DNA from: Natronolimnobius baerhuensis
GTDB lineage: Archaea; Halobacteriota; Halobacteria; Halobacteriales; Natrialbaceae
Reading direction: 5' to 3'
Length of the DNA: 64,000 bases
NCBI RefSeq assembly: GCF_002177135.1
Contig: NZ_MWPH01000001.1
Location: forward strand, 992,001-1,056,000
Shown here: in pieces, positions 1 through 64,000 of the stretch
Layout: every line of letters begins with the position of its first letter
Position numbering within the stretch: the stretch's first letter is position 1
Notes under the pieces: model-generated
What the model was told of the DNA's origin: nothing
What the model saw: only the letters and a program-made list of their open reading frames with translations
The model's database searches: none
Translations under genes and position numbers: made by a program

Positions 1-573
1 GAAGGCGTGTTTCGCCGACAGTTCGTCACGGCGGGCGAGTCCGTCCCGCCGGGAACCCCCATTGGGGTCGTCGCCGTCCCAGATGAGACCATCGACGACT
101 GCGTGGCCGAGGCACAGCAAACGCTCGAGGATATAGACACCCACGCACGAGACACCAGCATGCCCAATCGGACCGTGACGGCCTCGACTGATGGCGGTCT
201 CTCCGGGCAACTCGAGGCCGGATCGTTCGCGTGGCGATACGACGAACCCGCCGAGTACGGCGGTACGGAAACCGGGCCGACGCCGGTCGATATCTTCCTC
301 GGCGGGCTCGCGGCGTGTCTCTCACTGAGCGTGCGGTATCAGGCCGACAAACGGGACGTCGCGATTGGAGAGATTGCTGTCACCACAACGGCAACGCCCG
401 ATCACGGCCCCGTCGAGACGCTCGAGGCGACGATCCGACTCGAGACGGACGCCGACGACGAGACTGTCGACCACCTCGTCGATCTAGCGGAACGCGGCTG
501 TCACGTCTCGCAGTTGCTTCGCGCAGAGTACGGGCCGACCATCAACTGGGAGCGGGGCGAAACAACGACTTAA
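1..573 (+). CDS. OsmC family protein with lipoyl-like N-terminal segment (5' end cut by window edge)
   Basis: OsmC/Ohr-type thiol peroxidase-like protein. The OsmC fold runs from about the internal Met at base 160 to the end. It has the two conserved redox cysteines, one in GGLAACLSLS (base ~316) and one in RGCHVSQLL (base ~499), spaced as in the family. The frame is open back to base 1 with no clear start. The part before base 160 contains VTAGESVPPGTPIGVVA, which resembles the second half of a biotinyl/lipoyl fold. The gene therefore probably begins left of the window and fuses a lipoyl-like domain to OsmC; a separate OsmC gene starting at 160 is the alternative. It converges with the PHP gene, and the two stop codons share the palindrome TTAA. 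OsmC assignment is firm; the fusion is inference. Confidence 0.8.
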   Translation, partial: EGVFRRQFVTAGESVPPGTPIGVVAVPDETIDDCVAEAQQTLEDIDTHARDTSMPNRTVTASTDGGLSGQLEAGSFAWRYDEPAEYGGTETGPTPVDIFLGGLAACLSLSVRYQADKRDVAIGEIAVTTTATPDHGPVETLEATIRLETDADDETVDHLVDLAERGCHVSQLLRAEYGPTINWERGETTT

Positions 574-1346
574 GAGAGCGACGGCGGCTCGACGACCTCG
601 AGATCAGTCTCGGCGACAAAGTCCGCGAGGAACTCTGCTCGCTTGCCGATCTCTGCCGGCTCGTGTGAGTCCGTCCCAACCGTCACCGACACGTCGTACT
701 CCTGTAAGATCTCGAGAAAGGAGGGACCGGGATGGACGATTGCCGCGTCGGTGAGCGCGCGGCCAGCGTTGATTTCTGGTACAGTCCTCGAGTCGGCGAA
801 CGCCTCGGCGACGCGGCGGTACTGCTCGGTCGTCGACCGGCCCCGCAGCGGCGGCGTACGCTCGAGGAGGTCCACGTGGGCTGCGACGTCGAACAGTTCC
901 GACTCGACGAGTGCGACCAGATTGTCGAAATACTGCGTGACAATCTCGTCACGGTCGTCGTCAGAAAGCGCGGTGAAATTCGAGGCGTTCTGGACGTTCT
1001 GTTCGCCGATCTGATGGACGCTCCCGAGCGCGTAGTCGAAGTTCCCCTCCTCGAGAAACGAGCGAATCGCGGGTTCGTCGCGCGGAACGTAATCCATTTC
1101 GACGGCGTCGTAGATCTCGATTGGTGACTCCTCGCGGAGTTCATTGAGCGCCTGCCGGCGTCGCTCGTAGGTCAAATCCAGATTGAACCCGAGGAGCTGT
1201 CGTTCCTGTTGCGGAGCCACACGCGAGGCGACGTTGCAGTGGTCGGCAAAGCCGATTCCCTCGAGACCCGCATCTGCGGCTGCTCGAGCCATCCGGAACA
1301 GAAACTCGCCGTCGGAGTAGTTCGAGTGGGCGTGGAAACACTTCAT
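570..1346 (-). CDS. PHP-domain metal-dependent phosphoesterase (histidinol-phosphatase-like)
   Basis: 258-residue PHP-domain hydrolase. The metal-site motifs are present in order: HAH near the N-terminus (residues 5-7), GFADHC (~32-37), an Asp/Glu-rich strand VEMDYV, SVHQIGEQN, AHVDLLER and a C-terminal GTDSHEP. This layout matches HisK-type histidinol-phosphate phosphatases and related PHP phosphoesterases. No other his gene is nearby, so the substrate is not proven. It lies 62 bp downstream of aroC on the same strand, so co-transcription with aroC is possible. Length is normal for the family and the ATG at 1346 gives a clean start right at the HAH motif. Confidence 0.8.
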   Translation of the reverse strand: MKCFHAHSNYSDGEFLFRMARAAADAGLEGIGFADHCNVASRVAPQQERQLLGFNLDLTYERRRQALNELREESPIEIYDAVEMDYVPRDEPAIRSFLEEGNFDYALGSVHQIGEQNVQNASNFTALSDDDRDEIVTQYFDNLVALVESELFDVAAHVDLLERTPPLRGRSTTEQYRRVAEAFADSRTVPEINAGRALTDAAIVHPGPSFLEILQEYDVSVTVGTDSHEPAEIGKRAEFLADFVAETDLEVVEPPSLS

Positions 1347-1408
1347 ACGTCCCGAACCAGCGTCGAGGTGTTAGGTGTTGTGTCGGGTTGTGCGTCTCGA
1401 GAGTGGGC

Positions 1409-2560
1409 TCACTCGTTCGCCGGGTTGCTCGGGTGATAGTCCGTATCGTACTTTCCGGGTTGATCGTCGACGCGGTCGGGGTTCATCCGACCCGACAGGA
1501 ACATGAAGTCGACGAGCGTCAGTGCGAGCATCGCCTCGACGACGGGGACGCCACGCGGCGGCAGGACCGGGTCGTGGCGGCCGATGACCTTCTCCTCTTT
1601 GAGTTCGCCCGTCTCCCAGTCTGCGGTCTGTTGGGTCTTCGGGATCGAGGTCGGCGCGTGCAGCGTGACTTCGCCGTAGATCGGCTCGCCGGAGCTGATA
1701 CCGCCCTGAATGCCGCCGTGGTCGTTCTCGACGGGAACCGGGGTGCCGTCGTCATCGAACTCCCAGTCATCGTTTCGGTCTTTGCCCGTCCACTCGGCGG
1801 CGTCGGTTCCGAGACCGAACTCGAAAGCCGTCGTCGCCGGCACGGCAATCATCGCCTGGCCGAGGCGGGCCGAGAGGGAATCAAATCGAGGCGCGCCGAG
1901 GCCGACCGGCACGCCCTGCGCTTCGAAGTAGATCGAACCGCCGATTGAGTCACCCTCTTCCTGATACGCAGCGATCAGCTCCTGCATTTCTTCGGCCGTC
2001 TCAGGATGGGCACAGCGAACGTCGTTTTCCTCGGAGTGCTCGAGCATCTCCTCGAAGCTCACCTCGGGCGCTTCGACGTCGCCGATCTGGTTCACGTGGG
2101 CCTTGAGTTCGATGCCCTCGCGTGCGAGCAGTTTCTTCGCGATTGCGCCCGCCGCAACCCAGTTGACCGTCTCGCGCGCAGAGGAGCGTCCGCCGCCGCC
2201 CCAGTTGCGCGTCCCGAACTTGGCCGAGTAGGTAAAGTCGCCGTGAGAGGGCCGGGGTGCGGTGATGAAGGGCTCGTACTTGCCAGAACGCGCGTCTTTG
2301 TTCTGGATGACCATCCCGATTGGCGTGCCCGTCGTGTAGCCGTCCTGGACGCCCGATTTGATCGAGACGGCGTCGGGTTCGCCGCGGCTGGTCGTGATCA
2401 TCGACTGGCCCGGCTTTCGCCGGTCGAGATCGTCCTGAATATCCTCTTCGGAGAGCTCGAGGCCGGCTGGAACCCCCGAAACGGTACAGCCCATTGCGTC
2501 CCCGTGGCTCTCGCCGAACGTGGTCACCTGAAAGAGGCGACCGAACGAGTTGCCGTTCAT
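1409..2560 (-). CDS. aroC: chorismate synthase
   Basis: 383 residues, full length. It begins MNGNSFGRLF and has the family signature FGESHGDAMGC at residues ~14-24, RPSHGDFTYS and the FMN-binding GGGRSSARET stretch. The enzyme makes chorismate from 5-enolpyruvylshikimate 3-phosphate using reduced FMN, the last common step of aromatic amino acid synthesis. aroA lies 530 bp away beyond a HIT gene, and tyrA is at 21.9 kb, so three steps of one pathway are in this window but not in one operon. Divergent from the HIT gene with 110 bp between starts. Confidence 0.97.
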   Translation of the reverse strand: MNGNSFGRLFQVTTFGESHGDAMGCTVSGVPAGLELSEEDIQDDLDRRKPGQSMITTSRGEPDAVSIKSGVQDGYTTGTPIGMVIQNKDARSGKYEPFITAPRPSHGDFTYSAKFGTRNWGGGGRSSARETVNWVAAGAIAKKLLAREGIELKAHVNQIGDVEAPEVSFEEMLEHSEENDVRCAHPETAEEMQELIAAYQEEGDSIGGSIYFEAQGVPVGLGAPRFDSLSARLGQAMIAVPATTAFEFGLGTDAAEWTGKDRNDDWEFDDDGTPVPVENDHGGIQGGISSGEPIYGEVTLHAPTSIPKTQQTADWETGELKEEKVIGRHDPVLPPRGVPVVEAMLALTLVDFMFLSGRMNPDRVDDQPGKYDTDYHPSNPANE

Positions 2561-2670
2561 TACTCACCCGTGGGAGGGCCTGGCATTTAGGTTTTGCAAT
2601 CTCTCGCCCCTCGAGTCGCTCCTCGAGAAAGTGTCGGAACCATTACTTACCCCTGGTGTGAGAGTCGCGT

Positions 2671-3084
2671 ATGGACGAGGACTGTCCGTTCTGTCGCCTC
2701 CTCGAGGGTGAGCAAGACGACCGCGTCGTCTACGAGGACGCCCGAACCATCGCATTTCTCGACGAGAACCCCGCGTGTGTTGGTCACACGCTCGTCGTGC
2801 CGACTGCCCATCGGCCAGACCTGCTCGTCGCCGACGTGGAGACCACGACCGCCGTCTTCGAGACCGTCCAGCGAGTCTCGAGTGCGATGGAAACCGCCCT
2901 CGAGCCGGACGGCTTCAGCGTCTTTTATTCAACTGGGTCGATTGTCGGACAGGTCGAACACGCACACGTTCACCTGTTGCCGCGGTACGAGGACGACGAC
3001 ATTTCGCTCAGCCTCCACCGCACGACGCTCACCGAGGAAGTCGAAGCCGACCTCGCGGAGCGGATTCGCGCGGAATTGTCCTAA
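2671..3084 (+). CDS. HIT family nucleotide hydrolase
   Basis: 137 residues. The histidine triad H-A-H-V-H is at residues 97-101 (HAHVHLLPR), and an N-terminal CPFC pair (residues 5-8) matches the zinc-linked N-terminus of the Hint/HinT group. Such proteins hydrolyse phosphoramidates or dinucleotides such as AMP-lysine or ApnA; the exact substrate cannot be read from sequence. It sits alone between divergent aroC and convergent aroA, with only 8 bp to the aroA stop. Confidence 0.92.
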   Translation: MDEDCPFCRLLEGEQDDRVVYEDARTIAFLDENPACVGHTLVVPTAHRPDLLVADVETTTAVFETVQRVSSAMETALEPDGFSVFYSTGSIVGQVEHAHVHLLPRYEDDDISLSLHRTTLTEEVEADLAERIRAELS

Positions 3085-3092
3085 TCTGTGGC

Positions 3093-4382
3093 TTACGCCT
3101 CAGTCACGTCCGCACCCAACTCCTCGAGCAGGTCGAAAAAGCCGGGGAAGGAGACGTCGACGTGCTCCGTTCCCTGTACCGTCGTCTCCCCGTCGGCGAC
3201 CAGCCCCGCGAGCGCGAGCGACATGATGATCCGATGGTCGGCCCGCCCGTCGACGGTCGCGCCGGAGAGCGTCGACTCGCTGCCGTGGATCGTCAGCAAG
3301 TCCTGTTCCTCGGTCGTCTCGACGCCCATCGTCCCTAACTCCTCGGCCATCGCGCTCACGCGGTCGGTCTCTTTGTAGCGGACGTGCTCTGCGTTCGTGA
3401 TATGGGTGTCGCCCTCCGCGACAGCACCGAGCGTGGCAATCGTCGGCAGCAGATCCGGCGTGTCCTCGACGGAGACCTCGATCCCCTCGAGTTCGGCCTT
3501 CGAAACGTCAATCGTTCCGTTCTCGCGGTCCCACTCGACCTCAGCGCCCATGCGCTCGACGATATCGACGATGGCGGTGTCACCCTGTGCGCTCGGCTGG
3601 GCTCCCTCGACGTGGATGCCCTCCTCGCTGGCGATTGCGCCCGCGGCGAGCAGGTACGAAATCGACGAGAAGTCGCCGGGAACCGCGTACTTGCCGTCCG
3701 CCGGCGCGTAGGACTGCCCGCCCGCCACGGTGAAGCCACGGTCGGTCTGCTCGGCGTCGACGCCGTAGTCCGCGAGCAACTCCGTCGTGATATCGACATA
3801 GGGCGCGGACTTGAGCTCGGTCTCGAGGTCGATCTCGATTCCCTCCGCAGTTACTGCACCGGCCATCAGCAGCGAGGTGATGTACTGCGAGGAAACGTCG
3901 CCGGGGATCGACACTTCGCCGCCGGTGATCGGCCCGGTGACGACCAAGGGAGCCTGCCCGTTCCCGCGGGTGCTCTCGGCCCAGCCGCCGAGTTCCTGAA
4001 TGGCCTCGAGCAGCGGCCCCTGTGGACGCGAGCGCAGTGACTCGTCGCCCGTTAGCACGGACATGCCGTCCGCGAGTGCGGCCGCGCCGGCGACGAGTCG
4101 CATCGTCGTCCCGCTGTTGTCGCAGTTGATCACGTCCGCCGGGACCTCGGGTCGGCCGTCGAAGCCCTCGATCTCGAGGGTGCCGTCAGACTGGCGCTCG
4201 ACGGTCCCGCCGAACAACTCGACGGCGCGAGCGGTCGCCCGCGTGTCGGCGCTCCAGAGTGCGTCCCGAACCGTTGCGCCGTCGGCATACCCAGCGGCCA
4301 GAATCGCTCGGTGGGTGTAGCTCTTCGACGGCGGTGCGCGTGCCGTTCCTCGAACGCTCGAGGGTGTGATAGTGACGTTCAT
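3093..4382 (-). CDS. aroA: 3-phosphoshikimate 1-carboxyvinyltransferase (EPSP synthase)
   Basis: 429 residues, family length. The N-terminal PSKSYTHRA motif (substrate Lys, Ser, Arg), [21 protein letters not shown] and the late RYKETDRV motif are all present, as expected for the two-lobed transferase that joins phosphoenolpyruvate to shikimate 3-phosphate. The start at 4382 follows a TATA-like GGTATAGGG by about 25-30 nt, which fits a leaderless message. It converges with the HIT gene. Confidence 0.97.
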
Positions 4383-4832
4383 ACGCCCTACGTGTCGGGG
4401 CCGCCCTATACCGATACCGATCCGAGCAAATGACTCGAGTGCGTACAGCCACGGTGGGACGTAATAGCTCTAAATAATATGTATTTAGAATTGTAATTTG
4501 TTAAACGGGCAATTCTAAAGATACGGCGATAACAGCTCGAGACAGCAGTTCACTGCTACACTCGAGCTTAACGTGGGGCCTTTCTGCAGTTTTGACTCCT
4601 TTCCCACATAGTCAAACGAAGACGAGAAATCTCGACAAGAGGGTAATTTTTCTAAAGTACTATCTCCACAATAGCATCTAAACTCCACAGAGACCAAGAC
4701 ATATATCGCACATTTCGATGTTCATAGTATACTTATCACTCCAAACCAAGAATCGTTAGGGCATGTATAGAATAGCTCTAGTCCTGAAATTCTGATGTGT
4801 GAAAATACAGTCTGATTTGAGAGTGGTTTAGG
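4383..4832. other. 450-bp AT-rich intergenic region
   Basis: Between the aroA start and the stop of the enolase-superfamily gene. After the first ~60 bp, which holds the aroA promoter, composition becomes clearly AT-rich. I see no supportable gene, tRNA or repeat. The reading frame at 4515-4697 on the minus strand has no haloarchaeal codon habit and no recognisable motif. Confidence 0.6.
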
Positions 4833-6008
4833 TCACTCGTAGATGTGGAGTGAGCCAGTCTGGTTGTCTTCGATGTACGACCAGTCGTAGTCGACGCCGA
4901 GTCCTGGCCCCGTCGGAACCTGCACGTGACCGTCGCTGTCGATTGTATCGATCATATCCGAGTAGTCGCCGTTGTAGACTGGTGGCTGCGTATTCTGACA
5001 GTCAGGGTGGACGAGCGCGAGTTCGTAGTAATTCGTGTTCCGAGTCGCGGCGATACAGTGGCGCTGGGCCGGCCCCGGCGCGTGGAACTCCACGTCGAGG
5101 CCGAACGATTCGGCCATCCGCGTCACCTTCATCGCCCCCGTGATCCCCGCGTCGTACTCCGGATCGGCGCGCACGAAGTCCGTCCCGCCGTTCGCGACGA
5201 AATCCGCGTGGGCCTCGAGCCCGCGCACGTGTTCGGTCTGGAGAATCGGCGTCTCGAGCATTTCTCTGAGCTTTCGGTGGCCGTGCTGGGAGATGCCGCC
5301 GTCGCGGTAGGGGTCTTCGTACCAGCAGAACGATTCCTCGTCGAGCGCGCGGCCAACTTTGAGCGCGTCGGCGAACGTCTCGTACTCACAGGCCGGATCG
5401 TACATGAGGTCGACGCGGTCGCCGACGCGCTCGCCGACGGCGTGGATTGCCTCGAGTTCGCGCTCGAGGTCGCGGCTGCTGTCGCTGCCACCCCAACCGT
5501 GGATTTTGTACCCCGGGAAGCCGCGGTCGGCACACTCCTCGCCGAAGTCGGCGAACGCCTCGGGCGAGTCGAGGCCGCCGTTTTCGTCGCCGTGATAGGT
5601 CGAGGCGTAGGCTGGGATCGACGTACGATAGGTGCCAAGCAGTTCGTGAATCGGCGCGTCGTAGTACTTGCCCGCGAAGTCCCAGAGCGCGATGTCGATG
5701 GGGCCGATTCCCATGCGGTCGTACTTTCGCAGCGCCCGCTTGATCTCGCTCCAGTGTTTCTCGCGCTTGAGCGGGTTTTTCCCGACGAGGTAGTCTGCGA
5801 ACATGTTGATCTGAGCCGCGCCAGGGGAGTTGCCGCCCACGTACTCGCCGGTGATGCCGGTGTCCGTGTGGATTTTGATCCCGAATAGCTTTCGCCACGT
5901 CGTTTCACCGGGTTCGTAGATCAGGTTAAAGCCGTGCTCGTCCGTCCCAAGATCCTCGAGCGGGTATCGGAATTCCCGACTCTCGATTTTGGTGATCGTT
6001 GGTCCCAT
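4833..6008 (-). CDS. enolase-superfamily (mandelate racemase/muconate lactonizing type) sugar-acid dehydratase-like enzyme
   Basis: 391 residues in the MR/MLE group of the enolase superfamily. Predicted metal ligands are D204 (MYDPACEY), E231 (WYEDPY) and E259 (QTEHVRG). A KxH pair is at K168/H170 (YKIHGWG), and a late H309 (EFHAPG) sits where the second catalytic base is expected. Members act on acid sugars, either as dehydratases or racemases; I cannot assign the substrate. It is distinct from the clear galactonate dehydratase at 12.3 kb. The location next to beta-galactosidase suggests a second sugar-acid dehydratase. A TATA-like GTTTTAAGCC at 6031-6040 lies about 27 nt before the ATG, pointing to its own leaderless promoter. 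Confidence 0.82.
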   Translation of the reverse strand: MGPTITKIESREFRYPLEDLGTDEHGFNLIYEPGETTWRKLFGIKIHTDTGITGEYVGGNSPGAAQINMFADYLVGKNPLKREKHWSEIKRALRKYDRMGIGPIDIALWDFAGKYYDAPIHELLGTYRTSIPAYASTYHGDENGGLDSPEAFADFGEECADRGFPGYKIHGWGGSDSSRDLERELEAIHAVGERVGDRVDLMYDPACEYETFADALKVGRALDEESFCWYEDPYRDGGISQHGHRKLREMLETPILQTEHVRGLEAHADFVANGGTDFVRADPEYDAGITGAMKVTRMAESFGLDVEFHAPGPAQRHCIAATRNTNYYELALVHPDCQNTQPPVYNGDYSDMIDTIDSDGHVQVPTGPGLGVDYDWSYIEDNQTGSLHIYE

Positions 6009-6682
6009 GCGTAACGACGGTCCACGGATCGGCTTAAAACTACGTGCGTGATGAGGATTTGGCCGACAGGATGGTACCGGTCCCAGACGACGACAGCAGG
6101 TGCCAAAAAGCGAGAGGAGTTGACGAACAAATTGATTCGAGAGCTAGTAGGAAGTTAATAGTAACAGAATTATTATATATCGGGCACATTAATGGGATTC
6201 AGTATCAAACCAGGCTAAGAGCGGTTTTATACGACATTTCGTGTGCGTATAGATAATTCTAAACCACGCGCATAGGTATAACAACGGATATGCTCTAAAT
6301 CCGTTCCTGAAGGCGCTTTTTCTCTATTATCCAGTGGAATCGTGAGTGGTACATTACACGTATTGGATAGATATATCTGATTTCAGAGTGGAATATGGAA
6401 CCGATAGGTGTGCTCGCAATTGCAACCGAGAAGCGGTCCCAAAACTAATACTACGTTTCGCCCGCAGAATCTAATTGCACCGATTGAAACCCACATCAGT
6501 AAGAGTACGATTCCGACTGTGACGCCTATCGGCCTCGTCCCACCGCGGAACGAGTCAGCAAAACCAGATATATATATATCGTTAGCAAACGACCAATGCG
6601 AGTAATCCGCTAGTTCAAGCGTCTATTCATCTCCTTACTCGAGCAGACCCTTCATCAAATCATAATGTTGACGTATAGACCA
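6009..6682. other. 674-bp AT-rich intergenic region with the promoter of the enolase-superfamily gene
   Basis: The right-hand gene (lacZ) ends at 6683 and the left-hand gene starts at 6008, both on the minus strand. Apart from the TATA-like element at 6031-6040 I find no gene. Bases about 6150-6600 are AT-rich with short AT runs (for example TATATATAT near 6570). The frame at 6408-6605 lacks a plausible product. A length this large between neighbours in a catabolic cluster suggests a decayed or deleted gene. Confidence 0.55.
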
Positions 6683-9906
<3,224 letters not shown>

Positions 9907-9972
9907 ACGCGGATCCGCCGCTCGCTCCCGGAGCGTGGACAAATCGTGATAGTTACGCCGGGCAAGTCACTA

Positions 9973-9980
9973 GCTTAAAG
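9973..9980 (+). promoter_or_regulatory. TATA box of the aldolase gene
   Basis: GCTTAAAG. Its centre lies about 27 nt before the second in-frame ATG (10004) and only 21 nt before the first (9998). This is why the second start is preferred for the aldolase. Confidence 0.55.
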
Positions 9981-10003
9981 GGGGCGATGGTCCAAGCATG
10001 CGT

Positions 10004-10657
10004 ATGGCCAACACGAACGCGGTGCAGGACCGAATCGTCGACAGCGGCGTTGTGGCAGTCCTTCGCGGTATTAGCGAGGACCAGATCGCGCCCGTCGCAC
10101 GTGCGATCTACGAAGGCGGCGTCACAGCAATCGAAGTCACGGCCGACGGCAAACGCGCGAGCGAGAAAATCGCCGCCGTCGACCGCGAACTCGCGGATAC
10201 CGAGGCCGTCGTCGGCGCGGGAACGGTCCTCGACGCCCCGACCGCCCAGTCCGTGATCGACGCGGGCGCGGAGTTCGTCCTCGCGCCGGATTGCAACCCC
10301 GAGATGATCCGCACCTGTAACCGACAGAACGTCGTCTCGATTCCCGGCGTCATGACGCCCACCGAAGCCGTCACCGGGATGGAAGCCGGCGCGGACATGC
10401 TCAAGATGTTCCCCGCGACCACGGTCGGGCCGGGACACATCGGCGCGCTGCAGGGACCACTCGGCGACGTCGACATCATGCCGACCGGCGGCGTCTCGCC
10501 GGATAACGTCGAGGACTTCTTCGACTCCGGTGCCGTCGCCGTCGGGGCCGGCAGCGCCATCGTCGACTACGACGCCATCGCCGACGACGACATGGACCAG
10601 GTCGAAGCGACCGCCCGCGAGTTCGTCGCCGCCGTCGAGGACGCTCGAGCGGAATAA
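10004..10657 (+). CDS. kdgA: 2-keto-3-deoxy-6-phospho-sugar-acid aldolase (KDPG/KDPGal aldolase, class I)
   Basis: 217 residues from the ATG at 10004 (an ATG two codons upstream is possible). This is an Eda/DgoA-type class I aldolase. The Schiff-base Lys is K134 in MLKMFPATTVGPG, and the general-base Glu is E44 in TAIEVT, matching E45/K133 of E. coli Eda. It cleaves KDPG or its C4 epimer KDPGal to pyruvate and glyceraldehyde 3-phosphate. The galactonate dehydratase nearby makes KDPGal the likely substrate. It converges with the sugar-acid kinase; the 15-bp gap carries an A/T run that may help termination on both strands. Confidence 0.92.
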   Translation: MANTNAVQDRIVDSGVVAVLRGISEDQIAPVARAIYEGGVTAIEVTADGKRASEKIAAVDRELADTEAVVGAGTVLDAPTAQSVIDAGAEFVLAPDCNPEMIRTCNRQNVVSIPGVMTPTEAVTGMEAGADMLKMFPATTVGPGHIGALQGPLGDVDIMPTGGVSPDNVEDFFDSGAVAVGAGSAIVDYDAIADDDMDQVEATAREFVAAVEDARAE

Positions 10658-10672
10658 AAAAGCGACTGTATT

Positions 10673-11656
10673 TTACCGCGCAATCCCGCCGTCAGCGTCG
10701 TCGATAACCGCCTCGACTTCTTCGGGCGTGACGACGGCAAGGTCGCCCTCGAGCGTGCGTTTCAACGCCGCCGTGGCCGAGCCGTACGCGAGCGCGCGTT
10801 CGACGTTCCGCTCGTCGCCCTCGAGATAGCGCGCGAGGAAGCCACCGACAAACGAATCGCCGGTCCCGATTGCGTCGACAGTCTCTGCAGGATAGGCGGG
10901 CTGATCGTACAGAATTCCGTCGTCACCGTCACCGTCGCCAGCCTCGAGTGCGAGCGCGCCATCCTCGCCCTGCGTGATGATGATGACTTCGGCGTCGTAC
11001 GCCTCGGCGATCTCACGGGCGATCTCCTCGTCGCTGCCGGTTTGTTTGAGGACGGTGCGAGCGTCTCGAGCCGCGATAATCGGAATGTCGACGGTCTCGA
11101 GCAGGCTGGTACAACACGCCTTTGCCTCGGCTGGTGACCAGAGCTTCGAGCGGTAGTTCAGATCGAAGACGGTCGTCACGCCAGCAGCGTTCGCGCGCTC
11201 GAGCAGCGTTTCGGTCGTCTCCTCGAGTTGGTCGGAGAGTGCAGGCGTAATGCCGCTGGTGTAGACCGCATCGGCCCGTTCGAACTCGAGGCCGTCGGTA
11301 AGGTCGGCGGGCGTTGCGGTCGTAATCGCAGCGTCAGCGCGGTCGTAGATAACGTCGGTGCTGCGTGGCTGGCTGCCCTGCTCGATGTAGTATGCACCCT
11401 GTCGGGCCTCGTCGGTCCAGGCGACATGTGTTTCGACGCCGTGACTTCGAACCTCGCGCGTGACGCGCCGTCCGAGCGGCGAATCCGGGAGTTTCGATGC
11501 CCACGTTGCCTCACAGCCGAGGTTCGAGGCTGCAATTGCGACGTTGCTCTCGGCGCCAGCAGTCCGAAAGTCCAGTTGCGTTGCTGTTTCAATTCGATCA
11601 CCTGCCGTCGGCGACAGGCGAAGCATTGTTTCGCCGAACGTGACCAATGTTGACAT
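10673..11656 (-). CDS. kdgK: 2-keto-3-deoxy-sugar-acid kinase, PfkB family (KDG/KDGal kinase)
   Basis: 327 residues counted from the ATG at 11656 (MSTLVTFGETMLRLSP). The open frame runs to 11749, but that stretch covers the TATA box and is not coding. Ribokinase-fold motifs: N-terminal GETMLRL, substrate site GGxxxN-like AGAESNVAIA, and the catalytic GTGDSFVGGF with the base Asp near residue 265. PfkB kinases of this type phosphorylate KDG/KDGal. Here it should supply the adjacent aldolase with phosphorylated substrate. A TATA box, TGTATATATG on the minus strand, is at 11681-11690. Confidence 0.9.
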   Translation of the reverse strand: MSTLVTFGETMLRLSPTAGDRIETATQLDFRTAGAESNVAIAASNLGCEATWASKLPDSPLGRRVTREVRSHGVETHVAWTDEARQGAYYIEQGSQPRSTDVIYDRADAAITTATPADLTDGLEFERADAVYTSGITPALSDQLEETTETLLERANAAGVTTVFDLNYRSKLWSPAEAKACCTSLLETVDIPIIAARDARTVLKQTGSDEEIAREIAEAYDAEVIIITQGEDGALALEAGDGDGDDGILYDQPAYPAETVDAIGTGDSFVGGFLARYLEGDERNVERALAYGSATAALKRTLEGDLAVVTPEEVEAVIDDADGGIAR

Positions 11657-11680
11657 TCTATACAGTGATTTTCGGACTGG

Positions 11681-11690
11681 CATATATACA
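11681..11690 (-). promoter_or_regulatory. kdgK TATA box
   Basis: TGTATATATG on the minus strand, centred about 29 nt before the ATG at 11656. The first palindrome (11726-11740) starts about 36 bp upstream of it, a place where a bound regulator would more likely activate than block. Confidence 0.6.
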
Positions 11691-11725
11691 CTTTCGTATT
11701 GAACCGGCCTCGAGTCAGCACCACT

Positions 11726-11740
11726 TTTCCACATGGGAAA
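11726..11740. promoter_or_regulatory. palindromic operator candidate 1 (kdgK side)
   Basis: TTTCC-ACATG-GGAAA. Same core and same 5-bp spacer as the sites at 11886-11902 and 14067-14083. It lies just upstream of the kdgK TATA box. Proposed binding site for the IclR regulator encoded at 14113. Confidence 0.65.
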
Positions 11741-11885
11741 TGGATGCACTATTGAGGCGTTTGGTTATACATACATACTGGTGTAAAAGTTGAGTGGTGC
11801 GACAGAGAGATGACAATGACAGCACAAATATGTACAATCGTGTAGCCCGCAAAACCAGCCCCTCTCGTTGCCATTGCGCACACGT

Positions 11886-11902
11886 TTTTCCACATGGGAA
11901 AA
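11886..11902. promoter_or_regulatory. palindromic operator candidate 2
   Basis: TTTTCC-ACATG-GGAAAA, a 17-bp site whose 5-bp centre is identical to site 1. It lies 160 bp from site 1, between kdgK and the short-chain dehydrogenase relic, with no intact gene starting beside it. It may be a distal kdgK site or the former operator of a lost gene. Confidence 0.6.
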
Positions 11903-12070
11903 TAGTGGGCGATGGACTTGCTGGCACGCTGCCTGTGTCTGACGTAGCCACACAGAGTCTCCGAGCAGGGACGAGAGGGAATAAAGGATACTAAACAAGT
12001 CGCTCACAAATTTCTTTCTCGAGCACAGAGTGTGGGTCAAGAGGCGGCGGTCCGTCTCATCGTGGACCGG

Positions 12071-12275
12071 TTATTGCACCGTCTGTTTGTACGCACGGAG
12101 GTCCTCGTCTTGCATCACGACTGATCGGCCCCGTCGACGAGAATCGACGAGTCGGTGATGACGCAACGTTGTCGCTGGCGAATCGGCCGGCGATACCCGC
12201 TCCAATGTCGCGAGTCGACCCGGTGATGATTGCTGTCTGTCCGCTGAGTCGGGTCCGGCCACCGTTCGAACTGGC
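12071..12275 (-). pseudogene. relic of a short-chain dehydrogenase/reductase gene
   Basis: On the minus strand the N-terminal nucleotide-binding motif of an SDR is clear: LSGQTAIITGSTRDIGAG followed by IAGRFASD. The sequence then jumps to what looks like the SDR C-terminus, VITDSSILVDG, in another frame. The catalytic middle (Ser, YxxxK) is missing. The junction falls at FASD, a motif that occurs near both ends of many SDRs, so an internal deletion between similar stretches plus frameshifts explains it. No start codon is left. It sits between dgoD and kdgK and may once have been a pathway dehydrogenase, but that cannot be shown. Confidence 0.75.
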
Positions 12276-12309
12276 TCCGTTCTCACCCGTGCGATGCGAT
12301 TCCGGCAGC

Positions 12310-13464
12310 TTACCACTCTGCGACGCTCCCGTCTTCGCTGCGCCAGACAGGGTTGTGCCAGTTGACGTTCTTCTCTGCTTGCTGTGTGACGTAGTCTTCG
12401 TCGATTTCGATACCGAGACCCGGATCGGTCGGCACCTCGATATACCCATCCTCGTACTGGAAGACGTCCTTGTTCTCGAGGTAATCGAGGACGTCGCTGG
12501 TCTCGTTATAGTGGATGTCCAGGCTTTGTTCCTGAATCAGTGCGTTTGGCGAGATGGTATCGACGTGGACACATGAGGCGAGTGCGATTGGACCGAGCGG
12601 ACAGTGTGGGGCGAGTGCAACATCGTAGGCTTCGGCCATCGCGGCGATCTTTTTGACCTCCGTAATGCCACCCGCATGCGAGAGATCCGGCTGGATCACG
12701 TCTACCGCGCCGCTCTCGAAGATCTCTTTGAAGTCCCAGCGGGAGTACATCCGCTCGCCCGTCGCGATTGGAATCGTCGTATGCTGGGCGATATCACCGA
12801 GTTCGTCGTTGTGTTCTGGCAAAACGGGTTCCTCGATGAAGAAGGGTTCGTAGGGCTCGAGCGCTTTTGCGAGTCGTTTGGCCATCGGCTTCGAGACGCG
12901 GCCGTGGAAGTCGACGCCGATGTCGATCTCTGGGCCGACACGTTCTCGAACCTCTCGGAGGCGGTTGACGGCGTTCTCGACGGCAGCCGGATTGTCGACG
13001 CGGCGAAGTTCCGAGGTGCCGTTCATCTTCAGGGCGGTAAAGCCGTTATCGACCTTTTCGGCGGCTGCGTCGCCGACTTCGGAGGGGCGGTCGCCACCGA
13101 TCCACTGGTAGACGCGGATGCGATCTCGAGCGCGACCACCGAGGAGTTCGTGGACTGGCGCGCCGAAGCGTTTGCCTTTGATGTCCCAGAGTGCCTGATC
13201 GATGCCGGCGATTGCGCTCATCAGGATCGGCCCGCCACGGTAGAAGCCACCGCGATACATCGTCTGCCAGTGGTCTTCGATCCGTGATGGGTCCTTGCTG
13301 ATCAGGTAGTTATCCATCAGTTCTTCGACGGCCGTTCGGACGGTTGCAGCGCGACCTTCGACGACTGGTTCACCCCAGCCGACGAGGCCGTCACTTGTTT
13401 CGATGCGCAAAAAGAGCCATCGTGGCGGTACTTCGTACAGGTCATAATCGACGATTTCGGACAT
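12310..13464 (-). CDS. dgoD: D-galactonate dehydratase
   Basis: 384 residues, collinear with E. coli DgoD from PPRWLFL near the N-terminus to SVAEW at the C-terminus. Active-site residues are in place: D185 and H187 (VDFHGRVS), E211 (FIEEPV), E237 (TGERMYSR) and H287 (APHCPLGP). Further shared stretches are MYRGGFYRGGPILMSAIAGI and QPDLSHAGGITE. It dehydrates D-galactonate to 2-keto-3-deoxy-galactonate. With the kinase and aldolase nearby it forms a DeLey-Doudoroff galactose route. The only good TATA box lies near 13615, implying a leader of about 120 nt. Confidence 0.95.
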   Translation of the reverse strand: MSEIVDYDLYEVPPRWLFLRIETSDGLVGWGEPVVEGRAATVRTAVEELMDNYLISKDPSRIEDHWQTMYRGGFYRGGPILMSAIAGIDQALWDIKGKRFGAPVHELLGGRARDRIRVYQWIGGDRPSEVGDAAAEKVDNGFTALKMNGTSELRRVDNPAAVENAVNRLREVRERVGPEIDIGVDFHGRVSKPMAKRLAKALEPYEPFFIEEPVLPEHNDELGDIAQHTTIPIATGERMYSRWDFKEIFESGAVDVIQPDLSHAGGITEVKKIAAMAEAYDVALAPHCPLGPIALASCVHVDTISPNALIQEQSLDIHYNETSDVLDYLENKDVFQYEDGYIEVPTDPGLGIEIDEDYVTQQAEKNVNWHNPVWRSEDGSVAEW

Positions 13465-13589
13465 GGATCAGTTGTTTGTATGCGTTGTGTAGTCGGAACA
13501 GCGGTTGATGGCCGACTGTCGGCCTGACTCAGTCCACTCGAGCGTGACCAGAGAGTGGCTACGCTGTCGGAAACGTGAGTGCATGTGTT

Positions 13590-13622
13590 GCTAACGATTA
13601 GCCTCGTCTAATATAAATATAC
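13590..13622 (-). promoter_or_regulatory. dgoD promoter with palindrome at the start site
   Basis: The TATA box reads GTATATTTATAT on the minus strand at 13611-13622. The perfect palindrome GCTAA-CGA-TTAGC (13590-13602) lies where transcription should start. It differs from the TTTCC-N5-GGAAA sites, so another regulator may bind here. The predicted leader to the ATG at 13464 is about 120 nt. Confidence 0.45.
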
Positions 13623-13717
13623 CTCACCGCTGGGCGAGGGGTGACTGCTCGGTCGAACAGCACCAGACAAGAAAACAAATTGTCGAGTAATTGGGTCAGA
13701 GACTGTAATGTAAGCGA

Positions 13718-14032
13718 TTACGACAGCGACGCAGCCGTTGCCTTCTCTCGTTCCTGTTTGTCCGCGAGAATATCGTCGCCCGTCTCTTGGGAGAACAGAT
13801 GGATGTTGTCCTCGTCGAACGTGATCGATATCGTCTCGCCAACCTCGGGTTGGATGTCCGAATCGACACGAGCGATGAACGACTCACCGATCTCGAGGTG
13901 GATGTGGGTGTCAGAGCCGACGAGTTCGACGACCTCGACTGCTGCATCGACGGTGTTTTTCGATCCAAGGTCGCTGAGCGAGTCGTTCTCCGGACGGATA
14001 CCAAGCGTGAGGCGAGTTTCGTCAAGTTCCAT
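13718..14032 (-). pseudogene. C-terminal TOBE-domain remnant of a sugar ABC transporter ATPase (UgpC/MalK type)
   Basis: A 104-codon frame that matches only the regulatory C-terminus of carbohydrate-importer ATPases: LGIRPEND, then VVELVGSDTHIHLEIG, FIARVDSD, PEVGETISITFD and HLFSQETGD. There is no Walker A, signature or Walker B motif upstream and no permease or binding-protein gene nearby. The ATG at 14032 is probably fortuitous. It is read as the 3' remainder of a deleted sugar importer next to the IclR gene; translation as a small regulatory protein cannot be excluded. Confidence 0.75.
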
Positions 14033-14066
14033 CTCGAGTCAATTCTCGAGAGTCAACCAGCCACCG

Positions 14067-14083
14067 TTTTCCTCATAGGAAAA
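14067..14083. promoter_or_regulatory. palindromic operator candidate 3, overlapping the iclR promoter
   Basis: TTTTCC-TCATA-GGAAAA. The right arm runs into AAAATATATG, the likely TATA box of the IclR gene (14080-14089), about 27 nt before its ATG at 14113. A protein bound here would cover the BRE/TATA region, so negative autoregulation is expected. The arms match those at 11886-11902 exactly. Confidence 0.7.
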
Positions 14084-14112
14084 TATATGCCGGCTGGCAC
14101 CAACTGTGGGGT

Positions 14113-14877
14113 ATGTCAGAGCCGGACTATCCCGTTGGCTCCGTCGCGACGACGTTTCGGATCATCGAGGCGGTGAACGACCTCGGCGAGGCGGGGATTA
14201 CTGACCTGTCCGAGCAAACGGGGATTTCGAACAGTTCCGTCCACAAACACCTCGATACGCTCCAGTCACTTGGGTACGTGCGAAAGGACGGCACGAGCTA
14301 CTCGCTCAGCATGCGGTTTCTCGGGATTGGGAATCAGGTCCGGAGTCAGCGGGAACTCGTACAGGCCGCAAAGCCGGCCGTAGACAGTCTCAGTAGTACG
14401 GCCGGTGCGGTTACGAATCTCATGGTCGTCGAGCACGGGTACGGCGTCTACGCCTATCGCGCAACCAGCGGTACAACCAACATGAACAGCTATCTGCCAG
14501 TCGTCGGTGACCGCGTCCACCTCCACGCAACGGCGGGCGGGAAGGCAATTCTCTCGCAGATGGACTGGAACGAAATCACCGCAATCATCGACGCCAACGG
14601 CCTGCCGAAGATGACCGACAAAACCATCGACTCGAGGGATGTCCTCCGTCGTGAACTGCGTTCGATTCAGGACCGCGGCCTCGCGTTCGAACGCGGCGAG
14701 CACCTCCCGTCCGTCCAGTGTGTCGCCGCCCCGATTACGACCGCGGACGGCCCTGTTGGCTCAGTCAGCGTCTCCGGTAGCATCGATCAGATGAGCGGTA
14801 AAAAACTCGAGGAGGACCTCGCTGGATTGGTCGTGAGCACGACGAACGAGATCGAACTCGAACTATTTAGAGACTGA
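14113..14877 (+). CDS. IclR family transcriptional regulator of the galactose cluster
   Basis: 254 residues. An N-terminal winged helix-turn-helix (~8-62; SEQTGISNSSVHKHLDTLQSLGYV) is followed by the IclR effector-binding domain (~78-250), including RVHLHATAGGKAIL and SVQCVAAPI. Known haloarchaeal IclR proteins such as XacR control sugar-acid pathways, which matches the neighbours here. The ligand is probably a pathway sugar acid. The promoter carries palindrome 3 over its TATA box, and related palindromes precede kdgK, so it likely represses itself and controls kdgK and perhaps other cluster genes. Confidence 0.9.
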   Translation: MSEPDYPVGSVATTFRIIEAVNDLGEAGITDLSEQTGISNSSVHKHLDTLQSLGYVRKDGTSYSLSMRFLGIGNQVRSQRELVQAAKPAVDSLSSTAGAVTNLMVVEHGYGVYAYRATSGTTNMNSYLPVVGDRVHLHATAGGKAILSQMDWNEITAIIDANGLPKMTDKTIDSRDVLRRELRSIQDRGLAFERGEHLPSVQCVAAPITTADGPVGSVSVSGSIDQMSGKKLEEDLAGLVVSTTNEIELELFRD

Positions 14878-15221
14878 TACCATTTAGAAGCCATATGTTT
14901 TCAGAGGTATATTTGAGTAGGGAGAGTATGAATTCGAGTTTGTCGAATATAATCGAGATGAAAACAGGATAAAGTCACTAATAGCTAATTAGTTTTCTAA
15001 CTCACGCTTGAATTCACCATTTGGACTACTATAATATTCTTCGCATCGAACGTTTTCCGGGTGACGAATAAACAATAGTGTGAGGAGTGGTTTGACACGG
15101 ATATCTGCGGGTACTGTCGCCCTACAGCGCGCATATTGCCCTCCGGATATTCGACATTTTTAGTAGCGTCTGAATTGACTCCGAATAGAACGTTCAATCC
15201 AGAATAATAGTCATAGACATG
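14878..15221. other. 344-bp AT-rich intergenic region, no gene recognised
   Basis: Lies between the stops of the IclR gene and a convergent lipoprotein gene. Composition is AT-rich and unlike the coding flanks. The minus-strand frame at 14997-15197 has no family motif and no ribosome-binding or TATA signal that I can support. It may hold terminators for both genes. Confidence 0.5.
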
Positions 15222-16370
15222 TTAGGAGCAACCAACTGAGGTTGCAACCGTCTCCAACTCGAGGTCCGCAGTCGGACTCGAGAGTTCGAACGAGAGCCCA
15301 TCACACGTCCAGAAGAGGCTCTCGATTCGACCATCGCGGCGATAGACTGGCTGGCCGTCGAACTCGAGTGTCGTCTGCTCGAGGGCGGACGGATTGAACC
15401 GCTGTGTTTCTCGGACGGCGAGGAATAGCTCTCGGCCGGCGGCATCCGGGTCGGTGTACCAGAGCGTTGTCCGGTAGCCGTCGGGGTGTTCAACGACGGT
15501 CACTCGGTCGAGGACAAACGGGTCGGGCATCGACGGGTCAGGAAGGTCGTAAGGGACGACGGCTGCGGCCTCGGAACGGGTCTCGTAGACACCCTCGGGT
15601 TCGGTGCCAATCGTGACGACCTCTGCCTCGGCCGGCGGGTCGTACCTGAAGGTTCCTTGCTCGAGGCCGCCGTCAATTGTGAGGTCTTCGGAGGTGACCG
15701 TTACCCGGTGGAGAATACCGTCTTCGCTGGAGACAGTATCGCGTTCTCGAATCGGATACCGATGTTCATCGTCGATCCAGACCGACCGTTCGACGGTTGC
15801 ATCGGCCAGTTCCTCACTCGAGAACCCATCGAACGGAATGCGATACACTGTCTCACCGATGAGCAGATCGATGGATCGGCCGTCGATAGTGTCGTCGTCC
15901 GGGTGGGCGTCGATTCGGTGTGTCTCGCGCCCATCGACTGTCTCGAGGCCGGCATACGAGAGGTCGTACTCCGTCCGCACCGACTCGAGGACCTGGCGCA
16001 TTCGGTCGATCACGAGGCGATTTGGGTGGTGGCGCTCGGTCACGATGTTCGTCTCCGGGTTGTACTCCGAGGTGAGTGTGCGACTCCGAACAGAGACGGC
16101 ACCCGGTACCACGTCGGGATCGTCCGACTCGAGGACGTCCAGTCGCTGTTCGCCCGGCGGGCGCTGGATGAGGCGGTCGAGACGTTCGGTTGTCTCCGTC
16201 GGTGTTTCCATGACCATTCGCCGACGTGTCTCGAGCGTCGAGAGGGTACGACGCGTCTCGAGTGCCTCCTGAAGTAACTGATCGCTCGAGGGCGAACTGG
16301 CCTGGGGGACCGACACACAGCCAGCGAGTCCAAGGATTGTGCCTGCAGTCAACAGCCGACGGCGGCGCAT
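15222..16370 (-). CDS. predicted lipoprotein with LolA-like domain
   Basis: 382 residues starting MRRRRLLTAGTILGLAGCVS. Two arginines plus a hydrophobic run and a lipobox (LAGC) make it a secreted, probably Tat- or Sec-dependent, membrane-anchored lipoprotein. The mature part alternates beta-strand-like stretches with features of the LolA/LppX-like superfamily found in haloarchaea (RTEYDLSYAGLETVDGRETHRID, DLLIGETVYRIPFDG, SVWIDDEHRYPI). The role is unknown; related archaeal proteins probably handle lipids or lipoproteins at the cell surface. No operon partner. Confidence 0.75.
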   Translation of the reverse strand: MRRRRLLTAGTILGLAGCVSVPQASSPSSDQLLQEALETRRTLSTLETRRRMVMETPTETTERLDRLIQRPPGEQRLDVLESDDPDVVPGAVSVRSRTLTSEYNPETNIVTERHHPNRLVIDRMRQVLESVRTEYDLSYAGLETVDGRETHRIDAHPDDDTIDGRSIDLLIGETVYRIPFDGFSSEELADATVERSVWIDDEHRYPIRERDTVSSEDGILHRVTVTSEDLTIDGGLEQGTFRYDPPAEAEVVTIGTEPEGVYETRSEAAAVVPYDLPDPSMPDPFVLDRVTVVEHPDGYRTTLWYTDPDAAGRELFLAVRETQRFNPSALEQTTLEFDGQPVYRRDGRIESLFWTCDGLSFELSSPTADLELETVATSVGCS

Positions 16371-16578
16371 ACTCGAACAAGTGGCTCGAAAATTGATAAG
16401 TATGCAGGAGTTGTGTAGCGCTCTGTAACAGGTCCAGTGAGACGCCCTGTTATCTCAGTGTGCCATAGGACGAGAACGGATGTCCCGGCCCCTCGAGTAG
16501 GATGGGGATGCACCCGAGACCGGCGTGTAAATTCGGCGAAGCCAATACTATATGTGTCGGCCGGCCGCACAGATGTGC

Positions 16579-17769
16579 ATGAACGTCGATCCCGACCTTT
16601 CGGCCCTTCGAGGCGCACTCGAGGCGCTCGAGGTCGATGGCTATCTCATCGATGACGACGCGTCGGATTCCGACCAGCGCTACGTCTCCGGCTTTAGCGC
16701 ACCTGACCCGTATCAGACGCTTGTTACCGACGACGGGGTCCACCTACTCGTCTCGGGACTCGAATACGGCCGGGCAAACTCGGAGGCTGGCGCTGACACG
16801 GTATCGCGTCGCTCGGAATACGAGTATCAGGAACGCGTCGCCGAACACGGCTCCTACGAGGGAACGATACAGACGATTGCAGCGTTCTGTGAAGACCACG
16901 GCGTCGACTCGATTGCTGTTCCGCGGACTTTCCCGACCGGCACTGCTGATGGCCTCCGCGAGCAGGGACTCGCAGTTACTGTCGAAACCGACGGTGTCGT
17001 CGAGGTGATTCGGGCGACGAAAACTGAGTGGGAAGTCGACCAGATTCGGGCCACACAGCGAGCAAATCAGGCGGCGATGGCGACCGCCGAGGAACTGATC
17101 GCGACCGCCGACGTGGACGAGGACGGCACGCTCGTCCACGACGGCGAGACGCTGACGAGCGAGCGCGTCACCGAGGAAATCGAAATCACGCTCTTGAACC
17201 ACGGCTGCGGGCTCGACGAAACCATCGTCGCCTGCGGCGAGGACGGTGCCGACCCACACGACCGCGGGAGTGGCCCGCTCTCTGCGGACGAACTCATCGT
17301 GATCGACATCTTCCCGCGCGACAAGGACACCGGCTACTTCGGCGACATGACGCGCACGTTCGCCCGTGGCGATCCGGGAGAGGAAGCCAGACGCCGCTAC
17401 GACGTGACCCACGACGCCTTCGAGGCTGCTCTCGAGACTGTCGAAGCCGGCGTCACCGGTTCGGAAGTCCATGGCGTCGCCTGTGACGTGATCGAGAAAG
17501 CGGGTTACGAAACCCTGCGAAGCGATCCGAGCACCGATACCGGCTTTATCCACAGCACCGGCCACGGCGTCGGCCTCGACATTCACGAGCAACCGAGCGT
17601 CTCGCCCGTCGGCGGCGAACTCGAGGCTGGTCACGTGATCTCTATTGAACCGGGGATCTACGACCCCGCAGTCGGTGGCATCCGTATTGAGGACTTAGTC
17701 GTCGTCACCGAGGACGGCTACGAGAATCTGACTGAGTATCGGATCGGACTCGAGCCCGTCGCCGAGTAA
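16579..17769 (+). CDS. Xaa-Pro aminopeptidase/dipeptidase, M24 family
   Basis: 396 residues from the ATG at 16579 (MNVDPDLSALRGALE); an ATG at 16573 is possible. The longer frame from 16552 is rejected because that ATG lies inside the TATA box (TACTATATG, 16546-16554). The C-terminal pita-bread domain has all five metal ligands: DIFPRD, FGDMTRTF, HSTGHGVGLDIHE, SIEPGIY and GGIRIEDLVVV. The N-terminal creatinase-like domain covers ~1-130. It removes residues preceding proline from peptides. Convergent with a histidine kinase. Confidence 0.9.
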   Translation: MNVDPDLSALRGALEALEVDGYLIDDDASDSDQRYVSGFSAPDPYQTLVTDDGVHLLVSGLEYGRANSEAGADTVSRRSEYEYQERVAEHGSYEGTIQTIAAFCEDHGVDSIAVPRTFPTGTADGLREQGLAVTVETDGVVEVIRATKTEWEVDQIRATQRANQAAMATAEELIATADVDEDGTLVHDGETLTSERVTEEIEITLLNHGCGLDETIVACGEDGADPHDRGSGPLSADELIVIDIFPRDKDTGYFGDMTRTFARGDPGEEARRRYDVTHDAFEAALETVEAGVTGSEVHGVACDVIEKAGYETLRSDPSTDTGFIHSTGHGVGLDIHEQPSVSPVGGELEAGHVISIEPGIYDPAVGGIRIEDLVVVTEDGYENLTEYRIGLEPVAE

Positions 17770-17812
17770 CGGTCAACGTGGTCGGTTTCGGCTCCTCGAA
17801 CGTCCCCGGCGC

Positions 17813-19765
17813 TTACTGGTCCGTCGTCGCTGGCAGTGTAAACGAGAACGTCGAGTCCTCACCGACGTCGGAATCGACCCAGATCTGGCCGCCGTGGCGC
17901 TCGACGATTCGCTCACACAGTGCGAGTCCGATTCCCGCACCGTCGTACTCGGACCGACTGTGGAGTCGATCAAAAATCTCGAAGATCTGATCCTGGTCAT
18001 CGGGATGGATTCCGATTCCCTCGTCGTGGACTGAAATCACCCACTGGGTTCCGTCTTTGCGTGCTGTGACCTCGATACGTGGCGGCTGCTGACCCGCATA
18101 CTTCACCGCGTTCGACAGCAGATTCTGGAACACTTGCCGGAGCTGAGTGGGATCGCCCTCGACACGCGGAAGCGATCCAACCGACAGTTGCGCATTGCTG
18201 CCCTCGAGTTTGAACTGTAAGTTCTCGCAGGCATCTGCAAACACGTCCGCGAGTTCGACTGGCTCGAACGGCTTGCCTCGGGTTTCGATTCGGGAGTACG
18301 TGAGTAAGCCGTCGATCATCTCGCGCATGCGATCAGCGCCGTCGACGGCGAACTCGAGAAACTCCTCGGTGTCCGCGTCGAGGTCGGCGCGTCGGTCGAT
18401 CAGTTGCAGGTAACTCGAGACCATCCGCAGCGGTTCCTGCAGGTCGTGGGAGGCGGCGTAGGCGAACTGCTCGAGTCGTTCGTTCGAGGTCTCGAGGCGG
18501 TCGACCGTCCGCTCGAGTTCGCGCTCGCGCTGGTGTTGCTCGAGTTCGTACTTCACCCACTGGCTCATTGACTGGAGGAAGGCGCTCTCGTCGGCGGTAA
18601 ACGGCTCGGACCGGGAGTCAGAATCGAGAAAGAAGAACGTGCGATCAGTGCCGCCGTCGACGCCGATGTAGGCCCCGAAATAGGTCTGGATGCCAAACTC
18701 TTGATACACGGTGATGTCATCGTAGCCATCTGATTCGGGACTCGTGACGCTGCCAACGGACTGGATATCAGTGGCGGCAGTACAGTACGTCTCCGAGAGC
18801 GGGAGTTCGATATCGGTCTGGAAGTGTTCGTGCTCGTCGGTGCTGACGTGTTCGAGTTTGAACCAGTCGCTGTCGACGTCGACGAAGGCCATTCCGCCGA
18901 TCTCGAGGTTAAATCGCTCGCATCCTAGGTCGAACAGCGCCTGCAGTTTGTCTTCAAAGGCCCGATCAGGATCCGCGGTGATCTGGTTCTGTCGCTGCAG
19001 GTACTGTTCGCGCTCCTGAAGCGCACTCTTGGCTTTGCTTCGGTCGAGCAGCGTTCCGAGCATCCGCTCGAGTTCGTATTTCGAGGAGCGCCCGCCCTCG
19101 CAGAACTCTTCGGGCGGCGTATAGTAGAAGTTGTGACAGACCGTGCTGTCGTAGATGAGGTGGGGATGGACTCGGATAACGTCGCAGAGAACACCCGGCG
19201 GGAACGCCTCGCGGTTGTACTGACAGACCGCAATCGCGTCTCTGTTGTCGAAGAGGGCGTTAACCTTGCTCTCGTAGGCCATACACTCCGTAGTCGAGAC
19301 ATCGGCCTCGAGGATCCAGTCCATCTCGGCGGCCAGTCGCAACGCCTCGAACTCCGCAGTAGCTGCCTCGATGCGCTCGGCGTAGTGGTCCATCATCTCG
19401 TCGGCGTCGAACGACCCGTTCTCGAGATAGGTCTCCTGAATGGTTGCAAACGCGAGCGCACCGGATTCGACGGCGTCATCGACGTCGATCCCGCCCGATT
19501 GAAGGGCGTCTCGGACCGCTGGCTCCGAAGCCTCGTCAAGGACGTACAGGCAGTGTTCGCCGCGCTCGAGGCCCTGCTGGATAAACGGCACCGCAGCCGC
19601 GAACTGCTCGTCTCTGCTCTCGTAGATCAATGCGAAGTGATCGTTGCAGAACTCGCCGTTGGGCGACTCGACCGGGCCGTTGAACTGCGGACTTTGCTGG
19701 AGCGCATCAAGTGGACTCTCGAGGTCGAGGACGTCGGATTGTGTGGACTGAAGAGGCTGGCTCAT
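17813..19765 (-). CDS. sensor histidine kinase with MEDS and GAF domains
   Basis: 650 residues with no membrane segment. An MEDS-type sensor domain (~38-215; NDHFALIYESRDEQF and the ERGEHCLYVLDE stretch) is followed by a GAF domain (~255-405), a HisKA dimerisation domain with the phospho-accepting His in AASHDLQEPL (~440), and a HATPase with N box NLLSNAVKYA, G1 DEGIGI and G2 GAGIGLAL. The MEDS domain is known from methanogen/methylotroph regulators and binds small ligands, perhaps hydrocarbon derivatives. No response regulator is adjacent, so its partner is elsewhere. Cytoplasmic. Confidence 0.9.
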   Translation of the reverse strand: MSQPLQSTQSDVLDLESPLDALQQSPQFNGPVESPNGEFCNDHFALIYESRDEQFAAAVPFIQQGLERGEHCLYVLDEASEPAVRDALQSGGIDVDDAVESGALAFATIQETYLENGSFDADEMMDHYAERIEAATAEFEALRLAAEMDWILEADVSTTECMAYESKVNALFDNRDAIAVCQYNREAFPPGVLCDVIRVHPHLIYDSTVCHNFYYTPPEEFCEGGRSSKYELERMLGTLLDRSKAKSALQEREQYLQRQNQITADPDRAFEDKLQALFDLGCERFNLEIGGMAFVDVDSDWFKLEHVSTDEHEHFQTDIELPLSETYCTAATDIQSVGSVTSPESDGYDDITVYQEFGIQTYFGAYIGVDGGTDRTFFFLDSDSRSEPFTADESAFLQSMSQWVKYELEQHQRERELERTVDRLETSNERLEQFAYAASHDLQEPLRMVSSYLQLIDRRADLDADTEEFLEFAVDGADRMREMIDGLLTYSRIETRGKPFEPVELADVFADACENLQFKLEGSNAQLSVGSLPRVEGDPTQLRQVFQNLLSNAVKYAGQQPPRIEVTARKDGTQWVISVHDEGIGIHPDDQDQIFEIFDRLHSRSEYDGAGIGLALCERIVERHGGQIWVDSDVGEDSTFSFTLPATTDQ

Positions 19766-19911
19766 GAGGGCAACGAGGATCGATTATCTGGAAAAGTGGA
19801 GCAGCGGTAATAAGAAGCCGGCCAATACATGTTGGTGTTCGAGTGACGGCCCCCGGAGATTCGAGTGACAGGGCCAGTACCGCCAGGTCTCGAAGTCTAT
19901 ATCGTCATGAA

Positions 19912-20976
19912 TTACGGCTCGAGTGAGAGTCGCTCACCGACCTCGAGACCGGATCGAAGCGCAGCGTGGAGGCGACCCTCGCCGGCGACCCAGTCGCCGA
20001 GACAGTACAAGCCCTCGGTTTCGGCTGCCCGAAGCGGGTCCGAATCGACGCCATCCTCGGGCAACGCATAGCGCCACCCCTGGTGGTCCGTCCACTCTGG
20101 GTCGGTTAGGCGGTCGTCCTCGAGTAAGTCGGCCGTGAGGGTGGCCAGTTTCTCGAGCGTCTCGGCCGGTGGCTCGTCGATGTGAGCAACGAACCACTCG
20201 TGATTCGCCTGAACGACGAGCAGCGAGTCGCCATCTGGGACGTGTCCCGGCTTGCACTCTTCGCGGGCGACCCAGCCAATCTCGTGAGCTTTGTCGGTGT
20301 TGACCAGCGCGTAGTAGGGCACCTCGAGTTCGAACGGATAGTGGAAGATGCCGGTCCAGACGGATCGGTAGGAGACGTCGTCGATGGCGTCGACGAGGTC
20401 CGCCCGGAGTCCGTCGCGGTCGCCCCACTCACCTGAGCGGAGCAACTCGGCCGTCTGTGGCGCTGGCGGGGTGAGCAGCAATCGGTCGAACGGCCCCCAC
20501 GTCTCGCCGGTGTCATCCTCGAGAACCCAAGTGGGCGAGTCGCCGTCCGCACCAGCGGTGACTCGGTCGATCCGCTCGACTCGCGTTCGGAGCTGAACCT
20601 CGGCGTCCGTGCGCGCGAACAATCGCTTTGCGATCTGGGTCAGCCCCTCGCGGTAGGTCCACTTATGGTCGTCCGCGTCTCTTCCCTCCGAAATGTCTCC
20701 GTTGCTGTCGAACGTCCAGATGGGGTCGCCGATATCGACGAGCCCCTCGGTCTCGAGTGTCTCTGTCAGCAGTTCCGTCACGCGCTCGTCATCGTCTGTG
20801 ACGTAGTTTGCGCCGTAGTCGTAGGTCACGTCCTCTCGTCGTCGCGTTGCCGCTCGACCGCAGACACCGCCGGATTTCTCGAGAACGGTGATCGCTGTCT
20901 CCGCGTCTCGTCGCTCGAGGGCGTCAGTGGCGGCTGCGGCGGCTGCACCAGCGCCGACGATGCCGATCCGTGTCAT
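19912..20976 (-). CDS. FAD-dependent oxidoreductase, renalase/amine-oxidase-like
   Basis: 354 residues. The FAD dinucleotide-binding motif opens the protein (MTRIGIVGAGAAAAAATDAL), followed by the acidic Glu of ITVLEKS and the GRAATRR flavin contact. The C-terminal motif GLYCLGDWVAGEGRLHAAL is the flavin-closing sequence of the amine oxidase family. In size and layout it is closest to renalase-like proteins that oxidise isomeric forms of NAD(P)H; the substrate is not proven. Stands alone, with 63 bp to a co-directional acetyltransferase gene upstream. Confidence 0.82.
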   Translation of the reverse strand: MTRIGIVGAGAAAAAATDALERRDAETAITVLEKSGGVCGRAATRRREDVTYDYGANYVTDDDERVTELLTETLETEGLVDIGDPIWTFDSNGDISEGRDADDHKWTYREGLTQIAKRLFARTDAEVQLRTRVERIDRVTAGADGDSPTWVLEDDTGETWGPFDRLLLTPPAPQTAELLRSGEWGDRDGLRADLVDAIDDVSYRSVWTGIFHYPFELEVPYYALVNTDKAHEIGWVAREECKPGHVPDGDSLLVVQANHEWFVAHIDEPPAETLEKLATLTADLLEDDRLTDPEWTDHQGWRYALPEDGVDSDPLRAAETEGLYCLGDWVAGEGRLHAALRSGLEVGERLSLEP

Positions 20977-21039
20977 GACTGGTGTTCGGGTCGACCGGAT
21001 AAGAGTACACAGCCTTACATGCTGTCCAGGCGGGGAGCC

Positions 21040-21771
21040 TCACAACTCCCGCGCCATCATCACCTCGTCGACCAGCTCGTCACCGACGACGTAGTGGTCT
21101 CGCCGGATCGCCTCGGTGTCCCACCCGCGATGAGCCAGGAACGCGAGCGCGTGCTCGTTGGTGACTGGAACGCTGTTGTACACCTTCCGGAACCCGTTGG
21201 CTTCGGCCCACTCGATGCCGCGCTCGAGGAGGGTGCTTCCGATGCCGTGGCCCTGGTAGGCCTGGCGAACGCCGACAGTCTGTTGAGCCGTCCCCTGAAG
21301 ACGATCAATCTGTGGTAACTCGAGGTGGGTCCAGCCGACGACTTCGCCCTCGACCGTCGCGACGAAGAACATCCGTGAGCGGACGGAATTGTGGCGCATG
21401 ATCGCGTTTTCGTAGAGCAACTCCTCCGCGATGCTCTCTGCGACGACGTACGTCTCGGCGGCGGTCACATCTCGAATCGTCTCGATCAGCCCGTCAAAAT
21501 CGTCGTGATGTGCCGGCCGAATCGTGAACTCGAGGTCGTCGATGTCGTACTCCTCGACTGCGCCGAACTCGACGGCAATCCGCAACGTCCCGTCATCTTC
21601 CTCGAGATAGCCGTCGGAGATCAACCCCTCGAGGTGGGTCCGAAACTCGCCGGCGGGCAGTGCAACGAACTCGAGGAGTTTGTCGCGGTCGACGGTGCCG
21701 TGGCGCTCGACGTACTCGTAGATTTGGCGGCTGGCATCGGACGCAAACGTTGGGCGGTCGGACGCTCCCAT
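21040..21771 (-). CDS. GNAT family N-acetyltransferase with N-terminal winged-helix-like domain
   Basis: 243 residues. The C-terminal GNAT domain (~82-243) carries the acetyl-CoA motif QAYQGHGIGSTLLERGIEWA and the following FRKVYNSVP strand. Residues ~8-68 look like a small winged helix (VDRDKLLEFVALPAGEFRTHLEGL, DGYLEEDDGTLRI), a fusion seen in haloarchaeal acetyltransferases. The acceptor substrate is unknown. It may precede the FAD oxidoreductase in one transcript. Confidence 0.85.
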   Translation of the reverse strand: MGASDRPTFASDASRQIYEYVERHGTVDRDKLLEFVALPAGEFRTHLEGLISDGYLEEDDGTLRIAVEFGAVEEYDIDDLEFTIRPAHHDDFDGLIETIRDVTAAETYVVAESIAEELLYENAIMRHNSVRSRMFFVATVEGEVVGWTHLELPQIDRLQGTAQQTVGVRQAYQGHGIGSTLLERGIEWAEANGFRKVYNSVPVTNEHALAFLAHRGWDTEAIRRDHYVVGDELVDEVMMAREL

Positions 21772-21917
21772 AGTGACTGTATGCGTCCCGATGAGTTATT
21801 ATTTGGCGGTCGGTAACATCCCACATTGCCTGGTGTCGATCACAGCCGACGGCGAGAGGGAGAGACCGACGTATCTGATCGAACGGCTTTTGCAACGGCG
21901 GTGGCTACCACAGGGTG

Positions 21918-22700
21918 ATGGACGTACTGATCGTCGGCGCGGGGGCAATGGGGACGTGGGTCGGGCGCGCCGTCGACGCGTCGGTGACGTTTGCCGATGT
22001 CGATTCTGACGCCGCCGTCGCGGCCGCCGAGACCGTTCCCAACGCAACCGCTGTGTCACTCGAGCCGACAGATGAGGGGCTACCCGGACTCGAGCCAGCG
22101 TACGATCTAGTCTGTTTGGCAGTCCCGATGGTCCACGTCACCAATGCAATCGCTGCCCACGCTGATCGGGCCACCGAGGCCGTCGTCGACGTTTCAGGTG
22201 TGATGGGACCTGCACTCGAGGCGATGGCCGAACACGCCCCAGATCGAGAGCGTGTGAGCCTGCATCCGCTGTTTGCGCCCGAGCGCGCACCGGGCTCAAT
22301 CGCTGTCGTCCGCGACGAATCTGGGCCAGTGACCGAGGCACTTCTCGCGAGTTTCGAGGCCCGTGGTAACAGCCTCCTCGAGACGACGGCGACGGAACAC
22401 GACGAAGCAATGGAGACGGTCCAGGCGGCAACCCACGCGGCTGTCCTTTCGTTTGCACTCGCCGCCGAACCCGTGCCAGATGGCTTCGAGACGCCGATCT
22501 ATGACCAACTGTCGACACTCGCCGAGCAGATGACCGGCGGCACGCCGCGAGTCTATGCCGACATTCAGGAGACGTTTGCAGGAGCCGACGCCGTCGCCGA
22601 CGCAGCCGCGAGCGTTGCCGACGCCGACAGCGCCGAACTCGAGGCGCTGTACGACGAAGCGACGCGGACGTGGCACGAAGCCGACACTGATTCACTATGA
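21918..22700 (+). CDS. tyrA: prephenate dehydrogenase
   Basis: 260 residues from ATG 21918 (MDVLIVGAGAMGTWVG); the GTG one codon before is less likely. An N-terminal Rossmann motif GAGAMG binds NAD(P), DVSGVMGP follows, and HPLFAPE carries the conserved catalytic/substrate His of archaeal TyrA. A helical C-terminal dimer domain follows. It converts prephenate to 4-hydroxyphenylpyruvate for tyrosine, completing a set with aroA and aroC in the window. The stop overlaps the start of the next gene by ATGA, so the two are co-translated. Confidence 0.9.
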   Translation: MDVLIVGAGAMGTWVGRAVDASVTFADVDSDAAVAAAETVPNATAVSLEPTDEGLPGLEPAYDLVCLAVPMVHVTNAIAAHADRATEAVVDVSGVMGPALEAMAEHAPDRERVSLHPLFAPERAPGSIAVVRDESGPVTEALLASFEARGNSLLETTATEHDEAMETVQAATHAAVLSFALAAEPVPDGFETPIYDQLSTLAEQMTGGTPRVYADIQETFAGADAVADAAASVADADSAELEALYDEATRTWHEADTDSL

Positions 22701-24289
22701 GCGACCAGCGAGAGGCGATCCGATCCAACGCGAAGTATCTGCGCAACGTCCGACCAATCGATCCCGACGAGATCTGCGAGTACGTCGAGGGGAACCCACA
22801 CCCCGCGGTCGTTCGCCAGCACCTCCGGGAGGATGCGGTCGACCTCGGCCTGATCGAACGCGAGGATGGCACCTTCGAACCCGTCCCCGAGGAGCCGATT
22901 CGACCGAACCTGCGGCCCGTCACTACGTTCCCGTCGACATATGCGGACGCCCTCGAGGAGTTCCTCGTCGACCAGTACGGCGTCAACTGGCACGAGGACG
23001 CAACGGGCGACCTCCTGCGGTCGACTATCCGTCGATTCAAATCCAGCTATCTCGAGCGCCGCGCCGTCGAGTACACCGAAGACGTCGCCGCAGGCTACGC
23101 GATATACCATCTGCCTGCCTACTACGCTGCCATCCAGTACGCACTCGAGGATCTCGCTGACCGCGGCCTATTGGATCGGACGATGCGCGTCCTCGATGTC
23201 GGTGCCGGCGTCGGCGGCCCCGCCCTCGGACTTGCAGACTACCTCCCTGATGACGCCTTGCTCGAGTATCACGCACTCGAGCCAAGTTCGGCCGCCGACA
23301 TCCTCGAGGACCTCCTGCCGGAAACCGGCCGGAACGTCCACACGTCGGTCCACCGAACGACCGCCGAGGCGTTCGATCCGGCGACCGTCACGCGAGGCGA
23401 ACAGACGGACGCAGCCACACCGTTCGATCCGACCGCAGCCGACGACGGCTTCGATCTGATCCTCGCGTGTAACGTCTTAAGCGAACTCACAGACCCCGAG
23501 GCCGTGCTCCGGGACTATCTCGAGTTGCTCGCACCCGATGGCACGCTGGTTGCGATTGCCCCCGCAGACAAGAACACAAGCGTCCAACTGCGCGACCTCG
23601 AGCGCACGCTCGAAGACGAACGCCTGCTCACACAGTCGGTGTTCGACGACGAGGAGGTGGGTGGCGGCGAGGCCAGTGACCAGACCGACGCCGACGTCCG
23701 ACGACAGCACCGACGCGGTACCGTTACGGTCTACAGCCCGACCGTCCGGCTCTGGCCGGGCGAGCGCCCCTCGGATCGCGGCTGGTCGTTCGACGTCCGC
23801 CCGGACCTCGAGGTGCCGGAATTCCAGCGCAAACTCGACGAGGCAACGCCTGAACACGACGAGGACCACGCACCCGGCGAGTTCGTCAACGTCGACGTGC
23901 AGTACTCCGCGTCGCTGTTGCGCCTCGATGGCACCCGGCGGATCGACATTGCACTCGAGACCAGCGACTGGGCGAAAATGGCCGAAATGGACCGCCACGT
24001 CACGAATCGGATCGACCTCACCGCAGCAAAACTCAGTCACTCACTAAGCGCTGATGACGACGACTACGGCCAGTCACGGTCGAATCCCGTTTTCAAAATC
24101 AGCGACGGCAGCGAGTCAATCGACCACTACGCCGTCCTCACGAACGAAACCTCGCTCAACCGCCCACTGCTCGAGGCGGACTACGGAGCCCTCCTTTCGT
24201 TCGAGCAGATTCTCGTCCTCTGGAACGATGACGAGCAGGCGTACAATCTGGTCGTCGACGAAGAGACTATCGTCGACCACATCATGTGA
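22697..24289 (+). CDS. class I SAM-dependent methyltransferase, Rsm22-like
   Basis: 530 residues. The SAM-binding fold is clear: VLDVGAGVGGPALGL (motif I, ~residues 168-182), then DLILACNVLSELTDP and LLAPDGTLVAIAP. The segment before it (LERRAVEYTEDVAAGYAIYHLPAYYAAI) resembles the Rsm22/METTL17 group linked to the small ribosomal subunit. It lacks the cysteine cluster used for Fe-S binding in many Rsm22 proteins. The N-terminal ~100 residues look like a winged helix. Overlaps tyrA by four bases. Target uncertain. Confidence 0.78.
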   Translation: MSDQREAIRSNAKYLRNVRPIDPDEICEYVEGNPHPAVVRQHLREDAVDLGLIEREDGTFEPVPEEPIRPNLRPVTTFPSTYADALEEFLVDQYGVNWHEDATGDLLRSTIRRFKSSYLERRAVEYTEDVAAGYAIYHLPAYYAAIQYALEDLADRGLLDRTMRVLDVGAGVGGPALGLADYLPDDALLEYHALEPSSAADILEDLLPETGRNVHTSVHRTTAEAFDPATVTRGEQTDAATPFDPTAADDGFDLILACNVLSELTDPEAVLRDYLELLAPDGTLVAIAPADKNTSVQLRDLERTLEDERLLTQSVFDDEEVGGGEASDQTDADVRRQHRRGTVTVYSPTVRLWPGERPSDRGWSFDVRPDLEVPEFQRKLDEATPEHDEDHAPGEFVNVDVQYSASLLRLDGTRRIDIALETSDWAKMAEMDRHVTNRIDLTAAKLSHSLSADDDDYGQSRSNPVFKISDGSESIDHYAVLTNETSLNRPLLEADYGALLSFEQILVLWNDDEQAYNLVVDEETIVDHIM

Positions 24290-24373
24290 CCGCCGGACGA
24301 AGACAGTCCGTCGGTGACAGCTATCACACCACAAAGCGGTGGGCTTTTCGCACCAGCCTCTAACCCACTCGGT

Positions 24374-25177
24374 ATGACCCTCGAGATTCTCCTGACGAAC
24401 GACGACGGGATCGATAGCACGGGTATCCGTGCCCTCCACGACACGCTCGCGTCGCATGCGAACGTAACCGTCGTCGCCCCGGCGACCGATCAAAGCGCCT
24501 GCGGGCGCTCGATGTCTCACGAGGTCGACGTCTCCGAGCACGAACTCGGCTACGCGGTGCATGGCACGCCCGCTGACTGTGTTATCGCCGGGCTGGCCGA
24601 ACTCGGCCCGAAACCAGATCTTGTCGTCGCTGGCTGTAACAAGGGTGCAAATCTGGGCGAGTACCTTCTTGGACGCTCGGGAACGATCAGCGCCGCCGTC
24701 GAAGCCGCCTTCTTCGATATCCCAGCGATTGCAACTTCGATGTACGTCCCCGTCGATGGCGACGACCTCGATGCAGTCGATCTCAGCGTCGACGACTACG
24801 CCGAAGCAACTCGTATCACCTCGTATCTCGCCGACAACACCCTCGAGTCCGGTGTCTTTGATCACGCGGCGTATCTCAACGTCAACGTCCCCGTGGCTAA
24901 CGGCGAGCCAGCACCGGTCGAGGTCACGCGCCCGTCACAGCGCTACGAGATGGACGCCGAACAAAACGGCGAGCGGATTCACCTTCATGACCGCGTCTGG
25001 GAGTCGATGGACCCCGAGACGATTCCCGATCCCGATGGGACCGACCGCCGAGCCGTCGCCGAAGGCCGAATCAGTATCAGCCCGCTGACCGCACCCCACA
25101 CGACGAGTACCCACGACACACTTGAGACCCTCCTCGAGCGCTATTGCGCCGACAATGCGGCTCCGACCGAGCTGTAA
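24374..25177 (+). CDS. surE: 5'/3'-nucleotidase SurE
   Basis: 267 residues from ATG 24374 (MTLEILLTNDDGIDSTG). The metal-binding NDDG is at residues 9-12, the DQSACGRS loop carries the conserved Ser, HGTPADCV follows, and GCNKGANLGE supplies the conserved Asn. Its homologues dephosphorylate nucleoside monophosphates and polyphosphate. The start was chosen because NDDG normally lies within ten residues of the N-terminus. Gap of 84 bp from the methyltransferase; possibly the third gene of that unit. Confidence 0.93.
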   Translation: MTLEILLTNDDGIDSTGIRALHDTLASHANVTVVAPATDQSACGRSMSHEVDVSEHELGYAVHGTPADCVIAGLAELGPKPDLVVAGCNKGANLGEYLLGRSGTISAAVEAAFFDIPAIATSMYVPVDGDDLDAVDLSVDDYAEATRITSYLADNTLESGVFDHAAYLNVNVPVANGEPAPVEVTRPSQRYEMDAEQNGERIHLHDRVWESMDPETIPDPDGTDRRAVAEGRISISPLTAPHTTSTHDTLETLLERYCADNAAPTEL

Positions 25178-25248
25178 TCCGTTCGAATGGCTGTCACCGC
25201 CTGCGGCCAACCCTGAGTGATTTGTACAGTGACGCTGAACACTCATGT

Positions 25249-25479
25249 ATGGCAACGGTTGAAATCGAATACTGCGTCCCATGTGGGTTTTTGTCACGAG
25301 CAGAAGACGTCCAGCACGCGCTGTTGACGACGTTCGGGGACGACCTCGAGGCGGTCACGCTAACAACGGGTACCGATGGTGTTTTTGTCGTCCGGGTGAA
25401 CGAGACTGTCATCTTCGACAAAAGTGAAGATGCGTACGATGTCGACGAAATCGTCCGTAATACCCGCCATACGCTATGA
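25249..25479 (+). CDS. SelT/SelW/SelH-family (Rdx) thioredoxin-like protein
   Basis: 76 residues (MATVEIEYCVPC...). A CxxC pair at C9/C12 after the first beta strand, then TFGDDLEAVTLTTGTDGVFVVRV and VIFDK, is the pattern of Rdx proteins, small thioredoxin-like redox proteins. The longer frame from 25144 overlaps the surE end and has no support. Stands 71 bp after surE. Exact redox partner unknown. Confidence 0.85.
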   Translation: MATVEIEYCVPCGFLSRAEDVQHALLTTFGDDLEAVTLTTGTDGVFVVRVNETVIFDKSEDAYDVDEIVRNTRHTL

Positions 25480-25684
25480 TTTGTCACAGACGATCCGTGA
25501 CATCTCAGCAAGGACGACTGGAATGGACTTGCGGCGTGCAAGGTGGGTGTCCTTTGAGATGGCTGCAGTCACGATTTACTGACGGTCCCCACTCCCGACG
25601 TGCCAGCAGCACAAATATAACCGATGAGACAGAAGAGTATCGTAACGACAGTCTGGGATTGATTGACTCGATAACACCCCAACC

Positions 25685-26080
25685 ATGGTACTGAGTGCAC
25701 TTCGGGCTCGCCTCGCTTCTCTCTGGTCAACCGACTCGACCGGGGAGACGACAGCTGAGTCCACAACGACAGACGAAGAACCGACCGATGAATCAAGCGA
25801 CGATCAGACGCTGAGCTATGCCGAAGAGATCGAGTATGGCGTCGACGAACGCGATCTCAAAGACGACGACAAAATCCTGCGCTTGCTCGTCAAACGCGGC
25901 GGCCGCGTCGATGAAGCGACCGTCCGCGAAGAAACAGGCTGGGCAGATGAGCGCCTTTCGGCCGTCATCGACCGCATGGAAGACGACGACCAAATCAGTG
26001 CCATTACCGTGGGGCGAAAACGCGTCATCTGCCGGCGCGGCTTCGAGCCCAAAGGCTACCGATCACATCTCAACGAGTAG
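25685..26080 (+). CDS. winged-helix protein with acidic N-terminal linker
   Basis: 131 residues. Residues ~15-60 are a low-complexity, Thr/Glu/Asp-rich linker. Residues ~60-125 form a winged helix-turn-helix ([23 protein letters not shown], then [29 protein letters not shown]) found in many haloarchaeal regulators and membrane-linked proteins. The first 14 residues are mildly hydrophobic and basic, so membrane association is possible. No neighbour indicates the target. Confidence 0.75.
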
Positions 26081-26271
26081 CAACTCGAGGACGACTGCAG
26101 TGTGGGTGGGTGGAGTTTCTGTGCGCTTTCCGATTTCGGAGCGTCTGCTCTGTCCAGCGGAATATCTCGAGGACCGTACAGTCCCTCACGTGTCGAAACC
26201 ACTGGATTCGGTGCCTCTCGGCGGCGTATTCAGGCCAAATCCCTATCCACTGTCGGCTCTCTACTAGAGGT

Positions 26272-26418
26272 ATGTTAGAACTTGCAATACTGTTCTTCGT
26301 CATCGCAATCATCGCAGGGGCACTGGGCGCGACCGGCGTTGCTGGATTCACAATGGCAATTGCAAAGTGGTTGGTGTTGATTTTCGTCGTCCTCGCTATC
26401 GTGTCTCTGCTGTTATAG
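26272..26418 (+). CDS. DUF1328 small membrane protein
   Basis: 48 residues, almost wholly hydrophobic ([19 protein letters not shown], then [24 protein letters not shown]). This is the two-helix pattern of DUF1328/YtjA proteins, which are widespread and uncharacterised. The start at 26272 follows the family N-terminus M-L; the frame upstream is not coding. Located in the cell membrane. Confidence 0.85.
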
Positions 26419-26423
26419 ACGGG

Positions 26424-26549
26424 TTAGCACTCGAGCGCCGGGGCAAACTCACACACACCCGCGGCTGTTACTTCGGCGAACGTCGGTCCAGCGACGAGAA
26501 AGACCACGAGCAACACGAAAACGAACAGTGCAACGAGTCGGCCAACCAT
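26424..26549 (-). CDS. predicted 41-residue single-pass membrane peptide
   Basis: A short gene opposite the DUF1328 gene; their stops are 5 bp apart. Product: MVGRLVALFVFVLLVVFL, then VAGPTFAEVTAAG and CEFAPALEC. One strong membrane helix follows a single Arg, and a short tail has two cysteines nine residues apart. The helix could also be a signal peptide with cleavage after TFA, which would release a roughly 17-residue two-Cys peptide. No family recognised; support comes from the hydrophobic pattern and G/C-ending codon use. Confidence 0.45.
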   Translation of the reverse strand: MVGRLVALFVFVLLVVFLVAGPTFAEVTAAGVCEFAPALEC

Positions 26550-26732
26550 ATGTGACTAGTCACCATACTTCGTGATAATGCTACTGGGCGATTCACTGAT
26601 TGTTCACTGATCAGGGACGTTCTGATTTATAAACATGGCCGCTTCGGCAGTTCATGGATCGCTCGAGACCCCGGTGACCGAATAGACTGGTCATCGCGCT
26701 CGAGCGTGCTATTCAGGCGTTGTCGGTCCGTG

Positions 26733-28049
26733 CTATCTGGATGGAGTTGATCCGTGCTCGAGATGCTGGTCCGCAAAGTCATACACTGCCTCCCAGTACT
26801 CCGGCGTCATCGTGTGCTCGGCGTCACGCCGATAGTGCAGAATCGGCGGGGCGTCGTCCGGAATCGAGCCACCCTCCTGAGAGACCTCGTCGTCACTCAG
26901 GGTCTGATCCTCACGCAGGTCCCACACCGTGCTCGCGCGTCGAATTGACAGCCGTGCAGCGTTCGGATTCGTCCAGGCATCCGCCTCGGGCGTGCTTTCC
27001 GTCGCCAGAATTGCTCGAGGTGCAACGAGCGCGACGAGGTGGTGCTGATCGATTGGGAACCGACCCACGTCCGTAGCGAACATCGGATAGTACCCGTTGA
27101 ACCAGTGGGGGAACGCAGTCGCGATCTGTTCAACCGTCTCCCCGCTCGAGGCCGTCGCTTCGCGGCGGGAGAGTGCAACGCCCGCCGTCCCGGATTGGTG
27201 TGGGATCACCAGGGCGATTCGCTCATCGAGTGCACCCGCCAGCAGGGTCGCTTTCCCCGCTCGAGAGTGTCCGAACGCGGCGATAGCGTCGTCTCGAATG
27301 TCGGGATCCTCGAGCAGGTACTCGACGCAGCGGCTGATTCCCCACGCCCACGCTGCGAGTGCGCCGCCTCGAAGCGCCCCTGGGACATCCCCGTGGTGGT
27401 GCCAGCAGTACTTCGTGAGTCCCATCTCAGGGGTATCCGGGTGAATATCCCAGGTGCACGCCGTCGCGAACGCGTACCCGCGATCAATTGTCTCCCGGAC
27501 CTGCCAGTAGTCCGCCCGCTCCCCCCGCTCGAGGAGATGTTCGGCCGCAGTTTCGCGCTCTCGAGCCCATGCTGGGACGGACAGGTGAGAAATATCTGCG
27601 ACCGTGTGATTCCCGGCCATATTGAGCCCGAACACGGCTGGGTTCGGTGTCTCGGTTTCCGTGGGAACGAATAAGGCGAGGCGGATTTCGGGGGCCGCTT
27701 GGGGGAGGTCCGGGAATCGAATGGCGATCCGTTTCAGCGTCGCGGCTCCGGCGAACACGGACTCGTGTACTTCGTCGACGTCGAAGCGCCGCCTTGGAGC
27801 CGGCGGCGCGTAGCCGTAGACATACTGTCGGAGAAGCGCTTTCAGTCGTGGTCGGCGCTGTTCGCGCCACGCGGTTGCGGATTCGACTCGCTCACCGTCG
27901 CCGATTTCGAGGACGTGCGGAGGGTCGGCCTGTGGCATACGTTCCGAAACTGGCGTGACGTCGTCCGGAATCGCGAACTCGGTGCCAGGGAGTTCCACGC
28001 CGTCGCCAGACTGTATTTGGTCGTCGTCTCGAGGCGCACTCGAGTCCAT
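26733..28049 (-). CDS. alpha/beta-hydrolase esterase, CE15 (glucuronoyl esterase)-like
   Basis: 438 residues from ATG 28049; a TATA-like TACTATATG at about 28075-28084 places the start there. The much longer upstream frame is not coding. The nucleophile motif is AFGHSRAGKATLLAGALD (Ser near residue 262), very like the GxSRxGK motif of glucuronoyl esterases, followed by VIPHQSGTAG. The late acid/His region includes RDAEHTMTPEYWEAVYDF. CE15 enzymes cut esters between glucuronoyl groups and lignin or other alcohols. No signal peptide is visible, so it is probably intracellular. Function is inferred by motif only. Confidence 0.72.
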   Translation of the reverse strand: MDSSAPRDDDQIQSGDGVELPGTEFAIPDDVTPVSERMPQADPPHVLEIGDGERVESATAWREQRRPRLKALLRQYVYGYAPPAPRRRFDVDEVHESVFAGAATLKRIAIRFPDLPQAAPEIRLALFVPTETETPNPAVFGLNMAGNHTVADISHLSVPAWARERETAAEHLLERGERADYWQVRETIDRGYAFATACTWDIHPDTPEMGLTKYCWHHHGDVPGALRGGALAAWAWGISRCVEYLLEDPDIRDDAIAAFGHSRAGKATLLAGALDERIALVIPHQSGTAGVALSRREATASSGETVEQIATAFPHWFNGYYPMFATDVGRFPIDQHHLVALVAPRAILATESTPEADAWTNPNAARLSIRRASTVWDLREDQTLSDDEVSQEGGSIPDDAPPILHYRRDAEHTMTPEYWEAVYDFADQHLEHGSTPSR

Positions 28050-28338
28050 ATTGTTTGCACCAACACTGGCTCGGATCATATAGTACCCACTGACAGTCAG
28101 TATGACGAGAACATCGACGTCAGTTCGGCGTGGGCATCGCCATCTTGGAACGACGCTGTGGAGTCCCAGCGCCACTCGGTCAACCGACCGTGGACAGGTC
28201 TGACTGAAGGGGTGTTTCAGCACTAATTTGCCCTCAAAGGCGCAGAACGCGAGTGTGCAATCTCGCCGAGTATAGTCACTTCCTACAAACACCGGAACAG
28301 GGTCGGGGATCAGCGCGACCAGGGGACAACAGTCCGTC

Positions 28339-29334
28339 TCACTTGACCGCAGCTGCCAACTCCGGCGGAAGCCCTGGCAGCGCGTCTTTTTGCGCTTCGG
28401 AGAGGTACAGCATCCACTCCACCTTCTGGAGTAAATCCGCCCTCGAGATCCCGTCTGCCTCCCGGTCGTACTCCTCGAGAAGGAGATGCGTGGTGTTCCG
28501 GAATCGGACTCTGGAGACGGCGCTGTTGACGCCGCCGACGTAGAAGACGAATTTTGCTGTTCCCGCAGCGGGAATTCGGGGTTGTGCGACCTGCCAGTCA
28601 CCCGGAAAGAAACTGTTCCGCGAGAAGCCGAGTGACTGAGTGTAGGACTGCCCGGTATCGTCGTAGACGGTGAAATCTTCCCACGGATGGAGCACGAGAT
28701 CATAGTCGACGAGATTCGTGAGTTCGAACGCGAAGAACGGTCCGTCGAATTCGGTCGGCTCGATCACGTCGGGGTCCGACGACGTTACCCACTCGTAGCC
28801 GACGAGCGTCGCCCTGAAAAGGTCGCACTCGGCAACGACAGTCGTCGGCTCGCTCGAGTCGAACGCACTGATGGATTCGGTATATGCGTGACTCGAGATA
28901 TCGGTCCCGTCCGCGTAGGTCGCAACCAGATCCTCGGCACCCATCTCTCTGACCAGTCGCTCGAGGGTCTCGCCGTCGACCAGTTTGATGTTGAAATCGT
29001 CGGCGATGGTTTCGGCCTGGCTCGTAAACCCACTCGTCGTGACGACGACGACTTCATCAACGTTCTCGCGTTGTTTCAGCGAGGCGTACGTCTGTAGTTC
29101 AGGCCCGGAAACGGCGTTCGTCTCGGCGTATCGCTTCGCCTGGATGAGGAGCTTCTTCGGATACGGGAACGTTTTCGTGGCGACGACGTCGATCCCCTTG
29201 TCACTCGACTGGGACGTCACCTCGGTGTCCCACCCGCGACGAGACCAGAGGTCCGCAACGAAGTGCTCGAACTCGTGGCCATCCAGTTGCTGCAACGGAC
29301 GACTGACTGCTGACTTCGGGAGTCCCGTATCCAT
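28339..29334 (-). CDS. Mrr-type restriction endonuclease-like protein
   Basis: 331 residues. Residues ~15-140 form an Mrr_cat PD-(D/E)xK nuclease: GHEFEHFVADLWSRRGW, D49 in KGIDVVA, and Q65-A-K67 in LLIQAKRY. VVVTTSGFTSQAETIA and IKLVDGETL complete the fold. The C-terminal half (~165-305) is a beta-rich domain (FFAFELTNLVDYDLVLHPWEDF, FFPGDWQ, AKFVFYVGG) of unknown role. Mrr proteins cut modified foreign DNA. It lies 88 bp downstream of an HNH nuclease gene on the same strand, so the two may form a defence unit. Confidence 0.8.
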   Translation of the reverse strand: MDTGLPKSAVSRPLQQLDGHEFEHFVADLWSRRGWDTEVTSQSSDKGIDVVATKTFPYPKKLLIQAKRYAETNAVSGPELQTYASLKQRENVDEVVVVTTSGFTSQAETIADDFNIKLVDGETLERLVREMGAEDLVATYADGTDISSHAYTESISAFDSSEPTTVVAECDLFRATLVGYEWVTSSDPDVIEPTEFDGPFFAFELTNLVDYDLVLHPWEDFTVYDDTGQSYTQSLGFSRNSFFPGDWQVAQPRIPAAGTAKFVFYVGGVNSAVSRVRFRNTTHLLLEEYDREADGISRADLLQKVEWMLYLSEAQKDALPGLPPELAAAVK

Positions 29335-29422
29335 CCCGCTGTGTCCTCGTCATCGCGATAGCAAAACAGTTCGCATCGACGGAGGTTCTCGAGTGCGTTT
29401 GGGTGCCACTCGAGAACAACAC

Positions 29423-30736
29423 TTACCGATAGCGTTTGTTTCGCACGCTAGCTTCGTCTTTCAGTCGGCGGTTGAATTCGTCACCGTCGCGGCCTTCGTG
29501 CACCCGTCGATGACAGTTCGGACACAGTGCGATCACATTCTCCGGGTCGTCCGGCCCGCCGTCACTTCGGCGCGTGAGGTGGTGCACCTCGAGGAAGGGG
29601 TCGCCACTCGGGTTTCGAAACGGGGCCGCCTCCTCACAGCCCTGGCAAACGCCGTCCGCGACTCGCAGCGCGAATTTGCGGACGATATCGGATCGAGGAT
29701 AGGATCGGCTGGTGCTCGAGTTGGTCGGTGTCTCCTCGGGTTCGCCTGGTTGTGTCCCTGCTGGCGAACTCTGCGTTGCCTTCTCGAAGAGTTCTTGATC
29801 CGAGAGTGCAGTCGGTGTGGTCTCGAGTTCAACATCCGTGCCGCCGATGGGAGCCAGTTCGAACCGAAACGCGTCTCGCAGGTCGCCGTTCTCGTCGGGT
29901 AACTCCGTCCTGCGGTGGCCGACGTACTCGTACTCGCCGAGATAGGTACTGATCCAGGGCAGGTCGGTATTCTCGAACAGATGGAGGTCGTCGCCGTTTG
30001 CGTTGTGCGAGCGAATCGCTTCGTTCCCGCCGTCCATCGTCATCTCGCCTTCCGTTCCCTCGCCAGTGTAGAGGAAGGTGTCGTCCTCGAGAAACTCGTC
30101 CTGATAGCCGTAGGTGCTCCCGGCGTCGCCCGTGAAGATGAAAATGAGCGGGTGCTCGCTTGGCGTCGCAATTCCCTTGTATCGCCCGCCTTTGAGCACG
30201 TCGTGAATGAACCACCGGCTGTAGGTCTTGCCGACCTCGAACTCGCCGTTTTCGATTGGGATGAAATAGCTCTCGTCTTGTTTGGTGACCAGATTGAGGG
30301 ACTCGAGCCACCCGAGATGACGCGTGACGACATCGTTTGGGAGCACGTGATCGGGATAGGCGTCTTGGAGTTGCTCTTGAATCTCCGTGATCGTTCGATG
30401 GCCATTCGGAATCGCTCGAGCGATTTCCCGAAATCCGTCAACAGCCGTTGCGAGCCCTTCATACATCACGAGCGGTTCGTCGTGTCTCCAGAAGGCCTCG
30501 CCCTTGTTCGTTGGCTCGTAGCCCTCAGGCGTGTGCTCGAGCAGATCAATCGACTCGAGAAAAGAGATGTTTTTCGAGATAGTTGATTCCGAGCCAGCGG
30601 ACGTATTCTCAAGTAGCCAGTTGGTTAGCTCGTGTTCTGTAGGGGTTTGCCTCGAGACAAATCGAAGCGTCGAGTGAAGATTCTCAATCCGATGGTCTTT
30701 CCCGCCGAAAAATCGTTCAGCGGTCATTCGAGTCAT
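29423..30736 (-). CDS. HNH endonuclease with winged-helix N-terminus and SRA-like middle domain
   Basis: 437 residues from ATG 30736 (other starts at 30748 or 30727). Three parts: two winged-helix-like stretches (~20-150), a middle domain (~165-300) with YSRWFIHDVLKGGRYKGIA, FLYTGEGTEGEM and FENTDLPWISTYLGEYEYVGH, and a C-terminal HNH nuclease (CQGCEEAAPF, LEVHHLTRRSDGG, NVIALCPNCHRRVHEG). The middle part resembles the SRA-like domain next to HNH in McrA-type enzymes that cut modified DNA. That assignment is inference; the HNH nuclease is firm. Likely works in modification-dependent restriction with the Mrr-like gene. Confidence 0.8.
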   Translation of the reverse strand: MTRMTAERFFGGKDHRIENLHSTLRFVSRQTPTEHELTNWLLENTSAGSESTISKNISFLESIDLLEHTPEGYEPTNKGEAFWRHDEPLVMYEGLATAVDGFREIARAIPNGHRTITEIQEQLQDAYPDHVLPNDVVTRHLGWLESLNLVTKQDESYFIPIENGEFEVGKTYSRWFIHDVLKGGRYKGIATPSEHPLIFIFTGDAGSTYGYQDEFLEDDTFLYTGEGTEGEMTMDGGNEAIRSHNANGDDLHLFENTDLPWISTYLGEYEYVGHRRTELPDENGDLRDAFRFELAPIGGTDVELETTPTALSDQELFEKATQSSPAGTQPGEPEETPTNSSTSRSYPRSDIVRKFALRVADGVCQGCEEAAPFRNPSGDPFLEVHHLTRRSDGGPDDPENVIALCPNCHRRVHEGRDGDEFNRRLKDEASVRNKRYR

Positions 30737-30898
30737 GATGCACAGCATATTACGTATCGGAGATAAATCTGTTTGATAGGATTTATATTTCTGAATAGAT
30801 ATAATTAATATATGTAGATTTGACTGCAAGGTTTTACGACAAGAGTGGATGCCTCTCCAAACAATATAAAATATGATTGTGGTGTGTCTGAATAGTAC

Positions 30899-31960
30899 TT
30901 AACTTAACTTCATTTGACGTTGTAGTATTGAGGCATGCTTTGGTCCTTCTGGGGGATGATCCCCTGCTCCAATAATATCTACTTGCCAGCTATCATCCCC
31001 ATCACAACCAAACACATGGACGAGATCACCGTGTTCTAAATGGTCGTTATTGTTACCATTAAAAGATAGTGTCTGGTCAGTTGTAAATGATTTTACCGTT
31101 CGTCCATTCCTCGTAACTTCACACCCTAGTTCCTCTGGTAATTCGATATCAAGAGATAAGTTATGCTTCAAGATCATATCAATTGAATTGAATGAAATAT
31201 CGATTTCATCAAGCTTAGCAGGAGGTTCTCTTTGACCAAGATGATTCAAGTCTATTGGTGCGTTTGGATTTTTATATGGAACAGATTCTGCGACAGGATC
31301 CATTGAGTTTTGTAGAGCATTTTCTATTGAGGTTGACCCATGAACCATGAATGGGGCAGAAATAATCTCTTCTGATTGAATGTCTCCGAGAATGTTCTTA
31401 TACTGAAGAATTAATCGAACTGTAGCAGATTTTGTTCCAGTGTGATGTAACTTTCCAGTGGCAGTTGTAAACCACGAACGGGTATCTGAGAATCTATTGC
31501 TTCTGAGACTCAGGAATAGATGTGCATTGAATTTCTCCTTTTCACCAGGTGTCAAACTTCGGTACTGATCGCTAACTGAATCGCCGATATAAAAAAGTGA
31601 ATTCGGCACTGGTTCTATTCTATAATATTCGTTCTCGGTTACTAAGACGCAGGTTAAAGTTAGATCAGTTGCGATTCCGTTTCCAATGTTTTCGAGAGTT
31701 AATTTGATCTGGTCTCGGTTACCGAACGAGATGTTGGTGTGACGTAATTTTGGTTCGTGATTAGCTCGACTGATTTCTGTTTGAGATTTGATTAACTTTG
31801 TTTGTCGATCTTGGATATTGGCTTGCATTTTTTGCACATCATGCATCTGTTTATAGAAATATACGAGAGCACCTGATAAGAGGAGTGAACCAGCCATCAA
31901 CAGTACATCACTCCACTTAAGAATCCATTCGAAAAACCCTATTTGCCAATACATTCTCAT
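30899..31960 (-). CDS. hypothetical membrane-anchored protein, AT-rich and foreign-looking
   Basis: 353 residues. One membrane helix at ~17-36 (SDVLLMAGSLLLSGALVYFY) is followed by a short coiled-coil linker (QKMQANIQDRQTKLIKSQTEI) and a soluble domain. The soluble part begins with a beta-sandwich-like segment (LRHTNISFGNRDQIKLTLENIGNGIATDL) typical of phage or defence-associated membrane proteins. Codon use favours A/T at third positions, the residues are not strongly acidic, and the gene stands out from its GC-rich flanks, so recent transfer is likely. I do not recognise a family or an active site. Confidence 0.65.
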   Translation of the reverse strand: MRMYWQIGFFEWILKWSDVLLMAGSLLLSGALVYFYKQMHDVQKMQANIQDRQTKLIKSQTEISRANHEPKLRHTNISFGNRDQIKLTLENIGNGIATDLTLTCVLVTENEYYRIEPVPNSLFYIGDSVSDQYRSLTPGEKEKFNAHLFLSLRSNRFSDTRSWFTTATGKLHHTGTKSATVRLILQYKNILGDIQSEEIISAPFMVHGSTSIENALQNSMDPVAESVPYKNPNAPIDLNHLGQREPPAKLDEIDISFNSIDMILKHNLSLDIELPEELGCEVTRNGRTVKSFTTDQTLSFNGNNNDHLEHGDLVHVFGCDGDDSWQVDIIGAGDHPPEGPKHASILQRQMKLS

Positions 31961-32127
31961 ATAATCCTATATCTGAAGTTTATAATACCTTTGTACTAAC
32001 GGCTGTGAAGTCTATCTTTGAGGAGATTTTGTTATCAATTGAGGTACTACCGTACTGTAATCACCGAATTGCTACATCTACATTGCTGTTTTCTTGGGGC
32101 GTTCTGTCACGCAACATGATCGAATCA

Positions 32128-32427
32128 TTATTCCCCGTTATTGTTCTCATCTAATACATTAAAGGAAGATTCCGATGCATCTTCACTCGTATCCAATTCC
32201 CCATTGAGATAGGCCTCGCCACAATCTGTAATCACATAAACACCATTCCCGAGATGATTCAATAGACCATATTCTGCAAGTGTTCTGAGACGGCGAGAGA
32301 TATGTGATTTAGAGACTCTCACATATCCACTCTCTTTGAGTTTCTTCGGCGATCCAGATTCTTCCTCACGAATGTACTCGAGTATACGATCATCCCAAAT
32401 CGTCATCCATGATCCAGATTTTCGCAT
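32128..32427 (-). CDS. winged-helix regulator related to the phage phiH1 repressor
   Basis: 99 residues (alternative start at 32406, MTIWDDRILEYI). The fold TIWDDRILEYIREEESG, VSKSHISRRLRTLAEYGLL and GNGVYVITDCGEAYLNGELD is the winged helix of phiH1-repressor-like proteins, frequent in haloarchaeal viruses, plasmids and islands. AT-rich like its neighbour at 30899. As an archaeal virus-type repressor it supports a mobile origin of this segment. Target sites are unknown. Confidence 0.85.
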   Translation of the reverse strand: MRKSGSWMTIWDDRILEYIREEESGSPKKLKESGYVRVSKSHISRRLRTLAEYGLLNHLGNGVYVITDCGEAYLNGELDTSEDASESSFNVLDENNNGE

Positions 32428-32528
32428 TCAAATACCCTTTATGCCGTACAGATTCCTATTTGCCTCGAATAGTACCTCTTAGACACAGCAGTACATTTAT
32501 GCAACTCTAGGACATTAGAGTTTTGTAG

Positions 32529-32610
32529 GGAGCTATCAATTCGCCTGAAGATGACTTGTGTCGGTCTGTGAGACCGGGCGGCGTGCCAGCGCCGCCCAGA
32601 AGGTAGCTCC
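32529..32610 (+). ncRNA. cloverleaf-like folded leader upstream of the zinc-finger gene (candidate)
   Basis: An outer 7-bp stem pairs GGAGCTA (32529-32535) with TAGCTCC (32604-32610). Inside it are hairpins CGGTC-TGTGA-GACCG (32562-32576) and GGCGGCG/CGCCGCC (32577-32583 with 32590-32596, loop TGCCAG). The whole is 82 nt, tRNA-like in size but without tRNA consensus bases. A further hairpin, GTGGGG-AGTACA-CCCCAC (32640-32657), lies just inside the coding region. It could be a regulatory RNA leader or a DNA structure used by a mobile element. Confidence 0.45.
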
Positions 32611-32621
32611 GTCGATCACGC

Positions 32622-33182
32622 ATGAACTCCGAAGCTTCCGTGGGGAGTACACCCCACACACGCCACGAGGCATCGCCATCCAAAAGCTCTGACGCTCGCT
32701 GCGCGTGCGACGCGACCCCGGACGGCGACGACGCCCACCGCACCCAGCCCGCCTGTCGCTCGAGTGCGAGCGCTCGAGCACATCCTACCCGAACCCACCG
32801 ACTCTATTCCTGCGACACGCCGGGCTGTCCAAACTGGAAGGCAGTCGCCGCGCCCGCTGGCTACTACTGCCGCGCCTGTGTCGCCACCCTCGAGCGCGTC
32901 GCTGCCGATCCGCGGCTGGTAACCGACGGCGGTCGGGACACACCCGCCGCCCGCGCGTTCGAACTCACGATCACGTATACGACGATGGACGGCCGTCGTC
33001 AGCGCGTGACGTACGTTCCGGCGACGAACGCGAACGCAGCCGATGGTGACGACGCGCGCCGGATCACCCACGAACGTCACGGTGGCGGGTGGCGAGAAAC
33101 CAGCAGGCAATCCATTTCGAACCTCGCTGTCCACCTGGACAATCAGCCCGGACAAACCGGAGGTACCTATGCCGGACCGTAG
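32622..33182 (+). CDS. zinc-finger protein of a mobile-element-type gene pair
   Basis: 186 residues. A central four-cysteine finger, CDTPGCPNW...YYCRACVATLE (~residues 64-91), is flanked by low-complexity ends. The C-terminal part has a beta-rich stretch (FELTITYTTMDGRRQRVTYVP) and ends WRETSRQSISNLAVHLDNQ. The gene overlaps the start of the coiled-coil gene by 14 bases, indicating one transcript. I know of no function; similar two-gene units occur in haloarchaeal plasmids and islands. The start ATG follows the folded leader at 32529-32610. Confidence 0.65.
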   Translation: MNSEASVGSTPHTRHEASPSKSSDARCACDATPDGDDAHRTQPACRSSASARAHPTRTHRLYSCDTPGCPNWKAVAAPAGYYCRACVATLERVAADPRLVTDGGRDTPAARAFELTITYTTMDGRRQRVTYVPATNANAADGDDARRITHERHGGGWRETSRQSISNLAVHLDNQPGQTGGTYAGP

Positions 33183-34107
33183 TGACGGCGACCTCGAGCA
33201 GCTTCACGAACGCCTCGAGCGACTCGAAACGAAACTCGAGCACAAAGACGAGCGCATCCAGCGACTCGAGCGCAAAACGGACCGACTCGAGGCCGACCGC
33301 GACCGGCTCGAAGCTGACCGTGACCAACTCACTGACACCGTTGCGGACCTCCAACAGCGTGTCGCGGATCTCGAGACCAAAACGTCGCGCCTGGAAACCA
33401 CCACCGACCGCCTTGAGAGTCTCGCCAACGCAGCATGCAAGAAAGCGACTGCAAACAAGGAACGCATCGCCGAACTCCAGTCACGCGAACTCGAGAAAGG
33501 GGCACATCTCCGTGTAGACTCAGTCGACGAGCACGCGATTTCCGTCGCGGACGGACGCCTCGAGCGCATCGAGAAGGACGATGGAAACGCCTACTACCGG
33601 CTACCCGAGAGTGCCGACCCGCTCGAGCGCGGCGGTGACGTGTCCCTCGCCTACGGCGACCTCCTACCGATTCAGCAACTCGCACGGATGGACGAGGATA
33701 TGCGCCGCTCGGCGGCAAGCTCCCTCCCGACGCGATTAGCCGCGACGCTCTGGCAGGCCCGCACCGATCCGAGCGTTGGTGACAATCCGTGGAACAGCGG
33801 CTGCAAAGACGTCGCCGAGTACGTCACCGCGAGCGATCTCAAACACTGGATCCGACGCCAAGAAACTGGAATCAGCGAGAGCTACGCGAAGAAACTCGTC
33901 TCTCGAACCATCGATGCAATTCTCGAACTCTCGCGGAACCGCCTCGCTGTCCGGCGAACGACACAGCGAGCGAACGGCCTCGAGTACACCGAACGCCGCG
34001 TGGTCCTCCCAGATGACGCTGCGATCCCCGGCACCTCGAGGCAGACAGCACAGGAGCCATCAGCAGACACAGATCCCGACCCAGAGACAACTGACGTCCA
34101 CGGCTAG
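33169..34107 (+). CDS. coiled-coil protein with C-terminal helical/winged-helix-like domain
   Basis: 312 residues from ATG 33169 (MPDRSDGDLEQLHERL). Residues ~5-105 are an almost unbroken coiled coil of Leu/Glu/Arg heptads (LERLETKLEHKDERIQRLE and on). Residues ~120-165 look like a beta strand pair. Residues ~175-290 contain SSLPTRLAATLWQA, DVAEYVTASDLKHWIRRQE and LSRNRLAVRRTTQ, which suggest a DNA-binding helical domain. Overlaps the zinc-finger gene. Probably a DNA-binding protein of a plasmid or integrated element; no known family assigned. Confidence 0.65.
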   Translation: MPDRSDGDLEQLHERLERLETKLEHKDERIQRLERKTDRLEADRDRLEADRDQLTDTVADLQQRVADLETKTSRLETTTDRLESLANAACKKATANKERIAELQSRELEKGAHLRVDSVDEHAISVADGRLERIEKDDGNAYYRLPESADPLERGGDVSLAYGDLLPIQQLARMDEDMRRSAASSLPTRLAATLWQARTDPSVGDNPWNSGCKDVAEYVTASDLKHWIRRQETGISESYAKKLVSRTIDAILELSRNRLAVRRTTQRANGLEYTERRVVLPDDAAIPGTSRQTAQEPSADTDPDPETTDVHG

Positions 34108-34574
34108 GGGTGTCCACGCGCCCGATTGTCCCCTCGAGAGCAGTCTCCGCGCTCGAGTGACATTCGCTTAACCACTCCGCTGCGGTCGTTCGATGGGGCC
34201 GATAGCTGTGGGTCCGACGCTCGAGCGGTCGTCGGCGGTCATGTGTGTCGACACTCGAGGCGGGGCTGTCTGGGGACACCAACTGTCTCCGGGGGGCGAT
34301 CCGTCCAGAGAACAAAGCGTACGACTGGGATCGTGGCTTCTGTGGAGACACCTCTGGAGAACGGTCGTCAGACGAATGTGAGTACAGGAGGCGTACTCGC
34401 TTTCGCTGCGCGCGACTGGTAGGGCTTCAAATACCGCCTTCGACGACGATTCGCGGCGCTCACGGATTTGTTCGCGCCGAAAAATAGTGGACTCGGCGGG
34501 ATTGAGCAAACGCGAAGCGTTTGCGATGTTCGTCGAGGCCACTGCTCGAGGTGAGTGAAACGAACCGAGAGGAG
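34108..34574. other. 467-bp non-coding stretch between the coiled-coil gene and tRNA-Ala
   Basis: No convincing gene on either strand. The minus-strand frame that runs through here also reads through the tRNA and is therefore not coding. It contains one copy of the tRNA 3'-end repeat (34486-34503), so it is the likely edge of an integrated element. Confidence 0.6.
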
Positions 34575-34590
34575 TGGACTCGGCGGGATT
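34486..34590. repeat. 18-bp direct repeat of the tRNA-Ala 3' end (attachment-site-like)
   Basis: AGTGGACTCGGCGGGATT occurs at 34486-34503 and again at 34573-34590, where it is the last 16 bases of the tRNA-Ala gene plus two bases beyond. The copies are 87 bp apart, and after them the sequence differs. Duplication of a tRNA 3' end is the usual mark of integration by a tyrosine recombinase. No integrase gene is present in the window. Confidence 0.7.
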
Positions 34591-34646
34591 TGAACCCGCG
34601 GCCTTCCCCGTGCCAGGGGGATGATCTACCGCTGATCTACGAGCCC
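34575..34646 (-). tRNA. tRNA-Ala (anticodon GGC)
   Basis: 72 nt on the minus strand. The acceptor stem GGGCTCG pairs with CGAGTCC (one G-U), followed by discriminator A. The anticodon stem-loop is TCCCC-CTGGCAC-GGGGA with anticodon GGC, reading GCC. The T arm is GCGGG-TTCAAAT-CCCGC. CCA is not encoded. There is no intron. Its 3' end is duplicated at 34486-34503. Confidence 0.95.
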
Positions 34647-34931
34647 TCCTTCGCAATCGGTCTTTTTCCGGGCGGATAAATAAACCCCTCGAAACTCTCG
34701 AGCCAGCGTTGTGAGTGACTCACACGGACGATCCTGGCCAGTCGAGTGACTAGAAACCCTTTAGTTCGTTAGGGAGAAAGCGTCGGTGGGAAGCGCACGG
34801 CCGCAAATCTGACTTCGTCACCCACTGTTTCGGGTGGCTTGGGATTGCGGAAGTGCACCGACAGCCCGGCCTCGAGTCGAGAGCGGGCTGTTGTATGACT
34901 CAGCGGTCAGTGCGATTCCTATCCTCAACCA

Positions 34932-35402
34932 ATGGCACGAATGCATACCCGCCGTCGCGGCTCGTCCGGTTCGGACAAGCCCACGGCAGACGAACCACCG
35001 GAGTGGAGCGACGTCGACGCCGACGAGATCGAAGACCGCGTCGTCGAACTGGCAGAGCAGGGCCACGACCCAAGCCAGATTGGGATCAAACTGCGTGACG
35101 AAGGTGTCACGGGGACGCCCGTCCCGGACGTCAAGTTGGCGACCGGCAAGAAGCTCACCGAAATCCTCGAGGAGAACGACGCACAGTCGGACATTCCTGC
35201 GGATCTTCGGAACCTGATGGAACGCGCCGTGCGTCTGCGCGAGCACGTCCAGCAGAACCCACAGGACTACCAGAACAAGCGATCCCTGCAGAACACGGAG
35301 TCGAAGGTCCGTCGACTCGTCGCCTACTACCGTGGCGACGAACTCGAGGCAGACTTCCAGTACTCCTACGACGTCGCAGTCGAACTCCTCGAAGAGAACT
35401 AA
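34932..35402 (+). CDS. rps15: 30S ribosomal protein S15 (S13e family)
   Basis: 156 residues beginning MARMHTRRRGSSGSDKP, the usual haloarchaeal S15 start. The S13e-type N-terminal domain (IEDRVVELAEQGHDPSQIGI) precedes the helical S15 core (LRNLMERAVRLREH, NKRSLQNTESKVRRLVAYY). First gene of the four-gene unit rps15-recJ-like-pcc1-rps3ae. Confidence 0.96.
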   Translation: MARMHTRRRGSSGSDKPTADEPPEWSDVDADEIEDRVVELAEQGHDPSQIGIKLRDEGVTGTPVPDVKLATGKKLTEILEENDAQSDIPADLRNLMERAVRLREHVQQNPQDYQNKRSLQNTESKVRRLVAYYRGDELEADFQYSYDVAVELLEEN

Positions 35403-35409
35403 CTGACCG

Positions 35410-36657
35410 ATGTCTACCGACGGCCGTTCCGCGTCCGATTCGACGACCGCCAGCGCACTCGAGAGCGCGAGCTTCGTCCGCCTCGTAACGAAAGCGGATG
35501 GTGACGGGCTCGCAGCGAGTGGGCTCGTCGCGCGAGCGCTGGCTGCGCGCGGGACGCCGTTTCAGGTGACAGTCGGCCGCACGGTTGCGACACGCACCGA
35601 GCGCGCACAGGCGACGACCGGGGGCGACGGGGATCTGACGCTCGTTGTCGGATCGACCGACGCCACGAATGCGACGCGACTCGATACCGACGACCGGCCG
35701 GCGACGCTGGCAGCTGTCGATCACGTTCGCGATCTCGGCGAAACGCCGGATCTCGTGCTCGCACTCGCTGGTCTCGTTGCTGCTGGCGTCGAGCCAGGAG
35801 CCGGTGAAAGCGAGTGGCTCATCGAAACGGCTCGAGAGCGCGGACTCGTCGAGCGCCGACCAGGAGTCGCAATCCCAACGGCAGACCCCGTCGACGGGCT
35901 TGCACACTCGACGCGAGTGAGCGCACCGTGGTCGGGCGACGTGGATGCGACACACGAAACGCTCTCGGACGCAATCGGAGCCGATCTCGAGGCGGAGACA
36001 GACCGTGCGGATGATGCGGATGCCTCAGGCACGACGCTCGAGCACACCGATCATCGCGCGCTCGGGTCGGTCGTGGCACTCGATGCGGTCAGCGCCGAGG
36101 CGGCGACTGCCGCCGCAGCCGAGTCGATCCAGCGCGTGCTGAAACCGTATGCAACGCCAGACGCGCCTTTCGAGACCGTTGGCGGCTACGCCGACGTACT
36201 CGAGGCAACGGCCCAAACGGAACCGGGAACCGGCGCTGCGCTGGCGATGGGCCATGATGCCCGCGAGCCAGCACTGGCTGTCTGGCGTGAGTATGGTCGC
36301 CGCGCTCACAATGCACTCGAGGCGGCGTCGACCGGCCGCTACGACGGGCTGTTCGTGGTCGGGATCGACGATGGACCCGTCGAGGCGGTCGCAGCACTCA
36401 GCACAGCCTTCCGGTCGCCGGAGCCACTCGTCCTCGCCGTCGGCGCTGGCGAGGCAGCACTGGCGACTCGAGAGGGGACGCTGCCGCCGCTCGAGGGCGT
36501 TGCACGCGATCTCGAGAGTGTACTCGAGGGCACTGGCGACGCCACCGACCAGGGCGTGACGTACGACGTGACTGCCAGTGGTCGGCGTGGCTACTTGCAG
36601 TATGATCCTGCCGTCGACGAGACGACGATCATCGAGACAGTGAGGGAGTACCAATGA
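35410..36657 (+). CDS. RecJ-like (DHH/DHHA1-type) protein, probably without DHH catalytic motif
   Basis: 415 residues. The N-terminus LVTKADGDGLAASGLVARAL matches the first motif of RecJ/DHH phosphoesterases (normally D-x-D-x-x-A), and the C-terminal region with LKPYATPDAPFETVGGYADVL resembles the DHHA1 part of archaeal RecJ-like proteins. The DHH triad itself is not visible, so nuclease activity is doubtful. Archaeal RecJ homologues join GINS/Cdc45-type replication complexes. Eight bp follow rps15, and ATGA overlap couples it to pcc1. Family placement rests on the motif and the operon context. Confidence 0.7.
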   Translation: MSTDGRSASDSTTASALESASFVRLVTKADGDGLAASGLVARALAARGTPFQVTVGRTVATRTERAQATTGGDGDLTLVVGSTDATNATRLDTDDRPATLAAVDHVRDLGETPDLVLALAGLVAAGVEPGAGESEWLIETARERGLVERRPGVAIPTADPVDGLAHSTRVSAPWSGDVDATHETLSDAIGADLEAETDRADDADASGTTLEHTDHRALGSVVALDAVSAEAATAAAAESIQRVLKPYATPDAPFETVGGYADVLEATAQTEPGTGAALAMGHDAREPALAVWREYGRRAHNALEAASTGRYDGLFVVGIDDGPVEAVAALSTAFRSPEPLVLAVGAGEAALATREGTLPPLEGVARDLESVLEGTGDATDQGVTYDVTASGRRGYLQYDPAVDETTIIETVREYQ

Positions 36658-36956
36658 GTCGACGAGCAAGCGTGACGATTCGGACGCGACATGACGAGCC
36701 GGGACGGCTCGCACGAGCGCTGCGTCCGGATAACACAGACGAGATGGAGACGGGTGTCGACGGCGACACGCTCGTCACAACCATCGAACGCGATTCGACC
36801 AGCGGACTCCAGGCGACGGCCGACGATTACGTGGTCAATCTCGAGGTTGCACTCGAGGTTCTCGACCGAGGAGCAAGCGGGACAGTTGATTCAACCGACG
36901 GACGCGGGCGAGCGTCCGATGCAGCTCACAACACTAACACTACTACCAATGAGTGA
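36654..36956 (+). CDS. pcc1: KEOPS complex subunit Pcc1
   Basis: 100 residues. The core ASVTIRTRHDEPGRLARALRPDN and VTTIERDSTSGLQATADDYVVNLEVALEVL is the Pcc1 dimerisation fold. Pcc1 links Kae1 copies in the complex that makes N6-threonylcarbamoyladenosine in tRNA. It overlaps the RecJ-like gene by four bases and rps3ae by eight. The tail after ~residue 72 is a disordered, Thr/Asn/Asp-rich extension. Confidence 0.88.
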   Translation: MSRRASVTIRTRHDEPGRLARALRPDNTDEMETGVDGDTLVTTIERDSTSGLQATADDYVVNLEVALEVLDRGASGTVDSTDGRGRASDAAHNTNTTTNE

Positions 36957-37587
36957 ACGTTCAGTTTCACGCGCGAAACAGGAGAAGCGGTGGTACACCG
37001 TGCTCGCACCGGAGCAGTTCGACCGGCAGGAGCTCGGCGAGACCCCCGCTGACGAACCGGAGAAAGTCTACGGCCGAACCATCGAGACCACGCTTGGCGA
37101 ACTCAACAACAACGCCAGCGAGAACAACACCAAGTTGACCTTCAAGATCAACGATGTTGGCAGCGACTCGGCATACACGGAGTTCGTCGAGCACTCGCTG
37201 ACCCGAGACTACCTGCGCTCGCTGGTCCGTCGCGGTGCCTCGAAGATCGAGGCCTACGTCACCGTCCTCACGACGGATGACTACCGCGTCCAGATCCAGC
37301 CCGTCGCATTCACGACGAAGAAGGCCGATGCAAGCCAGGAGAAGGCCATCCGTAACCAGATGGTCGAAATGATCGAAGAGGCTGCAGCCGAACGCACCTT
37401 CGAAGAGCTGATCGACAGCGTCGTCGAAGGCCGCCTCTCCTCGGGTATTTACGGCGAAGCGAAGACGATCTACCCGCTTCGCCGCGTCGAGATTCAGAAG
37501 ACGACCCTCGAGGCCCACCCCGAAGAAGTCGCCGAAGAGGAAGCGACTGCTGTCGACGTCGACGAAGAAGACGTCGCAACCGAATAA
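36949..37587 (+). CDS. rps3ae: 30S ribosomal protein S3Ae (S1e)
   Basis: 212 residues from ATG 36949 (MSERSVSRAKQEKRWYTVLAP). Conserved S3Ae stretches: TIETTLGELNNN, FKINDVGSDSAYTEFVEHSLTRDYLRSLVRR, SGIYGEAKTIYPLRRVEI. The C-terminus is an acidic tail typical of haloarchaea. Last gene of the ribosomal operon. Confidence 0.96.
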   Translation: MSERSVSRAKQEKRWYTVLAPEQFDRQELGETPADEPEKVYGRTIETTLGELNNNASENNTKLTFKINDVGSDSAYTEFVEHSLTRDYLRSLVRRGASKIEAYVTVLTTDDYRVQIQPVAFTTKKADASQEKAIRNQMVEMIEEAAAERTFEELIDSVVEGRLSSGIYGEAKTIYPLRRVEIQKTTLEAHPEEVAEEEATAVDVDEEDVATE

Positions 37588-37752
37588 CGCGAGTACACTG
37601 TTCACAGCGCCACTCGCGGCGATGTGACACGACGATGTTCGACATCGTCTTTTTGATGGCGACACGGGTGTCCGTGATACTGTGGGGAACAGAGATCGAC
37701 GAAAAGTGCACAGCGACGGCACCACGTTTATAACCATTATACACGAAGGATT

Positions 37753-39234
37753 ATGTGTCTATCAATGGTGGTCGATGAGTGGGCACAACTCCTGCTCGAG
37801 TGTGCACAGGACAAAATCGCCGTGATCGAGGACACTGGCGAGTATGTCTACGTCAACGAGGCAAGCACAGACATACTCGGGTTCGAGCCAGCGGCACTGA
37901 TCGGCGACACAGTCTTCGAGTATATCCACGACGACGACGTGGCGGCCATCAAACAGCGATTCAACCACTTTGTGGCGGCTGCTGCGGACCAGACGATAAC
38001 GGTTCGATATCGGCACCGAACGGCAGATAGCGAGTGGACGTGGCTCGAGAGTCGGCTCTCGAACGTCGACATTGGCACACAGATCGATGCGAACGCGACC
38101 GAGAATGGAGAGACAGGCAAGCGATACGTCGTGAGTTCACGTGACATTTCCAAACAGGTGGCCGCCGAACGGGATCGACAACAGGCACGCGAGCGCCTCG
38201 AGACGATCACCCAGACGACCGGTGACGTCCTGTGGCTGTTTTCCGGTGACTGGGAGGAACTGCTCTTCGTCAATCCGGCGTACGAGCGAATCTTCGGGCA
38301 GCCGGTCGCCGAACTCGAGCAAGATCCACACTCGTTTCTGGATGTGATTCATCCGGACGACGTCCCGGCAGTCGAGCAGGCGATGCAACGGCTTTCGGCC
38401 GGGACACCGACCAGTGTCGAGTATCGGGTGAACCCGGACCTCGAGTATGAGCGCTGGGTCTGGGTCCGTGCAGAACCCGTCGTCACAGACGGCACGGTCA
38501 CGCGCATCGTCGGTTTTACACGCGATATCACTGACCGGCGACGACGCAAACGGCAACTCATCGTGATGGATACGCTCTTGCGCCACAACCTTCGCAACGA
38601 TATGTGCGTTATTCTTGGCACCGCCGACGAACTCACTCGAGCGACGCCAGACACTCGTGACGATGACACGCCACCACTCGAGCCAGACACCGTCTCGGCA
38701 CACGCAGCCGTCATTCGCGAGTACGGCGAAAAACTGCTCGAAAGTGCTACCAAACAACGTCGGGTGATCGATTTGCTGGCAGACGCCCCCGTTCGCTCGC
38801 CAACGGATATCGTCGACGTCGTCACTGACGCTATCGAGCAGATCCGAGCATCCCACGACGTTTCAATTGAGACCGACCTCCCGGACGCTGCCCGAGCGAT
38901 CACGATTACCGAACTCGAGGCAGCGATCTACGAACTGCTCGAGAACGCGGTCGAACACGCCCCGAGCGACGAGCCAGCGGTTTCGGTCACGGTCGAAGCG
39001 ACCGGAGACGGTGCTGTCGCGATTACTGTCGAAGACAACTGCCCGCCGATTCCCGAACTCGAGTTTCGCGTCCTGACCGGCGAGTGGGAGATGACCGACG
39101 TCTATCACACCTCGGGGCTGGGGCTGTGGCTCGTCTACTGGGTCGTCGACCTCTCGAACGGCTGGGTCGACTTCTCGCGCTCCGAGGGCGACGGAAACAC
39201 GATCACAGTGACTCTTCCTCGTTCATCCACGTGA
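37753..39234 (+). CDS. PAS-PAS sensor histidine kinase
   Basis: 493 residues, soluble. PAS 1 (~15-135), PAS 2 (~150-262), then an atypical H box, MDTLLRHNLRND with H278, of the haloarchaeal HisKA type, and a HATPase (ELLENAVEHAP, TVEDNCPPIPELE, SGLGLWLVYWVV). A TATA box, TTTATAA at about 37725-37731, places transcription start at or near the ATG, so a leaderless message is expected. No adjacent response regulator. The signal is unknown; PAS domains often sense light, redox state or small ligands. Confidence 0.9.
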   Translation: MCLSMVVDEWAQLLLECAQDKIAVIEDTGEYVYVNEASTDILGFEPAALIGDTVFEYIHDDDVAAIKQRFNHFVAAAADQTITVRYRHRTADSEWTWLESRLSNVDIGTQIDANATENGETGKRYVVSSRDISKQVAAERDRQQARERLETITQTTGDVLWLFSGDWEELLFVNPAYERIFGQPVAELEQDPHSFLDVIHPDDVPAVEQAMQRLSAGTPTSVEYRVNPDLEYERWVWVRAEPVVTDGTVTRIVGFTRDITDRRRRKRQLIVMDTLLRHNLRNDMCVILGTADELTRATPDTRDDDTPPLEPDTVSAHAAVIREYGEKLLESATKQRRVIDLLADAPVRSPTDIVDVVTDAIEQIRASHDVSIETDLPDAARAITITELEAAIYELLENAVEHAPSDEPAVSVTVEATGDGAVAITVEDNCPPIPELEFRVLTGEWEMTDVYHTSGLGLWLVYWVVDLSNGWVDFSRSEGDGNTITVTLPRSST

Positions 39235-39317
39235 TAGCCAAGGAGAATCTGCTCGAGGCCCCGATAGCACGTCTGGACCTGCCAGACCTGACACAAATCG
39301 ATTGTACCAACTTGCTG

Positions 39318-40676
39318 TTAGCCGAGGTCGACCGGATCGACTTTCAGGAACTCCCGTGCCATCACCGTCGCGTAGGATCCCTTCGGCAACGCAAACGACA
39401 GCGACAGCGGCTCGAGGCCCACCTCGAGGTCCGTCCGAACGAGAATCGCGCGTCGCGTCCCGCTCGAGTAGAACTCACCCGGTAGATCGAAGTCGCCTGG
39501 CTCGAGGTCGAGGTCAGCGAGTACCTCGCGTTCGATCTCGCCTTGTTCCCCGTCTGCGAGTTCCGTGTCGGTGCCGACCAGTGGCGCGGTGACGAACGCC
39601 CGCCCACGCTCGCAATGACGAGTGACGGAGTCGACGCGCCGGTCGTCGACGCGCTGCAATCGGTCGGTGTCGGGTAGTTCGAGTTCGTCGGGCGCGTCGG
39701 TGTCGGCAAAGCAGACGACATCACCCGCGACCGGGCGGTCGAACGGAAGCCCGCGCTCGAGGCGTTTGCTTAGCATCTGATTGAACGCATACGACTGGGC
39801 GGCGTGGACGAACAGCCGTTGGAGGTTCGAGGGGACGCGCTCGAGAGCGGCCCGAAAGTCGTCGGGTTCGGGTTCGCCCTCACATTCGACGAGGCCATGG
39901 AGCATCGAACGCTCGTAGCGGAGGCGATTGGGGAATCCCTCGAGGGCTTCCTGCCAGTCTTCGGTCTCCTCGACGAACGTTCGGGCGTCCTGCGTGCTCT
40001 CGGGTTCGGCGTCAGCGGGACGGCCGAGGTACGCCATGACCGCGCCCTTCCAGTCGCCGCGGACAATCTCGAGGCCGACCTCGTGGGTGACCGGCCGACG
40101 GCTCCCGAATCGCTGCTGGCCGAAGAAGTTGGGCACGCCGACGGGCGTCGGCTCGTCATCGCCGTCGACGGCGTTCTCGAGCCCGCCGAAGGCCTGTAAC
40201 TCGTTGGTGATCGCTGCCGCGTTGTCGGGTTGCTCGGGATCGCTGACGACGAGCGTAAACGCGTTGCCCGCGAGGTCGCCGAACTCGAGGTTTCGGCCCG
40301 CGCGCCCGAGGACCTCAAGCTCAGCGCCGTTGACGTCAGGCAGGTCGTCGGGATCAGCGCCGTAGACCGAAAACAGCTGCGTCGTCACGGCGTACTTGTC
40401 TTTCGTGCCGGCCCAGTTGACCCGCTCGCGGGAGATCCCCAGCGCGTCGGAGACCCGAGAGGCAAAGTCGTTCGTATCCCAGCCTCGCAGCGTCGCTCGG
40501 AACACGAGGTGCGGGTAGGCGTCCGTCGGCGCATCGACCGGCTCGGTGTCGAAGCGCTCGAGTTCGCGGACGCGAAACTCCTCGTCGTCCTCGCGGAGGT
40601 GACCGCCGACGCCGTCGGCGTCAGTGACGTAATACTCCATGCCGACAGCCTGTTCCGTGGGGTGGGCCGGGCGCAT
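39318..40676 (-). CDS. truD: tRNA pseudouridine(13) synthase TruD
   Basis: 452 residues. The catalytic Asp is D93 in [12 protein letters not shown]. Further TruD motifs are [29 protein letters not shown] and NQMLSKRLE. It isomerises U13 of tRNAs, and archaeal homologues include Pus7-type enzymes. It lies 107 bp downstream of pth2 on the same strand, a pairing also seen in other haloarchaea. The N-terminus [17 protein letters not shown] is family-typical. Confidence 0.94.
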
Positions 40677-40783
40677 ACTGGGCGTGGCTTTGGCTGCCGG
40701 GGATAAATCGGTTCGTTCTCGCAGTCGCCGCTGTGGCGGACGATGACTGGTCGACGGAAAACGACTCGAGCGCGCGTCCGAGA

Positions 40784-41122
40784 TCAGAACAGCGACAGTT
40801 CGCCTGTCACACTGTCGACGTCGTCATCCGCTGCGGGGCCGACGGCCAGCGCCGTGACGGTGCCGGGCTCGAGTTGGGTGTGGCCGGCGTCGCGAATCAG
40901 GGCGTTCGGAATCCCCTTGCTATCAGCGATTTCGGAGAGTTCGTGCAGTTGCCGTTCGCTGGTCCCTTTGAGGACGACCTTCTTCTGGCCGCCCTGTTTC
41001 CACTGGCTCCGACGCTGGCTATCTGCCTTTTCGTATGCAGAGAGCGACGCGTGAGCGACCTGTGCGGCGAGTTTTCCCTGTCCCATGCCGATGTCGGTGC
41101 GGGCGACGATGGCCTGTTTCAT
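40784..41122 (-). CDS. pth2: peptidyl-tRNA hydrolase, archaeal Pth2 type
   Basis: 112 residues from ATG 41122 ([26 protein letters not shown]). It matches Pth2 throughout: [38 protein letters not shown] and [22 protein letters not shown]. The enzyme frees tRNA from stalled peptidyl-tRNA. The frame upstream to 41284 is not coding. Probably transcribed with truD. Confidence 0.96.
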
Positions 41123-41229
41123 ACGCCCGCAGACGACGCCGACACCCATAGCCGCGGCGATTACGGACGGGTTTCTCGTTGTGAAGTCACTCACGCAACA
41201 CTTATCGGAACCTCGTGTCATGTTGCTGT

Positions 41230-41781
41230 ATGGTCCGAACGCCGCTTGTCTTTCCCAACGACTACTTCGCCCGCTCGGACGCATTTTCTCCGTGGAAAGT
41301 CGTTGGTCCGATTATCGCGTACTGGCTAGCGAGTGTCGCCATCAGCATGCTCATGCGGTACGCGATTGCGTCCGAATGGGCCAACGAGTACGGCAGGTTG
41401 CTCTATCACACCCTCCAGTCAACCGTGCTCACGCTGCTCGTGTTCACGCTCATCGCGTACGTCATCGGACAGGCCGCAGGCGGCGACGGCGAACCCGTGG
41501 ACGCGCTCGTCCTCGCCGCGTGGGGGCTCGTTCCCGCACTCCTCGCCCGAAGCGGATTTCTCATCCTCGAGTTCGGTCCGGTCGGTGGGTCGGAGGCAAC
41601 GCCCGCGACGAACATCGCAGTCGTCATCGCCGCTGGTGCCATCGCCTGCATCTGGATCGGCTACTGCTGGCGCGATGGCTTTCGCCATGCCTTCGGCCTC
41701 GAGCGAGCCGTTGCGACACCCGCTGCGGCGCTCGGTGTCGGTCTCTGTGCGGTGTGGTTTTTCTGGCCGTGGCTCGTGTAG
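41230..41781 (+). CDS. predicted integral membrane protein (YIP1-like)
   Basis: 183 residues from ATG 41230 ([19 protein letters not shown]). Five hydrophobic helices: ~22-44, ~58-80, ~92-110, ~125-145 and ~160-180. The polar N-terminus before the first helix and the overall layout resemble haloarchaeal YIP1-family membrane proteins of unknown role. A T-rich stretch (CTTTTTAG, ~41800) after the stop may terminate it before dcd. Confidence 0.65.
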
Positions 41782-41831
41782 TTCAAACCGATTCGGATTC
41801 TTTTTAGAACGGGCCACTCGAGAGCAGACAT

Positions 41832-42437
41832 ATGATCCTCTCCGATGCGGACATTCTCGACCGACTCGAGGACGGCTCGCTCGTTGTCGAACCCCTCGAC
41901 GACCCGGAACTGCAGATTCAACCGGCGAGTGTCGACTTGCGACTGGGGCGGGAGTTCCTCGAGTTCCAGCGGACGAACATCCCCTGTATTCACCCGAATT
42001 CCGAGAACGAAGTCGACGAGTACGTCACCGAAACCGTCGTCGAAGACGGTGACGACTTCATCCTTCATCCCGGCGACTTCGTCCTCGGAACGACCCACGA
42101 GCGCGTCGAGATTCCGGCGGACCTGATCGCCCACGTCGAGGGCCGCTCCTCGCTTGGCCGCCTCGCCGTCGTCGTCCACGCGACCGCAGGACTCTGTGAT
42201 CCCGGTTATCGCGGCCAGATCACCCTTGAACTCTCGAATCTCGGCAGCGCACCTGTTGCACTCACGCCGGGAATGCGCATCTCACAGCTCACCTTCACCG
42301 AACTCAAAACCGAAGCCGAACGCCCCTACGGCAGCGACCGCGGCTCGAAGTATCAGGACCAGGACGGGCCACAGGCCTCGCGCATCCAGAGCGACGACGA
42401 GTTCGGCGGCGACCAACTCGAGCGGACGGGCGAGTAA
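41832..42437 (+). CDS. dcd: dCTP deaminase
   Basis: 201 residues. Characteristic stretches: [51 protein letters not shown] (catalytic loop with the nucleophilic Glu region), [15 protein letters not shown] and RISQLTF. It deaminates dCTP to dUTP (possibly bifunctional to dUMP, not decidable here), feeding dTMP synthesis. Fifty bp after the YIP1-like gene. Confidence 0.95.
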
Positions 42438-42446
42438 CGCGCCAGT

Positions 42447-42857
42447 TTAGTCTCGAGCGTCGCGGTCGTCATCGGTCGATTCTCGCGGTGTGTCACTGCC
42501 GAACGGGTCGATCAGGCCGACGCCGACGGCGACGAGACAGCCAGTTGCGAAGCCGATTCCCATCGAGGCGACCGGACCAATCCCCTCGAGCCATGCAGCC
42601 CCGAGCAGTCCAACGACGAGCCCGCCGCCGAAGCCGGCGATGATTCCTGCGATTCGGCGCTTCTGTGCCGGCACGTCCTCACCGAGTACGACCGAGACAC
42701 TCGTGGTCACGGCGAGACTGGCAGCCGTGCCCGCAAACAGCCCGAGCAATAGCGAGTAGTTGACCCAGTGTTCGGTGAGGCCGGTGACGGTCAGCCCGAC
42801 ACCGAAAAAGGTCACCAACCCCGCGATGAGCGCGAACGCGCCTGCTTTGGCGGACAT
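42447..42857 (-). CDS. small hydrophobic membrane protein, unknown
   Basis: 136 residues with four hydrophobic segments (~5-30, ~34-58, ~70-90, ~96-116) rich in Gly/Ala, ending in an acidic DTPRESTDDDRDARD tail. I recognise no family. The gene converges with dcd (9 bp between stops) and is divergent from the ThiN-type regulator. Confidence 0.65.
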   Translation of the reverse strand: MSAKAGAFALIAGLVTFFGVGLTVTGLTEHWVNYSLLLGLFAGTAASLAVTTSVSVVLGEDVPAQKRRIAGIIAGFGGGLVVGLLGAAWLEGIGPVASMGIGFATGCLVAVGVGLIDPFGSDTPRESTDDDRDARD

Positions 42858-42986
42858 TGCTCGAGTGTTGTCGCGGGCCCGAAATAAGCGTGTTCACCTG
42901 GCGGGACTCGAGGTGGTGGGCCGGCACAGACGGCGACTGGCGACAGGTCCAATGAGTTATCCCGGCGGCGTGCGTAGCGCCGACAA

Positions 42987-43886
42987 ATGCAATTCGTCGA
43001 AGAGATCGTCGTCGACGAGTTCCTGCCGACGGTCCGGTCGATGCTGGCCGGCGAACTCCGCGAGCAGGGATTCACACAGAGCGACGTTGCGGAGGTACTC
43101 GGAATCAGCCAGAGTGCAGTCTCGAAGTACGCCCACGGCGACGTGGCGACAAACGACCGAATCGAGCGCGACGAGCGCGTGGTCTCCCTCGTCGAAGAAC
43201 TTGCCGAGGGACTCGCGGCTGGCGACGTCACGCCCGTCCAGGCGCTCATCGAAATCGAAGTCCTCATCCGCACGCTCGAGGGCGGAAGCGACCTCCTCGC
43301 GGACCTCCACGAGGACGCCGTTCCCGAACTCGCCGACTACGACGCGAGTTTCCGGGTTCACGACCCCGAAAGCGCTCTTCGGACCAGCGAGCGCGTCCTC
43401 TCGTCGCTGCGCGGCGGGCTTCGCCTGCTCGAGAACGCGAGCGGCTTCGCAACGTTGATCCCCGCCGTCGGCTCGAATCTGGTCGCTTGCACGCCGGACG
43501 CGAGCGATGTCGAGGACGTGGCCGGCGTTCCCGGCCGGATTTTCGACGTCAAAGGAAAGGCAACGGTGCCGGCAGACCCCGAGTTCGGCGTCTCCGAGCA
43601 CGTCGCAACGGTCCTGCTCGCAGCGCGTCGCCACGGCGCTGACGTCTCCGCGGCGCTCAACATCGCCTACGACGAGTCGACACTCGCCACGCTCGAAGAA
43701 CGCGGCCACGTCACCGCCGAGTTCGACGAATCGGACGACATCGTCTCGAGCGTTAGCGCGGCCATCGAGAGCGAACCCGACGCAACGGTGCTGTACCAGA
43801 CCGGCGGGATGGGAATCGAGCCGCTGATCTACGTGCTCGGGCCGGACGCAGAGTCGGTCGCGGACGCCGCTCGAGCGCTCATCTAA
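42987..43886 (+). CDS. HTH-ThiN transcriptional regulator of thiamine genes (ThiR-like)
   Basis: 299 residues. An N-terminal helix-turn-helix (FTQSDVAEVLGISQSAVSKYAHG, ~30-52) is fused to a C-terminal ThiN domain (~125-299; GSNLVACTPDASDVEDVAGVPGRI, VLLAARRHGADVSAALNIAYD, YQTGGMGIEPLIYVLGP). This architecture is ThiR, the archaeal thiamine-responsive regulator related to thiamine-phosphate synthase; a catalytic ThiN function is not excluded. thi4, a likely target, lies 4.4 kb away. The ligand is probably thiamine phosphate or pyrophosphate. Confidence 0.85.
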   Translation: MQFVEEIVVDEFLPTVRSMLAGELREQGFTQSDVAEVLGISQSAVSKYAHGDVATNDRIERDERVVSLVEELAEGLAAGDVTPVQALIEIEVLIRTLEGGSDLLADLHEDAVPELADYDASFRVHDPESALRTSERVLSSLRGGLRLLENASGFATLIPAVGSNLVACTPDASDVEDVAGVPGRIFDVKGKATVPADPEFGVSEHVATVLLAARRHGADVSAALNIAYDESTLATLEERGHVTAEFDESDDIVSSVSAAIESEPDATVLYQTGGMGIEPLIYVLGPDAESVADAARALI

Positions 43887-43952
43887 GCCTCATCTCATCG
43901 CTGTGCGAGACGGTGGCCATCCGATTATGGTGACACAACGCCAAGCAGCAGT

Positions 43953-44672
43953 ATGAGCGCGAGTACGAACTCGGAATCCGCCCAGGAATTCTACGGGCGC
44001 TGGGCGCGCCTCTACGATCTGATCGCGCGTCGAACGCCCGGCATTCCACGCCTCCGCGGCCGAGCAGCCGCCGCCTGCGGACTCGAGTCGGGCGATACCG
44101 TCGTCGAGATGGGCTGTGGCACGGGTGCGAATCTCCCTTACCTGCGCGAGCGCGTCGGCCCCGAGGGAACGGTTATCGGCGTCGATTTCACGCGCCCCGT
44201 CCTCGAGCGAGCGCGCGATCTGACCAGCGAGTACGACAACGTTCACGTCGTTCGCGGCGATGCAACCAGTCCGCCGTTCGCCGCACTCGAGGAAACCGGA
44301 CACGACACAGACACTAGCGCCAGCGTCGACGCCGTGCTCGCAACCTTCGTCGTCGGCATGCTCGCAGATCCCGCAGGGGCGGTCGACGACTGGTGTGATC
44401 TCGTCGGCCCGGACGGGCACGTCGTCCTCGCGAACGCTGCTCGGAGCGACGAGTGGTATGCACCGCCAGTCAACGCCGTTTTCCGGGCGATTGTCGTACT
44501 CTCGACGCCACCAACGATGAAGTTGCGCTACGAAAACGAGCCACACCTGCGTCTCGACCGCAAAATCGACGCCGCCCACGCACGGCTTCGAGAACGCTCC
44601 GCGGCGATTGCCGACGAAACCCACGTCTTCGGCGTCGTTCGCTTGACTGGTGGTGAAATCGCACAGCGATGA
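43953..44672 (+). CDS. class I SAM-dependent methyltransferase
   Basis: 239 residues. Motif I is VVEMGCGTGANLPYL (~50-64), followed by GTVIGVDFTRPVLERAR and VLATFVVGMLADP, then a late strand GHVVLANAA. The opening AQEFYGRWARLYDLIARR is typical of UbiE/MenG-like enzymes. The acceptor, perhaps a quinone or lipid intermediate, cannot be fixed. It converges with the thioesterase gene, 6 bp between stops. Confidence 0.85.
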   Translation: MSASTNSESAQEFYGRWARLYDLIARRTPGIPRLRGRAAAACGLESGDTVVEMGCGTGANLPYLRERVGPEGTVIGVDFTRPVLERARDLTSEYDNVHVVRGDATSPPFAALEETGHDTDTSASVDAVLATFVVGMLADPAGAVDDWCDLVGPDGHVVLANAARSDEWYAPPVNAVFRAIVVLSTPPTMKLRYENEPHLRLDRKIDAAHARLRERSAAIADETHVFGVVRLTGGEIAQR

Positions 44673-44678
44673 TTCGGG

Positions 44679-45080
44679 CTACTCGAGGTCGTCGTATGCC
44701 TGCACTCGCTCGCGAACCGAGTCCGGGATCGGCGTTGGACGTCCCGTCTCGAGGTCGGTACAGACCATGACCGTCTCGGCCGTCGCGGCCACGTCGCCGT
44801 CGACGCGGATCTCGTAGGCCATCGTACAACTACTCGTGCCGAGGTCGGTCGTCCAGAGCACAATGACTGGGTCGTCGTCCATCGTAATCGGGCGCTCGTA
44901 GGAAATCTCGAGGTTGGCGACGACGAACGAGATATCCGACAGACTCGATTCGAACACCTCCTCGACGTAGGCGACGCGGGCCGACTCGAGGTAACTGACG
45001 TAGACCGCGTTATTGACGTGATTCAGCGGATCGAGGTCGCGAAAGCGAACGGGCATCTCGACTGTAAACTTCTCACTCAT
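44679..45080 (-). CDS. acyl-CoA thioesterase, 4-hydroxybenzoyl-CoA thioesterase-like hotdog family
   Basis: 133 residues from ATG 45080. The catalytic stretch is RFRDLDPLNHVNNAVYVSYLESAR with the Asp of D-x-x-x-H-V-N. ISYERPITMDDD and YEIRVDGDVAATAETVMVCTD complete the hotdog fold. Acts on acyl-CoA thioesters of unknown chain. The longer frame upstream to 45158 has no family residues. Confidence 0.9.
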   Translation of the reverse strand: MSEKFTVEMPVRFRDLDPLNHVNNAVYVSYLESARVAYVEEVFESSLSDISFVVANLEISYERPITMDDDPVIVLWTTDLGTSSCTMAYEIRVDGDVAATAETVMVCTDLETGRPTPIPDSVRERVQAYDDLE

Positions 45081-45158
45081 TGTTCGTTTCTCACGCGAGC
45101 GAGACAAAAGTACGCTGTGGTCGGAGACCGTGACGGCGGGCTCCACACAGTGAGTCAC

Positions 45159-45926
45159 TCACCCGTACAGCTGTTCGTGGTCCGCACAGAACAACGGGTC
45201 GCGTAACTGTGCCTCGAGTAGCTCCTCGTGATAGTGGGCGTTGAACAGGCAACAGCCCTCCTCGTCGCAAAACGCTTTGCCGTGTGCGAGATAGTGGGAG
45301 GCCTGCAGGGCGTATCCTCGCAGGGCGTCCGTACTCCGGGGATCGTCCTCGATCAGGAACTCGCCCTCGACCTGATTCTCGAGGACCTCCCGCGGCGGGG
45401 TGTCGCCCGACAGCAGTGCATGGCGCTGCTGTTCCTTGTAGTATTCCTCCGGCTTGGCCGGGGCCTCGTAGAGGCCGGGAACCGAAATGAGCGCTGGCTG
45501 GCCGAGGACGTTGACGCGTTTATGCCAGCGCCCATCGTGGTCGCCCCAGGTCCCGATTGCCCGGTCGAGAAACGCGACGTGTGCCGTCTCGAGCCCACGC
45601 TCGTCGGCCGGCAACGCGGCGTTGAGTGCGCGCTGGACCTGTACGCCGTCGTACAGGACGCCACCGCTGCGCTCGGGATGCTCGAGGGCGCGTTCTTCGT
45701 AGCGAATCGTTCCCAACATTGTGTTACCGGTCTCGCGCTCGTACGGTGAGGGAACGCGTGCTTCAGCGAATCGCTCGGCCAAGTCAGTGTCGTCGTTCCG
45801 GTGGACATCGAGAAATCGGTCGCGAACTGTGACCGGGACGGAGAGCCGTTCGGACAGCCAGTTTGCGATGGCTTCGACATCGACGACGGTCGTCGGCGCT
45901 CGATAGCAAATCACGTGCTCGACCAT
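45159..45926 (-). CDS. archaemetzincin-like putative metallopeptidase (DUF6775 type), catalytic Glu missing
   Basis: 255 residues from ATG 45926 (MVEHVICYRAP). The C-terminus, ASHYLAHGKAFC then CCLFNAHYHEELLEAQLRDPLFC, aligns with the archaemetzincin zinc and cysteine pattern HExxHxxGxxHC...C...FC. Here the Glu of HExxH is replaced (HYLAH), so the zinc site may remain without catalysis. The N-terminal part (~1-150) contains the strands expected of such proteins (PVTVRDRFLDVH, IRYEERALEH). Function unknown. Confidence 0.6.
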   Translation of the reverse strand: MVEHVICYRAPTTVVDVEAIANWLSERLSVPVTVRDRFLDVHRNDDTDLAERFAEARVPSPYERETGNTMLGTIRYEERALEHPERSGGVLYDGVQVQRALNAALPADERGLETAHVAFLDRAIGTWGDHDGRWHKRVNVLGQPALISVPGLYEAPAKPEEYYKEQQRHALLSGDTPPREVLENQVEGEFLIEDDPRSTDALRGYALQASHYLAHGKAFCDEEGCCLFNAHYHEELLEAQLRDPLFCADHEQLYG

Positions 45927-45995
45927 ATACAAGGTAGTGGTACCACCCGGTGAAACAGTTACGATCACCGCAGGTGGCTTCAAATGTGGGATGTC

Positions 45996-46290
45996 CTACG
46001 AGCCCTCGGCCTCAGCCGACCGAAATCGAACTGTGGCGGTCGTCCCGTCGGTTGCCCTATCGAACGACAGTTCGCCGCCGGAGTGGGCGACGACCCAGTC
46101 GACCAGCCAGAGACCAATCCCGTTGCTGTGCTGGAGGGCCGTCTCGCGCCCCTCCTCGAGAACGTCGATCTCGTGGTCGGGAATGTCGGGGCCATCGTCA
46201 GTTCACTCGAGGATCGTCGCCGAGCCCTCTCGGACGACCGAGACACGAACCGTCGGCTCGCTTCCGGTGTGTTCGAGCATTGGCGGAAGA
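45996..46290 (-). pseudogene. dead histidine kinase fragment (HATPase end)
   Basis: The minus strand reads SEPTVRVSVVREGSATILE, stop, TDDGPDIPDHEIDVLEEG, then HSNGIGLWLVDWVVAHSGGEL and TTATVRFRS, ending in TAG. This is the G1 box, G2 box and last strands of a HATPase, interrupted by one TGA just before the DDGP box. The N-terminal kinase part is absent. It lies antisense just upstream of a live 7TM kinase gene; the opposite strand there is only an open shadow. Confidence 0.8.
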
Positions 46291-46331
46291 AAGCCACAAA
46301 CAGTATTGGGGTCCAGAATCAATATAGGGTA

Positions 46332-48170
46332 ATGCTCTATGCCGCTCATCTTATTGCGTTGGTCGGTGTAGCCTTGATCTCGCTACTTGCGGCATGGTGG
46401 GTTCACCAGCAGAGTCAGGATCGAACGGGAACAGCGATGATCGTTCTGCTGGTCGGTCACGGAACGGTCGCGCTGCTCACTGCCATCCAGTTGCTCGGAT
46501 CGACAGTGACCTGGCAGGCGTTCTGGTACCGACTGGCATTTCTCGTCAGCCTCGTGTTACCGATCGTCTGGTTCGTCCTCGCGGTGTATTACACAGGACG
46601 GGAACACTGGTTGACGAAGCCGATCTGGGGGGCGATACTCGCCAGTCCAGTCGTCCCGATCCTCATCTGGGCCACAGACCCAGTCTTCGGACTCGCAATC
46701 GTGGATTCCACGTTCCAGACCGAGCCGTTCGAACTCTTCGTTCCCCAGTTTACCACCGGTTGGTTCGTGCTGTTCGGCCTGCTCGGGATGTACCCACTGT
46801 TCGCGTTCGGACTGTTCGTTCACATGCTCATCTTTCCGCGACGACGGTCTCGCTGGAAGGCTGGTGTCGTGGTCGTCGGAATCATCGCGATCTGGATCAC
46901 GAGCGGAATCGCAGAGACCAGTCTCGCCCCCGTACCCGGCTTCCCATACGTCCACTACGGCAACGGCATCTTCGGCGTCTTCGTGGCAGTCGCGCTGTTT
47001 CGAACGCAACTTTTCGACGTCACGCCGCTTGCACACGAGACGATCTTCGACTCCATCGACGACGCTATCGTGGTCGTCGACGCAAGCCGACGAATTTCCG
47101 ACTTCAACGAACCCGCGAGCGACCTGTTTCCCGACCTCGAGGACCGAATCGGTGACACGCTCGACAACGCGTACCCGGCCCTCGTCGCACAGAAAGACGA
47201 GTCTTGTGCCGACGGTGGCGGTGCAACAGCCATCGTCGAACAGGTCGATGGGACGCTCGATGCACCCTTCGCCGGAACCATTCGAATTTCGAGAGCGGAT
47301 AACTCGCGAACGATCCGAATCAGTGCCTCCGAAATCACGAACGCCGGTGAACCGCGCGGCTACGCGTTGATCATGCGCGACGTGACCGAACTCGAGCGAT
47401 ACGCGGTCGATCTCGAGCACAAGACCGACCAGCTCGAACGATTCGCCAGCGTCCTCTCTCACGATCTTCGAAATCCGATCTCGATCGCGAACGGCTACGC
47501 GGATCTCGCCCGTGAAACCGGCGACCTCGACCACCTGGAAGACGTCGAGATCGCACTCGAGCGGATGGAAGAGACGATCGACGACCTGCTGACGCTCTCG
47601 CGGGAGGGTGAATCGATTGACGAAACGACGTTCGTTGCGCTTCGATCACTCGTCGACGACGCGTGGACGACGAGCGATACACGCGAGTTGCGCTTCGAAA
47701 ACGAGGTTGCTCCCGACTACCGGATTCGAGCCGATCCCTCGCGAGTCAAGACGATGCTCGAGAACCTCTTTCGGAACGTCGCCGATCACGGTGGCGAGAC
47801 AGTCTGGGTCGAACCCCTCGAGACGGGGACCGGATTTGCAATCAGCGACGACGGGCCAGGGATTCCCGAGGAAGACCGAGATCAGATCTTCGAGTACGGC
47901 TACTCCTCAACGCCGGAGGGGACGGGACTGGGGCTGTCAATCGTTTCCTCGATTGTGACTGCCCACGGGTGGTCACTGTCAGTAACCCAGAGCGAGAACG
48001 GCGGGGCACGATTCGAGATTTCGACCGTCGAACGGGCCTATACGGGCGAGGACGACGTCACGGAGTTCGACGAGGACATGGCTTCGACCCACACGAACTC
48101 GAACGCCACAGTCGAATCGACGGCTCCCGACGAGGACGCAGCCGACAGCGCCCGCTTCTCGTTTAAGTGA
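46332..48170 (+). CDS. 7TM sensor histidine kinase
   Basis: 612 residues from ATG 46332 (MLYAAHLIALVG); the open frame back to 45984 overlaps the dead kinase fragment and is rejected. Seven helices (~2-24, 35-55, 65-90, 97-123, 140-163, 170-190, 205-222) form a His_kinase_N 7TM input domain. A PAS domain (~235-340) follows, then HisKA with H in SVLSHDLRNPI (~375) and HATPase (NLFRNVADHG, DDGPGIPEEDRDQIF, GTGLGLSIV). It senses a membrane or extracellular signal; no response regulator adjacent. The tail is disordered and acidic. Confidence 0.88.
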   Translation: MLYAAHLIALVGVALISLLAAWWVHQQSQDRTGTAMIVLLVGHGTVALLTAIQLLGSTVTWQAFWYRLAFLVSLVLPIVWFVLAVYYTGREHWLTKPIWGAILASPVVPILIWATDPVFGLAIVDSTFQTEPFELFVPQFTTGWFVLFGLLGMYPLFAFGLFVHMLIFPRRRSRWKAGVVVVGIIAIWITSGIAETSLAPVPGFPYVHYGNGIFGVFVAVALFRTQLFDVTPLAHETIFDSIDDAIVVVDASRRISDFNEPASDLFPDLEDRIGDTLDNAYPALVAQKDESCADGGGATAIVEQVDGTLDAPFAGTIRISRADNSRTIRISASEITNAGEPRGYALIMRDVTELERYAVDLEHKTDQLERFASVLSHDLRNPISIANGYADLARETGDLDHLEDVEIALERMEETIDDLLTLSREGESIDETTFVALRSLVDDAWTTSDTRELRFENEVAPDYRIRADPSRVKTMLENLFRNVADHGGETVWVEPLETGTGFAISDDGPGIPEEDRDQIFEYGYSSTPEGTGLGLSIVSSIVTAHGWSLSVTQSENGGARFEISTVERAYTGEDDVTEFDEDMASTHTNSNATVESTAPDEDAADSARFSFK

Positions 48171-48269
48171 TTGTGTTCGCGCCACCGAGTCGCTCCGCTC
48201 CGGTATCGATTTGCCAGTCCGACTGCAGGAGGTTGTGGTCGGGCCGACACTGACGTACAGGAGTCCGTC

Positions 48270-49202
48270 TCAGTCGTCGGCCGGCGTGGCAGCGCGCGAG
48301 GTGATGTCGACCGGTTCGGCGTCAACCTCGAGTTCGTCGAGTGCGACCTGGGCGGCGCGTTTGCCGGAGACGAGCATGGCACCAAAGGTTGGACCCATGC
48401 GTGGCAGGCCGTAGGTCGTCGCGGTCGCCATACCGGTCGCGATCAGGCCATCGTGGACGAGGCCGGTGTGTTCGACGACGGCGTCTTCGGACTTGCCGAC
48501 CCACATCGAGTCGTGGCCGGGCGAGTCGTGACCGGGTGCGCCGTAGGTGTTGTCGTCGGTCTGGTCCATGACTTTGCCGCGTTCTTTGGCATCCTGAATG
48601 CCGGGTGCGTCGAGCACGCCGCGCTCGTCGAGTTTCGTGATCGCCATCGCGTCGTGGCCCGTCGCGTCGATGACCAGATCCGCTTCGACCGCAATCGGGT
48701 CGACGCAGGTGATCTCGCGTGGCAGCGCGTGGACCGGCGTCCAGTTCATGACGATCCCAGAGACCTTGTGGTCCTCGCGGATGACGATGTCCGTGAACTC
48801 GGTCATGTTCTGCATCTTCGCGCCCGCGTCGCAGGCGGCCTTGATCAGGCCGGAACAGGCCTCTGGGCCGTTCGCAACATAGAGTCCCTCGCTGTCTTCG
48901 GACTGCTTGTGGGAGACGTCGAGTTCGTCGAGAATCTGCTGGGCTGGGTCACGAACGGTGACTTTGTTCATGAGGAAGCCACCGAGCCAGAAGCCACCGC
49001 CGAGGTAGTTGTTCTTCTCGACGACCATCACTTTGACACCGCGCTCTGCGAGTTCTTTCGCCGCGGTGAGTCCCGAGGGACCGCCACCGACGATGATGAC
49101 GTCCGAGTCGGAGAAGTCCATGAACTCCTGGGTCCATTCTTGCCCGATTGCACGCGTTACGTCCGCCTCGCCAACGTCACTGAACTTGTCGAAGTCGCTC
49201 AT
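48270..49202 (-). CDS. thi4: thiazole synthase Thi4, Cys-containing
   Basis: 310 residues from ATG 49202 ([20 protein letters not shown]). NAD-binding [21 protein letters not shown] at ~35-55 is followed by [16 protein letters not shown] and [12 protein letters not shown] Cys sits at C166 in [10 protein letters not shown], the position of the sulfur-donor Cys in suicidal Thi4 proteins (His in methanogen enzymes); haloarchaeal Thi4 is known to carry this Cys. It makes the thiazole part of thiamine. The ThiR-like regulator at 42987 is a plausible controller. Confidence 0.92.
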
Positions 49203-49275
49203 ACAACTAGGTGGTAGCAGTCGGTGGTGAAAAAGATGTCGTAACAGTCGTTCTCGACGGAATAATGATGTGGGA

Positions 49276-49361
49276 CTATAGTAACAACTGCAACTATTTA
49301 CACACTGATCGCCCACCTGTCTGGCGATCAGGTGTGTACTGACTTGCAGTGGCTACTATAG
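49276..49361. repeat. 86-bp long hairpin, MITE-like
   Basis: Two arms of about 38 bp pair with a few mismatches around a 9-bp loop. The left arm opens CTATAGTAACAACTGCAA (49276) and the right arm closes TTGCAGTGGCTACTATAG (49361); the inner ends are GATCGCC and GGCGATC. Ends TATAG/CTATA and full-length inverted symmetry suggest a miniature transposable element or a relic of two IS ends. No target duplication is obvious. It lies 70 bp upstream of thi4. Confidence 0.6.
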
Positions 49362-49420
49362 ATATTGGAGGCATTCGAGAGTCAGTACACTGAGATACAG
49401 ACGAGAGACTCACCCTTTCC

Positions 49421-50770
49421 TCACGTCTCGGCAGTCGCCTCGAGCGAATCCTCGAGTAGCCTCATCGCGAGGTCGATCTCGCGCTCGGTCACGTCCAGCG
49501 GCGGGAGCAATCGCAGCGTTTTGTACCCACAGCCAAGCGTCAGGAGACCGCGTTCGAACGCTGCCTCGAGGACGGTTTCACGGTGGGCTTTGGTATCGAA
49601 CTCGACGGCGAGCATGAGGCCGCGGCCGCGAACGTCGATGAGGCGCTCGTGCTCGGCGGCCAGTTCCTCGAGCCGATGTCGGAGGTGCTCACCACGCGTA
49701 CGCACGTTCGCGAGCAGGTTCTGTTCGTGGATCACGTCGAGTGTCAACGCGCCCTGCAGCGAGGCGAGGATGTCGCCTGCGCCCCACGTCGAGGAGAGTC
49801 GCCCCGTTTCCTCGGGAAACACGTCCGAGCGCGAAATCGTCGCGCCGACGCGCAGGCCTTTGCCCGCGGCGATCACGTCCGGCGTCAACTCGAGGTGGTC
49901 GACGGCCCACAGTTCCCCGGTTCGGCCCACGCCGGATTGAATCTCGTCGACGACGATTTTCAGGCCATAGCGCTCGCGGAGGGTCTCGAGGTCGCGAGCG
50001 AACGCCTCGTGAGCGACGCGGTAGCCGCCTTCGCCCTGAATCGGCTCGAGGATGACGTAGGCGAGTTCGTCGGGGTCGATAACGCCGGTGTCGGGGTGGA
50101 GCGTGTCCGCGAGGACGTTCCCGCCGGGACCGTCGGTCAGCCACCGGGTTTCGTAGGCCTCTCGGCTCGCCGGGTACGGAAGCGCGATGATGCCCGGTAT
50201 CTCGGGGTAGCCACGCCGATGGACGGTCTTCGAGCGGTTGAGCGAGAGCGCGCCGAGCGTGCGCCCGTGAAATGCGCCCTCGAAGGTGGCTCCGCGGTGA
50301 CCGCCCGACGCGTAGCAGATCTTGATCGCGTTTTCGACGGCTTCGGCCCCCGAATTCGAGAGAAAGACGCGGTCCATGTCGTAGTGGTCGGTCGCGGCGA
50401 CGAGGCGGTCCATCAGCTGTGAGGGGCCGGGAAACTCGGTCTCACGTGGGTGATCTGATCCCTCGAGAGCCACGTAGAAGTCCTGTCCGGCGATTTTGAG
50501 GGGATCGACAAGGTCGAACTCCTCGAGTCGGTCGCGGAGAACCGGATTGTTGTAGCCGAGCGGCGCGGCGGCGACGTGACTCGTAAAGTCCAGCAGGATG
50601 TTGCCGTCGACGTCGGTACAGAACGGCCCGACGGCCGGCGCGCTCGCATCCCAGACGAACTCGTAGACGTAGGTACTCGGCGCGGCAGTCGTGTGGTGGT
50701 ACTCGGCCCACCGCGTTGCGCGCTCGCCGGGGATAGTCTCGACCGACGGCTCGACCGTGTCACGATCCAT
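49421..50770 (-). CDS. class III PLP-dependent aminotransferase (GABA/ornithine-type)
   Basis: 449 residues from ATG 50770 (MDRDTVEPSVETIPGERA). PLP-site motifs: SNSGAEAVENAIK, GAFHGRTLGALSL, ILEPIQGEGGY, VDEIQSGVGRTG and the Schiff-base Lys in IAAGKGLRVG. It transfers the terminal or alpha amino group of an amino acid to 2-oxoglutarate; archaeal members are sometimes racemases. Substrate not fixed. Alone between the hairpin repeat and the MgtC-like gene. Confidence 0.88.
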   Translation of the reverse strand: MDRDTVEPSVETIPGERATRWAEYHHTTAAPSTYVYEFVWDASAPAVGPFCTDVDGNILLDFTSHVAAAPLGYNNPVLRDRLEEFDLVDPLKIAGQDFYVALEGSDHPRETEFPGPSQLMDRLVAATDHYDMDRVFLSNSGAEAVENAIKICYASGGHRGATFEGAFHGRTLGALSLNRSKTVHRRGYPEIPGIIALPYPASREAYETRWLTDGPGGNVLADTLHPDTGVIDPDELAYVILEPIQGEGGYRVAHEAFARDLETLRERYGLKIVVDEIQSGVGRTGELWAVDHLELTPDVIAAGKGLRVGATISRSDVFPEETGRLSSTWGAGDILASLQGALTLDVIHEQNLLANVRTRGEHLRHRLEELAAEHERLIDVRGRGLMLAVEFDTKAHRETVLEAAFERGLLTLGCGYKTLRLLPPLDVTEREIDLAMRLLEDSLEATAET

Positions 50771-50886
50771 AGGCATGATAGAACGGGATAGACCAAAACT
50801 CATCCGAACGGTCTACAAATATGAGTATTTGTTCACGTTGTCCCGCTCGAGGCGGATTTTGAGTACCAATGGTGGAATCTCGGCGC

Positions 50887-52188
50887 CTAGATGACGAAAA
50901 TGACCGAGGCAACCGCACCGCCGACTAACAACACGGCGCTGTAGATCGCAATTTGGCGACGAAATCGCTGGTTCGACGACGTCGCGGCCAGCATCGCTTT
51001 GACGATGATACTCGAGACCGTCGCGAGCAAGATGGCAATCGTCGCCTCGGCGGCTGCGAGCTCTCCGCCGCGGTAGAGGACGACTGCAGAGGTCGTTGCA
51101 CCCGCACTCGAGACGAACCCACTCGCGACGGCGGTCGCGTAGAATCCCAGGGTGCCGAACCAGGTTTCAGCGAGCGAGCCGAAAACGAGCACGCCGAAAA
51201 AGACCGCGCCGAAGCCGAGCGCGTTTTTCAGCGAGAACGGGCTCTCGAGTTCCATCTCGCCGGATTGACGCCAGTCGGCGGTGAGGCCGGCGATGACGAA
51301 CGCGAGCACGATGACGGCACCGAGCGGGACAACGGCCTCGAAAAGGATCGGACTCCCACTGCCAATCGTAAAGCCGACCGCAATCGCGAGGTTACGAGCC
51401 GCCATCGCCGCATTTGCGAGCAAGATGGCGGCGACGGCGTAGGATGCGGCGGCGGGGCGCTGGCGGACGTGATCAAGCATTGTCCCAACGACGGCTGTCG
51501 AGGACGCAAGCCCGCCGAAAAACCCGGTCACGGCGATCCCGCGGCCGCCGTAACTCGAGACGATGGCGTAGTTGACGATGCCGATACCGGCGACGGCGAC
51601 GACCATGAGCCAGATCACCTGTGGCTCGAGGTCGAGCGTCGTCGCGCCCAGGTCGAGTGGATACTCCGGCGGCAACAATGGGTAGATCACGAACGCGAGA
51701 ATCGCGAACTCGGTCGTCGAGCGCATTTCCTCGCGGGAGAGTCCCCAGGCGAACTCGTGGAGTTCTCGCTTGAGGACGAGCAGCAGCGACGAGAGGACGG
51801 CGACGGTCACGCCCTCGACGATGAAGCCGGCCGCGACGAGCGCGCCAACGCCGTAGGCGACGAGCATCGAGACGGAGGTCGTCAGCGAGAGTCCGGCCTC
51901 GCTGGCGTCCGGTTCGCCGAGCAAGCCCTTGACGGCCAGCAACACACCCTGGACGATGACGAGCAGGCCGCCCAAAATGAGGAGGCTCTCGCCGATGTCG
52001 GACTCGACGACGAGGATTGTGAAGACGGCCGCGAGCAGACTGATCAACGAGAACGTCCGAATACCGGCCGCCTTCTGTGACCACTCGCGCTCGAGGCCGA
52101 GAAACATTCCCAGTGCCCCAGCGAGTGCGATTCGGACGACTGGCTCCTCGAGCGGCGCCTCGACGAGTTGCAACGGAACCTCGTTCAC
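50887..52188 (-). CDS. MgtC/SapB-DUF4010 integral membrane protein
   Basis: 433 residues from the GTG at 52188 (VNEVPLQLVEAPL). The MgtC-type N-terminal half includes ALAGALGMFLGLEREWSQKAAGIRTF, and the DUF4010 half FGGLASSTAVVGTMLDHVRQR and SSAGATTSAVVLYRGG. About twelve membrane helices. Its transport role is unknown. The TATA box TATATAAA (52211-52218) lies 25-27 nt before the GTG, which fixes this unusual start. The ATG at 52202 leads to a stop after five codons. Confidence 0.88.
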   Translation of the reverse strand: MNEVPLQLVEAPLEEPVVRIALAGALGMFLGLEREWSQKAAGIRTFSLISLLAAVFTILVVESDIGESLLILGGLLVIVQGVLLAVKGLLGEPDASEAGLSLTTSVSMLVAYGVGALVAAGFIVEGVTVAVLSSLLLVLKRELHEFAWGLSREEMRSTTEFAILAFVIYPLLPPEYPLDLGATTLDLEPQVIWLMVVAVAGIGIVNYAIVSSYGGRGIAVTGFFGGLASSTAVVGTMLDHVRQRPAAASYAVAAILLANAAMAARNLAIAVGFTIGSGSPILFEAVVPLGAVIVLAFVIAGLTADWRQSGEMELESPFSLKNALGFGAVFFGVLVFGSLAETWFGTLGFYATAVASGFVSSAGATTSAVVLYRGGELAAAEATIAILLATVSSIIVKAMLAATSSNQRFRRQIAIYSAVLLVGGAVASVIFVI

Positions 52189-52540
52189 CCTCGAGCGTTC
52201 ATCGGGAGCGTATATAAACGACGTGCTGAAAGAGTGCCTGAGCGTGATGAGTGGCGGCTGTGGTAATGCAACATCATGGCTGTCAGATCTGAGCCAGTGA
52301 TGGAAACACACCACGAGTTAGTGTGTACTGTGTTCGAGAACGGCCGAGCAGTCGCTCGCGAGTTATCGTTCGTAAACAGGAAAGCAAATCGCGTGGCGGA
52401 AAAAGGCCACGCGATTGCTTGCCGCCCTGAATTGGTCCCCGCTGACGCTTCGGCCCTCCAAGCGAAGCGTCAGGTGAAAAAATTCGCTGGGTGTACTTAA
52501 CTGTTGCGACACAGGCTTCGTTGGTGATAGGTTGGGTTTG
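52189..52540. other. 352-bp region with TATA box and paired hairpins
   Basis: Contains the MgtC-like promoter (52211-52218) and two adjacent strong hairpins at 52384-52473. The plus-strand frames here (52276-52500) give peptides such as RKKATRLLAALNWSPL that could be the tail of a decayed transposase, but I cannot support a functional gene. Confidence 0.5.
52384..52473. repeat. two adjacent stem-loops, possible mobile-element relic
   Basis: Hairpin 1: GCAAATCGCGTGGC (52384-52397) with GCCACGCGATTGC (52406-52418), loop GGAAAAAG, one bulged A. Hairpin 2: CTGACGCTTCG (52442-52452) with CGAAGCGTCAG (52463-52473), 11 perfect pairs, loop GCCCTCCAAG. Short GTGTACT sequences occur at 52322 and 52491. 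Hairpins near ends are a mark of IS200/IS605-type elements, but no transposase is here. Confidence 0.5.
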
Positions 52541-52687
52541 CTAGATGTGTTCCTCCTCGAGGACCCAGCCGAGTGCGCGTTTGTAATAGGTAAACATCTC
52601 TTCGACGCCGTCGTGGCGCATATCCTCGCTCTCGAGGTGTTCGATGAGGAACTCATACTGCTCGCGAATCTCCGATTCATCGCGCAT
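52541..52687 (-). CDS. small conserved haloarchaeal protein, unknown
   Basis: 48 residues: MRDESEIREQYEFLIEHLE, then MRHDGVEEMFTYYKRALGW and VLEEEHI. Acidic, helical, with aromatic clusters; it looks like a conserved haloarchaeal small protein, though I do not know its role. G/C-ending third positions and a short clean ATG frame support it. Stands between the hairpin region and the acidic lipoprotein gene. Confidence 0.7.
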   Translation of the reverse strand: MRDESEIREQYEFLIEHLESEDMRHDGVEEMFTYYKRALGWVLEEEHI

Positions 52688-52847
52688 GGGGGATGCTATG
52701 GGACGGATGACCAAGACCGCTTTGGGGACAGCAATGGCTCTCGAGTGATCAGTACGGGTCAGTTAGCTCTCGACGTCGTCTCTGTCGTCGCAAAAAAGCG
52801 GCCAGGAGCGGATGAGTCGATGAGCAATCGAACGCTACGGGGATCGG

Positions 52848-53537
52848 TTAGAGGTCGTCGTCGTTGTCGTCCTCGTCGTCTTCGTCGTCCTCGTCTTCGT
52901 CATCCTCGCCGTCGACCTCAGTATCCTCGAGCGTCAGGGTGACGTCCTCGTCGTCGCCGTCGATTTCGACGTCTTCCTCGGCCTCGTCGCCCTCGTATTC
53001 GGCGTGGACCGTGTACTCGCCGTCCTCGAGGTCCTCGAATTCGACTTCACCGTCCTCGTCGGTTTCGTCTTCCCAGTCTTCCTCGTCGTCCATCAGGTCG
53101 TCATCGTCGTCCTCGTCATCCTCGTCGTCTTCGTCCTCATCGTCTTCATCATCCAGTTCTTCATCGTCATCTTCGTCGTCGTCCATCTCGTCGTCTTCAT
53201 CGTCCTCGTCGGCTTCCTCGAGTTCGACGGTTGCGCCTTCGACAGCGTTGCCGTCAGCGTCTTCGACGGTGACGGTGAGCGTGTAGCCATCTTCGTCGTC
53301 CATCTCGTCATCTTCTTCGTCCTCTTCATCCTCCATCTCGTCATCTTCTTCCTCTTCTTCATCGAGTGGATCCTCTTCGTCGTCATCCTCTTCGTCGACT
53401 GCGGGATCCTCCTCTTCAGGTGGTTCATCATCGGGATCATCGCCATTGCCGTCGTCTGCACAGCCAGCCAGAACGAGCGCACTGGTTGTACCTACTGCCG
53501 CGACGAACTTGCGTCGGTTCAGTCTTTGATGGGACAT
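52848..53537 (-). CDS. Tat lipoprotein of extreme acidity with carboxypeptidase-regulatory-like domain
   Basis: 229 residues. The signal RRKFVAAVGTTSALVLAGC contains the Tat RR motif and a lipobox, so the protein is exported folded and lipid-anchored. The mature part is mostly Asp and Glu, interrupted by a beta-sandwich module (YTLTVTVEDADGNAVEGATVELEE and GEVEFEDLEDGEYTVHAEYEGD). The acidic tracts are encoded by GAC/GAG-rich repeats, seen as CGTCGT/CCTCGT on the plus strand. It may bind cations or surface polymers; function unknown. The repeats are prone to length change. Confidence 0.75.
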   Translation of the reverse strand: MSHQRLNRRKFVAAVGTTSALVLAGCADDGNGDDPDDEPPEEEDPAVDEEDDDEEDPLDEEEEEDDEMEDEEDEEDDEMDDEDGYTLTVTVEDADGNAVEGATVELEEADEDDEDDEMDDDEDDDEELDDEDDEDEDDEDDEDDDDDLMDDEEDWEDETDEDGEVEFEDLEDGEYTVHAEYEGDEAEEDVEIDGDDEDVTLTLEDTEVDGEDDEDEDDEDDEDDNDDDL

Positions 53538-53755
53538 ATCTCTGGATAGGACGTTCCACTTGGTTTCGGTGCGGCCTGCAGGTGCCGTATGTTAATGACG
53601 CATTGAACAGCATCCGGTCGCTGATGACCGTTTCAGCCCCGTTACACTCCAGAATAGGGTAGAGTCATCAGCTCGTATGTCTTTCAGGGTGGAACTTCGC
53701 TGTCTGTCTCCACTGAGTCATAACATAGTTGTAGACTCATTGAGAGTGTCCACTC

Positions 53756-54769
53756 GTGAAACGTCGGATCGCGTTTGGGTTTGTCGTTGCCCTCTGTTTG
53801 CTGGTGGCCCTTTTCACCGTTATTGGTGGCCAGGACGTCCTCGAACAGTTTCGGGCTGCAGACGGGCGATTCCTTGCACTCGGCGTCTGTTCTGGACTTT
53901 GTGCGCTTACGTTCCGTGGCATTGTCTGGGAACGGTTCGTCTCGGTGGTCAACACCTCAATCACGCGCCGACGGATCGCGGCCGTCTTTCTGACCGCGAT
54001 GTTCATCAAATACATCACCCCCTACGGCCAACTTGCAACCGAGCCGTTCGTCGCCTATCTGGTCGCTCGAGGAGAGGATATCGCGTTTGAAGACGGTCTC
54101 GCCGGCGTCCTCTCGGCCGACGTGCTCAACTACATCCCCTACTACACGTTCGGCTTTTTCGCACTGGGAATCATCACGATCCGTGGGACCCTCGGCAGCG
54201 GACTCGGTACCCAACTGGTCGCGTTCGCCGTCCTCTTTCTCACGCTCGTCTCGGCCGTTTTCGTTGCAATTCGTCGACCAAGCGTCGTCTACACCCTCGT
54301 TCTCACAGTCACAGACGGAATTTACCAAGTCGTTAGCCAGTTCACAACTCGCTTCGACGACCATCTCGAGGCCAGCGCGGTCCGTGATCGTCTCGATGGA
54401 TTCTACGGCTCGCTCGAGCGCATCACGGCGGATCGGCCGACGCTCCTCGTCGCAGCGGTTGCCGCCCATCTCGGCATGGCGTTTCTCATGCTCCCGGTCT
54501 ATCTTGGCGGGTTGGCAATCGGCGCTGAACTCGCTCTCCCAATTGTCGCACTCGTCGTCGCACTTGGTAAACTCGGTTCGGTCGTCCCCGCACCCGGCGG
54601 CACCGGCGGCGTCGAAACGATGATCACCGCCGGCCTGACCGCGCTCGCCGGCCTCGAGCCCGCAGCTGCGTTGACCATCGCACTCATCTACCGACTGAGC
54701 ACGTACTGGCTCACGGTTGGGCTTGGAAGCGTTGCCGCAGTCGACGTCCTGGTTCGGCAAGCCGAGTAA
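53756..54769 (+). CDS. UPF0104/lysylphosphatidylglycerol-synthase-TM family membrane protein
   Basis: 337 residues from the GTG at 53756 (MKRRIAFGFVVALCLLVAL). About seven to eight membrane helices and the family motifs FIKYITPYGQLATEPFVAYL, and the late VVPAPGGTGGVE...ALIYRLSTYW. Such proteins, including archaeal AglD-linked members, are thought to move or modify lipids. Substrate unknown. Forty-nine bp before the zinc-ribbon gene, possibly one unit. Confidence 0.85.
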   Translation: MKRRIAFGFVVALCLLVALFTVIGGQDVLEQFRAADGRFLALGVCSGLCALTFRGIVWERFVSVVNTSITRRRIAAVFLTAMFIKYITPYGQLATEPFVAYLVARGEDIAFEDGLAGVLSADVLNYIPYYTFGFFALGIITIRGTLGSGLGTQLVAFAVLFLTLVSAVFVAIRRPSVVYTLVLTVTDGIYQVVSQFTTRFDDHLEASAVRDRLDGFYGSLERITADRPTLLVAAVAAHLGMAFLMLPVYLGGLAIGAELALPIVALVVALGKLGSVVPAPGGTGGVETMITAGLTALAGLEPAAALTIALIYRLSTYWLTVGLGSVAAVDVLVRQAE

Positions 54770-54818
54770 TGGACAGGACTCCGATGGGACTTTTGGGCAC
54801 CCGCGCGTACGGGCGAGT

Positions 54819-55544
54819 ATGAAAATACGGGGCGAGCGCGAGTGTACGGAGTGTGGGACGCGCTGGTCGTACTACGAAACCGGAAGCATCGGCTGTCCCG
54901 CCTGCGGGAGCATCCAGAGCGTCGGCACTGACGAGCGTACCGAACACACGGACCTGCCACTCGAGTTCGATCTCACGCCGATCCGGAGCGATATCGACGA
55001 CGTGAAAACGAGCGAACTCGCCGACCGCGCACACGATCACTGCCGTGAGTACGTGCGCCGTCGCGGATTCGTCAATGCCGGCCAGTTGCGCGACCTCGAC
55101 GAGACGTACCTTGCAGCGACCGAACTGCTGCACGTCTCCGATATCGTCGCCCGAGAGATCCGCCTCGAGGACCGCGAGGAACTGTACTTTCTGTCCGTAC
55201 TCCGCGATGCAGACCTCGGTGAACGACCCCCACCCGAGGACGTCCCGCCCTCGCTGCAGGCCGCCCGCGGCCTCGCCTCCGCAAACGCCGTCCGCGAATA
55301 TCGACGCGACATCCGGACGTGGCTCGAGGAACAGCAGACAGATCTGACCACGAGCGAACGCAGCGCCCTTGAGACGCTTGGCGAACACGTCACCCGTATC
55401 CGGATGCTCGAGGGCGATATCGACCCACAGACGGCCGACCGGTTGGTCGAAGCGACGCGAGAACTGGCGAACGGACTGCGCGGTGACGAACTCGCCGTCA
55501 ATCGCGCACAGGACCGACTCGAGGGTCTCGAACTCAGTCCTTAG
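54819..55544 (+). CDS. zinc-ribbon protein, haloarchaeal DUF
   Basis: 241 residues from ATG 54819 (MKIRGERECTECGTRWSYY). An N-terminal zinc ribbon with two Cys pairs (CTECG and CPACG, ~10-31) is followed by a helical region with coiled-coil character. The longer frame to 54717 overlaps the UPF0104 gene and lacks the ribbon start. Known in haloarchaea as an uncharacterised family. Converges with folD; the stop codons overlap. Confidence 0.75.
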   Translation: MKIRGERECTECGTRWSYYETGSIGCPACGSIQSVGTDERTEHTDLPLEFDLTPIRSDIDDVKTSELADRAHDHCREYVRRRGFVNAGQLRDLDETYLAATELLHVSDIVAREIRLEDREELYFLSVLRDADLGERPPPEDVPPSLQAARGLASANAVREYRRDIRTWLEEQQTDLTTSERSALETLGEHVTRIRMLEGDIDPQTADRLVEATRELANGLRGDELAVNRAQDRLEGLELSP

Positions 55545-56440
55545 GGAAGGTCGACGTCGACGCCTTCCTGCAGGCTTGCAGCCTTGACGGTATTGTACAG
55601 CAAGAGCGCGCGCGTCATCGGGCCGACGCCGCCGGGGACGGGCGTGATCGCACTCGCTTGTTCTTTCGCGCTCTCGAATTCGACGTCACCGACAAGTTCG
55701 TAGCCCTTCTCGGTGTCCGCATCGACACGGTTGACGCCCACATCGATCACGACTGCGCCCTCGCCGATCATCGAGCCGTCGACGAGTTCCGGCGCGCCTG
55801 CGGCGGCGACGACGATATCCGCGCTGCGCGTCTTTTCGGCAAGATCATCGGTGCGGGAGTGACAGACCGTCACCGTCGCGTTGCCGTCGTCGGCCTTCTG
55901 GATCAGCAGGTTTGCAAGCGGCTTGCCAACGATATCCGAGCGGCCGACGATTGTCACGTCTTTGCCTTCAGTTTCGACGCCAGCCGACTCGAGCAGTTTC
56001 TGGACGCCGTGGGGCGTACAGGGACGGAAGCGGGCGTCGCCAGCGACGAGACGACCGACGTTTTCGGGGTGGAAGCCGTCGACGTCCTTCGCGGGGTCGA
56101 CGCGACGGATAACCTCGCGGTAGTCGACGTGGTCCGGCACTGGGGCCTGCACGATGTAGCCGTGGACGTCGTCGTTGTCGTTCAGCGCGGCGATTTCGTC
56201 GTACAGCGTCTCCGGTGAGGCGTCGCCGTCGACGTCGACGTGATAGCTCTCGATGCCGACCTCCTCGCAGTCGCGCTGTTTCATGTTGACGTACGTTTCG
56301 CTGGCGGGATCGTCGCCCATCAGCACCGTCGCCAAGCCCGGTCGTGCGCCCGCGTCGGCGAGCGTCTCGATGGCGTCGGTCAGATCGTCACGAATCTCGC
56401 TCGCGACAGCGTTACCGTCGATAATCTCGGTCTCACTCAT
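55541..56440 (-). CDS. folD: bifunctional methylene-tetrahydrofolate dehydrogenase/cyclohydrolase
   Basis: 299 residues from ATG 56440 (MSETEIIDGNAVASEIRDDL). The catalytic Tyr/Lys pair is in SETYVNMKQRDC, the dinucleotide-site motif in VGRSDIVGKPLANLL, and PVPGGVGPMTRALLLYN ends the fold. It interconverts methylene-, methenyl- and formyl-tetrahydrofolate. glyA, which supplies methylene units, is 3.1 kb away on the same strand. Confidence 0.95.
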   Translation of the reverse strand: MSETEIIDGNAVASEIRDDLTDAIETLADAGARPGLATVLMGDDPASETYVNMKQRDCEEVGIESYHVDVDGDASPETLYDEIAALNDNDDVHGYIVQAPVPDHVDYREVIRRVDPAKDVDGFHPENVGRLVAGDARFRPCTPHGVQKLLESAGVETEGKDVTIVGRSDIVGKPLANLLIQKADDGNATVTVCHSRTDDLAEKTRSADIVVAAAGAPELVDGSMIGEGAVVIDVGVNRVDADTEKGYELVGDVEFESAKEQASAITPVPGGVGPMTRALLLYNTVKAASLQEGVDVDLP

Positions 56441-56650
56441 ACTCGAGTGGGCAATCGCGAGGCTCATTAACCCTCGGATTCGTGCCCACATTGAGCCAGA
56501 TCAACGCACCCAATAATCACACTCGTGCATACTATCCATGAGGTTCGCGTTGCTCGTCACTCGCTCACGAACCCGTTTCGTACCCTCCCCAGACCTGCCG
56601 GCGGGGAAGCCGCGGGGTAGAATTATTGGTGATTAGACACGAGATCACAT

Positions 56651-58012
56651 ATGGGACAGTCAACGACGCCACCGAAACCAGACGGCGTACCGCTGTTCGG
56701 TCACGCCCTCGAGTTCTCGCGCGATCCGTTCGGTGCACTGGAGCAGTGGGCTGACCGCGGCGATCTCGTCCACCTCGAGTTTCCGGGTGAGACGTTCTAT
56801 CTCGTCTCTGACCCGGAAATCGTCGAGGAGGTTCTCCACGACGGCGACGGGCGGTTCACAATCGCCGCACAGCAGCAACGGGCGTTCGCGGGTATCGAGG
56901 ATCACGCCGTCACGACTACCGCCGGCAATCGATGGCAACAGCTTCGACGGGCGCTCCAGCCGGCGTTCACTCGAGACACCATCGATCGCTACGCGGACGC
57001 GATCGTTGAGCAGACGATTCGCCGAATCGAGATGTGGGACGACGGTGAGGAAATCGACCTCCATCGAGAGATGCGACTGCTCACACTCGATGTCCTCGCC
57101 GAGACGCTCCTGAGCGTGGATATCCGTGGCGACGAAGACGTCGTCCTGAACGCGACGGACGCCCTCATCGACCGAAGCGATCCGCGACGGCCTGGTCAAC
57201 TGGTCCCGGGCTGGGTGCCGACCCCGACCGAACGTCGGTTCCGACGGGCCGTAACCGAACTCGACGACTACATTGATCGGTGTCTCGAGGCGCGGCGAGA
57301 AGCGGACCGCGAGAAGCGCGCCAGGAACGGGAGCAAAAACACGAACAAGACCAGGACCGACGCCTGCTCGGTGTTGCTCGAGGCCCACGACCGCGGCGAA
57401 CTGACTCTCGAGGAGGTCCGTCACAATCTCGTCGCGCTCTTACTCGCCGGATCCGACACCTCGGCGCTGAGCCTTACCTACTGCTGGCATCTCCTGCATG
57501 AACACCCCGACGTTCGACGGTCGCTCGTCGCGGAGTGCGACGAGCACGTCGGTGACGGACGGCCAGATCTCGAGTCACTCGAGCACCTCGAGACCCACCG
57601 AAACGTCGTTGCTGAGACGCTGCGGCTGTATCCGCCGGCGTGGAACACGATGCGGAAAGCGACCGAGCCGGTGACTCTCGGCGGCTACCAGTTGCCGGCC
57701 GGCGCGGAACTCCTGCTCCCGCAGTGGGTGTTGCACCGGGATGAGCGGTTCTGGGACTCGCCGACGGCGTTTCGGCCGTCGCGATGGGAGGGCGACGACG
57801 CCGACCGGCCCCAGTACGCCTACTTCCCGTTCAGTGGAGGTCCACGCCACTGCATCGGCATGCACTTCGCCCGACTGGAACTGCACCTCGCGCTGGCAAC
57901 GATGGTCGACCGCGTCGCACTCGAGGTCGCACTCGAGGAGCCACTGACGTTCGCACCGACGATTGCGCTCCGGCCGGAGCCCGAGATCACGGCGACCGTA
58001 CGACGGCACTGA
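56651..58012 (+). CDS. cytochrome P450
   Basis: 453 residues, full length. The oxygen-activation helix has AGSDT (266-270), the ExxR pair is E322/R325 in ETLRLYPP, and the heme loop FSGGPRHCIGMHF has the thiolate C401. No membrane anchor, so a soluble class. It hydroxylates an unknown substrate using a ferredoxin partner that is not adjacent. The coding DNA has the local G/C-ending habit, so recent transfer is not evident. Confidence 0.93.
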   Translation: MGQSTTPPKPDGVPLFGHALEFSRDPFGALEQWADRGDLVHLEFPGETFYLVSDPEIVEEVLHDGDGRFTIAAQQQRAFAGIEDHAVTTTAGNRWQQLRRALQPAFTRDTIDRYADAIVEQTIRRIEMWDDGEEIDLHREMRLLTLDVLAETLLSVDIRGDEDVVLNATDALIDRSDPRRPGQLVPGWVPTPTERRFRRAVTELDDYIDRCLEARREADREKRARNGSKNTNKTRTDACSVLLEAHDRGELTLEEVRHNLVALLLAGSDTSALSLTYCWHLLHEHPDVRRSLVAECDEHVGDGRPDLESLEHLETHRNVVAETLRLYPPAWNTMRKATEPVTLGGYQLPAGAELLLPQWVLHRDERFWDSPTAFRPSRWEGDDADRPQYAYFPFSGGPRHCIGMHFARLELHLALATMVDRVALEVALEEPLTFAPTIALRPEPEITATVRRH

Positions 58013-58042
58013 GACAATTCAACGACACTGGAATGGAGATCG

Positions 58043-59347
58043 TTAGGAGAGTTCCGAGCGGACGGTCTCTGAAAGGATGGCCGAGCGCGCGTTGTGCTCG
58101 TAGCCGTCCCGGACCCCATTGACGACATAGGCGAACGCGAGGTCAGTCTCCGGTTCGGCCCACGTCATGCTACTGCCGAGGCCGCCGTGTCCGAACGTCC
58201 CTTCGGGTGAGGGAACCCCGCGGCGGTCCGGCAGCGCACCGCCGAACTGAAAGCCGAGTCCGTACCGATCCGCAGTTCCAAGATCCGCCTCGAGTGGTTC
58301 ATCGACGTGAACCTCGAGTACCTCCTCGACGGTGTCCTCGCTCAGAATGCGTGTGCCGTCGAATTCGCCGCCGTTCAGGTAGCAGGCGTAAAAGCGCGCG
58401 AGTTCCCGTGTCGGGCCGATACCAGTCCAGGCGGGGTTGAGTCCTTCCTGGACTGCCTCCTGATTGTACGTCTCCGCGGCCTCCGCGGTCGTGTAGCCGG
58501 CCATCAGTCCCGCTTCGCCGACCCGGTCGTAGGGTTCGAAGCCGGCGAGCGTCGCGACATCGACGTCCTCGTCCGCAGGGCGGCCGATGTGTGTGCGATC
58601 CATTCCCAGCGGCTCGAAGACGTGCTCGCGCGCGAAATCGTCGATTCGCTCGCCCGTCACCTGTCGCACTAACTCGCCGACAATCCAGCCGAAACTGTAG
58701 AACTGGTAGGAAGTCTCCTCGCCCGGCGAGAACTCGAGGTCGGCCTCTTCGACGCCCGCCCCCAGCGCGTCGGGGTCCGTCCAATCTTCGTAGGCCTGAT
58801 CGACCGGTGTCTCGGGAATGCCGGACTGGTGGGTGAGCACGTGGCGAACCGTCACCTCAGCCTTTTCTGAATCCTCATCGGCAAAGTCGGGCCAGTGTTC
58901 GACAATCGGGTCGTCGAACTCGAGTGCGCCCTCGTCCGCCAAGACGTGCACGCAGGCCGCCGCGAGCGGTTTGGTGTTCGAAAAGAGGACGAATCTCGAG
59001 TCGGACTCTGTGTCAACCCCATCGGGCTCGCTCTCGTCCATCGGCATGTCGTCGCCGTCCTCCGTACCCGTGATTCCGCCCGCGAGGTCGACGACGAGGT
59101 CCTCACCCTGATACACCGCGAGTTGGGCCCCGTGGTGGAGGCCATCCTCGAGTTGGGACTGAAACTGGCCTTCGATGCGCTCGAGTCCTCGAAGGATCGT
59201 CTCGGGGTCGTCTTCGTCCTCAACCGAGTTCGTCAGGCTTGCTCGAGATGTGCTGGCCGATCCTGTCGCCCCGACGAGTACGGCCACTCCGGCGGTGCCC
59301 ACCGACGAAAGCACCGCCCGTCGACTGGTCGTGTGATCGTTCGACAT
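58043..59347 (-). CDS. Tat-exported class C beta-lactamase-like serine hydrolase
   Basis: 434 residues from ATG 59347 (MSNDHTTSRRAVLSSVG). A Tat signal (SRRAVLSSVGTAGVAVLVG) precedes the hydrolase. The nucleophile motif S-x-x-K is SNTK in RFVLFSNTKPLAA, a Tyr motif YSFGW and the late HGGLG complete the active site. These proteins are usually esterases or peptidases rather than beta-lactamases. Exported to the cell surface. Convergent with P450. Confidence 0.85.
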   Translation of the reverse strand: MSNDHTTSRRAVLSSVGTAGVAVLVGATGSASTSRASLTNSVEDEDDPETILRGLERIEGQFQSQLEDGLHHGAQLAVYQGEDLVVDLAGGITGTEDGDDMPMDESEPDGVDTESDSRFVLFSNTKPLAAACVHVLADEGALEFDDPIVEHWPDFADEDSEKAEVTVRHVLTHQSGIPETPVDQAYEDWTDPDALGAGVEEADLEFSPGEETSYQFYSFGWIVGELVRQVTGERIDDFAREHVFEPLGMDRTHIGRPADEDVDVATLAGFEPYDRVGEAGLMAGYTTAEAAETYNQEAVQEGLNPAWTGIGPTRELARFYACYLNGGEFDGTRILSEDTVEEVLEVHVDEPLEADLGTADRYGLGFQFGGALPDRRGVPSPEGTFGHGGLGSSMTWAEPETDLAFAYVVNGVRDGYEHNARSAILSETVRSELS

Positions 59348-59525
59348 GGGGAACGAACATGACGGAGCAGGGCAAAGCTGGTGCGCGCGTATTCTGGTCT
59401 TTTGCGTCGCGTTCGCTGCCGCTCTCGAGCGGGCATGAATTTGTACCGAGCACAGGCGGAGGTCCGCGAGCATCGCTACAGCGACGTGCAGTGGCGCGCA
59501 GTCCTCGAGAAAGATTAAAAACGCG

Positions 59526-60773
59526 TTATTCGTAGAGCGGGTTCTCGTCGCAGAGTTGGTCGACTTCCTCGAGGACTTCCTCGCGAACGTCTTCGTCCGT
59601 CGGGTTGTCGATGACACGGGTAATGAGATCGGCGACCGTGCGGCAGTCGTCTTCGTCGAAGCCGCGGGTGGTCAGGCCGGGCGTGCCCGCGCGGATACCC
59701 GAGGGGTTAAACGCCGAGCGCGTCTCGCCGGGCACCGTGTTGCCGTTGAGGACGATGCCCGCGGCCTCGAGGGCGTCTTCGGCGTCGCCGCCGGAGGTGT
59801 CGGGGTGGCTCTCGCGCAGGTCGACGAGGACGAGGTGGTTGTCGGTGCCTTCCGAGACGAGCGAGAAGCCGTTCTCGGCGAGTTGCTCGCCGAGCGCTTT
59901 CGCGTTGGCGACGGTCTGTTCGGCGTAGTCTTCGAATTCGGGCTCGAGGGCTTCCTTGAAGCCGACGGCCTTGCCGGCGATGTTGTGCATGAGTGGGCCG
60001 CCCTGGCCGCCGGGGAAGACAGCCGAGTCAATGCCGTCTGCGTACTCTTCGTCGCACATGACGATGCCGCCGCGGCCGGCGCGGATGGTCTTGTGCGTGC
60101 TGCCGGTAACGAAGTCGGCGATGCCGACGGGCGAGTCGTGGACGCCCGCGGCGACGAGACCGGTGATGTGGGCGATGTCCGCCAGATGGAGCGCGTCAAC
60201 GCTGTCGGCGGCTTCTTGGATGCGTTCCCACTCAATCTCGCGTGGGTACGCGGAGTACCCCGAAACGATGATATCGGGTTCGAACTCCTCAGCGTGTTCG
60301 GCAAGCCCCTCGTAGTCGAGATAACCCGTCTCGGCGTCGACCTCGTACTGCTCGACATCGTACAGCTGGCCAACGAAGTTCGCCGGGTGACCGTGGCTCA
60401 GGTGGCCGCCGTGGGTCAGATCCAGCGAGAGGATCTTGTCGCCCGGCTCGAGCATGGCGAAGTAGACGGCCTGATTGGCTTGCGTGCCCGAGTGGGGCTG
60501 GACGTTGACGTGTTCCGGACCGAACAGTTCCGTTGCTCGGTCGATTGCGAGTTGTTCGATTTCGTCGGCGTACTCACAGCCGCCGTAGTATCGTTCGCCG
60601 GGGTAGCCCTCGGCGTACTTGTTCGTCAGCGCGCTGCCCTGGGCATCGAGGACGGCCTCGCTCACGTGATTCTCGCTGGCGATCATCTGCAGCGACGACC
60701 GCTGACGGTCAACCTCGTTCTCGAGTGCGTCGGCGACGTCGGGATCGACCTCCCGAACCTGATCGTGTTCCAT
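59526..60773 (-). CDS. glyA: serine hydroxymethyltransferase
   Basis: 415 residues. The PLP lysine is K228 in TGSTHKTIRAGRGG; SENHVSEAVLDAQGS, YYGGCEYAD and HGGHLSHGHP are family-typical. It converts serine and tetrahydrofolate to glycine and methylene-tetrahydrofolate. Together with folD this gives two one-carbon enzymes in 5 kb. Divergent from the CHAT gene with 248 bp between. Confidence 0.96.
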   Translation of the reverse strand: MEHDQVREVDPDVADALENEVDRQRSSLQMIASENHVSEAVLDAQGSALTNKYAEGYPGERYYGGCEYADEIEQLAIDRATELFGPEHVNVQPHSGTQANQAVYFAMLEPGDKILSLDLTHGGHLSHGHPANFVGQLYDVEQYEVDAETGYLDYEGLAEHAEEFEPDIIVSGYSAYPREIEWERIQEAADSVDALHLADIAHITGLVAAGVHDSPVGIADFVTGSTHKTIRAGRGGIVMCDEEYADGIDSAVFPGGQGGPLMHNIAGKAVGFKEALEPEFEDYAEQTVANAKALGEQLAENGFSLVSEGTDNHLVLVDLRESHPDTSGGDAEDALEAAGIVLNGNTVPGETRSAFNPSGIRAGTPGLTTRGFDEDDCRTVADLITRVIDNPTDEDVREEVLEEVDQLCDENPLYE

Positions 60774-61021
60774 ATCCGATGTGCGGACTGGTGGCTGTAT
60801 AAGTGTACCTTTCCGCCGCCAGCGCTGGACACGCTGTCGTGACCGCCCGGGTACCGAGACGCCTCGAGAACACCAGACTGATTACAGCGCAGTTAGCCAG
60901 TCAGAGGTATCAACGTGACGTCCTGGAAACACCTCGTGTCTGTTGTCGGCCCGACCGGCAGCCATAAGTGATGGTAACGTTCAAAACAATTAACTAAACA
61001 GAGACCAATTCAGGAGAGCCA

Positions 61022-63238
61022 ATGATCGAGTGGGAACGGACTGGGTCGACACTTCGTGTGACAGACAGCGCGAGCGCAGAGCTTGCTGTCCGCGGCGTCG
61101 ATCAGGTCTCGGCGTGTTCCACGTCGTTCCCGCGCCCAATCGACGACACGCTCGCCGTCTCGACGAGCGAACTCAGCCTGCCACACGCGGTCGTCTACGC
61201 GTTCTCACTCACATCCGACACGCGATATGAACTCGACCCCAACGGCGGCACACTGACGCTGCCACCGGATGAGTACGTCATCGATATCGATGCGGAGATC
61301 AAGACCTACGTCCGCCTCAACGGTCGTGCGACACTGACACAGACCGACGGGTTCGAATCAATCACCCTGTCTCTCCCCGAGCAAACCCGTGTTATCCTTG
61401 GCTTCCGCAGCCGCAACGAACTGCCAGTCGGGACAATCACCGTCCCCGACCATCCCGACGCCATCGCCGAGGCGATCACCCATCTCGGCACGGCCCACAG
61501 AACGGATACCCCGGATCGAACCTATCCAACACTTCGGGGCCATCCCCCACTGCTCGAGGCCGGCGATACGCTCGAGATTCCAGCTCACCTCCAAACCGAG
61601 TGTCCAGATACTGGCATCGAACTCGTCGTTCCACCGGCATACGAGGCGCTGTACAGCACTGCACCGCTTGCGTACTACCTGCAGGCAAGCGTCCAGACTG
61701 ATAGCCGACTCGAGCACGCACGCCTTCGGCTGGCCGATTTCGACACCGAAACACGTCTCGCACCGCTGCCAACGCTCGAGGACGACGTTGCCCAGTTGCT
61801 CCGGAAAACGTTCTTCCTGGACTGTCTGGTCAGAAACGTTGGCCCCTACGGGACGACGCTCTCGGAACTCAAACTCGTCGACGCCCTCGGACTCGAGAGC
61901 GAGCAACTCTACGAGGCGACCCCACAGGAACGACTGGCGGCCTACCTCGAGATCCCCCACGAGGCGATTGAACACCGGCTTCCAGAGTGGCACCTCGCGA
62001 CGTACGTTACGCCCGCCTACGACCGCCTCGAGACGCTCCCGTTCTTACTCGACCGGATGAGCCTCATTTACCAGCCCCGGACGACCGAACTCGAGGGGCA
62101 GGAACTCGTCGAACGGTCACTCGATGATTTCTATCGCGGGGTCGTGCCACCGACCGACCGCGACCACAATAACGAGGTTCCGAGTCGACGCCAGCCCTCG
62201 AGTGACTCGAACGAGCAGTCGTCGAGGACAGGACCCACACGGAACCAGCGGTCACAGACCGAATCAGCCACGCGGGCAAGCGCCGGAGACGTCGCCTCAG
62301 TCGAGGTCGTCAAACCAGAACTTCACCACGGCCGCACGCATGGCTGGCTCGCCGATGGCGTCCCCATTGACGTCTTCAAATCCGACCCAGTCGCTTACCG
62401 CAATCGACTCGCCGCTCTCGCAGACGACAGCAACTCGAGTGCGCCCATGTCGATCCACGTTGTTCTCAACGACCCCGAAATGGCGGGCGAACACGAAGCC
62501 GTCGCCGAGATCTATCGTCGCCGCGCCGAGGATCGCTCAATCGACGTCACAGTCGATGAATCACTCCGCACAGCCGATCTCGCACGCGTCTTTGAACGCA
62601 ACCACGATTTCGTCCACTACATCGGCCACTGCGAAACTGACGGCCTGCGCTGTCCCGACGGCAACCTCGCCGTCTCGAGTCTCGAGCGCTGTCGGGCCCA
62701 GACGTTCTTTCTCAACGCCTGTGGCTCCTTCTATGAGGGCCAGACGCTCATCGAGAAAGGCAGCGTCGCGGGAGCAGTCACGTTCACAAAAGTCCTCAAC
62801 GACCACGCACTCAAAGTCGGCTCGTCGTTCGCCACGTTTCTCGCACACGGCTTTAGCATCGAGCGGGCGATGAGCCTTGCGCGCAGTCGGATTATGATGG
62901 GCAAAGACTACGCCGTCGTCGGCGACGGAACTCACTCACTCACTGACGGCGAGCATCAACAACCCACGACCCTTACACTCGAGCCAGTGCCTGACGACGA
63001 CAGCGACACGGCCGTTCCCAACCAGTTTCTCGTAACCTTCGACTGCTACTCGACCCAGACCACCGGCACGTACTACGTGCCCCACACCGATGAAAACGAA
63101 CTCGCAACGCTGTGTGGCAACGAATCCAACTTCCTCCTCGAGCGCGACGAGGTTGCAACGCTGCTCGAGGAGTGTGATGCAGCAGTGATCTACAACGGCG
63201 ATGTGTACTGGTCTCGAGAACTCTCGACGCAGTTTTAG
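61022..63238 (+). CDS. CHAT-domain (caspase-like) protein, orphan
   Basis: 738 residues. The last third (~480-640) is a CHAT-type caspase-like protease: catalytic H536 in VHYIGHCETDG, nucleophile C567 in FFLNACGSFYEG, then AVTFTKVLNDH, LAHGFSIERAMSLAR and the closing YAVVGDGTH. The N-terminal ~370 residues are beta-rich and Thr/Asp-rich and of unknown fold; ~378-425 is a disordered linker. No partner gene (gasdermin, TPR-CHAT substrate or Cas) is next to it. An AGGAGA ribosome-binding-like sequence before the ATG is unusual in this mostly leaderless genome. Intracellular by lack of signal. Confidence 0.8.
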   Translation: MIEWERTGSTLRVTDSASAELAVRGVDQVSACSTSFPRPIDDTLAVSTSELSLPHAVVYAFSLTSDTRYELDPNGGTLTLPPDEYVIDIDAEIKTYVRLNGRATLTQTDGFESITLSLPEQTRVILGFRSRNELPVGTITVPDHPDAIAEAITHLGTAHRTDTPDRTYPTLRGHPPLLEAGDTLEIPAHLQTECPDTGIELVVPPAYEALYSTAPLAYYLQASVQTDSRLEHARLRLADFDTETRLAPLPTLEDDVAQLLRKTFFLDCLVRNVGPYGTTLSELKLVDALGLESEQLYEATPQERLAAYLEIPHEAIEHRLPEWHLATYVTPAYDRLETLPFLLDRMSLIYQPRTTELEGQELVERSLDDFYRGVVPPTDRDHNNEVPSRRQPSSDSNEQSSRTGPTRNQRSQTESATRASAGDVASVEVVKPELHHGRTHGWLADGVPIDVFKSDPVAYRNRLAALADDSNSSAPMSIHVVLNDPEMAGEHEAVAEIYRRRAEDRSIDVTVDESLRTADLARVFERNHDFVHYIGHCETDGLRCPDGNLAVSSLERCRAQTFFLNACGSFYEGQTLIEKGSVAGAVTFTKVLNDHALKVGSSFATFLAHGFSIERAMSLARSRIMMGKDYAVVGDGTHSLTDGEHQQPTTLTLEPVPDDDSDTAVPNQFLVTFDCYSTQTTGTYYVPHTDENELATLCGNESNFLLERDEVATLLEECDAAVIYNGDVYWSRELSTQF

Positions 63239-63285
63239 ACGCCTGCGTCAGGCTGATTTGGTGCTCTGGGACGGGGAAAGCAGGG

Positions 63286-63417
63286 CTACGGTCCGCTGTA
63301 CGTACTAATCCGCTTTGTCCGGCAGGCCAACACGCGCTCGAGACGCGTTCGAATCGCTGTGACGTGGTAGGCAATCGACCGACCGGACTGTCGACGCTGT
63401 GTGTGGCTCCCAGCCAT
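63286..63417 (-). CDS. candidate 43-residue basic protein
   Basis: MAGSHTQRRQSGRSIAYHV, then TAIRTRLERVLACRTKRISTYSGP. Basic and helix-prone in the middle, with ARG/LYS spacing like a nucleic-acid contact; unusual in an otherwise acidic proteome. A TATA-like ACTATTATG (63443-63451, minus strand) lies about 30 nt before the ATG, and a palindrome sits between them. I recognise no family. Confidence 0.35.
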   Translation of the reverse strand: MAGSHTQRRQSGRSIAYHVTAIRTRLERVLACRTKRISTYSGP

Positions 63418-63426
63418 ATGTGCTAT

Positions 63427-63451
63427 TGTGAACCACGGGTCACATAATAGT
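63427..63451 (-). promoter_or_regulatory. palindromic operator overlapping a TATA-like box
   Basis: TGTGAACC-AC-GGGTCACA (63427-63444), eight bases per arm with one mismatch, overlaps ACTATTATG (63443-63451 on the minus strand). A dimeric regulator could block the promoter of the small gene. Confidence 0.4.
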
Positions 63452-63671
63452 TCCTATCGTTCCAGTCGGGCAACGAATTTTTGTGTTCTGCGTGTGAAAC
63501 GGTGACAGAGCGCTTACTTCACAGTCTTCAAATATTAATTAGACAACAACACTGTCATCTGGTAGAGAGATTAGGATCAAAAATTACCAATTCATCCGTG
63601 AGACGAGAACTTATGGCGTGCAACTGGCCGCCAAAATTAAGTAGCTGGTGTTCGTTTACTTCTGTATAGCA

Positions 63672-64000
63672 ATGACTTCGAATTTACTCAACCATCAGAT
63701 TGATGATATCCTTGGGTCCGTCCTCGAGGACACAACCGGAGACGTGTACATGGTCAACCCGTCCTGGGACGCCATCGAGGAGTTCATTAGCGTCGCAAGC
63801 GACCTCGAGGGCGAACTGCCAACAGTCCACATGCTCGCCGACGAGCGAACGCTCAAAGAGGTCATGGACGACTTCATCGTCGCCTCGAACGCGGCCGACC
63901 TGATCAGCGAGGATGCCCTCGCACTGCGAACGCTCGCAGAGGCCCCAGAGAATTCGCTGCTCATCACCGAGGACGAGGTTATCGCCATCGTCCACGCCGG
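63672..64000 (+). CDS. tbsP: TbsP-like transcriptional regulator (3' end beyond window)
   Basis: First 109 residues of a longer gene: MTSNLLNHQIDDILGSVLED, then YMVNPSWDAIEEFISVASD, LPTVHMLADERTLKEVMDD and ADLISEDALALRTL. This matches the start of haloarchaeal TbsP (DUF5821), a regulator known to act with TrmB in control of sugar metabolism and gluconeogenesis. Recognition is from memory of the family N-terminus. The gene runs off the right edge. Confidence 0.75.
   Translation, partial: MTSNLLNHQIDDILGSVLEDTTGDVYMVNPSWDAIEEFISVASDLEGELPTVHMLADERTLKEVMDDFIVASNAADLISEDALALRTLAEAPENSLLITEDEVIAIVHA

Follow-up and report, generated by a model that had tools for sequence, protein, structure and literature searches.

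A haloarchaeal gene for a protein built of two winged helices, an SRA domain and an HNH nuclease domain (wH-wH-SRA-HNH) was found in the window, the 64,000-nucleotide stretch of DNA analysed here (G000:C1:992001-1056000, from a genome of 3.9 Mb). The gene probably encodes a stand-alone, NTP-independent type IV nuclease that depends on 5-methyl- or 5-hydroxymethylcytosine (5mC/5hmC), with the neighbouring Mrr-type gene being independent of it; we put the probability of this reading at roughly two in three. The favoured target, 5mC/5hmC DNA, follows from the pocket of the SRA domain and from the rarity of C5-methyltransferases in carriers of the gene, with no significant deficit of Dam-type enzymes.

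Both are real genes, which lie on the minus strand with 88 bp between them. The listed 468-aa ORF of the HNH gene, which begins at TTG 30829, is over-extended, since the orthologues aligned share a start at MTRMTAERF. The genes and the domains of their products are given in Table 1. On the far side of the HNH gene, an exact 18-nt direct repeat is present at 34486-34503 and 34573-34590, and one of its copies forms the 3' end of tRNA-Ala(GGC); the repeat looks like the trace of an attachment site beside a variable island. The segment 30899-32427 is of low GC content (about 38% in 31-32 kb) and carries genes for a 353-aa protein with a membrane anchor and for a winged-helix protein of 99 aa, the latter recurring upstream of three HNH orthologues (L061, L063 and L064). 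Elsewhere in the window, 52848-53537 on the minus strand encodes a 229-aa lipoprotein-like protein made mostly of Asp/Glu runs. The window holds 396 GATC sites, fewer than the mean of 489 in dinucleotide shuffles.

Table 1. Position of the two nuclease genes and of their predicted domains in the window.
Feature	Position	Strand	Basis
HNH gene, 437 aa, predicted wH-wH-SRA-HNH endonuclease	29423-30736	-	ATG 30736; Pfam; homologue alignment
Winged helix 1 (aa 1-86)	30479-30736	-	AF2 secondary structure; Foldseek SelB winged helices; profile matches
Winged helix 2 (aa 87-160)	30257-30478	-	AF2; Foldseek; profile matches; weak winged-helix Pfam matches
SRA domain (aa 164-300), pocket Y211, D213, Y223, T224	29837-30247	-	Profile, Pfam SAD_SRA in relatives, Foldseek
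HNH nuclease domain (aa 343-437), C364-x2-C367, EVHH 383-386, N400, C405-x2-CH409	29426-29710	-	Pfam HNH, EcoKMcrA, invariant columns
Mrr-type gene, 331 aa, neighbour, not proven partner of the HNH gene	28339-29334	-	Pfam; locus comparison
Mrr_cat PD-QxK nuclease domain (aa 14-127)	28954-29295	-	Pfam 2.5e-28; conserved D49, Q65-x-K67; Foldseek MspJI and AspBHI nuclease domains
Mrr C-terminal beta-rich domain (aa 150-295), possibly Ig-like	28450-28887	-	AF2 pLDDT uneven, about 50-85; weak Foldseek 3cfu/1lmi, E 4e-3 to 7e-3

The fold of the HNH protein was modelled with AlphaFold2 on 38 homologues (mean pLDDT 86.5, pTM 0.84), which placed a beta-rich domain at residues 164-300 and a linker of low confidence at about 328-340. 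The C-terminal domain matched Pfam HNH (4.3e-12) and EcoKMcrA (6ghc, 3e-24), and its zinc ligands and catalytic His/Asn are present, in columns that are invariant in the homologue alignment. For the middle domain, a profile of 21 relatives matched ScoMcrA (3.4e-7) and SUVH5 (0.026) in the PDB. Pfam SAD_SRA was found in 15 of these 21 relatives (best 1.8e-8), the match being weak for the window copy alone (0.13). Foldseek of the model returned ScoMcrA (8e-11), TagI (6.7e-7) and the SUVH5-mCHH DNA complex (TM 0.66 over the target), with EcoKMcrA, other SUVH proteins, AspBHI and MspJI also in the top ranks. Profile and model agree that the middle domain is a genuine SRA. The initial annotation of two adjacent genes on one strand, its HNH call and its likening of the middle domain to readers of modified bases are all upheld, and the catalytic motifs of both genes prove intact; the tandem winged helices at the N-terminus had been overlooked. 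A phosphorothioate-dependent SBD-HNH enzyme was also considered and rejected: the N-terminal half is formed by the tandem winged helices and has no sulfur-binding match, and PT-DNA_restrict reached only E 0.17 against the HNH protein, covering HNH residues alone.

The pocket of the SRA domain is strongly conserved. Y211, D213, Y223, G225 and G227 are invariant in all 38 aligned homologues. Y211 and Y223, the aromatic walls for a flipped base, are 12 residues apart and are followed by T224, as are Tyr55, Tyr67 and Thr68 in TagI, with whose pocket the YTG motif also agrees (PMC6212794). The position three residues after the first Tyr, which in TagI is the base-reading Asp58, is variable among the homologues, a point against the 5mC/5hmC reading, and an invariant Asp is found at the second. 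Going by the alignment, the canonical 5mC pocket in the wH-wH-SRA-HNH subfamily is new here. Among characterized enzymes, TagI, ScoA3IV and TbiR51I (PMC6212794) likewise join a canonical SRA pocket to a C-terminal HNH domain; the HNH protein differs from them in the two added winged helices and shares about 20% identity with them. In the PDB, the closest match across its SRA and HNH domains, in sequence as well as in fold, is ScoMcrA (5zmm, SBD-SRA-HNH), which has a sulfur-binding domain where the HNH protein has winged helices.

The distribution of the family was compared with that of DNA methyltransferases in 391 sampled Halobacteria genomes, 183 of which have a C5-methyltransferase (PF00145). 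Of the 391, 12 carry a full-length wH-wH-SRA-HNH orthologue, and most of these 12 belong to the host's family; shorter SRA-HNH proteins (about 270 aa) are commoner and reach into many bacteria. None of the 12 full-length carriers has PF00145, against 183 of 379 other genomes (Fisher p=5e-4), and for all SRA-HNH carriers the figures are 4/36 against 179/355 (p=2.6e-6). Within the host's family PF00145 was found in 6/36 genomes with any SRA gene against 39/89 (p=0.004), and in 1/13 full-length carriers against 44/112 (p=0.03); outside it the counts are 2/16 against 143 of about 273, an estimated denominator (p about 0.002). These statistics ignore the species tree and relatedness within genera; they were run on several groupings, with carrier lists drawn up by hand from match tables. 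Three controls gave no such signal: Dam-type PF02086 (9/36 SRA-HNH carriers against 137/355, p=0.15, a non-significant deficit), full-length Mrr carriers with PF00145 (3/6, p=1) and HtuIII-like carriers with PF00145 (9/20, p=1). Against the 5mC/5hmC reading, some genomes with an SRA gene do keep a C5-methyltransferase (G062, G152, G350, G375 and G411). The host genome has no PF00145, PF02086 or McrBC match and has some matches to PF01555 methyltransferases, and type I or type IIG restriction-modification genes adjoin some of the HNH orthologues. The co-distribution signal with C5-methyltransferases in the SRA-HNH subfamily is new here. With the SRA fold and the pocket it makes a modification-dependent restriction role, initially suggested for the pair, the favoured interpretation of the HNH gene.

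Dependence on 6mA, in which Gm6ATC would be recognised by the winged helices, as it is in HHPV4I and DpnI, while the SRA domain would have no more than a structural part, is an unlikely account of the enzyme. It draws on two proteins, one haloarchaeal and one from a haloarchaeal virus. HtuIII of Haloterrigena turkmenica causes mild toxicity that depends on Dam, and it nicks DNA weakly near Gm6ATC (PMC11037411). It is very probably the 496-aa ORF L092 in G180, because a Mrr-type match lies at near-identical coordinates on NC_013748 and on G180:C6 (Haloterrigena turkmenica DSM 5511). HtuIII is listed as PUA-wH-HNH (PMC11037411), and L092 was found here by profile to be wH-wH-SRA-HNH, the same domain order as in the HNH protein. 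HHPV4I, a viral SRA-wH-HNH enzyme (PMC10101028), has the same three kinds of domain and stays active after deletion of the SRA domain, which it does not need for 6mA activity. Both are counterpoints to the 5mC/5hmC reading, HtuIII-like proteins being tied to Gm6ATC and not to 5mC. HHPV4I, however, has another domain order and an unrelated winged helix: in a comparison limited to sequence-level profiles, its winged helix matched neither of those in the HNH protein significantly (best E 0.13), so that the DpnI/HHPV4I-like type appears absent from the latter. L092 has only about 25% identity to the HNH protein and a different HNH type, and HtuIII-like carriers, unlike SRA-HNH carriers, do not avoid C5-methyltransferases. 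The SRA pockets of both L092 and HHPV4I (L185) are altered, the two Tyr lying 11 apart and YIG replacing YTG, whereas the family of the HNH protein keeps the canonical pocket; this alteration may mark SRA domains that have lost 5mC reading. Besides the non-significant Dam-type deficit, two of the full-length carriers have a Dam-type methyltransferase. Since modification-dependent enzymes of haloarchaeal origin (HHPV4I, HtuIII and others) have been published before, and the SRA-HNH type IV kind is known in haloarchaea too, the suggestion of a system not yet described in this group does not hold.

The wH-wH-SRA unit is not confined to HNH nucleases. It also occurs in fusions with AAA ATPases, about 1200-1600 aa long (L077-L081), where it has 35-38% identity to the cassette of the HNH protein. 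At L081 the adjacent gene encodes McrC (PF10117, 2.3e-49), while the 451-aa partner gene at L077 has no Pfam match. These proteins thus share the wH-wH-SRA reader with the HNH protein and differ in the fused ATPase, which in L081 is of the McrBC type with its McrC partner. The re-use of the cassette on AAA (McrB-like) proteins, as deduced from domain matches, is new here. We regard it as improbable, though conceivable, that the cassette is a two-signal reader, in which the SRA domain would need 5mC while the winged helices would have to find a further signal, either a sequence motif or an adenine mark, and which would serve as a portable logic module on HNH nucleases or AAA motors.

There is a still smaller chance that the SRA domain has drifted to another base, such as 4mC or a hypermodified cytosine of haloviruses, the avoidance of C5-methyltransferases being indirect. 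SRA relatives can switch to 5hmC or g5hmC, as in PvuRts1I (cited in PMC11037411), and N4-methyltransferases occur in haloarchaea, the host's PF01555 genes included. The pocket of the HNH protein, however, is of the 5mC/5hmC type, and of the two methyltransferase families tested the avoidance is specific to the C5-methyltransferases.

That HNH and Mrr form a two-nuclease defence system, as first proposed, is very improbable: they share a strand at a distance of 88 bp and are kept at the same site in a second genome, but they adjoin only in these two genomes of one genus (G000 and G104), and outside it neither predicts the other. At the G104 locus (L061; 92% identity for HNH, 95% for Mrr) a PIN-domain gene on the opposite strand and a 66-aa ORF intervene between the two. 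In Natrialba swarupiae (L062) the HNH gene lies on the same side of the island, near the same S15, RecJ-like and tRNA-Ala(GGC) genes, and Mrr is absent. No Mrr orthologue was found within several kb of the 10 other full-length HNH loci (L062-L071), and no HNH gene near the five other full-length Mrr loci (L072-L076). Full-length Mrr coexists with C5-methyltransferases in half of its carriers, unlike HNH. One Mrr locus (L072, G104 C5) is a second copy in the sister genome, 78% identical and with no HNH neighbour.

The Mrr product itself is a PD-(D/E)xK nuclease with a beta-rich C-terminus, as had been annotated. All 20 aligned relatives keep its catalytic D49 and Q65-x-K67. Like type IV nucleases of the Mrr family, such as Haloferax volcanii Mrr, it has the Mrr_cat PD-QxK domain; it differs from them by the C-terminal domain, about 150 residues that are beta-rich in a model of moderate confidence. 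No above-threshold Pfam match was found for this domain, nor any relative in the rest of the host genome. A base-reader role for it was considered and rejected, with no SRA, PUA or sulfur-binding match and only a low-confidence Ig-like one.

In the 5mC/5hmC-dependent mechanism that we propose, the SRA domain would flip out a 5-methyl- or 5-hydroxymethylcytosine. Y211 and Y223 would grip the flipped base from both sides, and D213 would read its Watson-Crick edge. Both winged helices would bind the DNA flanking the modified base, and the HNH domain would nick or cut close by, probably as a dimer. Methylated foreign DNA would be cut, and the host's own DNA would be spared because the host has no detectable C5-cytosine methyltransferases. 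Of this scheme, the domains, their fold, the conservation of pocket and catalytic residues and the distribution were observed; substrate, dimerisation, cleavage and a part in defence are inferred. Mrr would act as an independent nuclease gene within the same variable island.

These results remove a false lead to a two-nuclease system and set the wH-wH-SRA-HNH family apart from published 6mA enzymes with the same domain types. What they usefully add to earlier knowledge is a prediction of specificity at the level of the family, together with the shared reader cassette. For this uncharacterised family of haloarchaeal restriction enzymes, the concrete prediction is a specificity for 5mC/5hmC, which suggests a barrier to methylated DNA when these archaea are transformed.
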